Source: Nanobdellota archaeon
GTDB taxonomy: Archaea > Nanobdellota > Nanobdellia > Woesearchaeales > UBA9642
Direction: 5' to 3'
DNA: 64,000 bases
Assembly (NCBI GenBank): GCA_021813435.1
Contig: JAKAKR010000007.1
Span: forward strand, 1-64,000
Positions 1 to 64,000 of the stretch are shown piece by piece. The notes under the pieces are model-generated. The model saw only the letters and a program-made list of their open reading frames with translations, did no database searches and was not told the DNA's origin. A program made the translations under genes and the position numbers. Position 1 is the stretch's first letter. The number at the start of each line of letters is the position of its first letter.

Positions 1-3000
1 ATTACGACTGGTGGACAGACTAAGGTGTGTACGGATTCTACTTATGCTTCTGCGGGTGAGATTTCCTTGCAGAATCATTATGGTAATGCTACGCTCTATG
101 ATAATATCCGTGTAAGAAAATACTCCGCGGTTAACCCTGTGGTGAGTTATGGCAGCGAGGCACATATGGGGGAAAAAGGAGTTATTCCCATGAACACCGG
201 ATTACCATTCTATACGCTCGGCAACAATCCATTCAATCTCTCAACGATGACCTGTTTATCTAACATGAATCTTAATGATTCCTGCGTCCTGAATTGGGTT
301 GTGAACAGCACAGGCAACCCTAGTACGCCTTGGACATTTTTCGTAATTGCTAATAGCAGCATCACGGCCAATCAATCAAGTAGTATCATTATCACCATTG
401 TCAATGACACAATCCCTCCTGCATTGACTGCAGCATCGATCAACACCACTAGTATCAACCAGTCAGAAACAGTGCGACTCAATGTTACCATCACGGATCA
501 GACGCCGGTGATGTGGGCTACCGCAACACTCCAGTATCCGAATAACACGCTCATTAATTATTCCCTTGCTCCCAGCGGATCAGGCGATATCTGGTCCACA
601 ATTTTTAGCGATACTAATACTACAGGCACATATACGATTACTCGCATCATCGCAGTTGATCAAGCAGGGAACATGAATAACACTGCTTTCTCGACGATAG
701 CATTTAACGTCACTCCATCTCCGCCTGCCCCCTTCAGTCTCTTAAACCCTGCAAACGGAACAGAATCGGCATCACTGACGCCGACGCTTGCATGGCAGCA
801 AACCACAGACGCAACATTTGCAAACTACACCATCCTTCTAAGTACGGCGAATAATTTCTCAACTATTGCATTCATGTACAATACGTTTACTATGACGAAT
901 ACCACAAAACTCCTCGATTATGCACTGAATGCAAATGTGCATTATTATTGGCGTATCGTTGCATACGATGTATTCGGGTCATCAACAAATGCGACGAGCG
1001 ATTATGAGTATATCACTGATACCTTGGCACCAACGGTTGATCTCATGACTCCTGCAAATACTTTTTCAGTGCTCACTACGCAAGTGGCATTCAATTATAC
1101 CCCTCATGATGCAAATACCCTTGATCATTGCACACTCTACGGAAATTTCAGCGGGTTCTGGTCATCAAATCAGACTAATATCACCATCGCAAAAGATCAG
1201 CAAAACCACTTTGTGGTAACGCTTAGTGATGGGAAATATCTTTGGAATGTCCTCTGCTTTGACAAGGCAGGAAATAATGGATTGGCCACTGCAAACTACA
1301 CCCTGACCGTCGATACTACGCCCCCCATCGTACAGTTGATGAGTCCGCAGAACGCGACCCTTGAGAATAACACGAATAACGAGGCATTCTGGGCAAATGC
1401 GACTGACGCAATGAGTGGCATCAGCTCGTGTACACTCATCATCGACGGAGCTGCCGTACAGACAAAATCAGGAATTACCAACGGCATCCCTTTTAACATG
1501 ACTAATTTTGTGAGCAATGGTAATCACACCTGGAGCATGAACTGCACTGACACCAATGGCTTTACCGGACAATCCGCGATATACAATCTCACGCTTGACG
1601 TTGTCGATCATGATCCGCCCATCATCCTTATTAACGCACCCGCGCCACAAACATATTTGTCGTCAGGGATCATCGCATTCAATTATACCCCTCAAGACGC
1701 GACAGGCATCGCGAACTGTTCGCTCTACATTGACGGGACAGCAAATAGCACCAATACCACCGTAACAGTATTTGCACCAAATATCATTGTTGCAGATGGA
1801 GTGACGGAAGGGTATCACAATTGGACTATCACTTGCTACGACAATAGCACACAGTACAACCGAGGAGTTTCACAAACGAACAATCTCACTGTTGATCTGA
1901 CCAATCCGACAGTCGTATTGACCACTCCGAGTAATAATTCTTTCATCAATTCGAATACGGTCAATTTTTCATTTATTCCTAACGATACAAATCTTTATCG
2001 CTGCATATTATATGGAAACTTTACAGGACTATTCGGTCCGAATATTTCTATAACAAATCCGTTCAATGGAATCGAAAACACTTTAGCACTGTATCTTGCC
2101 GACGGAACATATCTTTGGAATATACAATGCCTTGATGCTGCAGGACGCAGCAGTTTTGCTGCAACAAATTACACCATAACTGTTGATACGATTCCGCCGG
2201 CGTACACTGCTATCGCAGTATCCCCTCTATCGCCAACAATATACAATTCGGGTCAGACCTATCAGTTCAACAGTTCATGGATAGACAACTATGCAGTCGA
2301 TACTGTGCTTCTTGAACAAAATTTTAGCGGCATGATGCAGAATAGCACTGCACAATATATGGGCAATGGAGTCTATGAAATAAATCGTACTGGACTTGCT
2401 GCTGGCAATTATTCATATCGCTGGTACGCAAATGATTCGCTGAATAATGTCAATAATACACCGCAATATTATTATGAAGTACAACAGGCTTATCCAATAA
2501 TAAACCTGTACCTTAATGGCACTACCGCCAACATCAGCACCGCTGAAGGAGGACTCATTAATATCACCGCTTCGCTCACCGCACCAGCGACAGGGTATAT
2601 TACGCTTTCCATCAATGGCGTCATCATCAATAATGGATCAGCGCCCCTCACCAATCTCACGCTCTTTACTACGCCGGGGCTCTACACCGTGACGGCCTAT
2701 TATCCGGCAACGCAAAACTATACTACAGGAAATGCCACATACAGCGTTCATGTCAATGATACCACGCCCCCTAATGTTACATTACAATTTCCTGCAAACG
2801 CATCCATTGTAGGGATAGCCACCGTCACATTCCAATATCTGGTGCAAGATGCAAGTGCTATCGCAAATTGTTCGCTTCTTATCGGCGGTACTATTAATCA
2901 GACCGATACGAATGTGACGCGGAATGTGACGCAGACATTTTCCATTTATCTGCCGGATGGAAACTATACTTGGAGCGTGCAGTGTGCGGATAGTTATGCA

Positions 3001-5463
3001 AATATCCGGCGAAGCGAGGAACGAAACCTAACTGTACGCCAGACGACCAACATGACGCTTACGGTTAGCGCCGGAAATATCACTTATGAGCAAGGATCGC
3101 CAGTCACTATTACAGTCACGACCAAGGACTTATATGGAACGCCGCTTTCTGCAGATACACGAACTGCAATCATCTATCTCAATACCACAATAACAACAAT
3201 ACCCTGGTGGAACGGATCATGGCCGTACCGCAATTTCATCAATATAACTGAAACGAACAATACCAATCTGACTAATTATCAGGTGAATGTCAGCTTAAAT
3301 ACTTCGCAACTCATCGCTGCAGGAAAGCTCCTCGCGGATTGTAGTGATCTGCGATTCACCGATGACACCGCCGTTGAAATCCCCTACTATACCGAGAGTG
3401 GTTGCAATACCACCAATACGCAGGTCTGGTTGAAACTGAATCTCACTGGGAACAAGAGCAAAACCATTGTTGTCTACTATGGCAATCCATCAGCAACCGC
3501 AGTATCGAACGGCTCGCGCATATTCAACTATTACGATAGCGGAGACCAGCTTGCAAGCTGGTCTCTGGTCGGAACCACAGGACAATCCGCAGTACAGGGA
3601 ATGCCTGCCCCAAGTTATTATGCAACGTCCGTCAATGGAAATTATCTCTACCGGAATGTTTCCCTTGCGATAAACTCCGTAGTTGAATTCAATGTACGGT
3701 CCGATGGTCTTGGAAACTTCTATTTCCTTGCGAACAGTGCGGGCGCAGGGCAGCACTTCAGGGCAGAGACGCGTGCAGGAAACAATGCAGGAATTGGTGC
3801 AGCAGCATCGTGGACATCCTGGAGCGTGCCCTCGCAGACCTGTAGCAACCTTGCAACAAACACCTGGTACAGCTTCAAACTCATCATCTTATCTACAACC
3901 GCTCAGGCGTATATCAACAACACCGTATGCGGCAGCGCATACACCTTCACAAACAACGGCCCGTATATTGGTCTTATTGGAGATGCATTGGGTGCATCAT
4001 ACACCACATGGTGGGATAACCTCCGCATACGCGCATACGCGGCTCAAGAACCTTCGGCGCGAACCATGCAAAATGAACAACAATTGCTCCAATGGAATAC
4101 CAACACTACAAATATTATTGATGGAACATCGCATTTCTTATTTGACAGCAAAAATCAACCTTATGGAAATTACTCTGTCGTTGCCATCGCCAATTTGACA
4201 GGATTTTTCGATGCGATGAATGCCACCTATTTCACACTGATCCCGGATACCACACCTCCGACCGTAACACTACTCGCACCTTCCAATCTTGCGCAGGCAG
4301 GATCAGGGTATTTCAATTTCACTTATCTTCCATTTGATTATAACCTCAAGAACTGTACACTGTATATTGACCGTAATGGAACATTCCTCCCAAATGTTTC
4401 TGATCAGAACCCGCAGAATAACGCCACTAATATGTTCCAAAATATCTATCTCGGTATAGGATTATACACGTGGAACGTCCGCTGTTATGACGTGCAGGGA
4501 AATGCGGCGTATGCGTTATCAAATTTCACACTCAATATCACACTACCAGATCTCTCGATTACAGCCAGTGCAATATTATTTGGAAACACCAGTACACCTG
4601 TCGAAAGCGAAACTATCCCAATTTATGCAAATATCTCCAACATAGGTCTAAGTGGCATTAACCAATCATTCATCGTAGCATTCTATCATACGGACCCGTC
4701 AATCAATGGATCACAGATTGGGCAGAATATCACCGTTTCAGGTCTTGCTGCAGGTTCGACGGTACAAGTGAATACATCATATGATCTTACTGCAGGAACA
4801 AATAAGATTGTAGTCGTTCTTGATGTATCCAGCATGATAAATGAGACGTCCAAGGCAAATAATAATGCGACAAACAGCATCATCGTGGGCATGTATCAAT
4901 ACTACTATGGCAACATTAGTAACACTATCGTACTCTCGACTGCACAGAATAACACATTCCGATCGGTTATCGATGCGAATATTACGAGCGGGATCATTTT
5001 TATCGCTGATTCGGATAGTTCATTCCAATTCGGAAATCTCCAGTCTCTCGGACGGAATATTCTCAATAGCACGGTAAATAACGACTTCGCCGAACTCGAC
5101 TCAATTCTAGGGAGCACCAACAATACGGATTCTATTGACCAGATATGGACAAATAATACAGATGTCCCGTCCCAGACGGATATATTTACCATTCTGGGAA
5201 GAGATATCTCAAACGTTCCCATCATAAACTCCACTGATAACGGCAATTTTGAGACCGGAATATTCTGGGATACTGCTGACGATTACAGTGTAAATTATCA
5301 ATATGATATTATCGACCATGAAGATATCGTATTTGCGACAAAAATTAATCCCCGAAAACCCGGGAGGTATGGAACATACGATTATGAAATACGAGTCCCT
5401 GCCGCACTACGATCATATACGGGATTGACAAACACTGTCGCATTTTATTACGAAATCAAGTAA
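1..5463 (+). CDS. Giant secreted Ig-repeat surface protein with DUF2341 and C-terminal A-module (5' partial)
   Basis: The frame is open from the first base of the window, so the gene starts upstream; 1820 residues are visible. It is packed with NxS/T sequons and with Ig-like repeats that begin DTTPP..V.L..P and carry a conserved C-x-L-Y/I pair, which suggests a cell-surface stalk. A DUF2341 domain spans about residues 1067-1355 (WWNGSWPYRNF start, WDNLRIRAYA end), and the window opens in the tail of an earlier DUF2341 copy (YDNIRVRKY). A CARDB-like domain follows at about 1517-1630. The last ~190 residues align with the secreted A-module proteins downstream (YYGNIS start, YDYEI..VAFYYEIK end). 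No C-terminal membrane helix is seen, so anchoring is unknown. The stop codon lies inside the target duplication of a MITE. Confidence 0.9.
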   Translation: MTTGGQTKVCTDSTYASAGEISLQNHYGNATLYDNIRVRKYSAVNPVVSYGSEAHMGEKGVIPMNTGLPFYTLGNNPFNLSTMTCLSNMNLNDSCVLNWVVNSTGNPSTPWTFFVIANSSITANQSSSIIITIVNDTIPPALTAASINTTSINQSETVRLNVTITDQTPVMWATATLQYPNNTLINYSLAPSGSGDIWSTIFSDTNTTGTYTITRIIAVDQAGNMNNTAFSTIAFNVTPSPPAPFSLLNPANGTESASLTPTLAWQQTTDATFANYTILLSTANNFSTIAFMYNTFTMTNTTKLLDYALNANVHYYWRIVAYDVFGSSTNATSDYEYITDTLAPTVDLMTPANTFSVLTTQVAFNYTPHDANTLDHCTLYGNFSGFWSSNQTNITIAKDQQNHFVVTLSDGKYLWNVLCFDKAGNNGLATANYTLTVDTTPPIVQLMSPQNATLENNTNNEAFWANATDAMSGISSCTLIIDGAAVQTKSGITNGIPFNMTNFVSNGNHTWSMNCTDTNGFTGQSAIYNLTLDVVDHDPPIILINAPAPQTYLSSGIIAFNYTPQDATGIANCSLYIDGTANSTNTTVTVFAPNIIVADGVTEGYHNWTITCYDNSTQYNRGVSQTNNLTVDLTNPTVVLTTPSNNSFINSNTVNFSFIPNDTNLYRCILYGNFTGLFGPNISITNPFNGIENTLALYLADGTYLWNIQCLDAAGRSSFAATNYTITVDTIPPAYTAIAVSPLSPTIYNSGQTYQFNSSWIDNYAVDTVLLEQNFSGMMQNSTAQYMGNGVYEINRTGLAAGNYSYRWYANDSLNNVNNTPQYYYEVQQAYPIINLYLNGTTANISTAEGGLINITASLTAPATGYITLSINGVIINNGSAPLTNLTLFTTPGLYTVTAYYPATQNYTTGNATYSVHVNDTTPPNVTLQFPANASIVGIATVTFQYLVQDASAIANCSLLIGGTINQTDTNVTRNVTQTFSIYLPDGNYTWSVQCADSYANIRRSEERNLTVRQTTNMTLTVSAGNITYEQGSPVTITVTTKDLYGTPLSADTRTAIIYLNTTITTIPWWNGSWPYRNFINITETNNTNLTNYQVNVSLNTSQLIAAGKLLADCSDLRFTDDTAVEIPYYTESGCNTTNTQVWLKLNLTGNKSKTIVVYYGNPSATAVSNGSRIFNYYDSGDQLASWSLVGTTGQSAVQGMPAPSYYATSVNGNYLYRNVSLAINSVVEFNVRSDGLGNFYFLANSAGAGQHFRAETRAGNNAGIGAAASWTSWSVPSQTCSNLATNTWYSFKLIILSTTAQAYINNTVCGSAYTFTNNGPYIGLIGDALGASYTTWWDNLRIRAYAAQEPSARTMQNEQQLLQWNTNTTNIIDGTSHFLFDSKNQPYGNYSVVAIANLTGFFDAMNATYFTLIPDTTPPTVTLLAPSNLAQAGSGYFNFTYLPFDYNLKNCTLYIDRNGTFLPNVSDQNPQNNATNMFQNIYLGIGLYTWNVRCYDVQGNAAYALSNFTLNITLPDLSITASAILFGNTSTPVESETIPIYANISNIGLSGINQSFIVAFYHTDPSINGSQIGQNITVSGLAAGSTVQVNTSYDLTAGTNKIVVVLDVSSMINETSKANNNATNSIIVGMYQYYYGNISNTIVLSTAQNNTFRSVIDANITSGIIFIADSDSSFQFGNLQSLGRNILNSTVNNDFAELDSILGSTNNTDSIDQIWTNNTDVPSQTDIFTILGRDISNVPIINSTDNGNFETGIFWDTADDYSVNYQYDIIDHEDIVFATKINPRKPGRYGTYDYEIRVPAALRSYTGLTNTVAFYYEIK

Positions 5464-5469
5464 TCAAAG

Positions 5470-5623
5470 GGCTCCTTTCAAAAAGTTGTTTTTGCCATGC
5501 AAAAGTGAGCGAAAATTTAACACATAAACGATTGCAAAGGAATATTACAAGAGGGAATTTGCATATCAATAAACATATAACGTGAGCGAAACATGGCAAA
5601 AAGAAAAGATTTTGAGAGGCGCC
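5470..5623 (+). mobile_element. MITE-like element, copy 1 (154 bp)
   Basis: A 154-base non-coding element with imperfect ~30-base terminal inverted repeats: the left end reads GGCTCCTTTCAAAA and then TTTTTGCCATG, and the right end read in reverse complement is GGCGCCTCTCAAAA and then TTTTTGCCATG. It is flanked by a 10-base direct repeat GTAATCAAAG (5460-5469 and 5624-5633) that contains the stop codon of the preceding gene. A second copy of exactly 154 bases lies inverted at 57330-57483 with about five mismatches. No transposase gene is in the window, so the family is not assigned. Confidence 0.85.
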
Positions 5624-5637
5624 GTAATCAAAGTAAA

Positions 5638-5650
5638 CATTTTTAAATCA
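5638..5650 (+). promoter_or_regulatory. TATA box for the DUF5752-like protein gene
   Basis: The motif TTTTTAAATC lies just outside the MITE and about 95 bases before the ATG at 5743, so a leader of about 70 bases is expected. The leader holds GAGGTTGAG about 10 bases before the ATG, a plausible ribosome binding site. Confidence 0.5.
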
Positions 5651-5742
5651 TGGTATACATAGAATGGGATACGGTGAGTGAGGATCTGCGATCCCATTGT
5701 AGATGTTATCGCAGTATTTTAGTAAAAAGAGGTTGAGCGTTC

Positions 5743-7338
5743 ATGTTATTCGGGAAAAAAGAGGAAGAGAGCACTACAACTACTTCTGGAACTACAACAA
5801 TCCCATCCACTGCTGCAACTCCACAAAAAACAACTCTTACTCCTCAAACAAGTATTGCAGCATCCAATCCTGCGCTGCTGGACCCTCCGGCGACAATCCC
5901 TGACCTTGCAAAAGATCTCTATGATCAGAATATTGCAGGATTCAAGAAACTTGCACAGGAGTCAGGGCCAGAAATTGCTCCTGATTATGCACGCAATCGT
6001 TCATCACTTGCAGCACTTGCACCGCGCGCATTTCCTCAAGAGCCGACTTCAAAGATTGACGGCGCATCATCACCTGATATATCCCAGTTCAAAAAAGTTG
6101 CATCAGTCCCTGCAGCAAGCGCGTCAACTGCGCCGCAAATATCAACACCCGTCGCTGCAATATCCGCATCGTCACAACAAACAATGTCAGCGCTGGACTC
6201 TTCTGCACTCGACAAATTACTTCGCGAGCGCATCGAGGACTATCTTTCATGCCTGATAAAACCTGCGCAGATGCAAACAAGCCAAGCGCCGGCGTATACA
6301 CAATCATTTGCGCCATCACCATACAGTATGCCTATGTCACCGCAACCTTTGGGCATGATGCCCTACCCCTATTATGGATTCCCTTCTTACGCTTCTCCAT
6401 ATACCCCCTATCCTTATCCTCTCTCTTCCCCTGGATACCCTTTCTCTTATCCAACCCCTCCTGCAATGACATTGTTCACGCCGCCACAACAGGAAAACTA
6501 TCTTAACGGATATCCGTTCCCCGAACACGATCGCGGATTCTTCAAAGAATGCGAACATGCACTCAGCATCCAATCACAGCTCCTTGGACAATCATCAAAC
6601 CCCACTGAGACGCATCATAAACAGGTACAGGAATTATTATCATTAATTGACAGCATACATCTGGATCGCATGCGCGAGTACTATGCGGATCATCCATCGA
6701 CTATTGCAGCACTGCGCCAAAAAATCTCTGAGACCATCGTAGAACTCAAGCATCTCGAGCATCTCTGGGTAAGTTCTCACGAGCGTGAACTTTCGGCAAA
6801 AAAATCACTGCACGACATTGAGCATCTCATCGCTCTCAAGACTGAGGAACTCCGCAAGCTTGCAGCAGAGATACTGACGCCGGCTCCTACGCCTCAATCT
6901 TTCTCGACGATGAACACTGTTCAGTCAATGGACTTGACACCTGCTGCTCCTGCAACTTCTGCCGCTCCTCCTCTTGCATCATCTTCACCTCTGTCGGTAA
7001 CTCCTCCTGCCTCATCGTCCCCTGCGCCATTGCAACAGGATTCTTCGTCAGTGAAATCTTCCCTGTCCGTGCAACCTGTACTTGCAAATGATTTTGTGCT
7101 GACTGATCCTGCAACATTTTTCTATGTCGCCAATGGACTTACACTCCGCTCAATCACTGATCTTCTTGATTTTCTCTCGATGATGGATGATGAAACATTC
7201 CGGCATCATGTGAACGCTGACAAGAATGATTTTGCAAACTGGATCCGTTATGTCTTCAATCGTCCACGACTTGCAGATATGGTCCAGCCGCTCAGAGACA
7301 AGGCGCAACTGCATCAATCCATCCACGATCACTGGTGA
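5743..7338 (+). CDS. Pro/Tyr-rich linker protein with C-terminal DUF5752-like domain
   Basis: 531 residues with no signal peptide, so probably cytoplasmic. The N-terminal third is Thr/Ala/Pro-rich and low in complexity. Residues ~190-250 form a strongly Pro/Tyr/Met-rich stretch (repeated PYP, SPY). Residues ~265-385 are predicted helical or coiled coil. After a second Pro/Ser/Ala linker, the last ~90 residues contain FFVANG-type, M.DETF.HHV and NDFANWI motifs typical of the small DUF5752-like domain common in DPANN genomes (here F-Y-V-A-N-G, then NDFANWIRYVF). The domain's biochemical role is not known to me. The alternative frame at 5855-6256 is a shadow. Confidence 0.85.
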   Translation: MLFGKKEEESTTTTSGTTTIPSTAATPQKTTLTPQTSIAASNPALLDPPATIPDLAKDLYDQNIAGFKKLAQESGPEIAPDYARNRSSLAALAPRAFPQEPTSKIDGASSPDISQFKKVASVPAASASTAPQISTPVAAISASSQQTMSALDSSALDKLLRERIEDYLSCLIKPAQMQTSQAPAYTQSFAPSPYSMPMSPQPLGMMPYPYYGFPSYASPYTPYPYPLSSPGYPFSYPTPPAMTLFTPPQQENYLNGYPFPEHDRGFFKECEHALSIQSQLLGQSSNPTETHHKQVQELLSLIDSIHLDRMREYYADHPSTIAALRQKISETIVELKHLEHLWVSSHERELSAKKSLHDIEHLIALKTEELRKLAAEILTPAPTPQSFSTMNTVQSMDLTPAAPATSAAPPLASSSPLSVTPPASSSPAPLQQDSSSVKSSLSVQPVLANDFVLTDPATFFYVANGLTLRSITDLLDFLSMMDDETFRHHVNADKNDFANWIRYVFNRPRLADMVQPLRDKAQLHQSIHDHW

Positions 7339-7702
7339 TTATTGGTGATCATTGGTAAATACTCTGGCATCACGCGCATGATACCTTACTCATAATACAT
7401 TGTATAATAGGGGATAGTATATATAGTGTAGCATATGATGATTTTTTCTTTTGTCTTCTGCGTTATGCTCTAGTACTTCTTGCATTATGTCAAAAATCCA
7501 TTAATGACTCTTATAATAACGTCGATTTTATTCTTTTTTTAATTATCGGAGGTCATTTTTTTCTTTATTTTTAGCAAATGTACATAATCGAAACATTTAT
7601 ATATAAGTATACACATTTGTATATTAATTTAGGATTATGTGATAACAGTAACCTAAGTAATGACAACAATAAGAATCGACGAGCGCATCGAGGTGACATA
7701 AC
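7339..7702 (+). promoter_or_regulatory. Intergenic region with promoter of first A-module gene
   Basis: This 364-base gap is AT-rich and holds no convincing gene. A TATA box TTTATATATAAG is at 7597-7607, followed by a short imperfect dyad TATAC-ACATTT-GTATA. The leader of about 75 bases ends with GAGGTGAC, a good ribosome binding site six bases before the ATG at 7703. Confidence 0.55.
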
Positions 7703-8482
7703 ATGAGAAACAAACTAGTATTGCTTGCAGTGCTGGCACTACTTACTATTTCTACAGTAGTATTCGCATTGCCTTCGGGACCGACAGGACCGATCGTTCC
7801 CATAAAGAGCGAGCGATGGCCAACATGGTCTGGACAGGTAGTGGATGCAATTGCCGGTAACGTGACAGAGTTCAACACGAACACGTCCACAATTACCCGC
7901 ACATGGCAGGGCTATTTTGGAAACATCACTGGCACTATCACATTAGGTGATGCGAGCAACAAAACTCTCTATGACTGGTCACAATCAAGCCCGCAAGGAC
8001 AGATCTACGCAGTCAGGAATGCCGCAACACCCACATGGTCAAGCGTTGTTTGCGCAAGCCAAGCGCAATTGCAGGCTGAAGATGTCGCTTTGGGCGTCAA
8101 CGAAAGCCACAATGAAGTTGATGCAGTCAACGTCACATTTGTCGTCGGTGGAGCACCGGACCAGATTGCACGATTCGGATCATCACAATTGACATATCCT
8201 GCATTCTGGGTTGGAAGCACACAGATCAACGCAAACGCATGCCCGGTTGCAGTCATGTATAACAGTACGCATCAACCATCACCATACTTTAAGGAAGTTA
8301 TGCTCTCTGACGGAAGTGCAAACCTCATCTACACAGGAATCATTGCACACACACTGAACCCCTATGCAGAATCAGATGGTTTTGACGCACGAACACATGA
8401 CTTCGAGATGATTGTCGGCGAAAACGGTCATGGAACAGACACTGCAGTATCGCAATATTACTTTTACCTCGAACTGCAATAA
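7703..8482 (+). CDS. Secreted A-module protein 1
   Basis: 259 residues: a class I signal peptide (hydrophobic 5-20, ending VVFA), then LPSGPTGPIVPI and a ~210-residue beta-rich module. Landmarks are AGNVTE, TWQGYFGNITG, LYDW, PQGQIYA.R, a Cys pair (VVCA and NACP), F.EVMLSDG and the ending HDFEMIV.ENG..QYYFYLELQ. It is closest to the paralogue at 12188 (same TGP-GPI start and YYFYLELQ end). There are several NxS/T sites and no membrane anchor, so it is released or assembled outside the cell. Function is unknown; a filament or sheath subunit is one possibility. Confidence 0.85.
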   Translation: MRNKLVLLAVLALLTISTVVFALPSGPTGPIVPIKSERWPTWSGQVVDAIAGNVTEFNTNTSTITRTWQGYFGNITGTITLGDASNKTLYDWSQSSPQGQIYAVRNAATPTWSSVVCASQAQLQAEDVALGVNESHNEVDAVNVTFVVGGAPDQIARFGSSQLTYPAFWVGSTQINANACPVAVMYNSTHQPSPYFKEVMLSDGSANLIYTGIIAHTLNPYAESDGFDARTHDFEMIVGENGHGTDTAVSQYYFYLELQ

Positions 8483-8484
8483 AT

Positions 8485-8511
8485 ATTTTTTATTTTTTTT
8501 ATTTTATTTTA
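8485..8511 (+). terminator. T-tract terminator
   Basis: A run of T-rich sequence (A-T5-A-T8-A-T4) begins directly after the stop codon at 8482. Such tracts terminate archaeal transcription without a required hairpin. Confidence 0.6.
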
Positions 8512-8660
8512 CATCCCTTTATTACCATCGCTCATTTACCATCGCTCATCGGACAATCACCGCATAACCCCATCACGATCATACAACAATACAACAATAC
8601 ATAATAACACGCATGAATAACAACCAACAGAAACGACATCTGCATGGATAACGAGGAAAA

Positions 8661-9383
8661 ATGAAGAAACAGACCCAATGGTTTTTTGTAGGATTACTCG
8701 CAGTATTGCTGCTCTCCTCATTTATTAGCGCGCTTCCTGCAGGACCAAGTATTACCTATGTCTCCAATTCCACTGCAACACCAATCAGTACAAGTCGGTC
8801 ACAGGATGTGAAGGGAACAATCACTGTTGTTACCATGTCAGCAAAGCAGCAGGATTACAAATGGAAGGCATATGTCGGAAACGTGACAGGTCACTTAGCG
8901 TTGGATGATGCGAACGCTAAATCAATCTATGATTGGGCATTATCAACAATCACTGGAGAGGTTTATGCTTCACGAACATCAAGCATTAACTGGGCAAACA
9001 TCACCTGCGCAAACACCACAGTTGTAACAAACGAAGAGGCAGCATTAGGACTTGCAATAAGCATACCAGACAATATCAATAACACATTCAGTTACCTTAA
9101 TCACACCAGCTTTTTAGTCGGTACAAAAAATATCACTCAGGATTCCTGCAAATCAACGGCAACTTATGTCAATAGCACTGCGCAAGTGGTCAATGATACT
9201 GCAAATTTCCAGGAAATCCTTTTGCAGGATGGCGCAACAGGATCACTCGTGTACAGCACGCTCATCAACAATGACCAGCTTGGCTACGACGGTGTCAATA
9301 CCTATGATTTCCAGATGATCATTGCAGAAAATGAGTCAGCAACAATCCCCACAACATACTACTTTTATGTGGAACTCGGATAA
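8661..9383 (+). CDS. Secreted A-module protein 2
   Basis: 240 residues. The signal peptide is MKKQTQWFFVGLLAVLLLSS..SA, followed by LPAGPSITYVSNST. The module shows YKWKAYVGNVTG, IYDW, TGEVYASR, W.NITCAN, F.VGTKNIT..SC and the C-terminal pattern YDFQMIIAENES..YYFYVELG. It belongs with the proteins at 10173 and 13169 (GPSITY subgroup), distinct from the 7703/12188 pair. A GAGGAA ribosome binding site precedes the ATG. No homologue of known function is recognised. Confidence 0.85.
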   Translation: MKKQTQWFFVGLLAVLLLSSFISALPAGPSITYVSNSTATPISTSRSQDVKGTITVVTMSAKQQDYKWKAYVGNVTGHLALDDANAKSIYDWALSTITGEVYASRTSSINWANITCANTTVVTNEEAALGLAISIPDNINNTFSYLNHTSFLVGTKNITQDSCKSTATYVNSTAQVVNDTANFQEILLQDGATGSLVYSTLINNDQLGYDGVNTYDFQMIIAENESATIPTTYYFYVELG

Positions 9384-9729
9384 GCCTTTTTTTCTTTTTT
9401 ATCTTCATTTATTTTTTCATTTCTCTCTTTTATCTCTTTTTTATATCTCTTGAATCTTTTTTTTCGAATAGCATTTTTCGGATAGTATTTCTTTAATAGT
9501 TATTTGCATTAACTTCTCATCTTCTTATGCGGTATATCCGCCGGTATATCCGCATTATGTTCTTATGTGCTGCGTTGTTCCAAGTTATACTGACGCTCAG
9601 CTGCGTTTTTCTTTTTTTGGTGTTGCGGGTGAACATATTGTTTTTTCATTAAACTGTTACATAATAAGAAAATAATTGTTAAATTAACCAATAAATTTAT
9701 AAATTTATATTACAAAATAAGTAAAAAAT
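9384..9729 (+). promoter_or_regulatory. Intergenic region with promoter for HTH/A-module operon
   Basis: After the T-tract the gap is AT-rich without a gene. A TATA box ATAAATTTATAAATTTATA lies at about 9691-9710. It is close enough to the ATG at 9730 to give a very short or absent leader. The sequence CGGTATATCCGCCGGTATATCCGC near 9530-9553 contains a short repeated CGGTATATCCGC of unknown meaning. Confidence 0.5.
9386..9400 (+). terminator. T-tract terminator
   Basis: CCTTTTTTTCTTTTTT follows the stop codon at 9383 within a few bases. Confidence 0.55.
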
Positions 9730-10176
9730 ATGTTTTCACAGCGGTTTTTGGACTATGCACCAGAATATTTTAGGGATACTGCTGTCCAGATGATTTATCA
9801 TTCTGATCCTGTAGAAGTCCCCGCGGATTTATTTATTCCACTTTCCATACTTAAATCAAACAGCGCGCTTCAGTCAATAGTACACTATCTTGCGCGAACG
9901 CATAACCTCTCGTATACTGCAATTGCGCGACTTCTCAACCGCGACCCGCGAACAATCTGGGCAACATATCATGCAAAAACAGTGCAGTATACTGTTGATG
10001 AATCGCAACTCATCCCGCTTTCGATCCTTACAAATCGCAGATTAAGCGTTCTTGAATCCATTGTATTCTATCTTGTCACGACACAAGGGCTCACTATCAC
10101 TGCAATTGCTGTATTACTCGGAAAAAATTACCAGACCATCAGGACAGTTTACCGGAGGGCAATACAAAAATTATGA
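9730..10176 (+). CDS. Tandem helix-turn-helix regulator
   Basis: 148 residues consisting of two similar helix-turn-helix units. Unit 1 has LSYTAIARLLNRDPRTIWATY (about residues 58-78) and unit 2 has LTITAIAVLLGKNYQTIRTVY (about 122-142). Each is preceded by IPLSIL..R/N..L.SIV.YL. The HTH resembles sigma-70 region 4 type folds. The gene overlaps the next one by four bases (ATGA), so it is translationally coupled to the A-module protein at 10173, which it may regulate. A DNA-binding role is inferred from the fold; the target is unknown. Confidence 0.8.
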   Translation: MFSQRFLDYAPEYFRDTAVQMIYHSDPVEVPADLFIPLSILKSNSALQSIVHYLARTHNLSYTAIARLLNRDPRTIWATYHAKTVQYTVDESQLIPLSILTNRRLSVLESIVFYLVTTQGLTITAIAVLLGKNYQTIRTVYRRAIQKL

Positions 10177-10913
10177 ATACCCGCGTTTCAGAATGGATAG
10201 AGAACCTGTTTAAGACAGGACTTGCACTCTTCTTGCTGCTCGTCATTAGTGCAACACTCGTCCATGCAGTGCCAACAGGACCGAGTATTACATACAATAA
10301 GACCGAGACAGCAAATCTTACCCCTGCAACACAGATCACCACGCAGGGCGGATCATTCACGACGCTTGTGCTCAATGCGACTACACAGACGCCGCGTTGG
10401 AAGGCGTACGCAGGTAATGTGACCGGAAAGCTCATATTGGATGATTCGACGAAGAAATCAATCTATGATTGGACAGTAACCAGTGTTACTGGTGAGGTAT
10501 ACGCGACAAGAAACAGCTCTATTGATTGGTCGACGATAGGCTGCGCAGACACGGGCGCAATCCTTGCTGAGCAGAATTCCCTGAATATGAGCGCATCAAA
10601 CGCGGATTCATTGAATGCGACATTCATTAATAAGGTACACAAATCATTCTATGTAGGAACCGCGCTCATCCAGAACAGTACGTGTTATGCTATCGCAACA
10701 TATGTGAACGATGCAGCGCAGTCCTCCTCTGAGAATGCGAAATTCCAGGAGATCCTGCTCAAGGATGGGTCTTCACGGGTTGTTTATGCGACTCTTATCA
10801 ATCAGAATACGACTGGATTCAATGGCTTGAAATATGACTTCCAGATGATTGTTCCTGAAAATGAATTTAGCGCGACTCCGACTACATATTATCTCTACGC
10901 AGAATTAATCTAA
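10173..10913 (+). CDS. Secreted A-module protein 3
   Basis: 246 residues. The ATG at 10173 overlaps the stop of the HTH gene, giving a slightly long N-terminus (MNTRVSEWIENLFKTG) before the hydrophobic signal core LALFLLLVISATLVHA and then VPTGPSITYNKT. The module has WKAYAGNVTGKLILDD, IYDW, TGEVYATR, a Cys at IGCAD and another at NSTCYA, F.EILLKDGSS..VYATLI and YDFQMIVPENE..YYLYAELI. It is the only A paralogue fused into an operon by overlap with a regulator. Confidence 0.85.
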   Translation: MNTRVSEWIENLFKTGLALFLLLVISATLVHAVPTGPSITYNKTETANLTPATQITTQGGSFTTLVLNATTQTPRWKAYAGNVTGKLILDDSTKKSIYDWTVTSVTGEVYATRNSSIDWSTIGCADTGAILAEQNSLNMSASNADSLNATFINKVHKSFYVGTALIQNSTCYAIATYVNDAAQSSSENAKFQEILLKDGSSRVVYATLINQNTTGFNGLKYDFQMIVPENEFSATPTTYYLYAELI

Positions 10914-11527
10914 TCCGTTATTTCACGATAAATAAGTCTTAGAAAGCTAAAATTCATAAATAGACTAATTATTTAATTACATAAATGACTATATTTTATT
11001 TGTTTTATCTTTATCTATTTTTATTATATTGTTTAATTTTATACTATTTTTAGTTTTTTTACTATTTTCATTGTTTAATTTTTATAAGTGATATTAATTT
11101 ATTTTATATTTGTTTTATTTCAGTAATCAAGCATAGTTTACGAATAAAACAAAAGGTTTAAATATAAGTTTAGTCATGAATATATTAAGATACAAAAATG
11201 TATACTGAAAGCGTATACATTTTATCGACGATAATCGCGCGTAATCAACCCCTCAAAATTTGATTACAACTTGTAATCATTGATAACTGCAAAAAATGCG
11301 CAATGCGCCTACGCGTGTAGCATCCGGTGTGTGCGGTTGATCTAACCGCTGAACTGATAGCAGGGATCACCGGAATCAAACTATTATCCCATTCATTACA
11401 GTACGGATTGCTTGGAAGTATAGAGAACAAGAACAGTTTTCAGGAACAACAGCGTTTTTTGAGAGTGTGAACTATTCATTACTCGCAAGAGCGCTATCCC
11501 GAACTGTCCTTGTGGATTGCGTGAATT
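10914..11527 (+). promoter_or_regulatory. 614-base intergenic region: AT-rich half, promoter, long structured leader
   Basis: The first 230 bases are A/T runs without a gene. A TATA box GTTTAAATATAAG is at 11156-11168. Downstream lie an 11-base perfect inverted repeat AAAATGTATAC / GTATACATTTT with a 7-base spacer (11195-11223) and a 19-base palindrome TGATTACAACTTGTAATCA (11261-11279). About 340 bases separate the predicted start of transcription from the wHTH gene at 11528. I see no convincing reading frame there; a 44-codon GTG frame near 11330-11470 is weak. Operators or a structured RNA leader are the likeliest contents. Confidence 0.5.
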
Positions 11528-12142
11528 ATGGAACAAGAGACCCTGTTTACATCCTCGAAGTGGGATATCCTTAAGTGCCTTGCCACAGGAAAAAAATCGC
11601 CACTCGAGCTTGCAAAAGAATCAAACACTTCTGTCGCAAATATCTCCCAACAATTGCGACTGCTCGAACTTGCAGGATTTGTCAAAAGTGAGCGCATCGC
11701 CAATCGCGACAAAGGCCTGCCACGAATACTCTACTCACTTGCAGAAAATTATTCTTATCTCGTGGTCAGCACTCCAGGGTTTGTTGAGAAAAAATTCCTC
11801 AAACTCAAGGAATACCAAAAAATCATCATGCGCATCTGGTTCATCGAGAATGCTGCGCTCCAACCCTATGTCGAGAGATTCTTCTGGGGAATCGAGAAAT
11901 ATCTTGAAAAGATCAGTTTTTTTGCAATCGATGACAGCGACACGAAAACAGTGAAGGTTGCAGTCATCAGTGATAATGCTGAAGTAAAAAAAACAGTCAA
12001 GGATACACTCATTGACGGAGCACTTGGGCAGAAGCAGTTTCTCGTTACATTCATCAAGGAACAAGATATCAAAAAACATCTTTCCGCCTATCACATCCTG
12101 CATGATCCTGCTTTGCTCGGAACAGGGGCGAAGCATGAATAG
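11528..12142 (+). CDS. ArsR-like winged-helix regulator with C-terminal domain
   Basis: 204 residues. Residues 1-75 are a winged HTH: WDILKCLATGKKSPLELAKESNTSVANISQQLRLLELAGFVKSERI, with the wing at KGLPRILYSL. The rest is mixed alpha/beta (TVKVAVISDNAEVKKTVKDTL, QFLVTFIKEQDI) and may be a degenerate nucleotidyltransferase-like or ligand-binding domain. It lies 45 bases before the A-module gene at 12188 on the same strand and probably shares its message. The structured leader upstream may be its own operator. Confidence 0.8.
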   Translation: MEQETLFTSSKWDILKCLATGKKSPLELAKESNTSVANISQQLRLLELAGFVKSERIANRDKGLPRILYSLAENYSYLVVSTPGFVEKKFLKLKEYQKIIMRIWFIENAALQPYVERFFWGIEKYLEKISFFAIDDSDTKTVKVAVISDNAEVKKTVKDTLIDGALGQKQFLVTFIKEQDIKKHLSAYHILHDPALLGTGAKHE

Positions 12143-12187
12143 ACTATACAAAAAACACAATACCAAAAAACAAGAGGAGGAATAACA

Positions 12188-12910
12188 ATGAATGGGCTTA
12201 AATTTGCGGGGATAGTATTCGCATTAGCGATATTCGGATTCGGTTTTGTTTTTGCAATACCGACTGGACCAGGCGGGCCGATAACGCCGCTCAGCAGCAG
12301 CAGATATAGCACAGCAAGCGCGCAGTCGACACCGGCGATTGCAGGTAATGTGACAGAGATCAATATGAATGCAACATCGATCACACAGACCTGGCAGGGC
12401 TTCTTCGGAAACATCACTGGAAAAATCGTGCTTGGCAACAGCAATAACCAGTCGCTCTATGATTGGAATCTTGCAAGTCCACAAGGGCAGGTTTATGCCA
12501 CAAGAACCGCCTCAACACCAAACTGGGCAAGTATCCAGTGCGCCAATAATACAGAGATCAGTACAGAACACACGTATACTGGTGCATCGGCAACTGCTGC
12601 AGACAGGATTAACAATACATTCCTCAATGGAACGTCATTCAACGCATTTTATGTCGGCACTGTCCAGATAACATCAGGGGCAAGCTGCTATGCGACAAAT
12701 ATGTACACCAATACCGGAAGCTCGGTCGCAAACCATTTTTCAGAGGTCGTCCTCTCTGACACCACAAATATCATTTACACTGCGCTCCTCGACCAGGATT
12801 ACATGGGCTTTGACGGAAAAACGCATGACTTCGAGATGCTTGTCGCAGAGAACGGGCACAACGGAGACACTGCAACCACACCATACTACTTTTACCTTGA
12901 ATTACAATAA
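12188..12910 (+). CDS. Secreted A-module protein 4
   Basis: 240 residues. The signal peptide MNGLKFAGIVFALAIFGFGFVFA is followed by IPTGPGGPITPL, very like the protein at 7703. The module shows AGNVTEIN, TWQGFFGNITG, LYDW, PQGQVYATR, IQCANN, FYVGTVQIT..SCYA, F.EVVLSD, HDFEMLVAENG and YYFYLELQ. A strong GAGGAGG ribosome binding site precedes the ATG. It is the probable partner gene of the wHTH regulator just upstream. Confidence 0.85.
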   Translation: MNGLKFAGIVFALAIFGFGFVFAIPTGPGGPITPLSSSRYSTASAQSTPAIAGNVTEINMNATSITQTWQGFFGNITGKIVLGNSNNQSLYDWNLASPQGQVYATRTASTPNWASIQCANNTEISTEHTYTGASATAADRINNTFLNGTSFNAFYVGTVQITSGASCYATNMYTNTGSSVANHFSEVVLSDTTNIIYTALLDQDYMGFDGKTHDFEMLVAENGHNGDTATTPYYFYLELQ

Positions 12911-12937
12911 ATCATTGTGATTGCAGGTATCAGGACT

Positions 12938-12960
12938 ATTTTATTTTTTTTATTTTTTTT
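12938..12960 (+). terminator. T-tract terminator
   Basis: TTTTATTTTTTTTATTTTTTTTT lies about 30 bases after the stop codon at 12910. Confidence 0.55.
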
Positions 12961-13025
12961 TTACATGTACTGCATCGCGCATGCGCGCCAATGGAAGATC
13001 AACAAAACAAATGCACATCGACAAT

Positions 13026-13085
13026 CAAAAAATTGTCATAACAAACGCAAAATCACAAAAAATTGTCATAACAAACGCAAAATCA
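13026..13085. repeat. Tandem duplication, 2 x 30 bp
   Basis: Two exact adjacent copies of a 30-base unit containing AATTGTCATAACAAACGC lie in the gap between A-module genes 4 and 5. With only two units and no spacers it is a simple slippage duplication, not a CRISPR array. Confidence 0.8.
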
Positions 13086-13168
13086 TATTCATCAATAACT
13101 GGATATCGCAACACTACAACAAGCCAATGATTAATAGACTATGATTAATAGATACTAAAGAGGAAAAA

Positions 13169-13954
13169 ATGAATTCCAAAAAACATCATACGCTCTGTCC
13201 AGACCACGGTCTGCTGCGTGCAAATGCCTCGAGCAAAGTATTGGTGGTAGGTATTATGCTGCTGGTGAGTATTATCACTCTTGCACATTTTACAACCGCA
13301 ACACCTGCAGGACCGACGATTACTTATGTTTCTAACTCAACATATACTGCGCCGGTCGCTAACCGATCGCAGGATGCGAAGGGAACCATCACTGTTGTTA
13401 CCATGTCAGCAAACCAGCAGGATTACAAATGGAAGGCATATGTTGGAAATGTTTCTGGCGGGCTTGCTTTGGATGATGCAAATTCAAAATCGATCTATGC
13501 ATGGCAGCTTGCAACCATCACTGGAGAAGTCTATGCTACCCGTGCAAGCGGAACAGTCAACTGGGTAAATGTTTCCTGCGTAAGTCAGGCTGTCATCGAC
13601 TCTGAACAAAGTGCGCTTGGCATTTTATCAACAGCCTCCGACAGCATCAACACTACGTTCAACGCAACAATTCACAAGAGTTTTCTGGTCGGAACAAAAA
13701 ATATCACCAACAGCACTTGCCGCTCTACTGCAACCTATATTAATAGTGCAGCGCAATCCCTTACAGAAAACGCGTTTTTCCAGGAGGTTTTGTTGAAGGA
13801 TGATATCACGAGTTCGCTGATCTACTCTACACTGATTAACAACGATCATACCAGTTATGATGGCACAAGTACGTATGATTTCCAGATGATTATTGCAGAA
13901 AATGAATCATCGTCAACGCCGACACCCTATTACTTTTATGTAGAGCTTGGATGA
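13169..13954 (+). CDS. Secreted A-module protein 5
   Basis: 261 residues. A longer N-terminus (about 25 residues with His/Cys) precedes the hydrophobic segment VLVVGIMLLVSIITLAHFTTA and then TPAGPTITYVSNST. The body is nearly collinear with the protein at 8661: KGTITVVTMSA.QQDYKWKAYVGNV, SIY.W, TGEVYATR, VGTKNIT, F.EVLLKDD, YDFQMIIAENES and YYFYVELG. It ends 10 bases before the B-module gene and is probably co-transcribed with it. An internal start at a later Met would give a more usual signal peptide; the listed start has GAGGAA upstream. Confidence 0.85.
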   Translation: MNSKKHHTLCPDHGLLRANASSKVLVVGIMLLVSIITLAHFTTATPAGPTITYVSNSTYTAPVANRSQDAKGTITVVTMSANQQDYKWKAYVGNVSGGLALDDANSKSIYAWQLATITGEVYATRASGTVNWVNVSCVSQAVIDSEQSALGILSTASDSINTTFNATIHKSFLVGTKNITNSTCRSTATYINSAAQSLTENAFFQEVLLKDDITSSLIYSTLINNDHTSYDGTSTYDFQMIIAENESSSTPTPYYFYVELG

Positions 13955-13964
13955 GGATGAGACC

Positions 13965-14912
13965 ATGAATACAAAACGATTATACAACATCGGGATCAGC
14001 GCCATATTTGTGCTCTCTGTACTCTTCATCAGTTTTTCAACCATTACCCACGCGGCAAATATCATTGGGACAAATTATAGGAATGTGACTGTGCATACCC
14101 AGGTCAATATCACCAATTCAAAACCCGAGGTACTTGCAGTCGCAGTCTATCAGGATACGAACGCTTCACTGAAAAATATCACGCTTTCAGGAGGATCCAC
14201 CCGTATTGTAACCTGCAATGCATCTCTTCGTGATTGGAATGGTTATGCTGATATTGTCTTGGTGAATGCAACGCTCTGGGATGCGCTCAACTCAAACAGT
14301 GGCGCAGCAGACAACAACAATACGCACTACACCAACACCAACTGCACAAATTCCGGCAATGGTGTCAACTATACAGTCAATTACCTCTGTAATTTCAGTG
14401 TGCTCTACTATGCAAATAATGGCACGTGGACTTGCAATGTGACGGCAATGGACACTTACAACAAGACCGGTGCAAACACCAATAACACTGTCATCTACCC
14501 ACTCTATGCATTGAATGTGACTGATGGCATTGATTATGGCAATGTCGCTGTTGAAGACTATTCAACGACAGTTACGGCAAATGTCACGAATTTTGGAAAC
14601 CTGCCTATCAATATCAGTGTTGAGGGATATGGTGCGGCACGCGGCGATGGCCTTGCAATGACCTGCCTTGCATTCGGGTCACCGAGCGGCAATATCACTG
14701 TTGATAATGAGCGGTTCAGTGCGCAGAATGTTGCGTGGGGTTCAAAGACCGCGCTCACTTCAAGCGCGCAAAATATCACAGGGCTCACTATTTCGAAACA
14801 GACTGTCCCTTCAACCCCGATGGTCAACAGCACATACTGGCAGTTATACATCCCGCCAAACCCTGGAGGCAATTGTACAGGTTATGTCATCTTCCAGGCA
14901 GAATCATCATAA
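13965..14912 (+). CDS. Secreted B-module protein 1
   Basis: 315 residues from ATG 13965 (GAGGATGAG just upstream); an in-frame TTG at 13947 is less likely. The signal peptide ends THA, then ANIIGTNYRNVTVHT. The B-module has an Ig-like N-terminal part (KPEVLAVAVYQDTN, LRDWNGY, a Cys cluster, YYANNGTWTCN) and a second part with YPLYALNVTDGIDYGNVAVEDYS, NISVEGYGA.RGDGLAM.C and STYWQLYIPPNPGGNCTGYVIFQAE. Very rich in N-glycosylation sites. A close paralogue is at 26369, and the same module ends the giant protein at 27474. No C-terminal anchor. Confidence 0.85.
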   Translation: MNTKRLYNIGISAIFVLSVLFISFSTITHAANIIGTNYRNVTVHTQVNITNSKPEVLAVAVYQDTNASLKNITLSGGSTRIVTCNASLRDWNGYADIVLVNATLWDALNSNSGAADNNNTHYTNTNCTNSGNGVNYTVNYLCNFSVLYYANNGTWTCNVTAMDTYNKTGANTNNTVIYPLYALNVTDGIDYGNVAVEDYSTTVTANVTNFGNLPINISVEGYGAARGDGLAMTCLAFGSPSGNITVDNERFSAQNVAWGSKTALTSSAQNITGLTISKQTVPSTPMVNSTYWQLYIPPNPGGNCTGYVIFQAESS

Positions 14913-15236
14913 TGCAATGATCCTGTTGGCAATCACGACTTAAACGCATATTCAGCCTTTAGAACAAGTATACACGCCACCCTTAATAGCTTGCCTGCAA
15001 AGGCAACTATTAAGTTTTTATTTTTTTCATTTTTTGATATTTATTTTTCTAGTCCTTATCTTTCTAATCTCTATCTTTCTAATCTTTATCCTCTTGATAT
15101 ATTCTTTGGTGTTATGCGCATATGTTCTTGCCATACTTTTTTTGTTATGATTGTCCCAACAAAAAGTAAGTAAAAAAGTAAGTATATTTATAAGTAAATC
15201 GTTAACTTTATATACTCTCCTTTCCATGAATGATCT
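14913..15236 (+). promoter_or_regulatory. AT-rich gap with promoter of AbrB operon
   Basis: A repeated pyrimidine-rich run (TCTAATCTCTATCTTTCTAATCTTTATC) occupies 15050-15090. The box TTTATATACTC (15206-15216) lies about 25-30 bases before ATG 15237, which implies a leaderless message. No gene is seen in the rest. Confidence 0.45.
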
Positions 15237-15470
15237 ATGGCAGTACGCTTACGCAGAAAAATTTATGCACGGGGCGGAAGCTTTGAGACCACAATCCCCC
15301 TTCAACTTCTTTTTGCTGTCGATATGACAAAAAAACAGGAAATCGTATTCGAATACGATGCGCGCTCAAATCGCTGGTATACCCGTATAGAGGAGTATTC
15401 CGAACATCCACCACTTACAAAATCAGTGAGAAAAAAATCAGCATCTTCATCGCCTCAGAGGAAACCATGA
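15237..15470 (+). CDS. AbrB/SpoVT-type DNA-binding protein
   Basis: 77 residues. VRLRRKIYARGGSFETTIPLQLLF..D followed by VFEYD....RWYTRIEE matches the swapped-hairpin AbrB fold (R-G-x-S-x-x-x-T-I-P core). The C-terminal 20 residues are a basic, Ser-rich tail. The stop overlaps the start of the next gene by four bases (ATGA), so this probable regulator is translationally coupled to a membrane-anchored envelope protein. Confidence 0.8.
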   Translation: MAVRLRRKIYARGGSFETTIPLQLLFAVDMTKKQEIVFEYDARSNRWYTRIEEYSEHPPLTKSVRKKSASSSPQRKP

Positions 15471-16153
15471 CTGGCATCACCGTAAACACTATTGGCGAGC
15501 ATAAAATCATTGTCGCAGTAATCTTCATTGCAGTTGTTGGTTCAGCAGTCTTTTTTGCACTCAACGATTCCTCGCCAAACCGCATCACTGGTCATGTGAC
15601 AACAACAAGCGTCACTATTGTAGGATTCGTCCCGTTCAACTGCTCATTCAGTCTCTCCTCTGGAATGAACATGGTCTCTTTCCCCTGCATCCCGCTCTAC
15701 GAGAATGTGTCGACAGTCCTTGCACCAATCAACGATTCAGTCTATGCAATATTCTATTATGACCCCCTGGACAGCGCTGACCCCTGGAAAAGCTATAATC
15801 CCGCATTACCCTCATGGGCGACCCAGCAACTCACAGAATTGAGTCGCGCATCAGGGTATATTATCATCATGAACCAGAGTGCAGCGTATTTCCTTGCAGG
15901 ATCGCGCAAATACACGACAATACAAACAGTTCCGGGCTGGAATATGATCGCATATCCCGGACTCTCCTCAAGCGCAGTAAACAGTACATTTGGTTCACTC
16001 TCATTTACCATATTGCGAACATATGATCCCTCAACGGGTCAATGGCTTACCTATATCCCGGGTAGTTCAGGCAATACCCTAACAATACTCGAACCCTATA
16101 CGGGTTATTGGATGCAGACCAATATATCACAATCGCTCAACATTGCGCCATAA
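15467..16153 (+). CDS. Membrane-anchored extracellular protein with ITGHV motif
   Basis: 228 residues. One N-terminal transmembrane helix (IIVAVIFIAVVGSAVFFAL, about 13-31) is followed by NRITGHVTT and an extracellular domain with two repeated units (FSLSSGMNMVSFPCIPL.. and VPGWNMIAYPGL..), each of the form GWNMV.FP.. ..YD......W..Y.P. with GYW/GYI aromatic ends. The unit resembles a repeat often found after signal sequences in archaeal and bacterial surface proteins. Function unknown; likely outward facing. Confidence 0.8.
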   Translation: MTGITVNTIGEHKIIVAVIFIAVVGSAVFFALNDSSPNRITGHVTTTSVTIVGFVPFNCSFSLSSGMNMVSFPCIPLYENVSTVLAPINDSVYAIFYYDPLDSADPWKSYNPALPSWATQQLTELSRASGYIIIMNQSAAYFLAGSRKYTTIQTVPGWNMIAYPGLSSSAVNSTFGSLSFTILRTYDPSTGQWLTYIPGSSGNTLTILEPYTGYWMQTNISQSLNIAP

Positions 16154-16185
16154 ATTATTCACTATAACACGATCATTGCGATACC

Positions 16186-17982
16186 ATGAGAAAAACCATA
16201 ACAGTAGCGTTTGTAGGAATCTTTTGCATTCTATTATTCGGAATAGTCTTATTCATAAACCTTGCATATGCGCAGCCGACGCTTCCTACAGAATTTTATG
16301 GCGATATTGTGTATTTCAATCAGAATGCGACGGGAGGAACACTCCGCGTCTATATCAATGGAACACTCTGCGGGCAGTATGTAATCAAAAATCCAGGGCA
16401 TTACGGAGTGCTCTCCTGCAAAGGCATTGACACCGAGACTGCAACACCAGGAGGGATCAATGGGGATACTGTGGTATTCTCGTTCAATAATAATCCCGTA
16501 TCAGTTTTTGGAGATACAAGCTTTACCAGCGGTGAATTCAAGAGAGTAAATATCACTGTACCAATCATTTTTTGTGGTGATGGTTTTTGCGATCTCAAAG
16601 AAAGTTGTGGCTCTTGCCCCCAGGACTGTCACACCTGCAATGGCACTGTTTCAAATAATGAGACAACGACAACGAATCAGACCAACCAAACATCAGGAGG
16701 AAGCGCAGGCGGTGGTTCAGGATCAGGCGCAGGTTCAGGCGCGGGAGGAAGCGGCGGCGCAGGTAGTGCGGGCAGCGGTGGCGGTGGCGGAGGAGGAGGT
16801 GGCGGTGGTGCGGGTGGAGCCGGATCAATTTCTGGAAATAGTTTCGGCGGCGGGCAACTTGCAGGAAGTCAATGCACAGAGAGATGGAATTGCACTTCTT
16901 GGACTGATTGCACAATCCTTGGAATCCAGACCCGCTCATGTTTTGATCAGAATGATTGTAAGACCTACACTGCAAAACCCGTTGAAGTCCAGGAATGTAC
17001 CTATGTTGCGAACTGTTTTGATAATATCCAGAACTGCCATAATAATTCTTGTGAAGAGGGCATTGATTGTGGCGGTCCCTGCCCAGAAAAATGCATAGTT
17101 ACTGAACAACCACTCACCAACATCACGATTACACTTCCAAAACTTGAGGTGCCCAAACAAGTCTGTGAACGACATATTGATTATACCAATATCGGATTCT
17201 GGATATTTTTGATCATTATCATTACTGCAATGATATTCAGGTATTTCTATGGCCTGCGCAAGATACGCAAACGCAAGAAAGACACAAAACTCTCTGCCCT
17301 CGACCGCGCAAAAAAGATATTTTCAGAGCAGCGCATCACCCTGCTCTTTGCGATTACACTCTTCTTTTTGACGCTTGCAAGCGCGTTCTACAGCTACTAT
17401 TTCTTGATGTGCCCGACTGAATTCTTTTCTTACAGCTGGATGCTTGTGGTACTACTCATCCTTATACCGCTCGTCATTCATACCATCATGAAACGATTCG
17501 AGTATAGTGAACTAGAGCACTTCGACAAGGCAAGAAAACTCGAGGACGTCCACTATCAGTCACTGCTCCGCATGATTGACATCGAAAACCAGATGCTTGC
17601 AGAAGAAGAGACCGCTATTGCAAATAAATTATACGAACTCTCCCGCAAGGATGACTTCAAAAAACTCCTGGAAACCTATCCTGACCTGAAGGAGATCTAC
17701 AAGAATCTGGTCGAATTATACACGAACTATCATGAACGCAAGAATCCTTTTGTAGTCGAGCGAAATCTCTGTGAGGAGATTGCAACCCTTGATACTGACA
17801 AGAAATTCAAGGAACTGCTTGCAGCGCATCCTGAACTTAAGACGATCTTTACCCGCTTAAAGACGCTCTACAGCCAGTACGAAGAGAAACAGAAGATCTA
17901 TGACCAATTGGATGAGATAGAGGAAAACCAGAAAAAACTCGAGGAGCAAAAACAAAGATCAACAGGAAAAAAATCTGCGTAA
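16186..17982 (+). CDS. Large envelope protein: Cys-rich ectodomain, Gly-rich linker, two-three TM helices, cytoplasmic coiled coil
   Basis: 598 residues. A signal segment ends AYA. An N-terminal beta domain carries Cys pairs. FCGDGFCDLKESCGSCPQDC (about 125-144) is a Cys-rich knot of a type common in these archaea. A ~70-residue Gly/Ser/Ala linker follows, then a thrombospondin-1-like segment (W-N-C-T-S-W-T-D-C...RSC) and NCHN..CEEGIDCGGPCPEKC. TM helices are at about 340-358, 385-405 and 413-432. The last 160 residues are charged coiled coil with two repeated L...YP/HPELK.I...L..LY..Y units. It may link the surface to the cytoplasm; the mechanism is unknown. Confidence 0.85.
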   Translation: MRKTITVAFVGIFCILLFGIVLFINLAYAQPTLPTEFYGDIVYFNQNATGGTLRVYINGTLCGQYVIKNPGHYGVLSCKGIDTETATPGGINGDTVVFSFNNNPVSVFGDTSFTSGEFKRVNITVPIIFCGDGFCDLKESCGSCPQDCHTCNGTVSNNETTTTNQTNQTSGGSAGGGSGSGAGSGAGGSGGAGSAGSGGGGGGGGGGGAGGAGSISGNSFGGGQLAGSQCTERWNCTSWTDCTILGIQTRSCFDQNDCKTYTAKPVEVQECTYVANCFDNIQNCHNNSCEEGIDCGGPCPEKCIVTEQPLTNITITLPKLEVPKQVCERHIDYTNIGFWIFLIIIITAMIFRYFYGLRKIRKRKKDTKLSALDRAKKIFSEQRITLLFAITLFFLTLASAFYSYYFLMCPTEFFSYSWMLVVLLILIPLVIHTIMKRFEYSELEHFDKARKLEDVHYQSLLRMIDIENQMLAEEETAIANKLYELSRKDDFKKLLETYPDLKEIYKNLVELYTNYHERKNPFVVERNLCEEIATLDTDKKFKELLAAHPELKTIFTRLKTLYSQYEEKQKIYDQLDEIEENQKKLEEQKQRSTGKKSA

Positions 17983-18022
17983 GGTCGTGACGAGTGATTC
18001 TTAGACTGTTTTGCCTTTCTGT

Positions 18023-19480
18023 TCACTTGACAAATTCGACCTTCATCATGTTCATTGTTCCTGCAGTGTTGAAGGGAATGCTTGCAGTGATGACGACAAG
18101 ATCAAAAGAGGCAATATATCCTTCCTGCTTTGCAATATCAATAGCATACGCGATAAGTTCATCCGTATTCTGCGGTGTCTCGATAAGAATAGGTTGTACG
18201 CCCCAGCTTAACACCAATTTTCTGAATTCACGTTCATGAGGTGTGATGGCAATGATCGGAGTGATGGGTCTGTGCGCAGAGATCTGTCGTGCAGTATTTC
18301 CTGTTGCAGTGCAGGTGATGATGGCGACAGCCTCAAGATCGCGTGCAGTATGGCATACGGATCGCGACAATGAATCAATGATGGTTGGTTTATGATCCTT
18401 TTCTGTTTCAGACCAGGGATACATCCGGATATGCTTGAGCGTTCGTTCCGTCTTGCGTGCAATGCGATCCATGACATCAATGACCCGCAGGGGGTGTTTT
18501 CCGTTTGCGGTCTCTCCGGAAAGCATGATCGCATCAGTCCCATCGATGATTGCATTTGCGACATCAGTCGCTTCTGCACGCGTAGGACGGGGGTTTTTGA
18601 TCATGGATTCAAGCATCTGCGTTGCAGTAATGACTGGCTTTCCTGCGATATTGCATTTTTTGATGATCTTCTTCTGGATTTCAGGGATCTCTTCGATAGG
18701 GATCTGGACTCCGAGATCGCCGCGGGCGACCATGATGCCGTCAGAGACCTTGATGATCTCGTCTAAGTATTGGAGCGCCTGGAATGATTCAATTTTTGCA
18801 ATGATATGGATATGCTCTGCGTTATGTTTTTTGAGCAGTGCGCGCACTTCAAGGACATCTTCAGGAGTCTTGACAAATGATTGCGCAATAAAATCAATCC
18901 CGTTCTGGATGCCGAATTCGATATCACTGACATCCTGCTCAGAGACTGCGGGCAAATCAACGATTGATCCTGGGATGTTGACATTTTTTCTTGTGCCGAT
19001 CTCTCCGCCGATACTGACCTTACAGATGACTTCTTTTCCTCGCACTTCTTCGACACGCAATTCGACTGTTCCATCTGCGATGTAGATTAATGATCCTTTC
19101 TCGACGATCTTGGGGAGATTTGCATAACTGATCTCGATGATCTTCTCAGTTGAGTATTCAAGAGGTTCTGTGGTGATGACCACTTCTTCATTGTCTTTGA
19201 GCGTCACGGGTTCCTTGAATTTTCCGATGCGTATCTCAGGCCCCTTGGTGTCAAGCATGATTCCGATCGGGGTTTTGAGTCCTGCATTGATGGTCTTGAG
19301 GTGATCGATGAATTTTTGATGATCTTCGTGTGTTGCATGCGAAAAATTCAGCCGCGCGATGTCCATTCCTTTCTCATGCATCTTGCTGATGATTTCTTCA
19401 GTGTTGGAACTTGGTCCGAGCGTGCATACGATTTTTGTCTTCCGGTTGATATAATGCCTTTCTATCATGTGATTCACCAT
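18023..19480 (-). CDS. pyk: Pyruvate kinase
   Basis: 485 residues, normal for the family. It converts phosphoenolpyruvate and ADP to pyruvate and ATP in the cytoplasm, the last step of glycolysis. Visible motifs: TKIVCTLGPSS at the N-terminus, ARLNFSHA, MLDTKGPEIR, K at IAKIES, the active-site block VARGDLGVQIP, and ATDVANAIIDGTDAIMLSGETA. A C-terminal PK_C domain is present (CTATGNTAR). The start MVNHMIERHYINRKTKIVC could also be the Met five codons in. It stands alone between envelope genes, convergent with the gene at 16186. Confidence 0.95.
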   Translation of the reverse strand: MVNHMIERHYINRKTKIVCTLGPSSNTEEIISKMHEKGMDIARLNFSHATHEDHQKFIDHLKTINAGLKTPIGIMLDTKGPEIRIGKFKEPVTLKDNEEVVITTEPLEYSTEKIIEISYANLPKIVEKGSLIYIADGTVELRVEEVRGKEVICKVSIGGEIGTRKNVNIPGSIVDLPAVSEQDVSDIEFGIQNGIDFIAQSFVKTPEDVLEVRALLKKHNAEHIHIIAKIESFQALQYLDEIIKVSDGIMVARGDLGVQIPIEEIPEIQKKIIKKCNIAGKPVITATQMLESMIKNPRPTRAEATDVANAIIDGTDAIMLSGETANGKHPLRVIDVMDRIARKTERTLKHIRMYPWSETEKDHKPTIIDSLSRSVCHTARDLEAVAIITCTATGNTARQISAHRPITPIIAITPHEREFRKLVLSWGVQPILIETPQNTDELIAYAIDIAKQEGYIASFDLVVITASIPFNTAGTMNMMKVEFVK

Positions 19481-20073
19481 TGTCTTTTGCTCCCTGCTCT
19501 TTTACTATCCTTTGTCATCCCTCATCGGCTGACTTGATAGTCTGTGTTTTGTTGTTTTTTTGTATACCCTTCTCTTTTATGCTTCTCCTTGTTTAAATGA
19601 TTTGTGGATTGGCCCTGGTTTGATGCCCGGTAATGCCTGATGAACGTCTGTTTTCAGCTATGTGCGTGTTACTGCTGTTTTCCTGCTATAGTTATCGGCT
19701 CTTGTTTTTGGGCGCATCTCCTTTCTGTACTTGCAGGTCATGTATCTTTTCGCCGTAGTATAATTCAAAATATGTATTATCGTATTAATTTGATTAATTA
19801 TATTAATAAATTTAATAATGAATTAATACGTTTTGGGACTTATTTCATTAAAATATACTATGAACTAATCATAAATATGACATATATGACGTATATGTAC
19901 AAAGATTTTTATATGACTTTAATCATATAAATCATACATAATAGAAAAGTATATAAATAACTTCTCTCATAAATGTCATAAAAATGATATTGGTAGCGAT
20001 TTTCGGCTACTAAGGTATTATTTTTCGAACACTGTGCTGTTGTTGAATCGACGGTAAACAATCGAGAACACCA
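19481..20073. promoter_or_regulatory. 593-base divergent gap: pyk promoter side and RHH promoter
   Basis: The gap separates pyk (leftward) from the ribbon-helix-helix gene (rightward). Its middle is very AT-rich with repeated ATATG(A/T)C-like words. A TATA box AAGTATATAAATAA is at 19948-19960. It is followed in the leader by a small hairpin GTAGC-GATTTTCG-GCTAC (19993-20010). The 96-codon frame at 19640-19930 has no recognisable features and I do not accept it as a gene. Confidence 0.45.
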
Positions 20074-20235
20074 ATGAAACGGGTCAACATAAAACTGGAT
20101 GAAGAAACCCATACCAAGGCAAAAGTCATTGCCGTATTGAAGGATATGACCCTGAACGAATACCTCGACAAGGCAATCACTGATGCAATCGAGCGCGACC
20201 AGACAATACTCAACAAGATAAAAACAAAACAATAA
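20074..20235 (+). CDS. Ribbon-helix-helix (CopG/Arc-like) small regulator
   Basis: 53 residues, too short for most gene callers. MKRVNIKLDEETHTKAKVIA has the alternating beta strand RVNIKL, then helix A and a turn, and DMTLNEYLDKAITDAIERD gives helix B, the RHH pattern. It lies about 270 bases upstream of a giant envelope gene on the same strand, repeating the regulator-before-envelope-gene arrangement seen at 9730, 11528 and 15237. No toxin partner is seen. Confidence 0.8.
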   Translation: MKRVNIKLDEETHTKAKVIAVLKDMTLNEYLDKAITDAIERDQTILNKIKTKQ

Positions 20236-20503
20236 CGATGATGCCATCCGGTCTTTCAGGCACTGCAATGCTTGAAGTGTAGAAGCAGAGCGTATCGACA
20301 ATTATTGCTGTTTTTGTCGGAAAGAGTTGCGCGTCGCTTTTGCTATCAGTGTATTGTCAAAAGGCTGAGGATACGATGTTCAGAAAAATCCTGCGATTAC
20401 GGAAAGGGAATACTGCAATGTCACTATATACGTATTGTTATTGTGCTGCATCACCCGCACTGAAACATGCGCTCATCAAAATCGGTTATCCAATGGATCG
20501 ATC

Positions 20504-23500
20504 ATGAACCCGCTGCATAAACTTATCGGACAATTGAAACGTCGACGGATTTATAGAATCATCGCAGTACTCATCACACTTCTCTTTATGGTCATCCTCA
20601 GTTCTTATGCGGCGCTCTCCCAAGTATCCATCATTGATGTTTCGATCCCTGCATCACTGCAGGAGAACAGCTCACTTGCGGCATCATTCGAGGCAGTAAG
20701 CGACCTTAATGGATCCATCAATTATACTATCTATGCAAATGGCCAACTTGTATCATCGACGAGATATTTTACCACTTTTTACAATTACACCAGTGCAGGA
20801 ACCTACGAGTTCAGCTTTGTCGCAAAAGATAATAATTCCGAGACAAGCGAGAACCATACTCTTGTTGTCGTCGATAATCCGCTCACTGTCGCGCTCAATA
20901 CGCCGGCAGGGATAACGTATGGGAATCGCACAATCAGTATCACTGCAACAACAAACCGGAATGCCGCGGCATGCACGTACACGCTTTCCGGAGGACAGTC
21001 AGGAAATCTCTCATCCGCCGACAATGTCCATTACTCGTCGACAATAACGCTCGCTTCCGACGGATCATCACTCCTCGCCGTCACCTGCACGGATACGATT
21101 GATGTCGCGAATGCATCAGTCCTGTTCACCGTCGACACTGCAAATCCCATCATCCTCTCAACGTCTTCCACGATCGATACTGATTCGACTGCAACACTCC
21201 GGGTCGTCACAGACAAGATCGCATCCTGTCGCTACGATACCGTCGACAGATCGTTTGATGCGATGCAGAATGCGTTTGCAAATACCAATGCATCGCAGCA
21301 TTCCACGCCGGTGAATTATTCCGGCGACGGAGTCTATACCTATTATGTTCGCTGCGCTGATGCACTCGGCAATCGTATGCCGTCCTCGGGAATTGTCACA
21401 TTCGCTATCTCTGCAAAACCTTCTGCAATCATCACTCTCGACAAAGATCCGCCGCTCAAGGCAGGAACATATACGGTGACCGTGACGACCTCGAAGAATG
21501 TCCAGGCAAACCCGCGTCTCTATTATGTCTTCAACAGTGATGCAGTCCAGCATCCGGTCTCACTAAGCGGGTCAGGGACAATCTGGAAAGGCTACCTCAT
21601 CATCGACGATAATACTCCGGACAAAGTAGGAACATTCTATTTTTCCGGAACCGACTTCACCAATGTCGTCGGAACACGCATCACGAGCGGCGAGTTGTTC
21701 CTCATTGATACCACAAAGCCTCCTGCAGTGACTGACATTACTGCAAAACCTGATGATGATGCCATCCAGCTCAAATGGTATTATGATGGCGAGCAGCTCG
21801 CGCGATTCAATGTTTATCGCTCGACAGATCCCAACGTTGATTATGTTGATTTATACACCACGGTTTCAGTGACTTCCGACGTACGTCAGACCATTTATCA
21901 TGATACTGCAGTAAGTCCGCAGACAACATATTATTATCGTGTCTCTCCGGTCGACGAGGCAGGAAACGAAGGCCCATTGTCCGATGTCGTGCAGGCATCA
22001 CCTAATATCTCTCTAGGATCATTATCATCAGCGCAGGTTCCGACAACTCCTGTCGCGCAATTAAGCCCGGTGCTTGCAAGTCGCGTCGATGCGCAGATTG
22101 CAGATTTCAACAAGATGCTAACTGATATCGGACAGGCAGAATCCGCACTCAAATTAGACAATCCCCGCATTGCACGGATCATCTCACTCCTCAAGATCAA
22201 TGAGAAGACTACTGCGGCAATCGCAGGGATCAATGCTGATATCGATCAGGCAAAAAAACTCAAGGACTCAGCCCTCACATCTGCAGAACTTGACGTAAAC
22301 CTGAACCGGCTCAAGATGGACGCCATCAAGTGGGAATCCACAGTCGTCGAAGATATTGTCCTTCAGGAATCATCGGATTATGAGCAGACAACGCTTGATA
22401 CTGATGTTTTGGACGCGCAAGGATATGCACTGCAGAATTGGAATCTCTCCAAAAAGATCCTTGAGAATTACACGCAGGAAAATCGGAGACTGCAGGACAC
22501 GGTTACTATCGCTGCAGCAATGACCTCATTCAAGATAAAATATCTCGGAAAAGATGATTATCAGAAATACACGCTCATCACAAAAACCATTGATTCGACT
22601 GCAACATTGCATTCAGTCATTGTCGTCGAAACCATCCCGAAGACCATTGAAAAAAAGGCATCGAACCTCTTTTTTGATTTTGACGGCGAAACATATCCTG
22701 TCATCCTCCAGGATGATCCGGTACTGAAATGGTCGTATGATTCATTGGATAAAGTATCGGTATCCTATCTTGTGAATGATCTTGTGGACGTGACTGACTT
22801 CAAGAATACCCGCACTGTTCCCCTGGTCCGTCCGGACTTTAAGTTCTCAGATACGCTCCCTGCAGGCCAATCAACAGGCGGAATCACTGGATTTGTCGCG
22901 TTGGACGCCATCCCGATCGCAAAGTTATCCTTCATGCAGTGGATGATCATCCTTGGTGTTGGACTGGTGCTGGGGTTATCCGTGTACTATGTCGTACTCC
23001 TGCGCAGCGATGATGAACCGATAGGAAACTCTGCAGATGACTCTTCTGATAAAAAACAGAGACATCGCATCATCACTTTGGGCGCTCGCCATGCAAAACA
23101 CGCTGCGTCTACCCATCCATCTGCGGCATTGCAGAATACGCTCATCCTCAGTGTCAGTCAGACAAGAGACTCGGACGTGCACGCAATGGCTGCAGAAGCT
23201 GCATTACCGTCAGCAGTTGCAGGATCATCCCCTCGCGTGCTGCATGCGCCGAACAATATCACTGACAGTGACGCAGAGATTGTCCTCTTCCATAAAATAG
23301 ATTATTGCAATTATATGATCAATACGCTTGAGTATGCCAAAGCACGCGGGTTGTATCATGATGCGCTGCGTATATATCATCATACTGATTTTTCATCTGT
23401 TGAGAATCGCAACAAATCGCAGGTGCTTCTCAATTACTGCTATCTCAAGCTTGCACTTCTCAAGAAATCCCATGACGCAACAAAACACCTGCATGCGCGT

Positions 23501-23671
23501 GCTGTCGCTGCACTGCAGAAGGATGCGCATGAACTCACTGAATTTCTCGTCCGTTTCGCCCGTGATCCGAACTTCTTTGTGTATATGCAGGATACTGATG
23601 AGGAACAATATTTTGATTATATGAAGACACTCCAGCGCCAGATCGAGCGCGGAGCAGAACAGCCTGCATAA
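20504..23671 (+). CDS. Giant single-pass envelope protein with Ig, FnIII and cytoplasmic helical domain
   Basis: 1055 residues from ATG 20504, chosen because MNPLHKLIGQLKRRR..IIAVLITLLFMVILSSYAAL is a normal signal anchor; an upstream in-frame start at 20435 adds 23 unlikely residues. Ectodomain: Ig-like repeats to ~400, a fibronectin III domain at ~404-500 (KPPAVTDITA..LKWYY...YYYRV.PVDEAGNEG), then helical segments to ~620 and a beta region. GGITGFVAL at ~790 precedes a TM helix at ~811-833 (FMQWMIILGVGLVLGLSVYYVVLL). The cytoplasmic tail has a His-rich linker and helical, TPR-like repeats. It may report envelope state inward; this is inference. Confidence 0.85.
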   Translation: MNPLHKLIGQLKRRRIYRIIAVLITLLFMVILSSYAALSQVSIIDVSIPASLQENSSLAASFEAVSDLNGSINYTIYANGQLVSSTRYFTTFYNYTSAGTYEFSFVAKDNNSETSENHTLVVVDNPLTVALNTPAGITYGNRTISITATTNRNAAACTYTLSGGQSGNLSSADNVHYSSTITLASDGSSLLAVTCTDTIDVANASVLFTVDTANPIILSTSSTIDTDSTATLRVVTDKIASCRYDTVDRSFDAMQNAFANTNASQHSTPVNYSGDGVYTYYVRCADALGNRMPSSGIVTFAISAKPSAIITLDKDPPLKAGTYTVTVTTSKNVQANPRLYYVFNSDAVQHPVSLSGSGTIWKGYLIIDDNTPDKVGTFYFSGTDFTNVVGTRITSGELFLIDTTKPPAVTDITAKPDDDAIQLKWYYDGEQLARFNVYRSTDPNVDYVDLYTTVSVTSDVRQTIYHDTAVSPQTTYYYRVSPVDEAGNEGPLSDVVQASPNISLGSLSSAQVPTTPVAQLSPVLASRVDAQIADFNKMLTDIGQAESALKLDNPRIARIISLLKINEKTTAAIAGINADIDQAKKLKDSALTSAELDVNLNRLKMDAIKWESTVVEDIVLQESSDYEQTTLDTDVLDAQGYALQNWNLSKKILENYTQENRRLQDTVTIAAAMTSFKIKYLGKDDYQKYTLITKTIDSTATLHSVIVVETIPKTIEKKASNLFFDFDGETYPVILQDDPVLKWSYDSLDKVSVSYLVNDLVDVTDFKNTRTVPLVRPDFKFSDTLPAGQSTGGITGFVALDAIPIAKLSFMQWMIILGVGLVLGLSVYYVVLLRSDDEPIGNSADDSSDKKQRHRIITLGARHAKHAASTHPSAALQNTLILSVSQTRDSDVHAMAAEAALPSAVAGSSPRVLHAPNNITDSDAEIVLFHKIDYCNYMINTLEYAKARGLYHDALRIYHHTDFSSVENRNKSQVLLNYCYLKLALLKKSHDATKHLHARAVAALQKDAHELTEFLVRFARDPNFFVYMQDTDEEQYFDYMKTLQRQIERGAEQPA

Positions 23672-23713
23672 TAACCCTTAATAAACTTTTAGTGTCGAGA
23701 ATTGAATGACTAA

Positions 23714-25585
23714 TTATTCTGCGCGCTGCTCTTCGGTTTGTGGCGCTTCTGTAGGGGATTCATGATGATGCTCATGATGTGTGGCATGTTTTGCGTGCTC
23801 CTGATGATGCTTATGACTCAGCAGCGCGCCGCATTTTTGGCACTTCTTGCTCCACTGCATATTCTTTGTTCCGCATTGCTTGCATTTCTTTCTTCCGAAG
23901 AACACCAGTAGGATCAGGATGATGACTACTGCGATGAGCGCATAGTAGACAATGTCAATACGTACAAACTGGAATGCGTACTCTCCATAGGTCGTCTTGA
24001 CGAGGGAATTCTCACGCTCTCCATAATACCCCTTGACTTTTACGATCGGATTGTTTGCAATATCAGAATCGCTGAGCACTGCGGGTATGATGAGTGTTCC
24101 TTCCTTGCCCGGCTGGATAAGGACGGGATTTGTTGCGCCGACAGTGATATACTCTCCGTTCACGTAGAGTTCGAGGAGTTCTGCATTGACATACGAGTCA
24201 ACAGTTCCGATATTCTTGATAGTGACGACGAATTGCCCCTTCCCTTTGTTGTATGCGATATTGGTCACATTGATTATTGCGTCGTCAAGGATTTCTACAG
24301 ATTCAACACTCACGCCTTTGGTATCAAGGACGTTCTCCAATGAGCGCGTCCCTTCGCCAAATAATGTGTAGATGTCTGCAGTGATATTTGCTCCATCGAC
24401 CATGAGGTCATATGTGATGGTCTTGTATTGGTTCTTGTCAATGAAAATCGGGTTCTGGTCGCCGATGACAGTCTTGTTGCCATCAACATACACAGTGATT
24501 GTGCCCTTGAAATAGGTTCCAAGGCCTGCGGCATTATGATACGTGACCCAGAGTGCATGCGTTGCTTTATTGTACATGATAGAATACAACTCGAGATTGA
24601 GCGTATATTTTGGCATGGGGAACTTGTCAAGATCCTCAACTGTTGCAATCGCGCCTGTCGGAGTGCGCGCGCCCTGCGCGAATTTGACAAACACACTGAT
24701 GCCGATCTGCCTGCGGATTGCTGTTGCCTGATTGATAAGTTCGTTACCGATGAGGACTGCGACCTGGAATCCGCTGCTCTTGATATATTCCTCGACCTGC
24801 GGAGGCACTGCGCCGCGGCCAATAAAGAGCACAGGATCATCGCCAGCCATGATGCTGGATTCTATGAACTCTCCATTGCTCATGAGCGTCTGTTTGGAGT
24901 TTCTGATATTCTGGAATCGCTTGACGAGTTCAATATTATTCTCGAACCGATCACCCGTATTGATGGTTTCAGGATTATATGCAGCAAGTCTTGTCTTGAC
25001 GACCTCGTCGACTTGTCCGAAGATGATGACTTTCGTGGGGTTTATGCTGTTCAAGAAATTATCTACTGCGCCGATGTTTCGATCATTTGCGAAAATGACA
25101 TAGTAATTGTCTGCAACCGCATACGCTGCGGCAGAAAGTGCGTTGTATCCGTACGCGTCATCGACAATGATGAATTTCTTGATATTCTTCTCTTGTGCAA
25201 GGCGTTTTGCAAGGTCGAGATTGATGGTATTTGAGACGATCTCTTCAACACCCGTATATCCTTGTGCGTCCATGACTGCCTTGTAGTTGACGACATAAGG
25301 CTGTGTTCGTGATGAGAGGATGAGCGTGCCGTTCGTATCTTTCGGGATTGAATAGAGTAGGATTGTTCCGTGCCTTGCGCTGGTCAGAAAGAGTCCTGGT
25401 TTTTTTCCGATGATACTTGCATAGAGCATTGAAGAATAGACATCGCGCCAGTCTGCAGAATTAGAGATGACTTTGTCTAGAGCGCTTGCTGCAGGGATTG
25501 CTGCGAGCATCACTGCAACCAATGCAATGAATAGTATAATCTTTGGATAAGAGATTACTGTCTTACTGGTACTAATATCAATCAC
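23714..25585 (-). CDS. CWB2-like surface protein with TM helix and cytoplasmic zinc ribbon / His-rich tail
   Basis: 623 residues. The signal segment ends PAASA. Residues ~35-300 resemble cell-wall-binding repeat 2 (CWB2) domains: LAQEKNIKKFIIVDDAYGYNALSAAAYA and the I-I-F-G-x-V-D-E-V-V segment. Two Ig/CARDB-like domains follow (~320-530). A TM helix (YYALIAVVIILILLVFF) precedes a cytoplasmic zinc ribbon CKQCGTKN..KKCQKCGAL and a tail with about twelve His residues that probably binds metal. It is convergent with the gene ending at 23671. Confidence 0.85.
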   Translation of the reverse strand: MIDISTSKTVISYPKIILFIALVAVMLAAIPAASALDKVISNSADWRDVYSSMLYASIIGKKPGLFLTSARHGTILLYSIPKDTNGTLILSSRTQPYVVNYKAVMDAQGYTGVEEIVSNTINLDLAKRLAQEKNIKKFIIVDDAYGYNALSAAAYAVADNYYVIFANDRNIGAVDNFLNSINPTKVIIFGQVDEVVKTRLAAYNPETINTGDRFENNIELVKRFQNIRNSKQTLMSNGEFIESSIMAGDDPVLFIGRGAVPPQVEEYIKSSGFQVAVLIGNELINQATAIRRQIGISVFVKFAQGARTPTGAIATVEDLDKFPMPKYTLNLELYSIMYNKATHALWVTYHNAAGLGTYFKGTITVYVDGNKTVIGDQNPIFIDKNQYKTITYDLMVDGANITADIYTLFGEGTRSLENVLDTKGVSVESVEILDDAIINVTNIAYNKGKGQFVVTIKNIGTVDSYVNAELLELYVNGEYITVGATNPVLIQPGKEGTLIIPAVLSDSDIANNPIVKVKGYYGERENSLVKTTYGEYAFQFVRIDIVYYALIAVVIILILLVFFGRKKCKQCGTKNMQWSKKCQKCGALLSHKHHQEHAKHATHHEHHHESPTEAPQTEEQRAE

Positions 25586-26368
25586 CCACTCTTTACGGTT
25601 TCATGACATGTCATCATATATAAATGTTATGATGTTTTAATTGCGGACATAACTACGCTATCATTTAGCGTCTTCTCGCTCTCATCGAAGTGTAAGCGGA
25701 GTATTGTCATCTCCGAAGGAGCCAACCCTCTGACAATGTTCTAAAATTGTCGGATATTCGCTCGCCTTAGGACGCTAAATGATAAGAAACTTTTGTCTGC
25801 AACTATTTTTAACTTTGCACATTACTGTTTTGACACCAATTTTGTGAGTATCATATGCGTGCAAAAGTGTGCAGGCCGTTATTCATTCTTTTCTTTCTGT
25901 GTATTTGTTTTTTTTAGTTTGATGATTACTATTGTGATATGGTATATCGCAATATCGCGCGATAGTATAGATATAATGCTGCCAGAGATTATATATACTG
26001 AAGTAATGTATACTGAAGCAATGTACTATATTGTGGTTATGCGCTGATCGGTGCTGTTATAAATCAGTGTTGTCGCATATCCTGTATGGTATTTTGTGCG
26101 TGTGTTTGTGCTTATCTGTTACTCTTTTTTTTGATGATAATTGCGCATTTTTGCATAAGATATTCTTATTTTGTTCTATTTATGCGAAAATATGTTATAT
26201 ATTTCTTTATTTATATGATTAAAGTCTTTTTCATCTTTTAAAGTAATTTTCTCGATTAATTCCCGCTTTTTATGGGGAAAACACAACATTTATATATAAC
26301 TTATACTACTAATATAGCAATTAGTATACTAATAGACAAAAACTACGCTAGTAACGACTTTTGATAAA
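25586..26368. promoter_or_regulatory. 783-base divergent gap with inverted-repeat element and promoters
   Basis: No accepted gene. Contents are the leftward promoter region of the CWB2-like gene, an inverted-repeat element at 25660-25783 (listed separately), a long T/A-rich stretch, and the rightward TATA box ATTTATATATAAC at 26289-26299. That box is followed by ACTAAT-ATAGCA-ATTAGT, a 6-base dyad near the expected start of transcription for the B-module gene at 26369. Confidence 0.5.
25660..25783. repeat. 124-base element with 13-base perfect terminal inverted repeats
   Basis: The left end is ATCATTTAGCGTC (25660-25672) and the right end is its exact reverse complement GACGCTAAATGAT (25771-25783). 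Inside are two hairpins, CGGAG-TATTGTCAT-CTCCG and GACAAT-GTTCTAAA-ATTGTC. It could be a small non-autonomous mobile element, a structured RNA or a regulatory site. No target duplication is obvious and no second copy was noticed in the window. Confidence 0.6.
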
Positions 26369-27304
26369 ATGAAAAAAACCACAGCGATTACGTCGGTAGT
26401 CCTTATCTTAGGACTTGTACTCTTCTTTATGGTTTCACAATATTCCAGCGCTGCAAATGTGGTCGGCGGGAATTATAAGAATGTGACTGTACTGACCAAG
26501 GTCCATATCTCCAATTCAAAACCAGAGGTACTCTCACTTGCAGTTTATCAGGATACTAATTCCTCAACTAAAAACATCACACTCTCTGCTGGACTCACCC
26601 GCGTGGTGACCTGCAATGCGACAGTTCGCGATTGGGATGGATACAACGATATTGTGAACGTGAATGCCACACTTTGGGACACATTGAATTCCAATAGCAA
26701 TGCAGCAGATGATAACAATACCCATTACACCAATGCAAATTGTACAAACGCAGGAAACGGCGTCAATTATACAGTCAATTATATCTGCACATTCAATGTG
26801 TACTACTACGCAAACAATGGTACATGGATGTGCAATGCAACAGCAATGGATACTTTCAATAAGACCGGCTACAACACCAATACAACAGTCATCTATCCGC
26901 TCTATGCATTGAACGTGACTGATGGCATTGATTACGGCAATGTCGCAGTCGAGGATTATTCAACGACCCAGACATCCAATGTCACAAATTTTGGAAACCA
27001 GGCAATAAACATCAGTGTGGAAGGCTATGGTACGGCACGCGGTGATGGCCTTGCAATGAACTGTACACTCGGAGGAAATATCAGTATCGCAAACGAGCGA
27101 TTCTCCGCAGACATTGCTGCTGTATGGGGCGCAAAAGTTCCACTGACGAGCGGTTCAACACAGATTATTCCTGCACTCACTATCGCAAAACAGACTGTTC
27201 CTTCAACCCCAATGGTCAATAGTACATACTGGCAATTATACATCCCGCCAAACCCGGGAGGCAATTGCACGGGTTATGTCATCTTCCAGGCAGAAGTTCC
27301 TTAA
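26369..27304 (+). CDS. Secreted B-module protein 2
   Basis: 311 residues, a close paralogue of the protein at 13965. The signal peptide MKKTTAITSVVLILGLVLFFMVSQYSSA is followed by ANVVGGNYKNVTVLT. Shared blocks are KPEVLSLAVYQDTNSS, RDWDGYNDIV, HYTNANCTN, YYYANNGTW.CNATAMDT, YPLYALNVTDGIDYGNVAVEDYS, GYG.ARGDGLAM and STYWQLYIPPNPGGNCTGYVIFQAE. The main differences from copy 1 are a shorter loop around CTLGGNIS. Secreted, no anchor. It is followed by the giant protein that ends in the same module. Confidence 0.85.
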   Translation: MKKTTAITSVVLILGLVLFFMVSQYSSAANVVGGNYKNVTVLTKVHISNSKPEVLSLAVYQDTNSSTKNITLSAGLTRVVTCNATVRDWDGYNDIVNVNATLWDTLNSNSNAADDNNTHYTNANCTNAGNGVNYTVNYICTFNVYYYANNGTWMCNATAMDTFNKTGYNTNTTVIYPLYALNVTDGIDYGNVAVEDYSTTQTSNVTNFGNQAINISVEGYGTARGDGLAMNCTLGGNISIANERFSADIAAVWGAKVPLTSGSTQIIPALTIAKQTVPSTPMVNSTYWQLYIPPNPGGNCTGYVIFQAEVP

Positions 27305-27473
27305 ATTTTTTTAATCCTTTTCTATTGCTCTTCTTGTAAGAGCTCCTGTTATCGATGCATTTTTTCATTCGCTGTAGTTGCGGGGCATTATCTCTTATTT
27401 TCTTGGTTACACTGCTTGCTTGTGTTTAGAAACAAGAAAATATAAAAAGCGCCACTATTGTTATCTTTAATGG

Positions 27474-30400
27474 GTGAGTGGTTTGAGTTTAAAGGGTAGC
27501 TTAATAAACAATATCGATAAAGATATAGCGCGACATAATGCGTGGTGCGGTATAACTGTGTCTTATACTACGACTATACGTTGCATGATATCTGTCGCAT
27601 TACTGTTCTTCTTTCTTATGATCATACTCCTGCCTATTGTACATGCTAATCCTTTAAGTATGGGTCTTGCAGGCACATATCAAAATAATGCCCCGCCGGG
27701 CAGTCTTGATGGCGCGCGTGGAATGCAGGTAGATGCAGTACGAAGTATTGCTTTTGTATCCTCTAATACTGATGCCTCTTTGACTGCCATCAATTTTAGC
27801 AATCCTTTCAATCTTTCCGTCTATGGTTCTGTAACTAATGCTGCGCCACCAGGGAGTCTTGACGGGATATGGTTTGGAACATTGGATCTGGCAACAAACA
27901 TCTTTTATGCACCATCAGCAACAGACAGCACGACTGCGTGGTATAACATATCTACAGGTACTTTTGTCTTTTTGAACGATACTGCCGCAGATACTGCAGG
28001 CGCCGGTAGTCAGCAGGGTGAATATGATGTGGTCATTGTTAATACGGGGTCGACCAAATGGCTGCTTACTGGCGGCACGACTGATAGTTATGTCTCATCT
28101 TTTAATGTGACGAATCCGCGGGTTAGGCCAACAGTTGTCGGATCGTTTACTGATACCAGTGGTGCATGCACTGTTCGCGGTTTGACCCAGATGTATAATA
28201 TACCCGGCACTACTCTTGTTGTTGTTGCAAGTACAACGAGCAGTTATGTTACAGTTCTGAATGTTTCAGCAGCAGGAGCGATCACCTGTATCGGTTCAGG
28301 CTATACTGATACTGCGGGTGCGGGAAGTATCCAGGGCTTTACAAGCTTTTTTTATGAGAATTCAACAGGATATCTCTATGTTCCTGGCACGACTGATAGT
28401 TACTTGACGATATTGACTAATATTACTACAGGAACACCCACACTTGTCGGCTCTGTCGGCGGCTTGACTACTATTACTTCTGTTGCAGTCTCACCAACGG
28501 ATTTTAATGGGAAAAAATATGCGTTTGTAGGATCTACAAGCGCCGGGAGAGGTATCTCTATTGTTGATGTAACGAATCCTGCTGCGCCAACAATAGCAGG
28601 AAATTTCAATCAAACATCCGGTACTTGCGTATATAACGGTGTTTATAGCTTAAGAGCGTTAGGCAACTACTTATACGCTACTTCAAGTGCTGATGCATGT
28701 TTTTATGCAATTAAACTCATCGATGATCCCACTAATATTACCCTGTCCTCTCCGTATGACGGCTACTATAATGATACTGATATCTTCGTCAATCTCACAT
28801 TTACTGCGGCAGTCTCAGATACTGACGGGCTTGTTAATTGTTCTTTGTGGACTAATTATTCTGGTGTTTGGTCTTTGAATCAGACGCAGAGTGTTGGCGG
28901 AGTTTCTAATGTTACAAGTTTTAATCTTACCGGCTTAACGAACACTACTTTTATCTGGAATATTGAGTGTCATGATATTTTTTCACATTCGACATTTAGT
29001 GCAGCTGCAAATACTGTTACATTGAATTGGACTGATACGCCTCCGAGTGTAGCATTATCTTCACCTATCAATGGCTATACGAATAGTGTCGCGCAATTTG
29101 TTAACTTGACATTTAATGCGACAGTCTCAGATGATCACGGGCTTGTTAATTGTTCTTTGTGGACTAATTATTCTGGTGTTTGGTCTTTGAATCAGACGCA
29201 GAGTGTTGGCGGCGTTTCTAATGTCACCAGTTTTAATCTTACCGATCTGACAAATAAGACTTTTGTCTGGAATATTCAATGTTTTGATAATGGGTTACAA
29301 TCAACATTTGCATCTACGAATAGGACAGTCACCTTGAACTGGAATCCTGCAGTCGATACGCCTCCGGCGGTTTCCTTATCTTCTCCCCCTGCGGGCTATA
29401 CCAATGATACTGCTCAATTTGTCAATATAACATTCACGGCAATCGTGAGTGATGACTTGGGGCTTGTTAATTGTTCTTTGTGGACTAATTATTCTGGTGT
29501 TTGGTCTTTGAATCAGACGCAGAGTGTTGGCGGAGTTTCTAATTCCACGAGTTTTACGCTCAACAATCTGTCCAATACAACGTTTATCTGGAATATCCAG
29601 TGTTTTGATAATGGCTTACACTCAACATTCGGCTCCACAAATAGGACAGTAATACTCAATTGGACTCCTCCGCTGGTAGGAAATTTTTCTGTTCAGACAT
29701 ATTTTATCTCCCTCGGTTCAGGAGTGTCTTCTGGTTTTATCCCGTTTATCGGGGGCCAGACTGATTTTAATGCTGTCCCTTTTGTCACTATGCGTATGAG
29801 TGCTACGACTCCTAACTGGAATTATTTTTTGCCCGATGTCTATTTTAATTCTACAGGAATTATTGTTACGCGTAATGGAGGCACTGGGGCTGTTATGGAT
29901 CTCAATATTAATGTTGTACAGTTTGATCCTGCGACAGTGCGGGTACAGAGTGGCATATTTACTTTAGGCGCAGGCAGTACCAGCGCTACTGCTTCTATCG
30001 GCTCTCCTGTCGATCTCTCCCGTGCCGCACTCCTATTCTATTATAATACCACTTCCGGCAGTACAATATATAATTCTAATACGGTCATGGGAAATATCAG
30101 TGATGTGAACCAATTAAACTTTTCTGTCGCAGGGACTGTAGGTACAAAGTCCGGCCATTGGTATGTGTTTGAATCTTTAGATGGAGGATTCTCTGTCCAG
30201 AAGACTACTCTTAATTTTGCGAGCAGTGATACCTCTGCTACAGGAACAATCTCTTTTATCGATACCGGCAAGACTTTCCTGATCGCATCCTATATTACCA
30301 GTGAGGCCCAGGATGATCCCCGTGATGGTTCATTATATGTTGCATTGACTGATTCCACTACGGTTACCGGTACGAGGCTCGGCGTTCCTGTAGCTACATT

Positions 30401-31475
30401 GAATGCCAATGTGTATGCAATCACTTTCTCCGGGAATGTGAACGTCCAGCGCGGATATTTTAGCTATGCTGCAGGTACGGGAACTGCAAGCGCTACTGTC
30501 TCGACATTCAATCTGAATAATTCTATGGCATGGAATCCTGTGCTTACGAGCCGTATGGCTGATAGTTCCACCACTACTGCTATCGAGTCATCATTCCAAT
30601 TGTTGAACTTATCCTCCTCGACAACTATTGACGGTTCCCGCTCTGAAACTGCAGGTGCTGCAGGTGGCGAATGGGAGATTATCGATTGGATACCGCTTCA
30701 TGCGCCAACTGTTGATTCAATGACTGTTGATGATGGTCTGGCGCCATCCGGGGAAGTCATCCTCTCTGCGGGATCCACGCGACCAGTCAACTGCACGATT
30801 GCAGCTTCGGATATTGAAGGCGCAAGCGCTATAATGAATGCATCTGCAACATTTTATTATTACTTAAACAAATCTTCTGACCCGAATGATAATACGGTAC
30901 ATTATACGAACGCTTCGTGTAGTGTGGTAGGCAGTAATGCGACGAGTAAAATATTCTTCTGCGCATTTGATGTGTACTATTATGCAAATAATGGGACATG
31001 GAATTGTAATGCGACTGTTTACAACATTTATTCTTATTTTTCCAGTAGCAATGCGTCAGTCACCATCGATCCGTTGTATGCAGTCCATCTTACTGACGGA
31101 CTCAACTTCGGACCGGTTGAGGCCGGTTTTTCCTCGAGCGAATTTGCGACAAACATCACGAATCTTGGCAATATGCCGCTCAATATCACTGTGCAGGGCT
31201 ACGCGCAGACTCCGGGGGACGCTATGGGGATGAACTGTTCTGATTTGACGAATATCTCGATTAGCGCTATAGGCTTTTCAGGAACGAGCGGATCATTTAC
31301 CAGTAAGACGCTGCTTACGGGCGCTGTGCAGATGACAAATCTCCAATTATCAAAACAGACCAGTGCACTGCCGATCAATCAATCTGTCTACTGGCAGATT
31401 GTGCCAACGCCTGCCGTTGGATCCTCTACGCGAACATGTGAGGGTTACATTATCTTTAGTGGGGAGACGCAATGA
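27474..31475 (+). CDS. Giant secreted protein: LVIVD-like propeller, Ig repeats, C-terminal B-module
   Basis: 1333 residues from GTG 27474; a TATA box AAAATATAAAAAG about 30 bases upstream suits a leaderless start there. ATG 27585 would instead begin directly at the signal core (MISVALLFFFLMIILLPIVHA). Residues ~60-420 form repeated beta units with GS..T and L..V..T patterns like LVIVD propellers. Three Ig-like repeats follow (~430-720), each with an identical core that reads NCSLWTNYSGVW. A unique beta region spans ~736-1075, and a B-module ~1080-1333 (YYYANNGTWNCNA, PLYAVHLTDGLNFG, YWQI...CEGYIIFS). Heavily sequon-rich. Confidence 0.85.
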   Translation: MSGLSLKGSLINNIDKDIARHNAWCGITVSYTTTIRCMISVALLFFFLMIILLPIVHANPLSMGLAGTYQNNAPPGSLDGARGMQVDAVRSIAFVSSNTDASLTAINFSNPFNLSVYGSVTNAAPPGSLDGIWFGTLDLATNIFYAPSATDSTTAWYNISTGTFVFLNDTAADTAGAGSQQGEYDVVIVNTGSTKWLLTGGTTDSYVSSFNVTNPRVRPTVVGSFTDTSGACTVRGLTQMYNIPGTTLVVVASTTSSYVTVLNVSAAGAITCIGSGYTDTAGAGSIQGFTSFFYENSTGYLYVPGTTDSYLTILTNITTGTPTLVGSVGGLTTITSVAVSPTDFNGKKYAFVGSTSAGRGISIVDVTNPAAPTIAGNFNQTSGTCVYNGVYSLRALGNYLYATSSADACFYAIKLIDDPTNITLSSPYDGYYNDTDIFVNLTFTAAVSDTDGLVNCSLWTNYSGVWSLNQTQSVGGVSNVTSFNLTGLTNTTFIWNIECHDIFSHSTFSAAANTVTLNWTDTPPSVALSSPINGYTNSVAQFVNLTFNATVSDDHGLVNCSLWTNYSGVWSLNQTQSVGGVSNVTSFNLTDLTNKTFVWNIQCFDNGLQSTFASTNRTVTLNWNPAVDTPPAVSLSSPPAGYTNDTAQFVNITFTAIVSDDLGLVNCSLWTNYSGVWSLNQTQSVGGVSNSTSFTLNNLSNTTFIWNIQCFDNGLHSTFGSTNRTVILNWTPPLVGNFSVQTYFISLGSGVSSGFIPFIGGQTDFNAVPFVTMRMSATTPNWNYFLPDVYFNSTGIIVTRNGGTGAVMDLNINVVQFDPATVRVQSGIFTLGAGSTSATASIGSPVDLSRAALLFYYNTTSGSTIYNSNTVMGNISDVNQLNFSVAGTVGTKSGHWYVFESLDGGFSVQKTTLNFASSDTSATGTISFIDTGKTFLIASYITSEAQDDPRDGSLYVALTDSTTVTGTRLGVPVATLNANVYAITFSGNVNVQRGYFSYAAGTGTASATVSTFNLNNSMAWNPVLTSRMADSSTTTAIESSFQLLNLSSSTTIDGSRSETAGAAGGEWEIIDWIPLHAPTVDSMTVDDGLAPSGEVILSAGSTRPVNCTIAASDIEGASAIMNASATFYYYLNKSSDPNDNTVHYTNASCSVVGSNATSKIFFCAFDVYYYANNGTWNCNATVYNIYSYFSSSNASVTIDPLYAVHLTDGLNFGPVEAGFSSSEFATNITNLGNMPLNITVQGYAQTPGDAMGMNCSDLTNISISAIGFSGTSGSFTSKTLLTGAVQMTNLQLSKQTSALPINQSVYWQIVPTPAVGSSTRTCEGYIIFSGETQ
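28827..29533 (+). repeat. Three identical 74-base blocks inside the giant gene
   Basis: The block starting GGGCTTGTTAATTGTTCTTT and ending GTGTTGGCGG occurs at 28827, 29139 and 29460 without a mismatch, at spacings of 312 and 321 bases. The sequence between blocks is clearly diverged in both DNA and protein. This suggests recent gene conversion or selection confined to one segment of each Ig repeat. Confidence 0.85.
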
Positions 31476-31595
31476 TTGTTACCTCTTTTCCTTGCACGTT
31501 GCATATCTCTTGCATACTGCGCATGCCGCTCAAAATCCTGCAGAGTATAAAACTATATAAATACCGGATATACGAAGCACTACTGTGGTGAGTTT

Positions 31596-32837
31596 ATGAA
31601 AAATAATCGTGACATATCTCGTGACATATCAGTTGTTTCTGCATCATTCATCCTCATCGTTGCACTATCGCTTTTTATCATCGCAACTCCTCGCGTACAC
31701 GCAGTCAGTCTCTCAGTCACTAAGGCAGTCATGAATTATGACAATGTGCTGCGCGGAGGATACGCTGAGGATACTGTCTATGTCTCAACTGACGCAGATA
31801 TCAATATCCCGCTCGATTATGAAGTCATCGGAGACTTGAAAGGTTGGATCTTTTTCGAACCAGACCTTAACGCGTCCAATACGACTATCTTTATCAATCG
31901 GACAACAGTGCAGCCGATCAAGATTATTGTCAAGCCGCCGGTTGATGCACGTCCAGGAAATTATTCTGGCGGCGTGCGGATCATCACCGGAACCATCAAC
32001 AAGCCTGGCGGGCAGTATGGTTCGCAATTGCAGGCCGCTTTCCTCATCCGGATCCAGATTGCAGTGACCGGTACTGAGCATCTTGCATGTGATTTTAGCG
32101 GGATCACTATCGCAGATGCAGAGATCGGTCAACCGCTCGAGTACAGCATGACGGTCAGTAATTCAGGCAATGTCCGGATTACACCGAATGTTTCTATCGA
32201 TATCTGGAATCAGGATCAGACAAAATTCTTGGGGACGCAGGCATTGACGTTCAACAATCAGGAGGTGCTGCCGACAACGCAGCAGGCATTCTCTGCGCGT
32301 TTTGACAATCCGCTCCGTATCGGGCAATACTGGGCGTACGTGACCCTCAGCCCCTGCCAGAAGTCTGATCTCGTATCTTTTAATGTCGTGGAGAAAGGAA
32401 CAATCGCAGACAAGGGCGAATTGCTCCGCGTCGAGAACAAGCCCTGGGCAGCAATCGGCGAGGCAGTGCCTATCACTGCAGTGTTTCGCAACAATGGCGC
32501 GCGAACAGTCTCTGCAAAGATCAAAGGAACCATCACGCTCGACGGCAAGATTGTACAGGTCATTGACACTGACTTCTATGACGTCGATCCCGGAGAGACA
32601 AAAAATATTGACTACTATTTCACCCCAAAAAAATTCGGGCAATACTATATTTCTGCACGGGTCCTCTACAACAATAAACTCAGTTTCGAGAAGAGCTCGA
32701 TTCTGAACGTGAACAGTGGGCAGGAAGCGCAGGGATTTAATGCAATCTATATCATTATCATCCTTGCCATCATCATCATTGTCCTCTTCCTTCTCATCAA
32801 GATCCGGAAGAGAAAACAGCACATACGAAGGTGGTGA
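31596..32837 (+). CDS. Surface protein with Ig/CARDB-like domains and C-terminal TM anchor
   Basis: 413 residues. The signal peptide ends RVHA; the mature start VSLSVTKAVMNYDNVLRGGYAEDTVYVST is an Ig-like domain that resembles the N-terminal domain of membrane-anchored chaperone-like surface proteins. Two further beta domains (about 165-260 and 270-370, the second with FRNNGARTV and PGETKNIDY, CARDB-like) precede a TM helix IYIIIILAIIIIVLFLLIKI and a basic tail KIRKRKQHIRRW, i.e. type I topology. It overlaps closely with the HAD gene downstream (4 bases to its ATG). Confidence 0.85.
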   Translation: MKNNRDISRDISVVSASFILIVALSLFIIATPRVHAVSLSVTKAVMNYDNVLRGGYAEDTVYVSTDADINIPLDYEVIGDLKGWIFFEPDLNASNTTIFINRTTVQPIKIIVKPPVDARPGNYSGGVRIITGTINKPGGQYGSQLQAAFLIRIQIAVTGTEHLACDFSGITIADAEIGQPLEYSMTVSNSGNVRITPNVSIDIWNQDQTKFLGTQALTFNNQEVLPTTQQAFSARFDNPLRIGQYWAYVTLSPCQKSDLVSFNVVEKGTIADKGELLRVENKPWAAIGEAVPITAVFRNNGARTVSAKIKGTITLDGKIVQVIDTDFYDVDPGETKNIDYYFTPKKFGQYYISARVLYNNKLSFEKSSILNVNSGQEAQGFNAIYIIIILAIIIIVLFLLIKIRKRKQHIRRW

Positions 32838-32840
32838 TTG

Positions 32841-33671
32841 ATGCATATGAATATCCTTAATCTCTTCAAGAAAAAGGACGCTGTGCCGCTTAAACTCGTC
32901 TGTTTTGACCTGGATAATACCCTTTGCGAGTACGATGCTGCTGAGGCAGAGACTGAAGCGTATATTGCAGATATGATCTATGCAGATTTCCTGCAGCACA
33001 AAAAACATCCTGCGCGTGCAAAAAAGGCAAAGACAGTGCGCCAGTCAAAGAGCAGCACTGCACTGACCCTTTCTGCAATTCTCAAAGCATTCAATGAGTC
33101 AAAACACGCGCATATGCACAAGGACTTGGAGCCCGAACAATTCTCACGGGGGCTTTGGCTTGCAGAGACGCTACAAAAACTTCCGGTAACGATAACTCCT
33201 GCGCGCATAAAAACACTGAGCGCAGCGTATGAGAAGGCATACTGGGATTTTCTGATTCCGAAACTGAAATTATACCCGCACACCCTTGAGACACTACAGG
33301 CATTGAAGAATAAAGGAATCATCACCGCATGCCTCACCGATTCTGACGGTGAGAAAGGGATAAAGATCAGAAGGATGGTGTATCTTGGTCTTGACAAGTA
33401 TCTTGATTTTATCATCACGACCGATGACACCAAAAAAAACAAACCTGCAATAGAGAATTGGGAGTACCTGCTCAAGGCAGTCGGGGTCTTAGGGAAAGAG
33501 TGCATGATGGTCGGCGATCATCCGGACATTGATCTTCTCGTGCCAAAAGGGCTTGGCTTTAGGACCGTCTGGACAAAGGAGCACTTCAATACCAGTACGC
33601 ACTTCAAGTACGTCGACCATGAAATCCATCACATCAGCGATGTCGAAAAGATTGCAAAGAAATATGCCTAA
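32841..33671 (+). CDS. HAD-superfamily hydrolase
   Basis: 276 residues from ATG 32841. All HAD motifs are visible: nucleophile motif FDLDNTL (Asp pair), motif II LTDSD, the lysine of motif III in KKNKP and motif IV MVGDHPDIDLL. A helical cap with a basic insertion (HARAKKAKTVRQSKS) lies between motifs I and II. It is probably a phosphatase on a small metabolite; the substrate cannot be read from sequence. It starts directly after the surface-protein gene, so the two may be co-transcribed. Confidence 0.9.
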   Translation: MHMNILNLFKKKDAVPLKLVCFDLDNTLCEYDAAEAETEAYIADMIYADFLQHKKHPARAKKAKTVRQSKSSTALTLSAILKAFNESKHAHMHKDLEPEQFSRGLWLAETLQKLPVTITPARIKTLSAAYEKAYWDFLIPKLKLYPHTLETLQALKNKGIITACLTDSDGEKGIKIRRMVYLGLDKYLDFIITTDDTKKNKPAIENWEYLLKAVGVLGKECMMVGDHPDIDLLVPKGLGFRTVWTKEHFNTSTHFKYVDHEIHHISDVEKIAKKYA

Positions 33672-33702
33672 CGATTATGATCGTTGTAGCAATGGCGCTA
33701 TC

Positions 33703-34191
33703 TTACTCATTCACCACGACAAGTTTTCTTGATTTGGAAACATAATTCATGATTCTTCCGTCCTTCCACTTGCCGCAGCCGAGAATATCATCCTTTTGGG
33801 TGATAGGATTATGGTATGCGACAATGATAAAACTGTTGCCGGGATTTTCTTCATAGGGGATATCGCTGCCCTTGATCCAGCTAAGCATTTCTTCGCGCGC
33901 AATATGCACGATGCCTTTTGTTGCGCTTTGCGCGATTATCTGCGCGCCTTCAATACTGAGCCGGATGCTCTCATTATAGAGTTCCCCGAAGTAGACGCCC
34001 ATGGCATCAATGCGCAAAAGGTCCAGATCAATTTGTCCGACATCCTTGGAGAGAAGATAGATGCGATTATCCTTGTTCATGAGAAAAATATACTCGAGTT
34101 CCTCGCGCGATACCACGTAGTCGAACTGCGCTTCAAGTTTCTCGAGAATATGCTTCACATCACGGGTATTGAGTATCTTGAGGTTTTGCAT
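33703..34191 (-). CDS. Nip7-like PUA-domain protein
   Basis: 162 residues. The first half (ILEKLEAQFDYVV...IYLLSKDVGQIDLDLL..DAMGVYFGEL) matches a Nip7-type pre-PUA domain. The second half has the PUA core (GIVHIAREEMLSWIKGSDIP, FIIVAYHNPITQKDDILGCGKWK). Such proteins bind rRNA precursors or tRNA during ribosome biogenesis. The ATG follows the stop codon of infB with no gap (TAA-ATG), so the two form an operon and a translational role fits. Confidence 0.65.
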   Translation of the reverse strand: MQNLKILNTRDVKHILEKLEAQFDYVVSREELEYIFLMNKDNRIYLLSKDVGQIDLDLLRIDAMGVYFGELYNESIRLSIEGAQIIAQSATKGIVHIAREEMLSWIKGSDIPYEENPGNSFIIVAYHNPITQKDDILGCGKWKDGRIMNYVSKSRKLVVVNE

Positions 34192-36090
34192 TTATACGCC
34201 CCAGACTGGATTGTTTTTCCGCATGATCTCTGCGATCTCCCGTAGGACTTCGACTTCATCTTTACCCAAATATTTGGTGAGTATCTTGATCTTGCGGAAT
34301 TCTGCTTCAGGGATGGATGAATAATAGATTTCTCCCTCGCTGATCTGCCTGCCGATGGTTGCGCCTGGAAGTGATAATGCAAACTGGTCCTTCTTTTCTG
34401 CAAGACTGATGCTCTCCTTGTTCTTTTGCATCTCCTTGATACTGCCGATGATTGTTCCGTCTGACTTCATGAGCGGCATCCCTGGCCGTGCTTTTCCGAC
34501 GAGAATTTCTGCGCCAAAGACTGCAGGGTTGCTTGCGCGGAATGTATGATGCGTGAGGAATTCGATCTTGCAGGGCCTCGTGAGTCCTTCAAGCTCTTTT
34601 TCCTCGATCCGGCGTCCCTCACTTGTTTTCCACTGCTCATAATCCTCAATGATCTTATAGATGATGGTGTTGGTGATGATCTTTACTTTCTCATTCTTTA
34701 TCGATGAGTCCATGGTGATATTGAACCCGAGTATTGCAGTCTCCAAAGGATCCTTTTCATAATTGGATTCTGCGTCAGTGATATCTTTCTTAGTGATATT
34801 GCCGACTGATGCCTTGCGGATCATGATGCCTTTGTTCTTGAGGAGCTTGATGAGCGCTTCAAGGCTTCCGATAGTGTCTGCCTTGACGACCACGCCTTCT
34901 TTATCGGTCTCGATCATGACTTCCTCGACTTCTGCCTGCACTGCATGTTTTGCAGCGTCAATCTCTGCAGGCGTGCCACTTGACGGCAACGCGATGATGG
35001 GCATTCCTGCAATGACAGTGTCGATATTTGGCGCGCTGATCCTCACGCCGCTTGATGCGACGACTTCCCTGCTGCTCGAAAATCTTGCTTTCTTGTCGCG
35101 CATATCAAGCAGCTGTCGCGGCTCGAACAATCCTTTGACCTTGGTGACAATGGGTTGGTCAAGCCCGCCGATCATGAGTGTATCTCCAATTCTGATCATT
35201 CCATCGTAGATGATTGCGTCAAGGCACATCCCCATACCCTCGACTGCCTTTACCTCAAGGATGGTTCCCTTGCCTGTTGATTTGCTGTCGATATTGCATT
35301 GGAGGCTGCTTTCAAGATATTTCTGGGTGAGACCGGTAAGTACCATCAATAGCTTAGGGATGCCGATGCCGCGCTTTGCTGCGCACGGGACAATCGCAAT
35401 CTGCTTGGTGAAGTCTGCGCGATCAAAACGTTCGGATTCCATGCCAAATTTCTCGTTGATGTAGGCCACGATCGTGTAGAGTTTCTCCTCTATTTTTTGC
35501 TGGACAAAGGGATCCTGGGCATTCAGGTTTGCAATAAGCGATTTGCCCTTTAATTCCGGAATAACCTTGAATCCATCCACAAGATCAATCTTGTTTAATG
35601 CAATGACAAATGGTGTCTTGTAAGTCCTGAGAATTTCGAGCGCCTCAACAGTCTGCGGCTTGAACCCTTCATTGATGTCAACGACAAGAATCGCAATGTC
35701 TGCAAGGTTTCCCCCGCGCTTGCGCAAGGATGTGAATGCTTCGTGCCCGGGCGTATCGATAAACAATAATCCTGGGATGATGAACTCCATTTTGACCCCG
35801 AGGGTATCCGTGAACCGTTTGATGGTGTCGACCGGTACAGTCGATGCGCCGATGGCCTGCGTGATTCCGCCTGCCTCGCCGTCAATAATAGCGGTATTTC
35901 TGATCTTGTCAAGAATGGATGACTTTCCATGATCGACATGACCAAGGACTGCAATGATCGGCGAGCGGCAACTTCCCATAACCTTACGAAACGAGAATGG
36001 TTTTTTAAATGTTCTGGTCGTGTGCTCTTCCCTGTTGTGAGGCATTTGTGTTTTGATAGCGTGCCTTTCTTGGCGTAGTATCTTCTGCAA
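34192..36090 (-). CDS. infB: Translation initiation factor aIF5B (IF2-type GTPase)
   Basis: 632 residues; archaeal aIF5B is about 600. It promotes subunit joining and placement of initiator tRNA. G1 is GHVDHGKSS, G2 GITQAIGAS, G3 DTPGHEAF, G4 NKID. The beta-barrel domain II and the IF2 domain III/IV follow (FLTHHTFRASNPAVFGAEILVGKARPG..). The N-terminal ~38 residues are a basic extension; MGSCRSPIIAVLGHVDHGKSS is a possible later start. No intein is present at the usual P-loop site. Confidence 0.95.
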   Translation of the reverse strand: MQKILRQERHAIKTQMPHNREEHTTRTFKKPFSFRKVMGSCRSPIIAVLGHVDHGKSSILDKIRNTAIIDGEAGGITQAIGASTVPVDTIKRFTDTLGVKMEFIIPGLLFIDTPGHEAFTSLRKRGGNLADIAILVVDINEGFKPQTVEALEILRTYKTPFVIALNKIDLVDGFKVIPELKGKSLIANLNAQDPFVQQKIEEKLYTIVAYINEKFGMESERFDRADFTKQIAIVPCAAKRGIGIPKLLMVLTGLTQKYLESSLQCNIDSKSTGKGTILEVKAVEGMGMCLDAIIYDGMIRIGDTLMIGGLDQPIVTKVKGLFEPRQLLDMRDKKARFSSSREVVASSGVRISAPNIDTVIAGMPIIALPSSGTPAEIDAAKHAVQAEVEEVMIETDKEGVVVKADTIGSLEALIKLLKNKGIMIRKASVGNITKKDITDAESNYEKDPLETAILGFNITMDSSIKNEKVKIITNTIIYKIIEDYEQWKTSEGRRIEEKELEGLTRPCKIEFLTHHTFRASNPAVFGAEILVGKARPGMPLMKSDGTIIGSIKEMQKNKESISLAEKKDQFALSLPGATIGRQISEGEIYYSSIPEAEFRKIKILTKYLGKDEVEVLREIAEIMRKNNPVWGV

Positions 36091-36125
36091 TCGTTCCTTT
36101 TGTGTTCAATTCATGGGAACGAAAA

Positions 36126-36134
36126 AATTTATAT
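36126..36134 (+). promoter_or_regulatory. TATA box, leaderless promoter of gene 36157
   Basis: AAATTTATATG lies about 27 bases before the ATG at 36157, which fits a leaderless message. Confidence 0.5.
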
Positions 36135-36156
36135 GCTCCTCTAGTTTCTGTAGGTC

Positions 36157-36873
36157 ATGGATACTGAGATCAGGACCATCGCAGCGTATTGCAAAAAGAA
36201 CCTTGACTTGTCCCATGCGACGCTTTCTGAAGAATATTTCTACAATAGTCTTCCCTGCTGTGTTATTGATGCGGTCTATTCTATCGGAGTCACCTATACT
36301 GCGACAAGAAATGTGGTCAAGCGGTATTGCGATTATTTTAACCTGCGCAAAATCCGTGCAGATATGACTGCGCTCCCTGCAATCGAAGCGCAGGAATCGA
36401 TAACAGATTTCTGCAATGCCTATACTAATCGGGGAACTTCTTTTTTTACTGATACTGTTTTTATGAATAGGCAAAGGACGTCAACAGTACGCGGCATCCT
36501 CAAAGCAGAAGCAGTCTATGATTTTTGCAGGGTGTTGCAGAATCATGGCGTGAACTATTTTCAAGATGTGCCAAAGGCATTATCGGACGCCACATTCGAG
36601 AGCGAGATAAAGATGATATCCGGCCAAAAATCAGGGATATCCCTGAAATATTTCTTTATGCTTGCAGGATCAGATGATATGGTAAAACCTGATCGGATGA
36701 TTATACGATTTCTCGAAAGAACACTTGAACGGAGAGTCGGTCTTGAAGAGGCACAGCTATTCATTCAGAAAACGAGCGAAGTTCTTGCACAAACCTATCC
36801 TTCTCTAAACCCGCGACTTTTAGATCATTGTGTGTGGAATTTTCAGCGCAACATAACCCCGACCAAATCATAA
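36157..36873 (+). CDS. Helical protein, possibly HhH-GPD-like
   Basis: 238 residues, all predicted alpha-helical, no signal. The segment ISGQKSGISLKYFFMLAGSDDMVKPDRMIIRFL recalls a hypothetical family whose fold resembles HhH-GPD DNA glycosylases (hairpin-like G-x-K/S-G-I followed by a helix and an Asp), but I cannot point to a sure catalytic residue. The other half carries YNSLPCCVIDAVYSIGV..Y. Neighbours (aIF5B divergent, zinc ribbon downstream) do not define a role. Treat as unknown with a weak DNA-repair hint. Confidence 0.75.
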   Translation: MDTEIRTIAAYCKKNLDLSHATLSEEYFYNSLPCCVIDAVYSIGVTYTATRNVVKRYCDYFNLRKIRADMTALPAIEAQESITDFCNAYTNRGTSFFTDTVFMNRQRTSTVRGILKAEAVYDFCRVLQNHGVNYFQDVPKALSDATFESEIKMISGQKSGISLKYFFMLAGSDDMVKPDRMIIRFLERTLERRVGLEEAQLFIQKTSEVLAQTYPSLNPRLLDHCVWNFQRNITPTKS

Positions 36874-36905
36874 TCTTTTTAAACAAATATCACCCTGAAG
36901 AGGTT

Positions 36906-37010
36906 ATGATCTGCCCCGTATGCCTCGGGGATAATGTGACAGAGGCGCATAACGTCGAGAAGAACACCTACTCGTACACGTGCGACGACTGCCATTACTC
37001 CTGGGAATAA
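36906..37010 (+). CDS. 34-residue zinc-ribbon protein
   Basis: MICPVCLGDNVTEAHN then TYSYTCDDCHYSWE: two CxxC knuckles (C3/C6 and C26/C29) make one zinc ribbon and little else. ATG 36906 is preferred over the in-frame start at 36828, because a TATA box (TCTTTTTAAAC, about 36875-36885) sits about 25 bases before it and the longer form would overlap the upstream gene. It is a leaderless microprotein, perhaps an adaptor for RNA or DNA machinery. Confidence 0.7.
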   Translation: MICPVCLGDNVTEAHNVEKNTYSYTCDDCHYSWE

Positions 37011-37064
37011 AGGACATCATACCCTTGTTTCTTGAAGGATTCTTACGCTCGGCGAAAAAATAAC

Positions 37065-37073
37065 CTTTTTAAA
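37065..37073 (+). promoter_or_regulatory. TATA box of tRNA-Thr(TGT)
   Basis: CTTTTTAAAT lies about 26-30 bases upstream of the first base of the tRNA. Confidence 0.6.
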
Positions 37074-37098
37074 TGGCCTATAACTCTTTCCCATCAAT

Positions 37099-37185
37099 GC
37101 CTCTGTAGCATAGTAGCTATTGCGCGAGACTTGTAAACACATTCAAGCAATCTCGAGGTCGCGAGTGCAACTCTCGCCAGGGGCT
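37099..37185 (+). tRNA. tRNA-Thr (anticodon TGT) with 14-base intron
   Basis: The acceptor stem GCCTCTG/CAGGGGC pairs fully (one G-U) with discriminator T. The anticodon stem is CGAGA/TCTCG with loop CTTGTA...A, anticodon TGT. A 14-base intron (AACACATTCAAGCA) after position 37 is bounded by a 4-bp helix CTTG/CAAG and 3-base bulges TAA and CAA, a relaxed bulge-helix-bulge. The mature length is 73. The T-stem GCGAG/CTCGC encloses an unusual loop TGCAACT (G at 55), and the D-loop reads AGTAGCTA (C at 19). CCA is not encoded. Confidence 0.92.
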
Positions 37186-37283
37186 TTAGACGCTCAGAGT
37201 ATAATGATGGTAAATAAGGCGATTCAAATAATATAGTGCTTTTTGGGGGTAGGGCTTTGCACTTCAGAGTGCAAATCTTTTTT

Positions 37284-37839
37284 TTATAGATTTTCAAGAA
37301 TTTCTTTTGTAGAAATAATTTTTCCAACTTCTTGTGCAAATCTCTTGCAGTCATTTTTATGAACTGTCTTAGTTTGGCCTGCTGAAGCATCAGTTACTAA
37401 TATAGGCCATATTCTTCTATAAGCAGCATCAACCGCACTATGATAAACGCAGACTCCTGACCAGACTCCGCAAAAATATAATTCAGTTATTTTTTTTCTT
37501 CTTGCAATAATTCCATAATTCTGTATTAAAAAAAGCACTGTATTCAGGTTTTCTTATGATTTTATCGAATTTCGCTTGCTGAAGTTCCAATATGAGATTA
37601 CTGAGTTTTTCTTCAGAACTTTTTTTTTCTTCTCCCTGAAATGTATCTCCCCACAAATATATCATGATTGGATTTTTTCCATTCTTCTTTAGCGTTTCTG
37701 GAATAATATTAATAACAGGAAATTTTTTTTCTTTAAATGCTTTAATAAGCAATAATTGCTTTTTTATTATCGCCTTATTTGAATAAATATCCTTTGAATA
37801 TGCTTGAACCATATCTACAATAATTAACGCTTTCACCAT
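37284..37839 (-). pseudogene. Isochorismatase-like cysteine hydrolase, frameshifted in an A8 run
   Basis: Two overlapping frames together give one ~185-residue isochorismatase-family hydrolase. The first part (from 37839) has ALIIVDMVQAY with the catalytic Asp and KPEYSAFFNTEL with the Lys, and runs into a stop after KKKKNN. The second frame (to 37284) continues with ITELYFCGVWSGVCVYHSAVDAAY, holding the catalytic Cys. One base removed from the run of eight A (plus-strand T run at about 37489-37497) restores the frame. The cause may be mutation, sequencing error or slippage at the run. It follows the CDPS-like gene by 35 bases. AT-rich. Confidence 0.75.
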
Positions 37840-37874
37840 ATTAATACAAAGAAACTCATTTATTATAAATTTAT

Positions 37875-38567
37875 TTATATTTCATTAAAGACGCATAGTT
37901 TCTTTTTTGTAAAATCGTATTGTGTTCCAGCATATGGATTGACTGTATCATCTTGTGGCAATATCTTGTTTTTCCATTGATATACATCGGATTCCATATA
38001 TGCTCCGGGATATGCTATTAGTCTCCAGACATCATTTCTTACGAGAGTTCTTGGAAATTCCACCAATCGTTGTTTGATTATATTTCCGACAGCAATCTCT
38101 TCAAGAATAAAATTTACATTTGCTTCACTATATTTTCTATTGCCTATGTCTTTTTTTATGCATTCTCTGAATTTTGGATCTTCTCTTTCTTGTTTTTTTA
38201 GAAGATTAAAAAATAATCCATAATATTTTGAATTTAATATTACATAATCTATTGGTAAATAATGAAATGCGTTTGGCATATACTGTTTTTTCTTGTCAAT
38301 CAATTTTCTTAATGCCGATGCATGTTGAATGACTTTCTGATTGAATTTTACACGAAGTTCATGAGATATATCTTCAGCATTAAAATAAAGACCTGTGGTA
38401 TACAAAATGATTACATCGTTAGAGAAAATAGCAAGTTTCTTGGCCAAATAATCAAAGATTTCATATGTTTCTTCAGGAGTTTGACCGGCAGAAATTCGTG
38501 CCATAGAAACTGGAATAATCAAGTAGCCATCATGTTGTATTATGTTAATATCAAAACCATGCTTCAT
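37875..38567 (-). CDS. Probable cyclodipeptide synthase, XYP type
   Basis: 230 residues, the usual CDPS length (AlbC is 239). CDPSs use two aminoacyl-tRNAs to make a cyclic dipeptide. Compared from memory with AlbC: Ser21 in IIPVSMARI fits the catalytic Ser (S37), Arg24 takes the X40 place, NVNFILEE fits the NYVLAE helix (E157 as E182, but Phe153 for Tyr178), and AYPG gives Y186-P187 as in the XYP subfamily. The helix SKYYGLFFNLLKKQEREDPK fits the Y....D..F region before it. The AT-rich composition and the position in a tRNA-flanked islet suggest gene transfer. If not a CDPS, it would be another HUP-fold protein. Confidence 0.55.
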   Translation of the reverse strand: MKHGFDINIIQHDGYLIIPVSMARISAGQTPEETYEIFDYLAKKLAIFSNDVIILYTTGLYFNAEDISHELRVKFNQKVIQHASALRKLIDKKKQYMPNAFHYLPIDYVILNSKYYGLFFNLLKKQEREDPKFRECIKKDIGNRKYSEANVNFILEEIAVGNIIKQRLVEFPRTLVRNDVWRLIAYPGAYMESDVYQWKNKILPQDDTVNPYAGTQYDFTKKKLCVFNEI

Positions 38568-38758
38568 ATGAACAGTATGCTATCTTTAATTTATAAAGTT
38601 ATATTTTCGTCAACTTTCAATAATCCAAGGTATTCCCTTATCTCGGAGGAAGGTAGAAGAAGTTAACTTTCCACGTATCTTATACTCGAGTGGTCTAAAG
38701 TGACAGGGGGCTTTACTAATTCGTATGCGAAATCGAGAACTATTCTGATAGCACGAGA

Positions 38759-39277
38759 TTAATGCATGTTCTTTATGGCCTTGCGATAGATGTCCATGCT
38801 GCTGAGATCGTGCTTGCTTAATTTACGGGTTGCCCGTCTCTGTTTTAATTGCAGTATCTGATTCCGGTTAGTGTCATTAATCTTGTTTTTTAATCGCATA
38901 TGCAACCTTTGTTCTTTGGTGATGGATTTCAGGAACCATATCTCTATTTCCCATTTTGGACTCGTAGTATGTGAATGCAGATTGATAATGAATCCTTGTG
39001 GTCTATTTGCTCGCTTGAATTTTACAAAGTCGCCATACTCATACTTTTGAAATCTTTTTTGGCTAATGAAATCATTGAGCGCGCCAAGAGCGCTTTGTTG
39101 AGGGTTTGGGGTAAGAACTACGATATCGATGTCAGGATTATACATCACATCAAGGGCAAAGCTTCCGATGATTTCAGGTTCACCATATTTCATCAATGTC
39201 GGAATGACTTTTCCTTCAAGTAATATCTTTTCAGCCTGTTTTCTTCGTTCTGCACTTAATTTCACGAGTCTATTCAT
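38759..39277 (-). CDS. Nucleotidyltransferase-fold protein
   Basis: 172 residues. EIIGSFALDVMYNPDIDIVVLTP carries the G-S helix turn and the D-x-D metal pair of the polymerase-beta nucleotidyltransferase fold; a third acidic residue is probably in KWEIEIWFL. The C-terminal half is basic and helical. The start overlaps the malic-enzyme stop by four bases (ATGA), so it is co-translated with that gene. It is a stand-alone enzyme of unknown substrate, not obviously paired with a HEPN partner. Confidence 0.75.
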   Translation of the reverse strand: MNRLVKLSAERRKQAEKILLEGKVIPTLMKYGEPEIIGSFALDVMYNPDIDIVVLTPNPQQSALGALNDFISQKRFQKYEYGDFVKFKRANRPQGFIINLHSHTTSPKWEIEIWFLKSITKEQRLHMRLKNKINDTNRNQILQLKQRRATRKLSKHDLSSMDIYRKAIKNMH

Positions 39278-40452
39278 ATCCTGTTCACTTGCGTCTTTTT
39301 TGCGGCTTTCATGACTGCGCGCGCCACAGCTTGCGCAACTCCCTTATCAAATGGTGATGGGATTATTCTTTCGACGGTCGGCTCTTTGACGAATGATGCA
39401 AGCGCTTTTGCAGTGGCCATCTTCATCTCAGTATTGATGACACGTGCACGGATTTTTAATGCGCCCTTGAATACTCCGGGAAATGCAAGGACATTATTGA
39501 TCTGGTTGGGGAAATCGCTGCGACCAGTCGCGACAATGAATGCTCCGGAATCTTTTGCAATGTCAGGCATGATTTCAGGGATTGGATTTGCCATCGCAAA
39601 AACAATCGGCTGCGTGTTCATGGACTTGATCATTTCTGCAGTGACGAGCCCGGGCGCGCTCACTCCGATGAATACGTCAGCGCCTTGCATGACTTCGTGA
39701 AGTGTCCCCTGCTCATGATGAGGATTTGTTATCTTTGCAATATCCTCTTTTTCAGGATTCATATTCACTGGTCTTCCAGGATAGATTGCGCCACTGCGAT
39801 CGACAAGAATAATGGTTTTCGCTCCTGCATGCATGAGAAGCCTTGTGATAGCGTCTCCTGCAGCTCCTGCGCCGGAAATGACAATTTTGATATCAGCAAA
39901 TTTTTTTTCTGCAAGCGCCAATGCATTGGTGAGTCCTGCAAGAACAACTATCGCAGTCCCATGTTGGTCATCATGGAATACCGGAATGTCCAGTTTTTCC
40001 TGAAGTCTTCGTTCGATCTCAAAACAGCGTGGCGCGCTGATATCTTCGAGATTTATCCCGCCAAGCCAGGCGCTGGAGCGCGCAACAGTATCGACAATCT
40101 CTTCGACATCCTTGGATTTTATTGCAATAGGGATTGCATCGATCCCACCGAATACCTTAAAGAGTGCTGCTTTCCCTTCCATGACCGGAAGCGATGCCTC
40201 AGGACCGATGTCGCCTAATCCGAGAACTGCAGATCCATCAGTCACAATACCGACAACATTGCCCTTTGCAGTGTACGTGTAGACATCATTAGGATGCTGC
40301 GCAATGCGCCGGCAGGGCTCGGCAACGCCGGGGGTATATGCCGTAGAGAGATCCTCACGGTTCCGGAGCAGAACCTTGGATGCGATCTTTATCTTTCCAC
40401 GATATTTTTTGTGCAGTTCCACTGCTAATGCATCATAATCTTTTGTAGCCAT
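39274..40452 (-). CDS. NAD(P)-dependent malic enzyme
   Basis: 392 residues, the short form common in archaea and bacteria. It decarboxylates malate to pyruvate with reduction of NAD(P). Motifs: LSTAYTPGVAEPCR, GNVVGIVTDGSAVLGLGDIGP, K at EGKAALFK, the metal-binding EDISAPRCFEIE and DDQHGTA, and the Rossmann loop ISGAGAAGDA. With pyruvate kinase at 18 kb it points to pyruvate as a metabolic hub. It heads a two-gene operon with the nucleotidyltransferase. Confidence 0.95.
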   Translation of the reverse strand: MATKDYDALAVELHKKYRGKIKIASKVLLRNREDLSTAYTPGVAEPCRRIAQHPNDVYTYTAKGNVVGIVTDGSAVLGLGDIGPEASLPVMEGKAALFKVFGGIDAIPIAIKSKDVEEIVDTVARSSAWLGGINLEDISAPRCFEIERRLQEKLDIPVFHDDQHGTAIVVLAGLTNALALAEKKFADIKIVISGAGAAGDAITRLLMHAGAKTIILVDRSGAIYPGRPVNMNPEKEDIAKITNPHHEQGTLHEVMQGADVFIGVSAPGLVTAEMIKSMNTQPIVFAMANPIPEIMPDIAKDSGAFIVATGRSDFPNQINNVLAFPGVFKGALKIRARVINTEMKMATAKALASFVKEPTVERIIPSPFDKGVAQAVARAVMKAAKKTQVNRI

Positions 40453-40507
40453 TTATGCACCTACTTATCGCAGTGATTGCAGTCTGGAGAAATATAAAGG
40501 TATTGGT

Positions 40508-41476
40508 TTAGGGTACGCTCCTGAACCGGGTGTTTGCAAGGCCCCACTCGAGAAAGATGAGCGCGATGCATATGATGAGCAGTCCGATGGTCAGATCAAC
40601 ATCAATATACGCTTCTTGAGTATGCATGCCGATAGATTGATATGCGGCGTTCAGTTTGTCATTGGTCGGCGCTGCATAATATATTCCGCCAGTCTCGTTT
40701 GCGATCCGTTTGAGTGTTTTCTCATCGACAACTGAACTGATATTATAATACTCGGGAAGATATCCGATAGGCCCGCTATTGGTTCCCAGGCCCACTGTAT
40801 AGACAATGACGCTATTCTCCTTTGCGTAGCGTATGGCCTGCGCAATCGGGTCTGTGGTAAAATAACTTGCGGTGTTGCTTCCATCAGTGAGCATGATAAT
40901 GGTTCGCCCATGCTTTGAATTGAGAAGCAGGTTTGACGCGGTGATGATGGCGCCGGGAATGTCAGTTCCTCCTGTACTCATGAGTGTGATTCCATTGATG
41001 GATTGTTCTACAGTAAGCTTGTCGCGTATCGGCAATTGCTCGATAAATGCTGCCCCGGAAAAACTGATGACGCCAACTGCTGATCCTGCGGAAAGATGGT
41101 CGACAAATGTTCGCGCTTCACCCTTTGCGGCATCAAGGCGTGTCGGCATAAGATCCTGCGCAGACATGGATGCACTGGTATCAATGGCGATGATGACATC
41201 ATTATTGCTGCTTTCCCCTTTATACCAGAGTGTGGTGCCGGCGATTGCAAACACGAGCGCAATGATGATGATAATGCGGATGACAAGGATCGTATAGTTA
41301 TGCGTCACAATCTTTTGCGCATTGACTCTTTTTAATGCCACAAAATTTGCAAATTTGATTGCGCGGCGCTTGGTATAGCGCAGGAATGCAAAATGCGTGA
41401 TGATCAGTACCGGGATACTTGCAAGATACCAGAGATATTCTGCGTGGGTGAATGTGAAATACATAGATGCCTGCAC
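40508..41476 (-). CDS. BatA-like von Willebrand factor A membrane protein
   Basis: 322 residues. Two N-terminal hydrophobic segments (about 9-27 and 62-80), a VWA domain with the MIDAS motif DTSASMSAQD (DxSxS), T at GGTDIPG and D at LTDGSNT, and a C-terminal TM helix (LTIGLLIICIALIFLEWGL). It is the third gene of a MoxR-DUF58-VWA operon; such sets work as chaperone-like systems for metal- or envelope-protein maturation, so a link to the surface proteins here is possible but not shown. It begins directly beside the DUF58 stop. Confidence 0.9.
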   Translation of the reverse strand: MQASMYFTFTHAEYLWYLASIPVLIITHFAFLRYTKRRAIKFANFVALKRVNAQKIVTHNYTILVIRIIIIIALVFAIAGTTLWYKGESSNNDVIIAIDTSASMSAQDLMPTRLDAAKGEARTFVDHLSAGSAVGVISFSGAAFIEQLPIRDKLTVEQSINGITLMSTGGTDIPGAIITASNLLLNSKHGRTIIMLTDGSNTASYFTTDPIAQAIRYAKENSVIVYTVGLGTNSGPIGYLPEYYNISSVVDEKTLKRIANETGGIYYAAPTNDKLNAAYQSIGMHTQEAYIDVDLTIGLLIICIALIFLEWGLANTRFRSVP

Positions 41477-42379
41477 TCAGCGCACGATCTGGGTAAGTGC
41501 CCTCCGTTTGAAGAACCTGACGAGTTCATTATAAAAGTCCTTATCGGTTGTGACCTTGAGAAAATCTGATCTTGTCGCCCGAAAATGTTTTTCGATCATT
41601 GCCTCTTCCTCGAGTACATACTTGCGGTATGCTGCTGCATATTGATCAACATCTATATATAGCTTGTCATTCGTATACGGGTCTTCGAGGACATACTGGC
41701 CTGCTCCTGCGGGAAGTTCACGGTCGCGCGGGTCGCGGATCATGATCCCGATGATCTGGTATTTCTGCGATGCGATGCGCAGATACTTGTACCAGTCGTC
41801 TGCAAGTCCGATAAAATCCGAGATGATGATAATGACTGCACGCTGCTTAAGGAATGTGAAGAGATATTTCATGACATTTCTGAAATCAAAATTTCCCCCG
41901 TAATTATTGACATTGGAGAGATCCTTGACGATGAATGCGTGCATTTTGCGTCCCATGTTGATGGGCAGGCGCGTGACCAGATGGTCATTCATCATGCTCA
42001 GGCCAACCCCGTCGCCTGAACGCAGGATTGCGTACGAGAGTGAACTGACGATTTCTGCAGCGATCTCTGCCTTCAGTTTCTTCTGGCTGGTAAAGAGCAT
42101 GCTGTTGCTGACATCCATGAGAAAAAATACATTGACGCTCTTCTCTTCTTCATATTCCTTGACGAGAAGCGATTTGGAGCGCAGGGATGCCTTCCAGTCG
42201 ATGAGTGATGCGTCATCACCATACTGGTATGCGCGATACCCGGAGAATTCTATACCGTGGCCCTTGAAGCTTGTGGTCCAATTGCCCTCGATGATCTCGC
42301 TGAGCACTGACTGTTTTGCATAAATATCTGCCCTGCGGATTCTTGGGAGAAGATCCGCATCGAGTTTTCGTATCGCCAT
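41477..42379 (-). CDS. DUF58 protein (MoxR-associated)
   Basis: 300 residues. FSGYRAYQYGDDASLIDWKASLRSKSLLVKEYEEE is the DUF58 signature, and VFFLMDVSNSML opens a VWA-like region. Cytoplasmic, with no membrane helix. It sits between the MoxR ATPase and the VWA membrane protein on the same strand and is taken to be the adaptor of that system. Length is normal. Confidence 0.92.
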   Translation of the reverse strand: MAIRKLDADLLPRIRRADIYAKQSVLSEIIEGNWTTSFKGHGIEFSGYRAYQYGDDASLIDWKASLRSKSLLVKEYEEEKSVNVFFLMDVSNSMLFTSQKKLKAEIAAEIVSSLSYAILRSGDGVGLSMMNDHLVTRLPINMGRKMHAFIVKDLSNVNNYGGNFDFRNVMKYLFTFLKQRAVIIIISDFIGLADDWYKYLRIASQKYQIIGIMIRDPRDRELPAGAGQYVLEDPYTNDKLYIDVDQYAAAYRKYVLEEEAMIEKHFRATRSDFLKVTTDKDFYNELVRFFKRRALTQIVR

Positions 42380-42417
42380 TTTCAGAAATCACGTCATTGC
42401 ATATGCACTTCCCACCC

Positions 42418-43452
42418 TCACTGCGGTATGGGAACCTTTCGGAGTATCTCATCAATAATCTTATCAGTGTTCATCTCTTCAGCCTGTCCCTCGTAATTGA
42501 GGATCATGCGATGCCGCAGGACATTATGCGCGATCTCTTTGACATCAATCGGCGTCACATACGTCTTGCCTTTCACTAATGCATGGGCCTTGGATGCGAT
42601 GAATAATGCGATTGTTGCACGCGGTGATGCGCCGTATTCGAGGTATTTTCCGCTTGTGATATGGTACTTCTCATAGTTTCGTGTCGATTCCACGATCCGC
42701 ACAATGTACTGTTCGATCTTCTTATCCATGTAGATCTTCTTGACATCCTGCTGCGCCCGGATGATATCCTCAGGAGTCATGACCGGCGCAATCTCGAATT
42801 CCTCAAATTTCTGGAGGGTATTATTCTGGTGGATGATCTTGAGTTCGTCCTCGATATTCGGGTATTCCATCTTGAGCTTGAACATGAACCTGTCGACCTG
42901 CGCTTCAGGCAGCTTGTAGGTTCCTAGACTTTCAATCGGGTTCTGGGTTGCCATTACAAAAAACGGTGTCGGCAGCGCAAAGGATTCTTTACCGATAGTG
43001 ACCTGGCGCTCCTGCATTGCCTCAAGAAGTGCAGACTGCACTTTCGGCGGAGCCCTGTTGATCTCATCTGCAAGGACAAAATTTGCAAAGATCGGTCCCT
43101 TGACTGAATAAAATCCTTTGCCTTCCTCATATGTCGTGATTCCCACAATATCAGTCGGGAGCAGATCTGGCGTGAACTGGATTCTTGAGAATTGTCCGCG
43201 GGTGATTTTAGAAAGCGTCCGGACGCTGAGGGTCTTTGCAATACCAGGTACACCCTCGACAAGGACATGGCCGTTGCAGAGTAATGCCTCGATAAGCGCG
43301 CTCACGATCTTGTCCTGCCCGACAATGACCTTTGCGACCTCGCTGCGGATCTCTGCGATCTTCTTCTGATAGGATTGGATAGTATTGTCAAACTCTTTGG
43401 CCTTAAGAAGCGTATTTTGAAATTGCGCTGCTGCGCTCTGCTTGATTGCCAC
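42418..43452 (-). CDS. MoxR-family AAA+ ATPase
   Basis: 344 residues. Walker A is GVPGIAKT, Walker B is LADEINRAPP, sensor 1 is MATQNP and the arginine region is in EAQVDRFMFKL. An N-terminal coiled coil (~1-35) precedes the AAA core; the lid domain has SPRATIALFIASKAHAL. First gene of the MoxR-DUF58-VWA operon. Its promoter lies in the gap before the Cys-rich gene, which is transcribed in the opposite direction. Confidence 0.95.
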   Translation of the reverse strand: MAIKQSAAAQFQNTLLKAKEFDNTIQSYQKKIAEIRSEVAKVIVGQDKIVSALIEALLCNGHVLVEGVPGIAKTLSVRTLSKITRGQFSRIQFTPDLLPTDIVGITTYEEGKGFYSVKGPIFANFVLADEINRAPPKVQSALLEAMQERQVTIGKESFALPTPFFVMATQNPIESLGTYKLPEAQVDRFMFKLKMEYPNIEDELKIIHQNNTLQKFEEFEIAPVMTPEDIIRAQQDVKKIYMDKKIEQYIVRIVESTRNYEKYHITSGKYLEYGASPRATIALFIASKAHALVKGKTYVTPIDVKEIAHNVLRHRMILNYEGQAEEMNTDKIIDEILRKVPIPQ

Positions 43453-43697
43453 AAACTCACCTCTCTTCTATCCCTATATTCCTCTATTTAAATAGATTGC
43501 GATTACGTTCCATATCTTCACCACTGTCAACATTGAATGCAAGAGTCGTAACTTATCGTATCTCAAAAAGAAATATCACTTTAAGTTCGTTAGAAGGTAT
43601 AACTAAGTATTTAAATACTCATAGATATCTAAATGGATACTGAATAGTAATAGCTACTTAATCGATGCGATATAATGATCGTTTCGGAGGCATACAA

Positions 43698-44924
43698 ATG
43701 AAAAAAAATAAACTATTATCTGGTCTGTTCGTTTTACTCCTAGTATTATCAGTAACAAGCGTTGTTTTTGCCTTTCCTATCACGGGAAGAGTTATCACGG
43801 TAAGTTCTACGGAAACCACCATCACGCAAGGGAATGCTTGCGCAACGCCGATATGTGCAGATGATGTCCAACCTGTGGATACAGGAAAACTTGATTCAAA
43901 TGAGTGTCATGTTTATGCATGTAAAACAGATGCAACAGATGCTAATGTCTGTTGTGAAAGTTTTGGATATGGCGCAAGGATGATTAAGACCCCTTCAAGT
44001 TATGCGATGATGCCGAGGAGTAAATGCACCATCGAACCAGGTTTTGTCGGTGGCGGAAAAAATATTGTTGATAACAGTTTCTGTACTCAGACAAACACAT
44101 CCACTTGCGTCGCTAATAATGGTGCATGCTGCGTAGGGGATGTTTGCGTAAGAACAACAGCTGATTGCACTAACGGTAACACTCCGCAGTTCAAGGGTTG
44201 CAGTGATTCCTGTAAACCTGTTGTTGAATGTGTTGCAGATGATAGAAATATAGCAGCCTGTGCCATCTGTGCAGGTGGGACTGATACTGGCATGATTGAT
44301 GATCATGGCTGCCCGATAATGATCTGTCCGACAGCGCCTACTCCAGAACCTATAGGCGCGTGTTCTAGACCGATATGCAGTAATGACTCTACACCTGTGG
44401 ATACAGGAAAAGTTGATTCAAATAAGTGTACAATCTACACATGCCCTATACAGGCCTGCCCTGAAAATTGTGTATGCAATGACCAAGCAACGACTTGTCC
44501 AACAGTGCAAGGTAAACCTATCGAGGTTGAAATAGCTACATCGCAGGGTCCCAACACGATCTCTGTAGGGAAAGGCACTAATGATGCAATGATCATCACT
44601 GAAGGGAAAACCGCGGTATCGACTTCAACGCATTTAGTCATTGAAGACAAGAAACTGATGATGAATACCACACAGGGAACAAAGGAGATCAAGATTATGC
44701 CTTCAACAGCTTCAGAAACTGCAATAAACCAGTTGCAGTTAAAGAATTATCAGATAGAATTAAAGGATGTCGGGCAGCCTGTCTATGAGATAACGGGAAC
44801 GAAAGATGTAAAGGTCATGGGTATATTCAATGCGCAGATGCTGATAACAAGCAGTGTTGATGCAACGACAGGTAGTGTGGGTGTCACCGCCAAGCCCTGG
44901 TGGAGCTTTTTAGCTAAAGAATAA
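43698..44924 (+). CDS. Cys-rich secreted protein with ITGRV motif and duplicated Cys module
   Basis: 408 residues from ATG 43698; GGAGG lies eight bases before it, which decides against the in-frame ATG at 43665. The signal peptide MKKNKLLSGLFVLLLVLSVTSVVFA is followed by FPITGRVITV. Two related Cys modules read CATPICADDVQPVDTGKLDSN and CSRPICSNDSTPVDTGKVDSN; between them lies a third Cys-rich segment (CVADDRNIAACAICAGGTD). The Cys-free C-terminal ~150 residues are beta-rich. About 30 Cys suggest disulphides in an exported stable protein. No anchor is seen at the C-terminus. Confidence 0.85.
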   Translation: MKKNKLLSGLFVLLLVLSVTSVVFAFPITGRVITVSSTETTITQGNACATPICADDVQPVDTGKLDSNECHVYACKTDATDANVCCESFGYGARMIKTPSSYAMMPRSKCTIEPGFVGGGKNIVDNSFCTQTNTSTCVANNGACCVGDVCVRTTADCTNGNTPQFKGCSDSCKPVVECVADDRNIAACAICAGGTDTGMIDDHGCPIMICPTAPTPEPIGACSRPICSNDSTPVDTGKVDSNKCTIYTCPIQACPENCVCNDQATTCPTVQGKPIEVEIATSQGPNTISVGKGTNDAMIITEGKTAVSTSTHLVIEDKKLMMNTTQGTKEIKIMPSTASETAINQLQLKNYQIELKDVGQPVYEITGTKDVKVMGIFNAQMLITSSVDATTGSVGVTAKPWWSFLAKE

Positions 44925-44969
44925 TTAATTTTTTTTCTTTTACTTATTTTTCTCTTATTATTCCATTTA

Positions 44970-44979
44970 CTTTTTAAAT
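44970..44979 (+). promoter_or_regulatory. TATA box, leaderless promoter of trm1
   Basis: CTTTTTAAATG lies about 25 bases before ATG 45001. Confidence 0.55.
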
Positions 44980-45000
44980 GTCTGCACTCTTACATATCTC

Positions 45001-46125
45001 ATGCATCTCATTACTGAAGGCTCAATCAAATTCTATGCGTCAAAGGCAGATGATGGCAAAATCAGTAAAGAACTTGAGGTATTCTATAATCCGGTCATGA
45101 AATTCAATCGTGACGTCTCAGTCCTGCTCTTGAACGCGCTTGACCGTAAGAACTTGAAGATTGCAGACATCATGGCAGGTTCCGGCATAAGGTCGTTACG
45201 GTTCCTTAAAGAACTCAATCAGGGCATCATAAAAAAAATTGCAGTCAATGACTACGATGATAACTTTGTCGCGACATTCAAAAAAAATCTTTCACTTAAC
45301 GCCATTGATGAAGACACGCTCCCCCTTACTGTTGCATCAAAAGACGCCAATATCTTCCTTCGTGAATCCCGCGGGTTTGATTATATTGATATCGACCCAT
45401 TCGGCAGCCCAAACCCTTTTCTTGATGCTGCAATCGATCGCATTGCACGCAAGGGAATCCTTGCAGTCACTGCAACAGACACTGCGCCGCTCTGCGGGAC
45501 CTATGTGGACGCCTGCAGGAGAAAATATTGGGCAGAGCCCTTGCGCAACCATTTGATGCATGAGATTGGTCTGCGCATCTTGATTCGCAAGGTCCAGCTT
45601 GTCGGGGTCCAGTATGAGAAAGTACTGATGCCAATCTATAGTTATGCAAAAGACCATTATTTCAGGATATTTTTTCATTGCGAAAAAAGCAAGAAGAGCT
45701 GTGATGAGATCATTTCCCAGCACCACTACGCGCTTTACTGCAAGGAATGCATGACTGTTCATCCGTCAATTCCTAATCATGGCATTTGCTCTTCCTGCAA
45801 CAAACCATTCATCCATGCAGGAAAATTATGGACAGGAAGACTGTGGGATGAACCGCTCGCGCAAGCAATCGCAAAGCATAACGTCGAGAAATCAAACACC
45901 CGTTTCTTACAGATGATCGCCGAGGAATCACAACATCAGGACATAGGAATGGGATTCTACGATATCCATGAGATCGCAAAGAGGTACAAATTGACTGTTC
46001 CCAACTTTTCACAGCTCATGGAAAAGATCCGCAAGAAAGGTTATCCCTGTACCCGAACAATCTTTTCAGAATATGGGATAAAGACCGCAATGCCTTTGAC
46101 AGCACTTATACTGCTTATGCAGTAA
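45001..46125 (+). CDS. trm1: tRNA (guanine26-N2)-dimethyltransferase
   Basis: 374 residues. It transfers two methyl groups from S-adenosylmethionine to G26 of tRNA. Motifs: IADIMAGSGIRSLRFL (AdoMet site), VNDYD, the Trm1 catalytic block IDIDPFGSPNPFLD, and VTATDTAPLCGTY. A C-terminal zinc-binding part has C..C (YCKEC, CSSC) and the RLWDEPLA motif. Both tRNA-Thr genes in the window carry G26, so both could be substrates. The gene is monocistronic by position. Confidence 0.95.
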   Translation: MHLITEGSIKFYASKADDGKISKELEVFYNPVMKFNRDVSVLLLNALDRKNLKIADIMAGSGIRSLRFLKELNQGIIKKIAVNDYDDNFVATFKKNLSLNAIDEDTLPLTVASKDANIFLRESRGFDYIDIDPFGSPNPFLDAAIDRIARKGILAVTATDTAPLCGTYVDACRRKYWAEPLRNHLMHEIGLRILIRKVQLVGVQYEKVLMPIYSYAKDHYFRIFFHCEKSKKSCDEIISQHHYALYCKECMTVHPSIPNHGICSSCNKPFIHAGKLWTGRLWDEPLAQAIAKHNVEKSNTRFLQMIAEESQHQDIGMGFYDIHEIAKRYKLTVPNFSQLMEKIRKKGYPCTRTIFSEYGIKTAMPLTALILLMQ

Positions 46126-46129
46126 CCTA

Positions 46130-46408
46130 TTACCCGATGATTCTTCGCATGTCACTGACTTCGACGGATTGGACGCCGGCAATACCAGAAATCTTTTCCT
46201 GGAGCGGCTCCATATCTGCCTTCTTCTCATCGCATAAGAATGTGATATTTATGGATTCGAGCCCGAATGCGACAGGGATGACTTCGACTTTCTTTTGCCG
46301 TTCATCAGAAGCTGCGACAATAAACTGCATTGCTTCGTTTTCGATGCGCTTCAAATCCTCTTCAGGACTCTCAGGCATGATTTTGAGCGTGATTATTGCT
46401 GTACCCAT
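46130..46408 (-). CDS. ef1b: Elongation factor 1-beta (aEF1B)
   Basis: 92 residues, normal for archaea. It is the guanine-nucleotide exchange factor for aEF1A. AIITLKIMPESPEEDL at the N-terminus, PVAFGLESINITFLCDEK in the middle and SVEVSDMRRIIG at the end are family hallmarks. It lies 30 bases downstream of a small zinc-finger gene on the same strand, a pair seen widely in archaea. Confidence 0.95.
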   Translation of the reverse strand: MGTAIITLKIMPESPEEDLKRIENEAMQFIVAASDERQKKVEVIPVAFGLESINITFLCDEKKADMEPLQEKISGIAGVQSVEVSDMRRIIG

Positions 46409-46438
46409 TTTTTTCCTCGAAAAAACGCGTATGCGTTC

Positions 46439-46609
46439 TTAGTTTGGTCCCTCAAATCCGCATTCCGGGCACTTATACTTTGCGACTGTCTCGCGGCATT
46501 TTGCGCAGCGCGTAATCTCTACTTTGCTGCAGCCCGGGCAGAGGAATGTTGTTGAGCCGATATTATTCATTAATGATGTTTTACAGGTAATACATTTTTT
46601 TGCCGTCAT
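46439..46609 (-). CDS. 56-residue zinc-finger protein (HVO_2753-like)
   Basis: MTAKKCITCKTSLMNN at the start, LCPGC, RCAKCRET and KYKCPECGFEGPN at the end: four CxxC-type knuckles giving two zinc fingers. This is the small zinc-finger protein regularly encoded just upstream of aEF1B in archaea. The role is not settled; a translation link is suggested by the neighbour. It is below the length cut-off of most gene finders but clear. Confidence 0.85.
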   Translation of the reverse strand: MTAKKCITCKTSLMNNIGSTTFLCPGCSKVEITRCAKCRETVAKYKCPECGFEGPN

Positions 46610-46651
46610 AAGATACCACCAATTGTGTTTATAGAAGGAATTTTGGGGTAT

Positions 46652-47560
46652 TTATAAATCTTTTGGGGAGGATAATTGCGCAATGTCCCCCTGGATTGCG
46701 GCAATCTGCGCTTTTGTCGCCTTCTCTCCTGCAGCCATGATATCTTTAACATCCGTGAAATCGATGATGGTGGCATTCGTGATATCCGGCTCGATCATCC
46801 GCGAGGGTTTTTGCTTGTGATGGAGTTCATGCTCGATGATCTTTTCCTGGCCGATCGATACTGCCTTAAGAAAAATGTCCTTGAACCCGGATTTCGCGCT
46901 GATCTCAACTCCTGCCTGCGATACATTGACAAGGATAAGATAATCGACCTTATCCTCGATGAGTTTGAATGGCAATGGATTAATGACTCCGCCGTCCACA
47001 AGGATTTTTTCCTCATATTTTTTTGCGCGAAAGATGCCCGGATAGGCAATGGATGCCATGATTGCAGGCATGAGCGGGCCCTTGCTAAACACCACCTCTT
47101 TTCCTGCGACGACATCGGTCGCATTTACGTACAAAGGGATATGCAGGTCCTCAAAGCAATACTCCTTTTTCTGATTCTTTCCTGTCTCTTTTTTTCTTTG
47201 CCTGAAATACTGCATAATATTTTCCTTTATCCTCTCCGAGTGCTTCTTGTTCTCGATCTTTTGTTTCTGCTCCTCTTTCTTGAGGTATTCCAAAACAAAC
47301 TGCTGGACCTTATCCCCTTTTGCAAGTCCTGTCCTTGACAGTGAGAAATCAAAGATGTCATAAATATTCTTGATGTTTGCGACGAGTTTTTCGAGCGCTT
47401 CAATATCCTGATTATACGCGTAGCATGCGCCGACGAGCGCTCCTGCACTGCAGCCGGCGATATAATCAATAGGGATGTTATGCTCCTTGAGCACCTTGAG
47501 TACGCCGATATGCGCAAAACCTCTTGCGCCGCCACCACTGAGCACGAGTCCGATTTTCAT
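46652..47560 (-). CDS. Patatin-like phospholipase
   Basis: 302 residues. Catalytic dyad motifs: oxyanion loop GGGARGFAHIG at the N-terminus, nucleophile elbow GCSAGAL (GxSxG), and D-G-G at VDGGVINP. A charged, Lys-rich insertion of ~45 residues (about 95-140) lies between the elbow and the Asp and is unusual in length. It probably hydrolyses acyl esters of lipids; since archaeal lipids are ether-linked, the natural substrate may be host or scavenged lipid. Inference only. Confidence 0.9.
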   Translation of the reverse strand: MKIGLVLSGGGARGFAHIGVLKVLKEHNIPIDYIAGCSAGALVGACYAYNQDIEALEKLVANIKNIYDIFDFSLSRTGLAKGDKVQQFVLEYLKKEEQKQKIENKKHSERIKENIMQYFRQRKKETGKNQKKEYCFEDLHIPLYVNATDVVAGKEVVFSKGPLMPAIMASIAYPGIFRAKKYEEKILVDGGVINPLPFKLIEDKVDYLILVNVSQAGVEISAKSGFKDIFLKAVSIGQEKIIEHELHHKQKPSRMIEPDITNATIIDFTDVKDIMAAGEKATKAQIAAIQGDIAQLSSPKDL

Positions 47561-47602
47561 GCAATCCCATATAAGATGACTGTATTTATCTACTTTCCTC
47601 TT

Positions 47603-48184
47603 TTACAATCCTACCATGTGCCACAATCCTGAAAATACCGTGAATCCGTCAAATCCGGGAATCGGGATCATGTTGAATATGAAAAGGAATATGTTGATGT
47701 TTCTTGTGAGCGTCCAGAAATGGAACGTACTTGTCTTGAGCCGTGGAGTGGTCTTGAGGACAATGAACGCCGTAAGAAAGAGCGCAAGATTGACTGCAGG
47801 ACCCATGAACGCAATAAGCGTACTCTCTCCGACTGTTGCTGCGCCGCCGATGGAGACAAATGCCGGTACAAAGAATATGAATGGGAAATTGATGAGTCGC
47901 AAGACTATGGCGATTGCAAGCCAGAGATACGCGGCATGGAATGTTGCAGAGAGCCCGAAAGAGAGCGCGGTGATCTTGTGTCCGAGTTCATGCAGGATGA
48001 TTGCAGGGGCTGTGACAAGGGCTGCAAACCAGAAATCCGCCCATTGGAACCCTGAGGCCTTGCGCAGATAGCGTGCGAGCACGTCCTCATTCTTTTTTGC
48101 AGTCTTGAATGTATTCATGAAAATAAATCCAATGACTCCAATCATGAGGAGCATATCTACAATTTCCCAAAACGTGATGAACAT
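47603..48184 (-). CDS. Site-2 protease (M50) membrane metalloprotease 1
   Basis: 193 residues with four to five membrane helices. The zinc motif is HELGH in PAIILHELGHKITAL, and the second metal-ligand motif is NMIPIPGFDG. It cleaves membrane-embedded substrates. A second M50 gene is at 58624. No PDZ domain. Substrates are unknown, though the many single-pass envelope proteins here are candidates. Confidence 0.9.
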   Translation of the reverse strand: MFITFWEIVDMLLMIGVIGFIFMNTFKTAKKNEDVLARYLRKASGFQWADFWFAALVTAPAIILHELGHKITALSFGLSATFHAAYLWLAIAIVLRLINFPFIFFVPAFVSIGGAATVGESTLIAFMGPAVNLALFLTAFIVLKTTPRLKTSTFHFWTLTRNINIFLFIFNMIPIPGFDGFTVFSGLWHMVGL

Positions 48185-48222
48185 AGTCGGGGATAGTAAC
48201 GGCCCCTATATAAATATTATGT

Positions 48223-48286
48223 ATGGTTTATTTTGATAAATGCGTAAGATATTGATGGTTTATTTTGATAAATGCGTAAGATATTG
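48223..48286. repeat. Tandem duplication, 2 x 32 bp
   Basis: Two exact copies of the unit ATGGTTTATTTTGATAAATG...ATATTG lie at 48223-48254 and 48255-48286. The second unit contains the 3' end of the gene at 48260-48697, so the duplication copied a gene end. Confidence 0.85.
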
Positions 48287-48697
48287 TCCGATCATATATC
48301 CTACGTAATTGCTCGCGTAGCTTATTGCTGCACCAAATACTGCGCCAACAGTGACTCCGCCCACAATCCCTACCGTTGCACCACTTGTTGTTTTTACAAT
48401 ATTCTCAAGGGCGCTGTCGCGTGAGCAGGATGAGAGTCCAAATGTGGCTCCGTAACTTATGCCCATGATCCCTCCAAATAGTGCACCTGCTGAACTGTTC
48501 ACAATGCTCGGGCCATTTGTTAACATGAATTCTACATCACTGGGCAATTGTATTCCTGATGCATGGCAATATCCTCGATACATCCCGGAGTAGAATGGGA
48601 TTCCTGGTGCTAATATGCGGTATGTAATTCTTTGTATTGCTTCACCGATGGATCGTGGCTTTACTTTTTTGGTTGAGATGAATTTTATATTGTTCAT
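48260..48697 (-). CDS. Small Gly-zipper membrane protein
   Basis: 145 residues. The N-terminal 60 residues are basic and aromatic. Then two glycine-rich hydrophobic segments follow: SSAGALFGGIMGISYGATFGLS and SGATVGIVGGVTVGAVFGAAIS, typical of Gly-zipper helical hairpins that pack or oligomerise in membranes. Four Cys are scattered. No family is recognised. Its 3' end is duplicated (see the 32-base repeat). Confidence 0.75.
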   Translation of the reverse strand: MNNIKFISTKKVKPRSIGEAIQRITYRILAPGIPFYSGMYRGYCHASGIQLPSDVEFMLTNGPSIVNSSAGALFGGIMGISYGATFGLSSCSRDSALENIVKTTSGATVGIVGGVTVGAVFGAAISYASNYVGYMIGQYLTHLSK

Positions 48698-48814
48698 AGT
48701 AACCTCCAGATAACACGACTTGTAATCTGAAGATATCCTTATTATTTCAAACTTTCTATAATAAATTAGTTATTTTAACAAAATATTTATAAATAATAGG
48801 ATATATTAACCATT

Positions 48815-49777
48815 ATGAAGAAGTTATCTGAAAAAGATAGAAAGTTGATGAAATGCCTTGATGAGAACGCGCGTATGCCAATTACACAGATTGCCAAAAA
48901 AATCCGGCTCTCGGTCAGCAATACGAATTATCGATTGCAACACCTGCGCGATCACGCGATCATTACGGAATTTTATCTTCTCATCAACCCGTTCGCATTT
49001 ACCGGGCGATACGATCGCATCATCCTCAAATTGCGCAATGATTACCCCCGTGAGGAACTTATCGCGTACTGCCGTTCAAATCCCCGTATAGGATGGTTTT
49101 TTGAAGCAGATGGAGACTGGAATTTCGCGTTTCAGGTATGGTCGACAACAATCACCCAGACACAGCAGGTGCTGCACGATTTTCTTTCCGCTTTTAGCGA
49201 ATATATCCGAGAATATGTTATTTCTTCGGTCGTTTCAATAAAAAAGTATGAACATCACTTTATTTATCGTCAACAAACAACCTGTACTGCAATCATCGAG
49301 ACCCCGACTATCGCATTGGACGCCCTTGACAGAAAGATCATTTCACTGCTCTTTCGCAATGCACGCATGACCCTTCTTGAAGTTGGCGCAGCACTGAAAG
49401 CCGATTACAAGACCATCGCGTATCGTCTTAAAAATCTTGAAAAAAAAGGCGTTATCATCGGTTATAAAACACAGATCAACAGATTTACGTTAGGATACGA
49501 CTATTACAAAATCATACTCCGATTCGGATCATTCACGAAAAAGGACATCACGCGACTCAAAGAGTATCTCCTCTCAGATCCTCGCGTGCTATTTATCACT
49601 GAGGCTTTAGGATGGGCAGACTTGGAATTTGAGTTCTTCGGAGAGACACAGGATGATTATCGCAAATTTCAGGAGACACTCAAAAAACAATTCGCAAAAG
49701 TCATCAAAGAATACGACGTGATCATCCCCAAAAATTTTGAGTGGAACCACATCATCCCCACTACTGCAAAGGATTAG
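48815..49777 (+). CDS. Double Lrp/AsnC-type transcription regulator
   Basis: 320 residues made of two fused Lrp/AsnC units. HTH 1 is DRKLMKCLDENARMPITQIAKKIRLSVSNTNYRLQHL (about 5-41) with a ligand-sensing (RAM-like) domain to ~150; HTH 2 is LDRKIISLLFRNARMTLLEVGAALKADYKTIAYRLKNLEKKG (~170-210) with a second sensor. A TATA-like AAATATTTATAAATAA lies ~25-35 bases before ATG 48815. The pseudo-dimer arrangement is unusual next to single-unit Lrps. Convergent with gyrB, six bases apart. Confidence 0.88.
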   Translation: MKKLSEKDRKLMKCLDENARMPITQIAKKIRLSVSNTNYRLQHLRDHAIITEFYLLINPFAFTGRYDRIILKLRNDYPREELIAYCRSNPRIGWFFEADGDWNFAFQVWSTTITQTQQVLHDFLSAFSEYIREYVISSVVSIKKYEHHFIYRQQTTCTAIIETPTIALDALDRKIISLLFRNARMTLLEVGAALKADYKTIAYRLKNLEKKGVIIGYKTQINRFTLGYDYYKIILRFGSFTKKDITRLKEYLLSDPRVLFITEALGWADLEFEFFGETQDDYRKFQETLKKQFAKVIKEYDVIIPKNFEWNHIIPTTAKD

Positions 49778-49783
49778 ACAATC

Positions 49784-52338
<2,555 letters not shown>

Positions 52339-53523
52339 ATGAAAGTTGCAATCCTTTCCAGTGTCTTTCGCAAAGAGGGAGATTTCAAGGAAGTGGAAGA
52401 GGATCTCTACACGGTTGGCAATGCAGTCAAGCGCGTTCTTGAAAGTGCAGGACATGAAGCAGTATTCTTTGATGTGAACGAGAAAACATTTGAGGAACTG
52501 CGCAATTCTGATATCGAGATGGCATTCAATGTCTGCGAGCGTTTCAATGGCTCAAGCCTTTTTGAACCGCACATCGCATCAATGCTGGAACTGCTCAACA
52601 TCCCTTATACGGGTTCTGGACCACTCACACTTGCAACCTGCATCAACAAAGTCAGAGTCAAGGAAATCCTGATGCATCACGGAATCCTGACACCGAACTA
52701 TCAGGTATTCTACTCGCGCAACAAGAAACTCGATCCTGAGCTCAAATTCCCGCTCATCGTAAAACCCGTCTGCATGGACAATAGCATCGGCATCGGTTCA
52801 GATGCAGTCGTCAATAATGATGAGGAACTGCGCTCAAAAGTCGGCTATATCCTGCGCACCTATGACCAGCCAGCGCTCGTCGAGGAATTTATTGCCGGAA
52901 AAGAGATCACCGTAGGAGTTCTCGGCAACGGACGAAACGCAACACTACTCCCCACGGCAGAAGTCGTCTTCAAGAATTGGCCGGCAGAGGACAACAAGGT
53001 TTACAGTTATGAGGCGAAATGGAGCAAGGACTCAGACCAGTGGAAAGGTATCACGATCGAGGTTCCTGCAGATCTGCCTAAATACCAGGAATACCGCATC
53101 AAGCGGACCGCACTACAGGTCTATAATATATTAGGAGTCAGGGATTATGGCAGGGTTGACATGCGGCTCAGTCCTGACGGCGTACCCTATGTCCTTGAGA
53201 TGAACCCGAACCCGGGTATCAGCCCGACAGTCTCCGACGATGAACAGCCCGACTTCATCCCGCTTGCAGCAGAAAAAGCAGAAATGAATTATGATCAACT
53301 GATACTACGCATATTTAATGAGGCGCTTGAACGGTATAACATGACCATCAAGATTATGGAAATGCCAAAACCCGCAACTACAGAGAATACACCTATTGCG
53401 GTGACAACAGAAGTCGGGACTGCACTCAAGACAGGAAATGGCGAAGTGCAGATTCCTGAGTTGAAACAGAAGATATCGCAGAAAGAAAAACCAGTACGGG
53501 TTGATCCAGACATTGTCATCTAA
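52339..53523 (+). CDS. ddl: D-Ala-D-Ala-ligase-like ATP-grasp enzyme
   Basis: 394 residues. ATP-grasp core: FNVCERFNGSSLFEPHIASMLELLNIPYTGSG, the glycine-rich loop FPLIVKPVCMDNSIGIG, VEEFIAGKEITVGVLG, and the metal site DYGRVDMRLSPDGVPYVLEMNPNPGI. The last ~60 residues are a Thr/Lys-rich tail beyond the domain. In bacteria this family joins two D-Ala for peptidoglycan; no Mur genes are visible here, so the product may be another dipeptide or peptide. Two Fem-like transferases follow on the same strand. Confidence 0.85.
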   Translation: MKVAILSSVFRKEGDFKEVEEDLYTVGNAVKRVLESAGHEAVFFDVNEKTFEELRNSDIEMAFNVCERFNGSSLFEPHIASMLELLNIPYTGSGPLTLATCINKVRVKEILMHHGILTPNYQVFYSRNKKLDPELKFPLIVKPVCMDNSIGIGSDAVVNNDEELRSKVGYILRTYDQPALVEEFIAGKEITVGVLGNGRNATLLPTAEVVFKNWPAEDNKVYSYEAKWSKDSDQWKGITIEVPADLPKYQEYRIKRTALQVYNILGVRDYGRVDMRLSPDGVPYVLEMNPNPGISPTVSDDEQPDFIPLAAEKAEMNYDQLILRIFNEALERYNMTIKIMEMPKPATTENTPIAVTTEVGTALKTGNGEVQIPELKQKISQKEKPVRVDPDIVI

Positions 53524-53583
53524 GCTGTCTCTCATACGCATCTCGGAATGCGATGTCATGATCTGGTCGTTGTTTGGGGTATT

Positions 53584-54564
53584 ATGGAAATTATTTCTGA
53601 CATCGAAAAGGACCGTGCACGTGTTGAATCACTGATACAGGCATATGGCTGCGCTGCAGAACACCAGTATTATTGTTACACGTATAATATAGAACCCTGG
53701 GAAAAACCATTCGTCTTTATCTTCGCAGACGGTACAGGAATCCTTGCAAAATATGATCCGCGGTCAAGTGAGTGGACGATCTTCTCAGAGATCCTTGCCC
53801 CTCCTGAAAAAAAAACAGAGCGATTGCTTACATTTCTCAATCATGTCTTTGCGGGAAATCTTCCCGTCAAAAAGGTGTGGGTCGAATTGGAATCACAAAC
53901 ACGTAAAGCAGTCCTTGAGACGCTCAGGACGCATCACTCGTATAAAGCAAACAAGATCAATTATACCCTAACCTGGCCGGTTTTTGACCTCTTGGAATGG
54001 ACCGGCGACACCTTTGAAGGAAAGGATTGGAAGGACATGCGCTATTATTGGAACAAATATTTTCGTGAACACCACGTAGAGTTTGTGTCAGCGCTTGACG
54101 TCTCAACAGAGGAATTGCTGCAAGTCGTCGACACCTGGAAAGCGCAGCGTACGACTGGCGATAAGACATTTGCCCATTATTATCGGCACGCAATCGTGCA
54201 TGGATTCAAGGGATTTGATTATCATCGCATCATGCGCGTCGACGGGAAAGTACAGGCAATCACTGCAGGGTTCTTCCCGCGCGACGGCTACTATTACTCA
54301 TCGATCGGCATTGCACTGCGTGACATCGATAGGACCGGAGAGATTGCAAATATTGATGATCTCCGATTCCTCAAATCCCGAAACGTTCGAATTGCTGATT
54401 TTGGCGGTGGGGAAAAGACACTTACGACCTTCAAGAAGAAATTCCGGCCGACACGTTACTACAAGACGCATATCTTCTCTATTGTATCACGCACAGTCAA
54501 CACGACAGGAAAAACAACGAACACCAAAGCAGAAGATCCCTCTGTCAGGGACGGCGCGCATTAA
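53584..54564 (+). CDS. Fem/LPG-synthase-like GNAT acyltransferase 1
   Basis: 326 residues from ATG 53584; an upstream in-frame start at 53548 is less likely. The fold is a tandem GNAT of the FemABX / phosphatidylglycerol-lysyltransferase C-terminal (DUF2156) kind: an N-terminal GNAT-like half, the basic helix WKDMRYYWNKYFRE, then FAHYYRHAIVHGFKGFDYHRIMRVDGKVQAITAGFF and the hallmark ending IADFGGGEKTLTTFKKKFRPTRYYK. Such enzymes use aminoacyl-tRNA or acyl-CoA donors. 60 bases after the ATP-grasp gene; paralogous to the next gene. Confidence 0.8.
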   Translation: MEIISDIEKDRARVESLIQAYGCAAEHQYYCYTYNIEPWEKPFVFIFADGTGILAKYDPRSSEWTIFSEILAPPEKKTERLLTFLNHVFAGNLPVKKVWVELESQTRKAVLETLRTHHSYKANKINYTLTWPVFDLLEWTGDTFEGKDWKDMRYYWNKYFREHHVEFVSALDVSTEELLQVVDTWKAQRTTGDKTFAHYYRHAIVHGFKGFDYHRIMRVDGKVQAITAGFFPRDGYYYSSIGIALRDIDRTGEIANIDDLRFLKSRNVRIADFGGGEKTLTTFKKKFRPTRYYKTHIFSIVSRTVNTTGKTTNTKAEDPSVRDGAH

Positions 54565-54650
54565 AGCGCGAGCGCGCACATAAAAAACGCAAATCATATA
54601 AACAGTGCATCAATCCATTATTATACCACATCACACTCCAAAGGTTTCCC

Positions 54651-55697
54651 ATGGTCCCTGAACCACAATTCTTTTTTGACGTCAAATCCGAAGAGAACAC
54701 GAAGCTGATCAAGGAATGTATTGCACGCAACGGCTATACGCCGGAGCACAATTATGATTATTTTCTTTCCTGCGAAGAGAAAGATCGCAGACTCGTATTC
54801 ATCTATTTCGGGAATTATCAGGGACTCTTATGCACTGAATGGGATAATCATCTCTGGCAGGTCGAATCACAGATTATGGCGCCCAAAGAGCTGCGCGCAT
54901 CACTCTTTCTTGCATTCATCAAAAAAACATTCGAGTCCTATCCCTGCAAGAAGATATTTGTGGAATGCATCCCTGAGGTACGCAGTGCAATCATCAAGGG
55001 ATTAAAGATATTCATCCCTGCAGACGGTGCATATGCCGGAACGAAAATTATCGCCGGAGACATTATTGATCGGCTCTACACCCCTATTATCTCACTTATC
55101 GCATGGGATCCTGCCTTGCCGGGTCCGGAGATGAGTAAACTGCGCAAGTGCAAGAATCGCTTCCAGCGCAATTATACTGTTACACTACTTGCCGGCAATG
55201 ATGCTGCAGCAGTGCCACTTGAGGAATACCGCACACTCGTCCATGCATGGAAAAAGCAGCGCAAGGCGCGCGACCGCGCCTATTATGAAGATTATATCCA
55301 GTTTTTCAAGAATGGATTCAAGGGTTCAGACGTGCATTTGGCGCTCCGCCTCAACGGAAGGCTCTGCGGGGTCTCTGCAGCTTGGAAAGTGCCGAATACT
55401 GAGCAGACTGTCTATTATGGCATCAACCTGCATGATTATAGTATCCCAGAACTCGGGGACTTTCTGACAGTGATGTTTCTTGAAGAACTCAAGAAGGCAG
55501 GATACCACTACATGGATTTTGGAACCAGCGACGAGGGGCTCCTGCGCTATAAGCAGAAATTCAATCCCATCAGCACTTACGAGACAGTCTGGTTCTACAT
55601 CAGGCCGGAAAAACTGAAGGAATCAAAAGAGCGCGATACTGCGCCAGTCATCCCGCATCAGCCAGCACATCCGCCAATGCCGGATGATCATTCGTGA
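54651..55697 (+). CDS. Fem/LPG-synthase-like GNAT acyltransferase 2
   Basis: 348 residues. It is collinear with the gene at 53584: EHNYDYFLSCEEKDRRLVFIYFGNYQGLLC in the first half, SKLRKCKNRFQRNYTVTLL, YYEDYIQFFKNGFKGSDVHLALRLNGRLCGVSAAW and the ending YMDFGTSDEGLLRYKQKFNPISTYE. A His/Pro-rich tail is added. The two copies are clearly diverged, so they may add different residues or act on different acceptors. The substrate is not readable from sequence. Confidence 0.8.
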   Translation: MVPEPQFFFDVKSEENTKLIKECIARNGYTPEHNYDYFLSCEEKDRRLVFIYFGNYQGLLCTEWDNHLWQVESQIMAPKELRASLFLAFIKKTFESYPCKKIFVECIPEVRSAIIKGLKIFIPADGAYAGTKIIAGDIIDRLYTPIISLIAWDPALPGPEMSKLRKCKNRFQRNYTVTLLAGNDAAAVPLEEYRTLVHAWKKQRKARDRAYYEDYIQFFKNGFKGSDVHLALRLNGRLCGVSAAWKVPNTEQTVYYGINLHDYSIPELGDFLTVMFLEELKKAGYHYMDFGTSDEGLLRYKQKFNPISTYETVWFYIRPEKLKESKERDTAPVIPHQPAHPPMPDDHS

Positions 55698-55779
55698 GAA
55701 AATCTTGACTTTACTTTTGGACATGAGTTGAGGAGTACATTCTTACATCCGCTGAAAGGATATCGATATCAGTTCAGAC

Positions 55780-56259
55780 TCATTTCAAAGAATACAATGT
55801 TTTCAACTGTTTTATTCGGTATTTCTCTATTTCCTTATCAAATGGCTTGGTTTTTTCTATCAATCTGATTGCATCCGTTATTAATAGATATTTTTTTCCT
55901 TTCCATGCATCGGACGGATCTCCTTTCGGTTTGACAAATCCTTTGACTGTACCAACAAAAAAGTGCATCTCTTCGCCTCTAAATTTTGAGTATCTTTTCT
56001 TTTGTTTTCTGGTTTTGGCCCAATCAGGTCCCCAATCAAAACGTAAGACACCTATTTTTTTGATGATGTTATCACAGACAATCCCTGCTTCTTCCATAGA
56101 TTCCCGGATAAGCGCCTCTTTTGGATTTTCCTTTGAATCAACGCCTCCCCCGGGAAAGACCACATAGCCTTTTCTCGTATCCTTTGCCACAATGTATTTA
56201 TTTTTGTATAAGAAGTAGCCCTCACAATTCTTCCTATAAGGTAGATTTTTTCTCTTCAT
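55780..56259 (-). CDS. NUDIX hydrolase
   Basis: 159 residues. The Nudix box is GGGVDSKENPKEALIRESMEEAGI (G5E7REU2E3GU pattern kept). The fold start FLYKNKYIVAKDTRKGYVVFPGGG is typical. It hydrolyses nucleoside diphosphate derivatives; the exact substrate is unknown. No partner gene; it is convergent with the transferase gene. Confidence 0.9.
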   Translation of the reverse strand: MKRKNLPYRKNCEGYFLYKNKYIVAKDTRKGYVVFPGGGVDSKENPKEALIRESMEEAGIVCDNIIKKIGVLRFDWGPDWAKTRKQKKRYSKFRGEEMHFFVGTVKGFVKPKGDPSDAWKGKKYLLITDAIRLIEKTKPFDKEIEKYRIKQLKTLYSLK

Positions 56260-56321
56260 TTTAGTTTTACAGAATACTGAACTGCTATTTTTGTGTTCTT
56301 ATCTATCGTCAGTAAAACCAA

Positions 56322-56411
56322 AGCCCCCGGCGAGAGTTGCACTCGCGACCTTCTGATTTCTGGGCACTGCTGCCTACGAGTCAGACGCACTAGCTACTAT
56401 GCTACGAGGGC
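56322..56411 (-). tRNA. tRNA-Thr (anticodon CGT) with 17-base intron
   Basis: Acceptor GCCCTCG pairs with CGGGGGC (one T-G), discriminator T. The anticodon stem TCTGA/TCAGA has loop CTCGTA...A, anticodon CGT. A 17-base intron (GGCAGCAGTGCCCAGAA) after position 37 contains a GGCA/TGCC hairpin; a full bulge-helix-bulge is not obvious. The mature length is 73, as for the TGT gene. It shares that gene's unusual T-loop TGCAACT and D-loop AGTAGCTA. A TATA-like CTTTAAAAAC lies ~30 bases upstream. CCA is not encoded. Confidence 0.9.
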
Positions 56412-56471
56412 ATGATGAGAAGATTTATCCTGTTGTTTTTAAAGATTTAGTTTTTTTTGTCTACAAGAAGA

Positions 56472-57284
56472 TTAGGTGTGCTGCAGCGCTTTGTTTAAGT
56501 CCTGTGTGCTTATCACCATGCTTACGGAGAATTTTGCGATGGGGTCTATTACTGCAGTAAGAATAGTGGCTACTATCCCTAACAGCATAAAGACTGCTCC
56601 GCCGGCTGCAGTACCGAGACCGGGGTAATCGTTGAATCTGGTATCCGTACCTGGAGCATTGTCCAAAAGCCAATCTACCAATTTAAACGCAGCATTATTC
56701 ACGATGTTTGTTCCTATGGTCTTGAGGAATACCTGATCGAGAGATATTTTATCTACACTGTGCCTGTCAACCATTCTTCCGAATGAATCCTTTTCAGCTT
56801 CAAGATTATTGTAGTATTGATGCATGGTGTAGGGATCGATGATATGATGTTTTTCATAATAATGAAGCATGGTGTTTATTTCTTTTTGTTCCATTTCGAT
56901 TCTGTCTTGCACTTTTTTGATATTATCAAGGAGCAACGCCGTGTATCGTATATACCAAAGGATTTTGGCGATACTTTTTACCTTAAAAAATTTTGCGAGC
57001 TCATCGCTGACACCATCAAGCGTTCGTATATAAAATTTCATTCCATTTTCGCAGCTCTCAAGAACTTTTCTTTCCCTGCTGACAATAGTGTTAAGCCTAT
57101 CAAGGCTTTCTTTGTCTCTCTTTATCCTCAGATCGCGTATCGCAAGCTGGTGTTGTTCATTTATCGCAACCCACAGGCCACGATTGTCCTTGTCACCAAC
57201 CACTTGTGTGAATTTTTCGTTGAATGTGCTCGTTTGTTGTGTAAGAAGAATAATACGCTGTTTTATTTTCTCAGTATATTCCAT
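56472..57284 (-). CDS. Coiled-coil protein with C-terminal hydrophobic region
   Basis: 270 residues. Residues 1-180 are predicted alpha-helical with heptad-like stretches (LRIKRDKESLDRLNTIVSRERKVLESCENG, KKVQDRIEMEQKEIN). Residues ~225-258 form a hydrophobic Gly-rich segment (GLGTAAGGAVFMLLGIVATILTAVIDPI). No signal peptide at the start. No family recognised; its shape recalls membrane-associated helical proteins. A MITE lies upstream, beginning 46 bases from its start. Confidence 0.75.
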   Translation of the reverse strand: MEYTEKIKQRIILLTQQTSTFNEKFTQVVGDKDNRGLWVAINEQHQLAIRDLRIKRDKESLDRLNTIVSRERKVLESCENGMKFYIRTLDGVSDELAKFFKVKSIAKILWYIRYTALLLDNIKKVQDRIEMEQKEINTMLHYYEKHHIIDPYTMHQYYNNLEAEKDSFGRMVDRHSVDKISLDQVFLKTIGTNIVNNAAFKLVDWLLDNAPGTDTRFNDYPGLGTAAGGAVFMLLGIVATILTAVIDPIAKFSVSMVISTQDLNKALQHT

Positions 57285-57329
57285 ACTAAAATGTATACTA
57301 TATCTTTATAAAGTTTTCTCTCATGATCC

Positions 57330-57483
57330 GGCGCCTTTCAACATCTTTTCTTTTTGCCATGTTTAGCTCACGTTATATGTTTATTGATATGCAAATTCCC
57401 TCTTGTAATATTCCTTTGCAATCGTTTATGTGTTAAATTTTCGCTCACTTTTGCATGGCAAAAACGACTTTTTGAAAGGATCC
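57330..57483 (-). mobile_element. MITE-like element, copy 2 (154 bp)
   Basis: Reverse-complement copy of the element at 5470-5623, the same length with about five differences. On the plus strand it begins GGCGCCTTTCAA and ends TTGAAAGGATCC. It is flanked by an 11-base direct repeat TCTCATGATCC (57319-57329 and 57484-57494), evidence of transposition. It sits in the promoter-side gap between the coiled-coil gene and the zinc-ribbon gene. Confidence 0.85.
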
Positions 57484-57532
57484 TCTCATGATCCGCATCA
57501 AGAATCCTGTTTTTTGCTCTGATAACCCATGT

Positions 57533-57688
57533 CTACAGATTTAGTTTTTGCCTGAGTTCAGCATCAGAATATTGTTTTTGGCATTGCGGGCAGACGACCT
57601 TTTTCTTTTTGCCCTTCCGATAATAAGTCCCGACGATCTTATTCATGAATGTCAATTCAATACGTGCAGAACAACTATCGCATTTCAT
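57533..57688 (-). CDS. 51-residue zinc-ribbon protein
   Basis: MKCDSCSARIELTF opens with CxxC, a Lys-rich hairpin (YYRKGKKKKV) follows, then VVCPQCQKQYSDAEL closes with the second CxxC, so one zinc ribbon. The ATG overlaps the stop of the upstream gene (ATGA), so it is translationally coupled to the coiled-coil protein at 57685-58071. Too short for most callers. Confidence 0.75.
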   Translation of the reverse strand: MKCDSCSARIELTFMNKIVGTYYRKGKKKKVVCPQCQKQYSDAELRQKLNL

Positions 57689-58071
57689 CTTCTTGAGCGG
57701 AGTATAAATCCCGCTTTATTCTTTTTGAGGCTTGTTTTTGCAGCATTCTCGCTTGTTTCAAGGGTTGCAAGTATTGTCTCGAGCTGGTCGAATATCTTCT
57801 TGATATCTGCAAGGTTTGCCTCGAGTTCCCAGGTGGTCTTGCTCTCCTTACGCTCATTGGTGATCGCGACATTGACCCGATCCGCAAGTTTCTCAATGAA
57901 ATCCATGGATTCGCGGAGTGTCGGGACATCCTTATATCTCTTGTTCTTGATCATGTTCTTGATATCTTCTAATGAATCTAATTCATATTTTTGCAGCTCA
58001 AACGGCGTATATGCCCGATCCTTGAGCTGTGATTCAGAAACCGATTTTTGATATTCTTCAGAGAGTGGCAT
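57685..58071 (-). CDS. Small coiled-coil protein
   Basis: 128 residues, highly charged and almost wholly helical (EFQKYELDSL-like start, ELEANLADIKKIFDQLETILATLETSENAAKTSL). No signal or membrane helix. It forms an operon with the 51-residue zinc ribbon by a 4-base overlap. No family recognised. Confidence 0.75.
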   Translation of the reverse strand: MPLSEEYQKSVSESQLKDRAYTPFELQKYELDSLEDIKNMIKNKRYKDVPTLRESMDFIEKLADRVNVAITNERKESKTTWELEANLADIKKIFDQLETILATLETSENAAKTSLKKNKAGFILRSRR

Positions 58072-58103
58072 ATGCTTTGTAATGTCGGCCCTCTTTTAAA
58101 ATG

Positions 58104-58616
58104 TTATGGATTCGCGGTCTTCTTTGCACGAAGCCGTTCAAGTTCCGGCCAGTCTTCCTCTGCAATCATGTAACCGACGCAATTCGAGGCGCCGCACCTG
58201 CAGATATATTCTTCATACTCTTCGTCAAGATCAAACCCATAATTATAGGAAAGTTCTTCTCCGGCGGCAATGTCGCGCGCTGCAGAGATCATGATGCGCG
58301 CATCAGTGATGCTGAATGTGCAGTTGGGGTTGCAGGAATGATTGATATATTTTGCCGTATTCTCAGGCGTATCTCCGTCAAGATCCCAGTTTTCATCCAA
58401 TTCGAATATGTAAGTGAATGCGTGCTGCGGATTTTCGCGATGCGCTTTGTTTGTGGCATCCACCCGGCGGTCACCCTCTTCCTTGCTGATTTTCTCACCA
58501 GTATATTCGATGATGAATTCGCCTTTCTTGATGTTACGTGTGGCAAATACGCCTCTATTGTGTATCCCGGATTCCTTGACTTCTATCGGTAGTGGTATTG
58601 GTGGTGTGTGGTTCAT
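58104..58616 (-). CDS. SET-domain protein methyltransferase
   Basis: 170 residues, a minimal SET domain. Motifs: GIHNRGVFATRNIKKGEFIIEYTGE (GxG plus YxGE), AKYINHSCNPNC (RFINHSCxPN class), GEELSYNYGFD, and post-SET CRCGASNC that binds zinc. It transfers methyl groups to lysines of proteins; the archaeal target may be a chromatin or ribosomal protein, but none is indicated by the neighbours. It lies seven bases from the site-2 protease gene upstream. Confidence 0.93.
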   Translation of the reverse strand: MNHTPPIPLPIEVKESGIHNRGVFATRNIKKGEFIIEYTGEKISKEEGDRRVDATNKAHRENPQHAFTYIFELDENWDLDGDTPENTAKYINHSCNPNCTFSITDARIMISAARDIAAGEELSYNYGFDLDEEYEEYICRCGASNCVGYMIAEEDWPELERLRAKKTANP

Positions 58617-58623
58617 TGGTACC

Positions 58624-59283
58624 TCAGGCAGTCCTCATGAAATAGATGAATACGAGGAGTGCTGCAAGAATGACTATAATAAAATAGATTGGTTTACTCC
58701 AGCGGTAGATTTTTGCGCCATCAAAATTCCAGAGCGGGATCATATTGAAGAGTGCAAGCCACGCGTTGATGATGAATCCTGAAGTGATGATCTCTAGTGC
58801 AATGCCGCTACCTATCTTGAAATAGAGGAATGGAAGCAGGATGAGCGCGATAATAATATTGGTGAATGGCCCTGCAAGCGATATCTTTCCATTCTGTTTG
58901 GTGGTGATATCCCCAAAGATCATGACTGCGCCGGGCGCGATGAATATGACGCCGAGCAGGCTTATCAGTATCCCGAATCCGAGCATGGTGAGGTCTGCAC
59001 GGAATTCTGCCCAGCAGCGGTATTGCTGCGCGACAATCTTGTGTGCAAGTTCATGAAACAGGAATGCGATGCCGACGGTTATTGCAGCAATGATCATGGT
59101 TACAAGAAATGTTGTTGTAAAAAATCCGCCAACACCCTTATTCTCATTGATGCCCTGCGCTATTGCAAATGCAAGGCTCACAAATATCCATGCGACAAGA
59201 AGGTCCTTAAGCTCTTTTGCTGAAGTGTGCAGAACGAACTTGCCAGTATTGCTCCGGAATACAAATTGTTTATTTTGCTGCAT
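58624..59283 (-). CDS. Site-2 protease (M50) membrane metalloprotease 2
   Basis: 219 residues from ATG 59283, preferred to the in-frame ATG 59412 because a minus-strand TATA box (ATTTAAAAAG, near 59305-59315) sits ~25 bases before it, giving a leaderless start. It has about six membrane helices, zinc motif FHELAHKIVAQ and NMIPLWNFDG as the second metal motif. Same family as the gene at 47603 but divergent. Probably co-transcribed with the SET gene. Confidence 0.88.
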   Translation of the reverse strand: MQQNKQFVFRSNTGKFVLHTSAKELKDLLVAWIFVSLAFAIAQGINENKGVGGFFTTTFLVTMIIAAITVGIAFLFHELAHKIVAQQYRCWAEFRADLTMLGFGILISLLGVIFIAPGAVMIFGDITTKQNGKISLAGPFTNIIIALILLPFLYFKIGSGIALEIITSGFIINAWLALFNMIPLWNFDGAKIYRWSKPIYFIIVILAALLVFIYFMRTA

Positions 59284-59518
59284 GCGTTGGGGGGATACAG
59301 AACTCTTTTTAAATGTAATTGTGCGTGCGGTATGTTGAAAATCAGGTGTGAGGCACTGAAACCAAAGATTTCCAGGTTGATTATGTTGATCATTCAATGA
59401 TTGATCATTCATGGTTGATTGTGGCTGACTTTCCGCAGCTGATTATGGCCGGCTATCTGACTATAGACAGTACTCATGATATCACTTATCACTACTTTAT
59501 AATGGAAAAGAAGGGAAA

Positions 59519-59529
59519 ACTTTATAAAT
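59519..59529 (+). promoter_or_regulatory. TATA box of gene 59576
   Basis: ACTTTATAAATAT lies about 50 bases before ATG 59576; the short leader includes a GGGGGTTA stretch that can serve as ribosome binding site. Confidence 0.5.
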
Positions 59530-59575
59530 ATCATTCGGTTTGTGGAGAATAGTATTTGAATGTATGGGGGTTACT

Positions 59576-60937
59576 ATGAACCGTAAATCACTCTATATCC
59601 TCTTGGTATTGCAAGCACTCATCATCCTGCTTCTCTGCCTTGCGCAGGGACTAACGAGAACTATCACGCTCGTGGTCTTTGGCATTGTCGATCTTGCGAT
59701 CCTTATTACACTCCTCATGCGCAAGTGGAGCTTTGCAGAATTCTTCGCATTCACCGCATTCTTCTCATCACTGCTCTTTAGCGCATTCTTTCTGCCCATG
59801 GCAGGATTATTGACTATAGTACTTGGCGTTGCAGTCATGATACTATTTCTTGTCGCGGCATGGCTGGACTATATCGAAAATGTTAAATTCCAGCAAGCAG
59901 TAAGTGAAGTCGAGGGCGCAAAGCCATTACTTCGCGTGTATGATCATGAGGAATATCCTGAATTGCGCCCTGTTCAATCACCATCAGTGCAACCGTCGCC
60001 TCAGAAGCCCGCAGATTCTTCTTCGCTCACTGAAGCGCGTACAATCACACCGCAGACAGAACAACCCGGTCTTGAAGAGTATGATGTTCATGAACTCGAA
60101 CGCCAGGCAACAGAACTCGAAAAGATCGATCAGCAGATCCGCGACTTCCAGAATGCCATGAAAAAGATCGAGGAAGAAAAGAAGCGGGAGAAAAAGAGTA
60201 CATCTGCAGTTTCCATGCCTCTTCAAATCACTCCCCTGCAAGTTCGCCCTGCAGCAAAACCGCGTGCTGCGCCACATGCTGCAAAAAAATCAATCTCACA
60301 CGCTCCAAGACAGGATGCACAAAAGGCCCGCGCGCAGGCAGTCGCGTATGAATTAGAACGTGAAGCACGTGCATTAAAGAAAGCGCAGGAAGATATTGTC
60401 AAGGTCCAGAACCGCGCGAAGGTAAAACGTGTTGCAAGAGAAGCTGAAGCATTGCAGCGCGCGCAGCGCGATATCAACCAGATCAAGGCAGCGACAAAGA
60501 CCATGCAGGTACTCCGCGAGGCTAATGCGCTCAAGAACGCGCAGCGCGATATCAACCACGTCCAAGAACGTGGAACGACAACGAAAATATTGCGCGAAGC
60601 AGCAGTACTTGCCCAGGCGCAAAAGTCCATCACTGCAGCAAAAGCAGCGTCTGCAAAGAAAAAACAGAACGCACTTACCCGCGAGGCGCATGAACTCGTC
60701 AGATTGCAAAAGAGCATCGATACGCTTGCAAAGGCAAAACCCAAGACCAAGACTGTGCGTGTCGTATCGCCTGCACCTAAAGAGTCATTCTTTGTCGCAA
60801 CAGACACCGGAACTAATTTTCACGAACCCGGCTGCATGACCATCAAGCATGTAAAAAAGAATAAACTGACACTTTTCACTTCACGAAAAGATGCATTAAA
60901 GCATGGCTATCATCCCTGCAATGTGTGCAAACCCTAG
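59576..60937 (+). CDS. Membrane protein with four coiled-coil repeats and Ada-like metal-binding tail
   Basis: 453 residues from ATG 59576. Three to four N-terminal membrane helices (to ~100), a Pro/Ser linker, a charged coiled coil, and then four related ~35-residue units with the pattern REA.AL..AQ.DI..(V/I)...... K. The C-terminus SFFVATDTGTNFHEPGCMTI..HVKKNKLTLFTSRKDALKHGYHPCNVCKP resembles the small Cys/His metal-binding domain also found at the end of Ada and some nucleases. The combination of membrane anchor, rods and metal site is not one I know. Confidence 0.8.
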   Translation: MNRKSLYILLVLQALIILLLCLAQGLTRTITLVVFGIVDLAILITLLMRKWSFAEFFAFTAFFSSLLFSAFFLPMAGLLTIVLGVAVMILFLVAAWLDYIENVKFQQAVSEVEGAKPLLRVYDHEEYPELRPVQSPSVQPSPQKPADSSSLTEARTITPQTEQPGLEEYDVHELERQATELEKIDQQIRDFQNAMKKIEEEKKREKKSTSAVSMPLQITPLQVRPAAKPRAAPHAAKKSISHAPRQDAQKARAQAVAYELEREARALKKAQEDIVKVQNRAKVKRVAREAEALQRAQRDINQIKAATKTMQVLREANALKNAQRDINHVQERGTTTKILREAAVLAQAQKSITAAKAASAKKKQNALTREAHELVRLQKSIDTLAKAKPKTKTVRVVSPAPKESFFVATDTGTNFHEPGCMTIKHVKKNKLTLFTSRKDALKHGYHPCNVCKP

Positions 60938-60959
60938 ATATAAGAACTAAGGTGAAACA

Positions 60960-61376
60960 ATGATTGTAACAACTATCGATAATAAAAAGGTCTATATCAC
61001 TGAAGAATTGATTAATTATCTAACAAAACAAAAACAGGATACTCAAAAGACAGAGATGTTTCTTCCTGTAACAACTGAAGATGTAAACGTGTTTTTGCTT
61101 AATAATCATAAAGCATTGTTTGATTATGACGATAATTTCAATAGCATAACCAAAACTTCTTACCGAACCCAGAATGGCGGACCGAAAATCGATAAATATA
61201 ACACCCAAGAAATGGAATCTTTCAGCTTGGATTCCTCAATCACGCAATCGCTGACTGAAGCATATCATGTTCGCAGCGCAAAAAATCTTACGGGTAGAGT
61301 ATTGGGGATTTATGCATTGCCACTGAATGGCGATAAAAAATTCGTCTTTGGCGTATATGCTGTGAATGAAAAATAA
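60960..61376 (+). CDS. Hypothetical protein
   Basis: 138 residues, no signal or TM, mixed alpha/beta (KKVYITEELINYLTKQ start, GRVLGIYALPLNGDKKFVFGVYAVNEK end). Preceded by a AAGGTGA ribosome binding site and 22 bases after the stop of the previous gene, so probably in the same message. No family recognised. Its 3' end lies 14 bases from the severed nre tail. Confidence 0.65.
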   Translation: MIVTTIDNKKVYITEELINYLTKQKQDTQKTEMFLPVTTEDVNVFLLNNHKALFDYDDNFNSITKTSYRTQNGGPKIDKYNTQEMESFSLDSSITQSLTEAYHVRSAKNLTGRVLGIYALPLNGDKKFVFGVYAVNEK

Positions 61377-61390
61377 AAATAATATGTTGA

Positions 61391-61564
61391 TTAATATTCC
61401 CATAATTTTTTCTGCTGTTTCAACTGATTGTAGAGCTTACTCTCTTTCAGGATTCCAGCGATGTCGTACTTGAATCGTTCTTGAGCAAATGCCATCGCGT
61501 ACTGCATCATCTCATCCATTGACGAGAAATAGATTTGCGTGCTGTTCATTGATTTCTTGCTCGA
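61391..61564 (-). pseudogene. Severed original 3' end of nre
   Basis: Read leftward from 61564 this encodes 57 residues without a start: SSKKSMNSTQIYF...FAQERFKYDIAGILKES and ending QLKQQKKLWEY then stop. It aligns from its first residue with the last 58 residues of the intact nre (SSKKSM...EKFKYDVSEIFKKS...QLHRQRRIRDFF), by hand 24 of 57 identical. An in-frame stop (TAA, 61568-61570) lies just upstream, so it is cut off. The end QKKLWEY is a plausible PIP-type PCNA motif. Codons are more GC-rich than in the replacement tail, like the nre body. Confidence 0.85.
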
Positions 61565-61653
61565 AAATTAATTATTTTTCGCTCTGTAAATCACATCGGA
61601 ATGTTTTCGACTATTAAATTGTGATTTTCCCTCACTAGACAACCAGTCGTGAG

Positions 61654-61663
61654 GTATATAAAT
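61654..61663 (+). promoter_or_regulatory. TATA box of the endonuclease gene, within dyads
   Basis: GGTATATAAATCAC lies ~40 bases before ATG 61702. Just upstream, CTCAC-TAGACAACCAGTC-GTGAG (61631-61653) is an imperfect dyad, a possible operator. Confidence 0.5.
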
Positions 61664-61701
61664 CACTTATGTAGTCTCAACTAAGGGTTCCGGTGATTTA
61701 C

Positions 61702-62709
61702 ATGGATTATCGAAAAATACATATTTGGGAATTTCCTCCGACAAGAACAACAATAAAATTGGATGATACGTTTAGACAGATGTTATTTAAAAAAGCGATT
61801 GCTATGTTTGATAATCGAGAAAAATTTATTTCTTATATTAACAGTCAAGCATGGTTTTATGGAATAAAAAGAAATCATAACAGTTTGGCTGTCTATTCGT
61901 GGATAAAAGGCAAAAAAATGGACCGGAAGATGCTAAGAACAGTTAACGTTCCATTATGGGTACTTATAGAAATTTCAAAAATACTTTCCAATGCAAAATC
62001 TATGGATAACCTCTCTATGCATAATATAGAAAAACATATCCGCTACTATTCGGGATGGGGCAGATCTATTCCTGTTTTTCCTTCCTCGTTACCTTTGATT
62101 TTAACGCCAGAGATGTATTCTGTTATCTTCCATTTTTTAGGAGATGGTCATATCGGAAAAACAAACGTTTCTTCATCCTACCGCCAGATGAATCCTTTAG
62201 GATTAAAAAATTTCTTATCTAAATTGCAAAATAGCTTCGGAAAATTTGGATATGGATTAAATGAATTTAATAATGGCCGATTGAATGTTCCTAAGATTAT
62301 TACGGATTTTTATGCCTACTATTTCCTTCTTCCTGATACAGATACTTTCGTATCTTATGTTCCAGAACATCTTAAGAAGTATCCTGCGGACTTTTTGAAA
62401 GTGGCATTATTCTCTTTTATTGTTGATGAAGGCAATATCGGTGAAGTGATTACTATCTATTCAAAAAATAAACAATTATTATCGGATATTCATGATATTG
62501 GTGAACATTGTGGGTATATTTGTCATCCCATCAGAGAAAAATATGCATGTAAAAAATTTGATTGTTATAGATTCAGTATTTCTTCATACAGTTATCCGCA
62601 GATTAAATCTGATATTGCGCGAATTTCACAAATATTTCCAACCTGCGATTTAGCACATAAAACTGCTATTTTCTTAGAAAAAATCCCGAATTCTTCTTTG
62701 TCGATGTAA
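61702..62709 (+). CDS. LAGLIDADG-type homing endonuclease
   Basis: 335 residues from ATG 61702; a GTG nine bases earlier (61693) is an alternative. Two dodecapeptide-like motifs are visible: VIFHFLGDGHIGK (about 150-162) and VALFSFIVDEGNIGE (about 236-250), each with the acidic metal ligand (D, E/D). The ~130-residue N-terminal part has a basic helical region (AVYSWIKGKKMDRK) that may bind DNA. Strongly AT-rich codons. Its 3' end overlaps the convergent nre tail by 36 bases. The natural target is expected at the nre SSKKSM codons; activity is inferred. Confidence 0.8.
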   Translation: MDYRKIHIWEFPPTRTTIKLDDTFRQMLFKKAIAMFDNREKFISYINSQAWFYGIKRNHNSLAVYSWIKGKKMDRKMLRTVNVPLWVLIEISKILSNAKSMDNLSMHNIEKHIRYYSGWGRSIPVFPSSLPLILTPEMYSVIFHFLGDGHIGKTNVSSSYRQMNPLGLKNFLSKLQNSFGKFGYGLNEFNNGRLNVPKIITDFYAYYFLLPDTDTFVSYVPEHLKKYPADFLKVALFSFIVDEGNIGEVITIYSKNKQLLSDIHDIGEHCGYICHPIREKYACKKFDCYRFSISSYSYPQIKSDIARISQIFPTCDLAHKTAIFLEKIPNSSLSM

Positions 62710-63879
62710 TTGATCGAGTAATACACTTTTTTTGAATATTTCTGACACGTCGTATTTGAATTTTTCTTTAACAAATTTTTTTGCATACGTTAATAACTCT
62801 TCTTTGCTATTAAATTGTAGCGGATTCGTACTCATAGATTTTTTAGAAGATTCTCGACAAACCCAGACTCCTAAAGGCGCCCAATATTCATCAGTGATGA
62901 AACGCAATGCAAGGATTGCAGCCTGCTTTTTCTCTCTCTTCAACTGTTCAAGGATGCTGAGTCGCGCAGCATAATATCCGCCGACAGTGTCTGATGCATA
63001 ATCCTTTCTTCCTTCGTACCATTCATGATCAGTCGAATACTCGCCGCTCGAGACCCCCATCTCAAAGAGTTCGTACGACCAGGGTTCAGGAAACAGGAGG
63101 ATCAGATAATAATTGCCCAGGTATCCGGAAAAATATGCGGCATACTCTCCGGTCTTGTAATCCTTGATCTCCTCAATAAGTTTTTTGCCGAGCGTATCAT
63201 CGACTGCAGTGATGGCCCAGCGTGTAGGGACAAATTTCTTATTGCCGGTGAGCCCAAGATTTCCGGTGCTGAGTATCTTGGTTAAGTAGTGCTGCTCAAA
63301 TCCATTCGCATGGAGAATCTCAAGTCCCTCGCTGGCCTTCAGATCGTCACTCACAATCTTGTCGACTTTGTGTGGAATCTTGATATTTTCTGTGGCGCGT
63401 GCAGACTCCACATTCACTTTTGGGCCGTGCGGCGCTGCCTCCTGATGGAGACTGAGGCTGAACTGCGGTTTTTTCTCTAAGCTCACTTCAGTATCCACTG
63501 GCTCTTTTGCAAGCGCGATATCCCGCGCGAGTGCAGTGAACCGGTCATTGAATCCCTTGATCTGCGTTCTAAAATTTGAATTGATGAGGTTTGATCGTTT
63601 GGTGATGACATCCTCGATCTGATAATTCTTGTCAGCCCAGAGTTGAGGGTTGTCTGCATCATCCTCTTTGGTGAGTTCACCGGTATTCAAGAAACCAACA
63701 TTGATATTAGGGTAGCCAAATCTGCCGACAAAGACATTATAATTCTCGCCAGAGAACTCTTTTTTTGCCTTCTCATTGAATTCCTGTTGGATCTTGATCT
63801 TGTCGCGCAGGATGCAATAGCACTGCCTATGGATAATCTTGTTTCCGCACCGCGGGCAGATTGAAGGGGCGACGTGCAT
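62674..63879 (-). CDS. nre: Nre-family DNA repair protein with swapped C-terminus
   Basis: 401 residues. Nre proteins are archaeal repair factors that bind PCNA. A Cys zinc motif is at the start (CPRCGN...CYC), then NVFVGRFGYPNINVGFL, IKGFNDRFTALARDIALAKEPVDTEV, and a C-terminal WAPLGVWVCRESSKKSM leading to the tail with QRRIRDFF, a textbook PIP box. The last ~58 residues (62674 to ~62850) are AT-rich and differ in codon use from the body; they come from the inserted cassette. TATA-like AAAAATATAAAC at about 63900-63910 fits a leaderless start at 63879. Confidence 0.9.
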   Translation of the reverse strand: MHVAPSICPRCGNKIIHRQCYCILRDKIKIQQEFNEKAKKEFSGENYNVFVGRFGYPNINVGFLNTGELTKEDDADNPQLWADKNYQIEDVITKRSNLINSNFRTQIKGFNDRFTALARDIALAKEPVDTEVSLEKKPQFSLSLHQEAAPHGPKVNVESARATENIKIPHKVDKIVSDDLKASEGLEILHANGFEQHYLTKILSTGNLGLTGNKKFVPTRWAITAVDDTLGKKLIEEIKDYKTGEYAAYFSGYLGNYYLILLFPEPWSYELFEMGVSSGEYSTDHEWYEGRKDYASDTVGGYYAARLSILEQLKREKKQAAILALRFITDEYWAPLGVWVCRESSKKSMSTNPLQFNSKEELLTYAKKFVKEKFKYDVSEIFKKSVLLDQLHRQRRIRDFF

Positions 63880-63921
63880 GAAGAAAGAAAGCGGTTGATG
63901 TTTATATTTTTGATGATGGTT

Positions 63922-64000
63922 TTACTCTAGCGCATCGAATTTGACTATACTGCTCTCATTATCATAATATTCATGAGGAATATTTTTGATTTTAATATCA
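63922..64000 (-). CDS. Unknown protein, C-terminal 25 residues only (partial)
   Basis: Leftward frame open to the window edge: IKIKNIPHEYYDNESSIVKF then DALE and a stop. It looks like a real protein end (balanced composition), but no family can be named. It would sit 42 bases upstream of nre on the same strand. Confidence 0.4.
   Translation of the reverse strand, partial: DIKIKNIPHEYYDNESSIVKFDALE

Follow-up and report, generated by a model that had tools for sequence, protein, structure and literature searches.

A putative homing cassette that carries a replacement 3' end for the archaeal nre gene

We found that the nre gene of a Nanobdellota archaeon ends in a tail that differs markedly in base composition from the gene body, and that a second, stop-terminated copy of the same gene end lies beyond an endonuclease gene encoded on the opposite strand. 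This anatomy, its recurrence in other lineages, the junctions shared between carriers and the native-like character of displaced tails can be read directly in the DNA. They are best explained by a mobile cassette that inserted in nre at codons for the residues WVVRE, bringing a foreign in-frame tail together with an antisense LAGLIDADG gene and leaving the native tail stranded, a reading that we consider very likely (probability about 0.88).

The two nre tails

The locus lies in a 64,000-nucleotide stretch of contig JAKAKR010000007.1 (hereafter, the window). nre (62674-63879, minus strand) is intact and encodes a 401-residue Nre protein with Pfam matches to Nre_N (1.6e-71) and Nre_C (4.3e-31). 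Its native part (62860..63879, minus strand), to which the Nre_N/Nre_C assignment applies, runs up to the WV codons of the insertion point. The remaining part (62674..62859, minus strand), which begins with the TGT (Cys) codon of WVCRE and includes the stop, is the presumed imported replacement tail, which has a GC content of 27.4% and a PIP-like motif, QRRIRDFF, at its end. The endonuclease gene (61702..62709, plus strand; 335-338 codons, with an alternative GTG start at 61693) is convergent to nre and shares 36 bases with its replaced end. An inverted-repeat, hairpin-forming region occupies the 5' side of the endonuclease gene (61583..61707, minus strand), followed by the presumed displaced native tail (61391..61564, minus strand), a fragment of 57 residues (SSKKSM...QKKLWEY) with its own stop and a weak Pfam Nre_C match (0.0017). 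A search of the genome returned this fragment as the sole other match to nre (E 1.2e-9, 43% identity over 56 residues), and the possibility that it is part of a complete separate gene was excluded. By direct count, 24 of 57 residues (42%) are identical between the two window tails, and their local alignment scores 136, as compared with 26 +/- 5 for 5000 shuffles (z 21.7). These values uphold the claim of an initial annotation, made from sequence alone, that two homologous, stop-terminated nre tails flank an endonuclease gene. Its placement of the start of the replacement at SSKKSM must be corrected: the replaced part begins at the cysteine codon of WVCRE (about 62859), slightly ahead of SSKKSM, which is merely the present start of the displaced copy, probably the result of a small deletion. 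The cassette measures about 1.3 kb (about 61565-62859). Between the displaced tail and an Ada-type zinc gene, the window also encodes a 138-residue protein of unknown family (60960-61376, plus strand); the matching place in relatives holds other small genes.

The nre body (62853-63879; overall GC 47.6%) has a third-position GC content (GC3) of 55.0%, similar to the 58.6% of the displaced copy, whereas the fused tail has only 23.7%; the overall GC content of the endonuclease gene is 31.7%. In four relatives, three from the same genus and one from the same family, nre has one uninterrupted tail, so that these relatives carry no tandem tails; the uninterrupted site of one genus relative (L005) has the codons LGVWVVREASKKAM. 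The Ada-type zinc gene (59540-60937) adjoins the displaced copy in the window and lies on the same side of the native nre end in L005 and L006. Mean identity to the family's empty sites is 36.8% for the displaced tail versus 34.0% for the fused tail, and the displaced copy is the nearer of the two in three of the four relatives. Because tail-to-tail identity differs only slightly, the origin of the window tails, probably native for the displaced copy and imported for the fused one, rests mainly on GC3 and gene neighbourhood, and also on the other cases.

The clearest of these cases came from a second family, f80, in which two of 37 genomes gave two nre tail matches, both with an endonuclease between them. 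The family includes the carriers L054 and L056. Empty sites in this family have a displaced-type tail joined directly to the body, with 71-73% identity to the displaced copy of L056 (L056_R). Displaced tails of f80 reach up to 65-73% identity to the family's empty sites, as compared with at most 56% for fused tails. In the f80 tree, the displaced tails of L054 and L056 were placed among the family's uninterrupted tails, and their fused tails formed a clade with the tail of L055 (support 95/94), apart from the displaced tails; the body tree did not group L054, L056 and L055. This conflict between body and tail is in the expected direction and is not significant (forcing the carriers together, -11.5 log-likelihood, p-AU 0.10). 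Forcing each fused tail together with its own remnant cost 13.8-15.9 log-likelihood units, a tree that could not be rejected at 5% (p-AU 0.08-0.18) because the tails comprise only about 60 residues. The initial annotation had anticipated empty sites with a displaced-type tail fused to the body, which were found most clearly in f80 and, more weakly, among the window's relatives.

L055 (genome G185) is a separate observation. Its nre reads WVCRE, as in carriers, and has a tail that groups with the imported tails, with no endonuclease adjoining. It could be a converted or resistant allele left by homing, or a carrier that has since lost the endonuclease.

The endonuclease gene and its inverted repeat

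Profile libraries (Pfam, NCBIfam and, at a significant level, PHROG) missed the window endonuclease when it was searched by itself, and a PDB sequence search with it returned chance matches only. Its assignment relies on an AlphaFold2 model (pLDDT 86), for which Foldseek returned the TliVMA and PI-SceI intein endonucleases and I-DmoI at probability 1.00, and also I-Tsp061I. Pfam LAGLIDADG_3 was matched by five of the 15 members of the family alignment (best 8.8e-8). Two motif-like segments, FHFLGDGHIG and FSFIVDEGNIG, contain GDG and DE columns that are invariant or nearly so in the 15 sequences, and several family members have a C-terminal winged helix. By its predicted fold, and with the acidic motif helices present, the window gene encodes a LAGLIDADG homing endonuclease; the earlier assignment to this class thus held by structure, not by a profile search of the window protein. 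Cleavage and homing are inferred, with no enzymatic data. Relatives were absent from viral contigs in two scans, hence no viral carrier was seen.

The region at 61583-61707 holds four TAAATCAC-type sites, a TATA-like box and the ribosome-binding site of the endonuclease gene. Its inverted repeat has a closing stem (GTAAATCACCGG/CCGATGTGATTTAC) and two inner stems (fold z -5.3). A covariance model located the same repeat beside endonuclease genes at L008, L018, L024, L015, L016, L153, L147, L125, L140, L047, L149 and L030, so that it stands directly upstream of the family's LAGLIDADG genes at differing host genes. Covariation supports the pairing, with 22 of 27 pairs changed on both sides and none of 500 shuffles doing as well, in an alignment that was itself fitted to the model. 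The repeat has no Rfam match; a count of 15 G-U versus 6 A-C cells leans weakly towards an RNA on the host strand. Because it overlaps the TATA-like box and the ribosome-binding site, a self-repression operator or a structured RNA may be suggested, neither as more than a possibility. In L024, L030 and L047, three related endonuclease genes follow htpX directly and are encoded on its strand, and in each case the conserved inverted repeat separates the two genes.

Recurrence at nre and at other host genes

Relatives of the endonuclease were sought in 371 genomes of the phylum and in a scan of GTDB genomes; all carriers are metagenome-assembled genomes. Counting that of the window, we found nine distinct endonucleases with identities of at least 42%; each is convergent to nre, with a stop overlap of 8-36 bases. 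In all nine nre carriers, the 3' end of the endonuclease gene is encoded inside the replacement tail. Six or more families are represented among the carriers, as are two named archaeal phyla, the second of which depends on the L038 contig being correctly labelled Candidatus ainarchaeum.

The left junction, TGG GT[TA] TGT CGA GA[AG] (TGGGT[TA]TGTCGAGA), is common to four carriers (window, L054, L056 and L037) and gives WVCRE; the window itself reads TGG GTT TGT CGA GA. Where carriers read WVCRE, most empty sites encode WVVRE or WVTRE. At the right junction of carriers L054, L056, L037 and L084, ...TTTTGTGTA is followed by TGGGTTGT (nTGGGTTGT), corresponding to the uncut WVVRE codons, with TGGGTCGT in place of TGGGTTGT in L084. 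The window, L054 and L056 retain the whole displaced tail, and L037 part of it. Four of the nine carriers have no clear displaced tail: L008, where only WVVR plus a stop remains, L010, L011 and the cut contig L038. Since the L011 endonuclease has lost its N-terminus, it is probably decaying. In a carrier from genome G276 (L039 62-4221, L088 and L110), about 4 kb separates the displaced tail from nre itself, and an extra 303-residue gene, which might be a later insertion or a passenger, stands between tail and endonuclease. Together, GC3, the empty relatives, the junctions and the f80 tails support what the initial annotation had proposed, the replacement of the nre tail by a cassette with its own PIP motif.

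The endonuclease has spread horizontally, as it is better conserved than nre between most carriers. The window enzyme is 53-60% identical to those of six carriers whose nre bodies are 40-45% identical (60% versus 41% for L011, 55% versus 43% for L010), and it is better conserved than the nre body in seven of eight carrier comparisons. Between carriers, tail identity did not track endonuclease identity (Mantel p 0.12-0.53), and therefore tails may be swapped in the course of transfers. The pattern Q-x-x-hydrophobic-x-x-F is conserved in all nine fused tails, and the new nre ends are thus probably functional, an inference from motif conservation. In Haloferax, NreA function needs PCNA binding through the C-terminal PIP motif (PMC4929162), so that an insertion at the nre end must restore this motif.

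Distant relatives of the endonuclease (24-31% identity) are common, occurring in 76 of 371 phylum genomes at E 1e-10, although this looser count is likely to take in other LAGLIDADG genes. Many of them are also convergent to, and overlap, the end of some gene. At elp3 (L130), topA (L161) and yjbQ (L117), which we take to be the host genes on the basis of their protein sequences and not of profile matches, the DNA holds a fused tail, an endonuclease gene and a displaced tail with its own stop. The duplication at yjbQ is short (8 of 12 residues), and this case rests on its DNA anatomy. For elp3, all seven relatives examined are nearer to the displaced copy than to the fused one, and for topA the same is true of 18 out of 19, the last being a tie; in both genes the displaced copy is the native-like one. 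The proposal that nre was chosen for its link to PCNA and repair, as would suit an element whose homing needs repair, was rejected: the 3' ends of elp3, topA and yjbQ are invaded likewise, and none of them points to PCNA repair.

Class II endonuclease genes overlap the start of a downstream gene. No duplicated N-terminus was found at the class II loci checked, and replacement was found only at gene ends. The window's own genome contains a second, distant family member of this class (L142, G000:C4:5700-12800; gene at 3138-4160, with one in-frame stop), which overlaps the start of a YchF-type GTPase gene, the same neighbour as in L016, L025 and L027. Another set of family members (L018, L020, L022, L048, L029 and L032) has sites at rtcB, where the open frame starts at the conserved DINCGVR motif; between P0 and L12, both ribosomal genes; at the carB start, close to FDYSGSQ; and at the start of a Hel308-like helicase gene.

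A bolder reading, which we regard as likely, is that DPANN chromosomes hold a widespread class of tail-swapping homing cassettes, with LAGLIDADG genes that invade conserved genes (nre, elp3, topA, yjbQ, and perhaps ftsY, ppsA and endA) at the 3' end. The coding strand of the replacement end would overlap the endonuclease C-terminus, and the cassettes would spread between families and phyla, repeatedly shuffling the ends of essential and repair proteins, including PCNA-binding motifs.

Proposed mechanism, rival explanations and known counterparts

In the mechanism we propose, the cassette would enter nre at the conserved WVVRE codons, carrying on one strand a foreign in-frame substitute for the last ~60 nre codons and on the other the convergent, overlapping LAGLIDADG gene. 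Insertion would sever the native tail, left as the fragment at 61391-61564, and the imported tail would keep nre intact with a new PIP-like end. The endonuclease most likely cuts uninterrupted nre at WVVRE, an inference supported indirectly by the same insertion codons in several lineages. The break would be repaired from the carrier allele, with homology supplied by the nre body to one side and by the tail to the other, and the cassette would thereby be copied in; the new junction, with its V to C change, would resist cutting. Cutting, the homing route, resistance and the function of the new tail are all inferred. Because the last codons of the endonuclease lie opposite the replacement tail strand, tail and endonuclease could not easily separate. 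As a family strategy, the same cassette would have used the same nre site in nine lineages, with distant relatives swapping the tails of elp3, topA and yjbQ.

The rival that survives best, though still unlikely, is a free-standing endonuclease beside nre that would cleave this gene and spread by co-conversion of its neighbour (intronless homing), the second tail being a by-product of imperfect repair outside the mobile unit. In its favour are the weak correlation between tail and endonuclease, the class II relatives that adjoin gene starts without a duplicated coding end, and the carrier-type tail without an endonuclease in L055. Against it, the endonuclease 3' end lies inside the replacement tail in every nre carrier, and the shared left-junction bases begin in the tail; tail and endonuclease gene therefore travel together, at least across the final stretch.

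Another rival, in which the nre 3' end was duplicated in tandem and the copies then diverged, with an endonuclease gene dropping in between, is very unlikely and largely refuted. Both tails are intact and homologous, as this explanation would have it, and its tree is not rejected at 5%. However, the GC3 values of the two tails are strongly unlike (23.7 versus 58.6), displaced copies, where present, match host-family natives and fused copies do not, an identical junction recurs in several lineages, and empty relatives are single-tailed.

The remaining rival is that the insert is an intervening sequence, whether an intein, a group I/II intron or a bulge-helix-bulge intron, so that splicing would make the displaced tail the real one. 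It has general plausibility, since archaeal LAGLIDADG genes often lie inside introns and inteins, but it is all but excluded: the endonuclease gene is antisense to nre, which stops before the insert continues, with no in-frame insertion bearing splicing domains; the fused tail is homologous, forms a whole coding end and has a PIP-like motif; 61300-63000 has no Rfam match to a group I/II intron; the junction-junction pairing expected of a bulge-helix-bulge intron did not exceed that of shuffles in the four carriers analysed; and several carriers have a lost or degraded displaced tail.

The tail-swapping cassette means that a homing gene can invade a protein-coding gene without an intron or intein by bringing a spare gene end. 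In the literature searched, this strategy is described only for fungal mitochondria, and we found no prokaryotic counterpart there (subscription papers were mostly not covered), in line with the initial annotation, which knew of no archaeal chromosomal case. What is new here is a chromosomal, archaeal setting, one codon position repeated across distant lineages, and at least three further genes. The replacement and exchange of host-gene ends by selfish elements becomes directly testable by comparative genomics, and the family offers new site-specific endonucleases whose natural targets are conserved. As a caution, C-terminal phylogenies and PIP motifs of such genes may be foreign in origin.

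Mobile ORFs of fungal mitochondria carry replacement C-termini for atp6, atp9, cox2 and nad3 that displace the native end (PMC3630166). The comparison with the mitochondrial atp6 element of Allomyces macrogynus, already drawn in the initial annotation, held: it too combines an endonuclease ORF with an in-frame foreign C-terminus, the native C-terminus being displaced downstream. There, the displaced copy matches a close relative, and mobility is reported as biochemically demonstrated (PMC3630166). Unlike that element, found in a fungal mitochondrion at one gene, the archaeal cases are chromosomal and antisense with overlapping stops, recur in two named phyla, and concern an unrelated host gene. 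The mitochondrial hybrids of Glomus sp. (atp6, atp9, cox2 and nad3), Rhizopus (atp9) and Mortierella (cox2) are similar in that a mobile ORF, LAGLIDADG or GIY-YIG, carries a C-terminal duplication at several host genes, with the native tail not expressed in atp6 and cox2 (PMC3630166). At least the atp6 and nad3 ORFs of the Glomus type are in phase with the host gene (Table 2 of PMC3630166), whereas the archaeal endonuclease is encoded on the opposite strand with its end within the replacement tail. The archaeal elements resemble the fungal ones in how they operate; they probably arose independently, although neither this nor shared descent has been demonstrated.

Free-standing endonucleases of T-even phages sit beside their targets, home intronlessly and spread by co-conversion. 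That system differs from the present one in having no replacement gene end and no displaced copy. Finally, archaeal I-DmoI, I-Tsp061I and intein endonucleases have a fold in common with the window enzyme, but they reside in introns or inteins that are removed, whereas the window element restores the gene with a new end.
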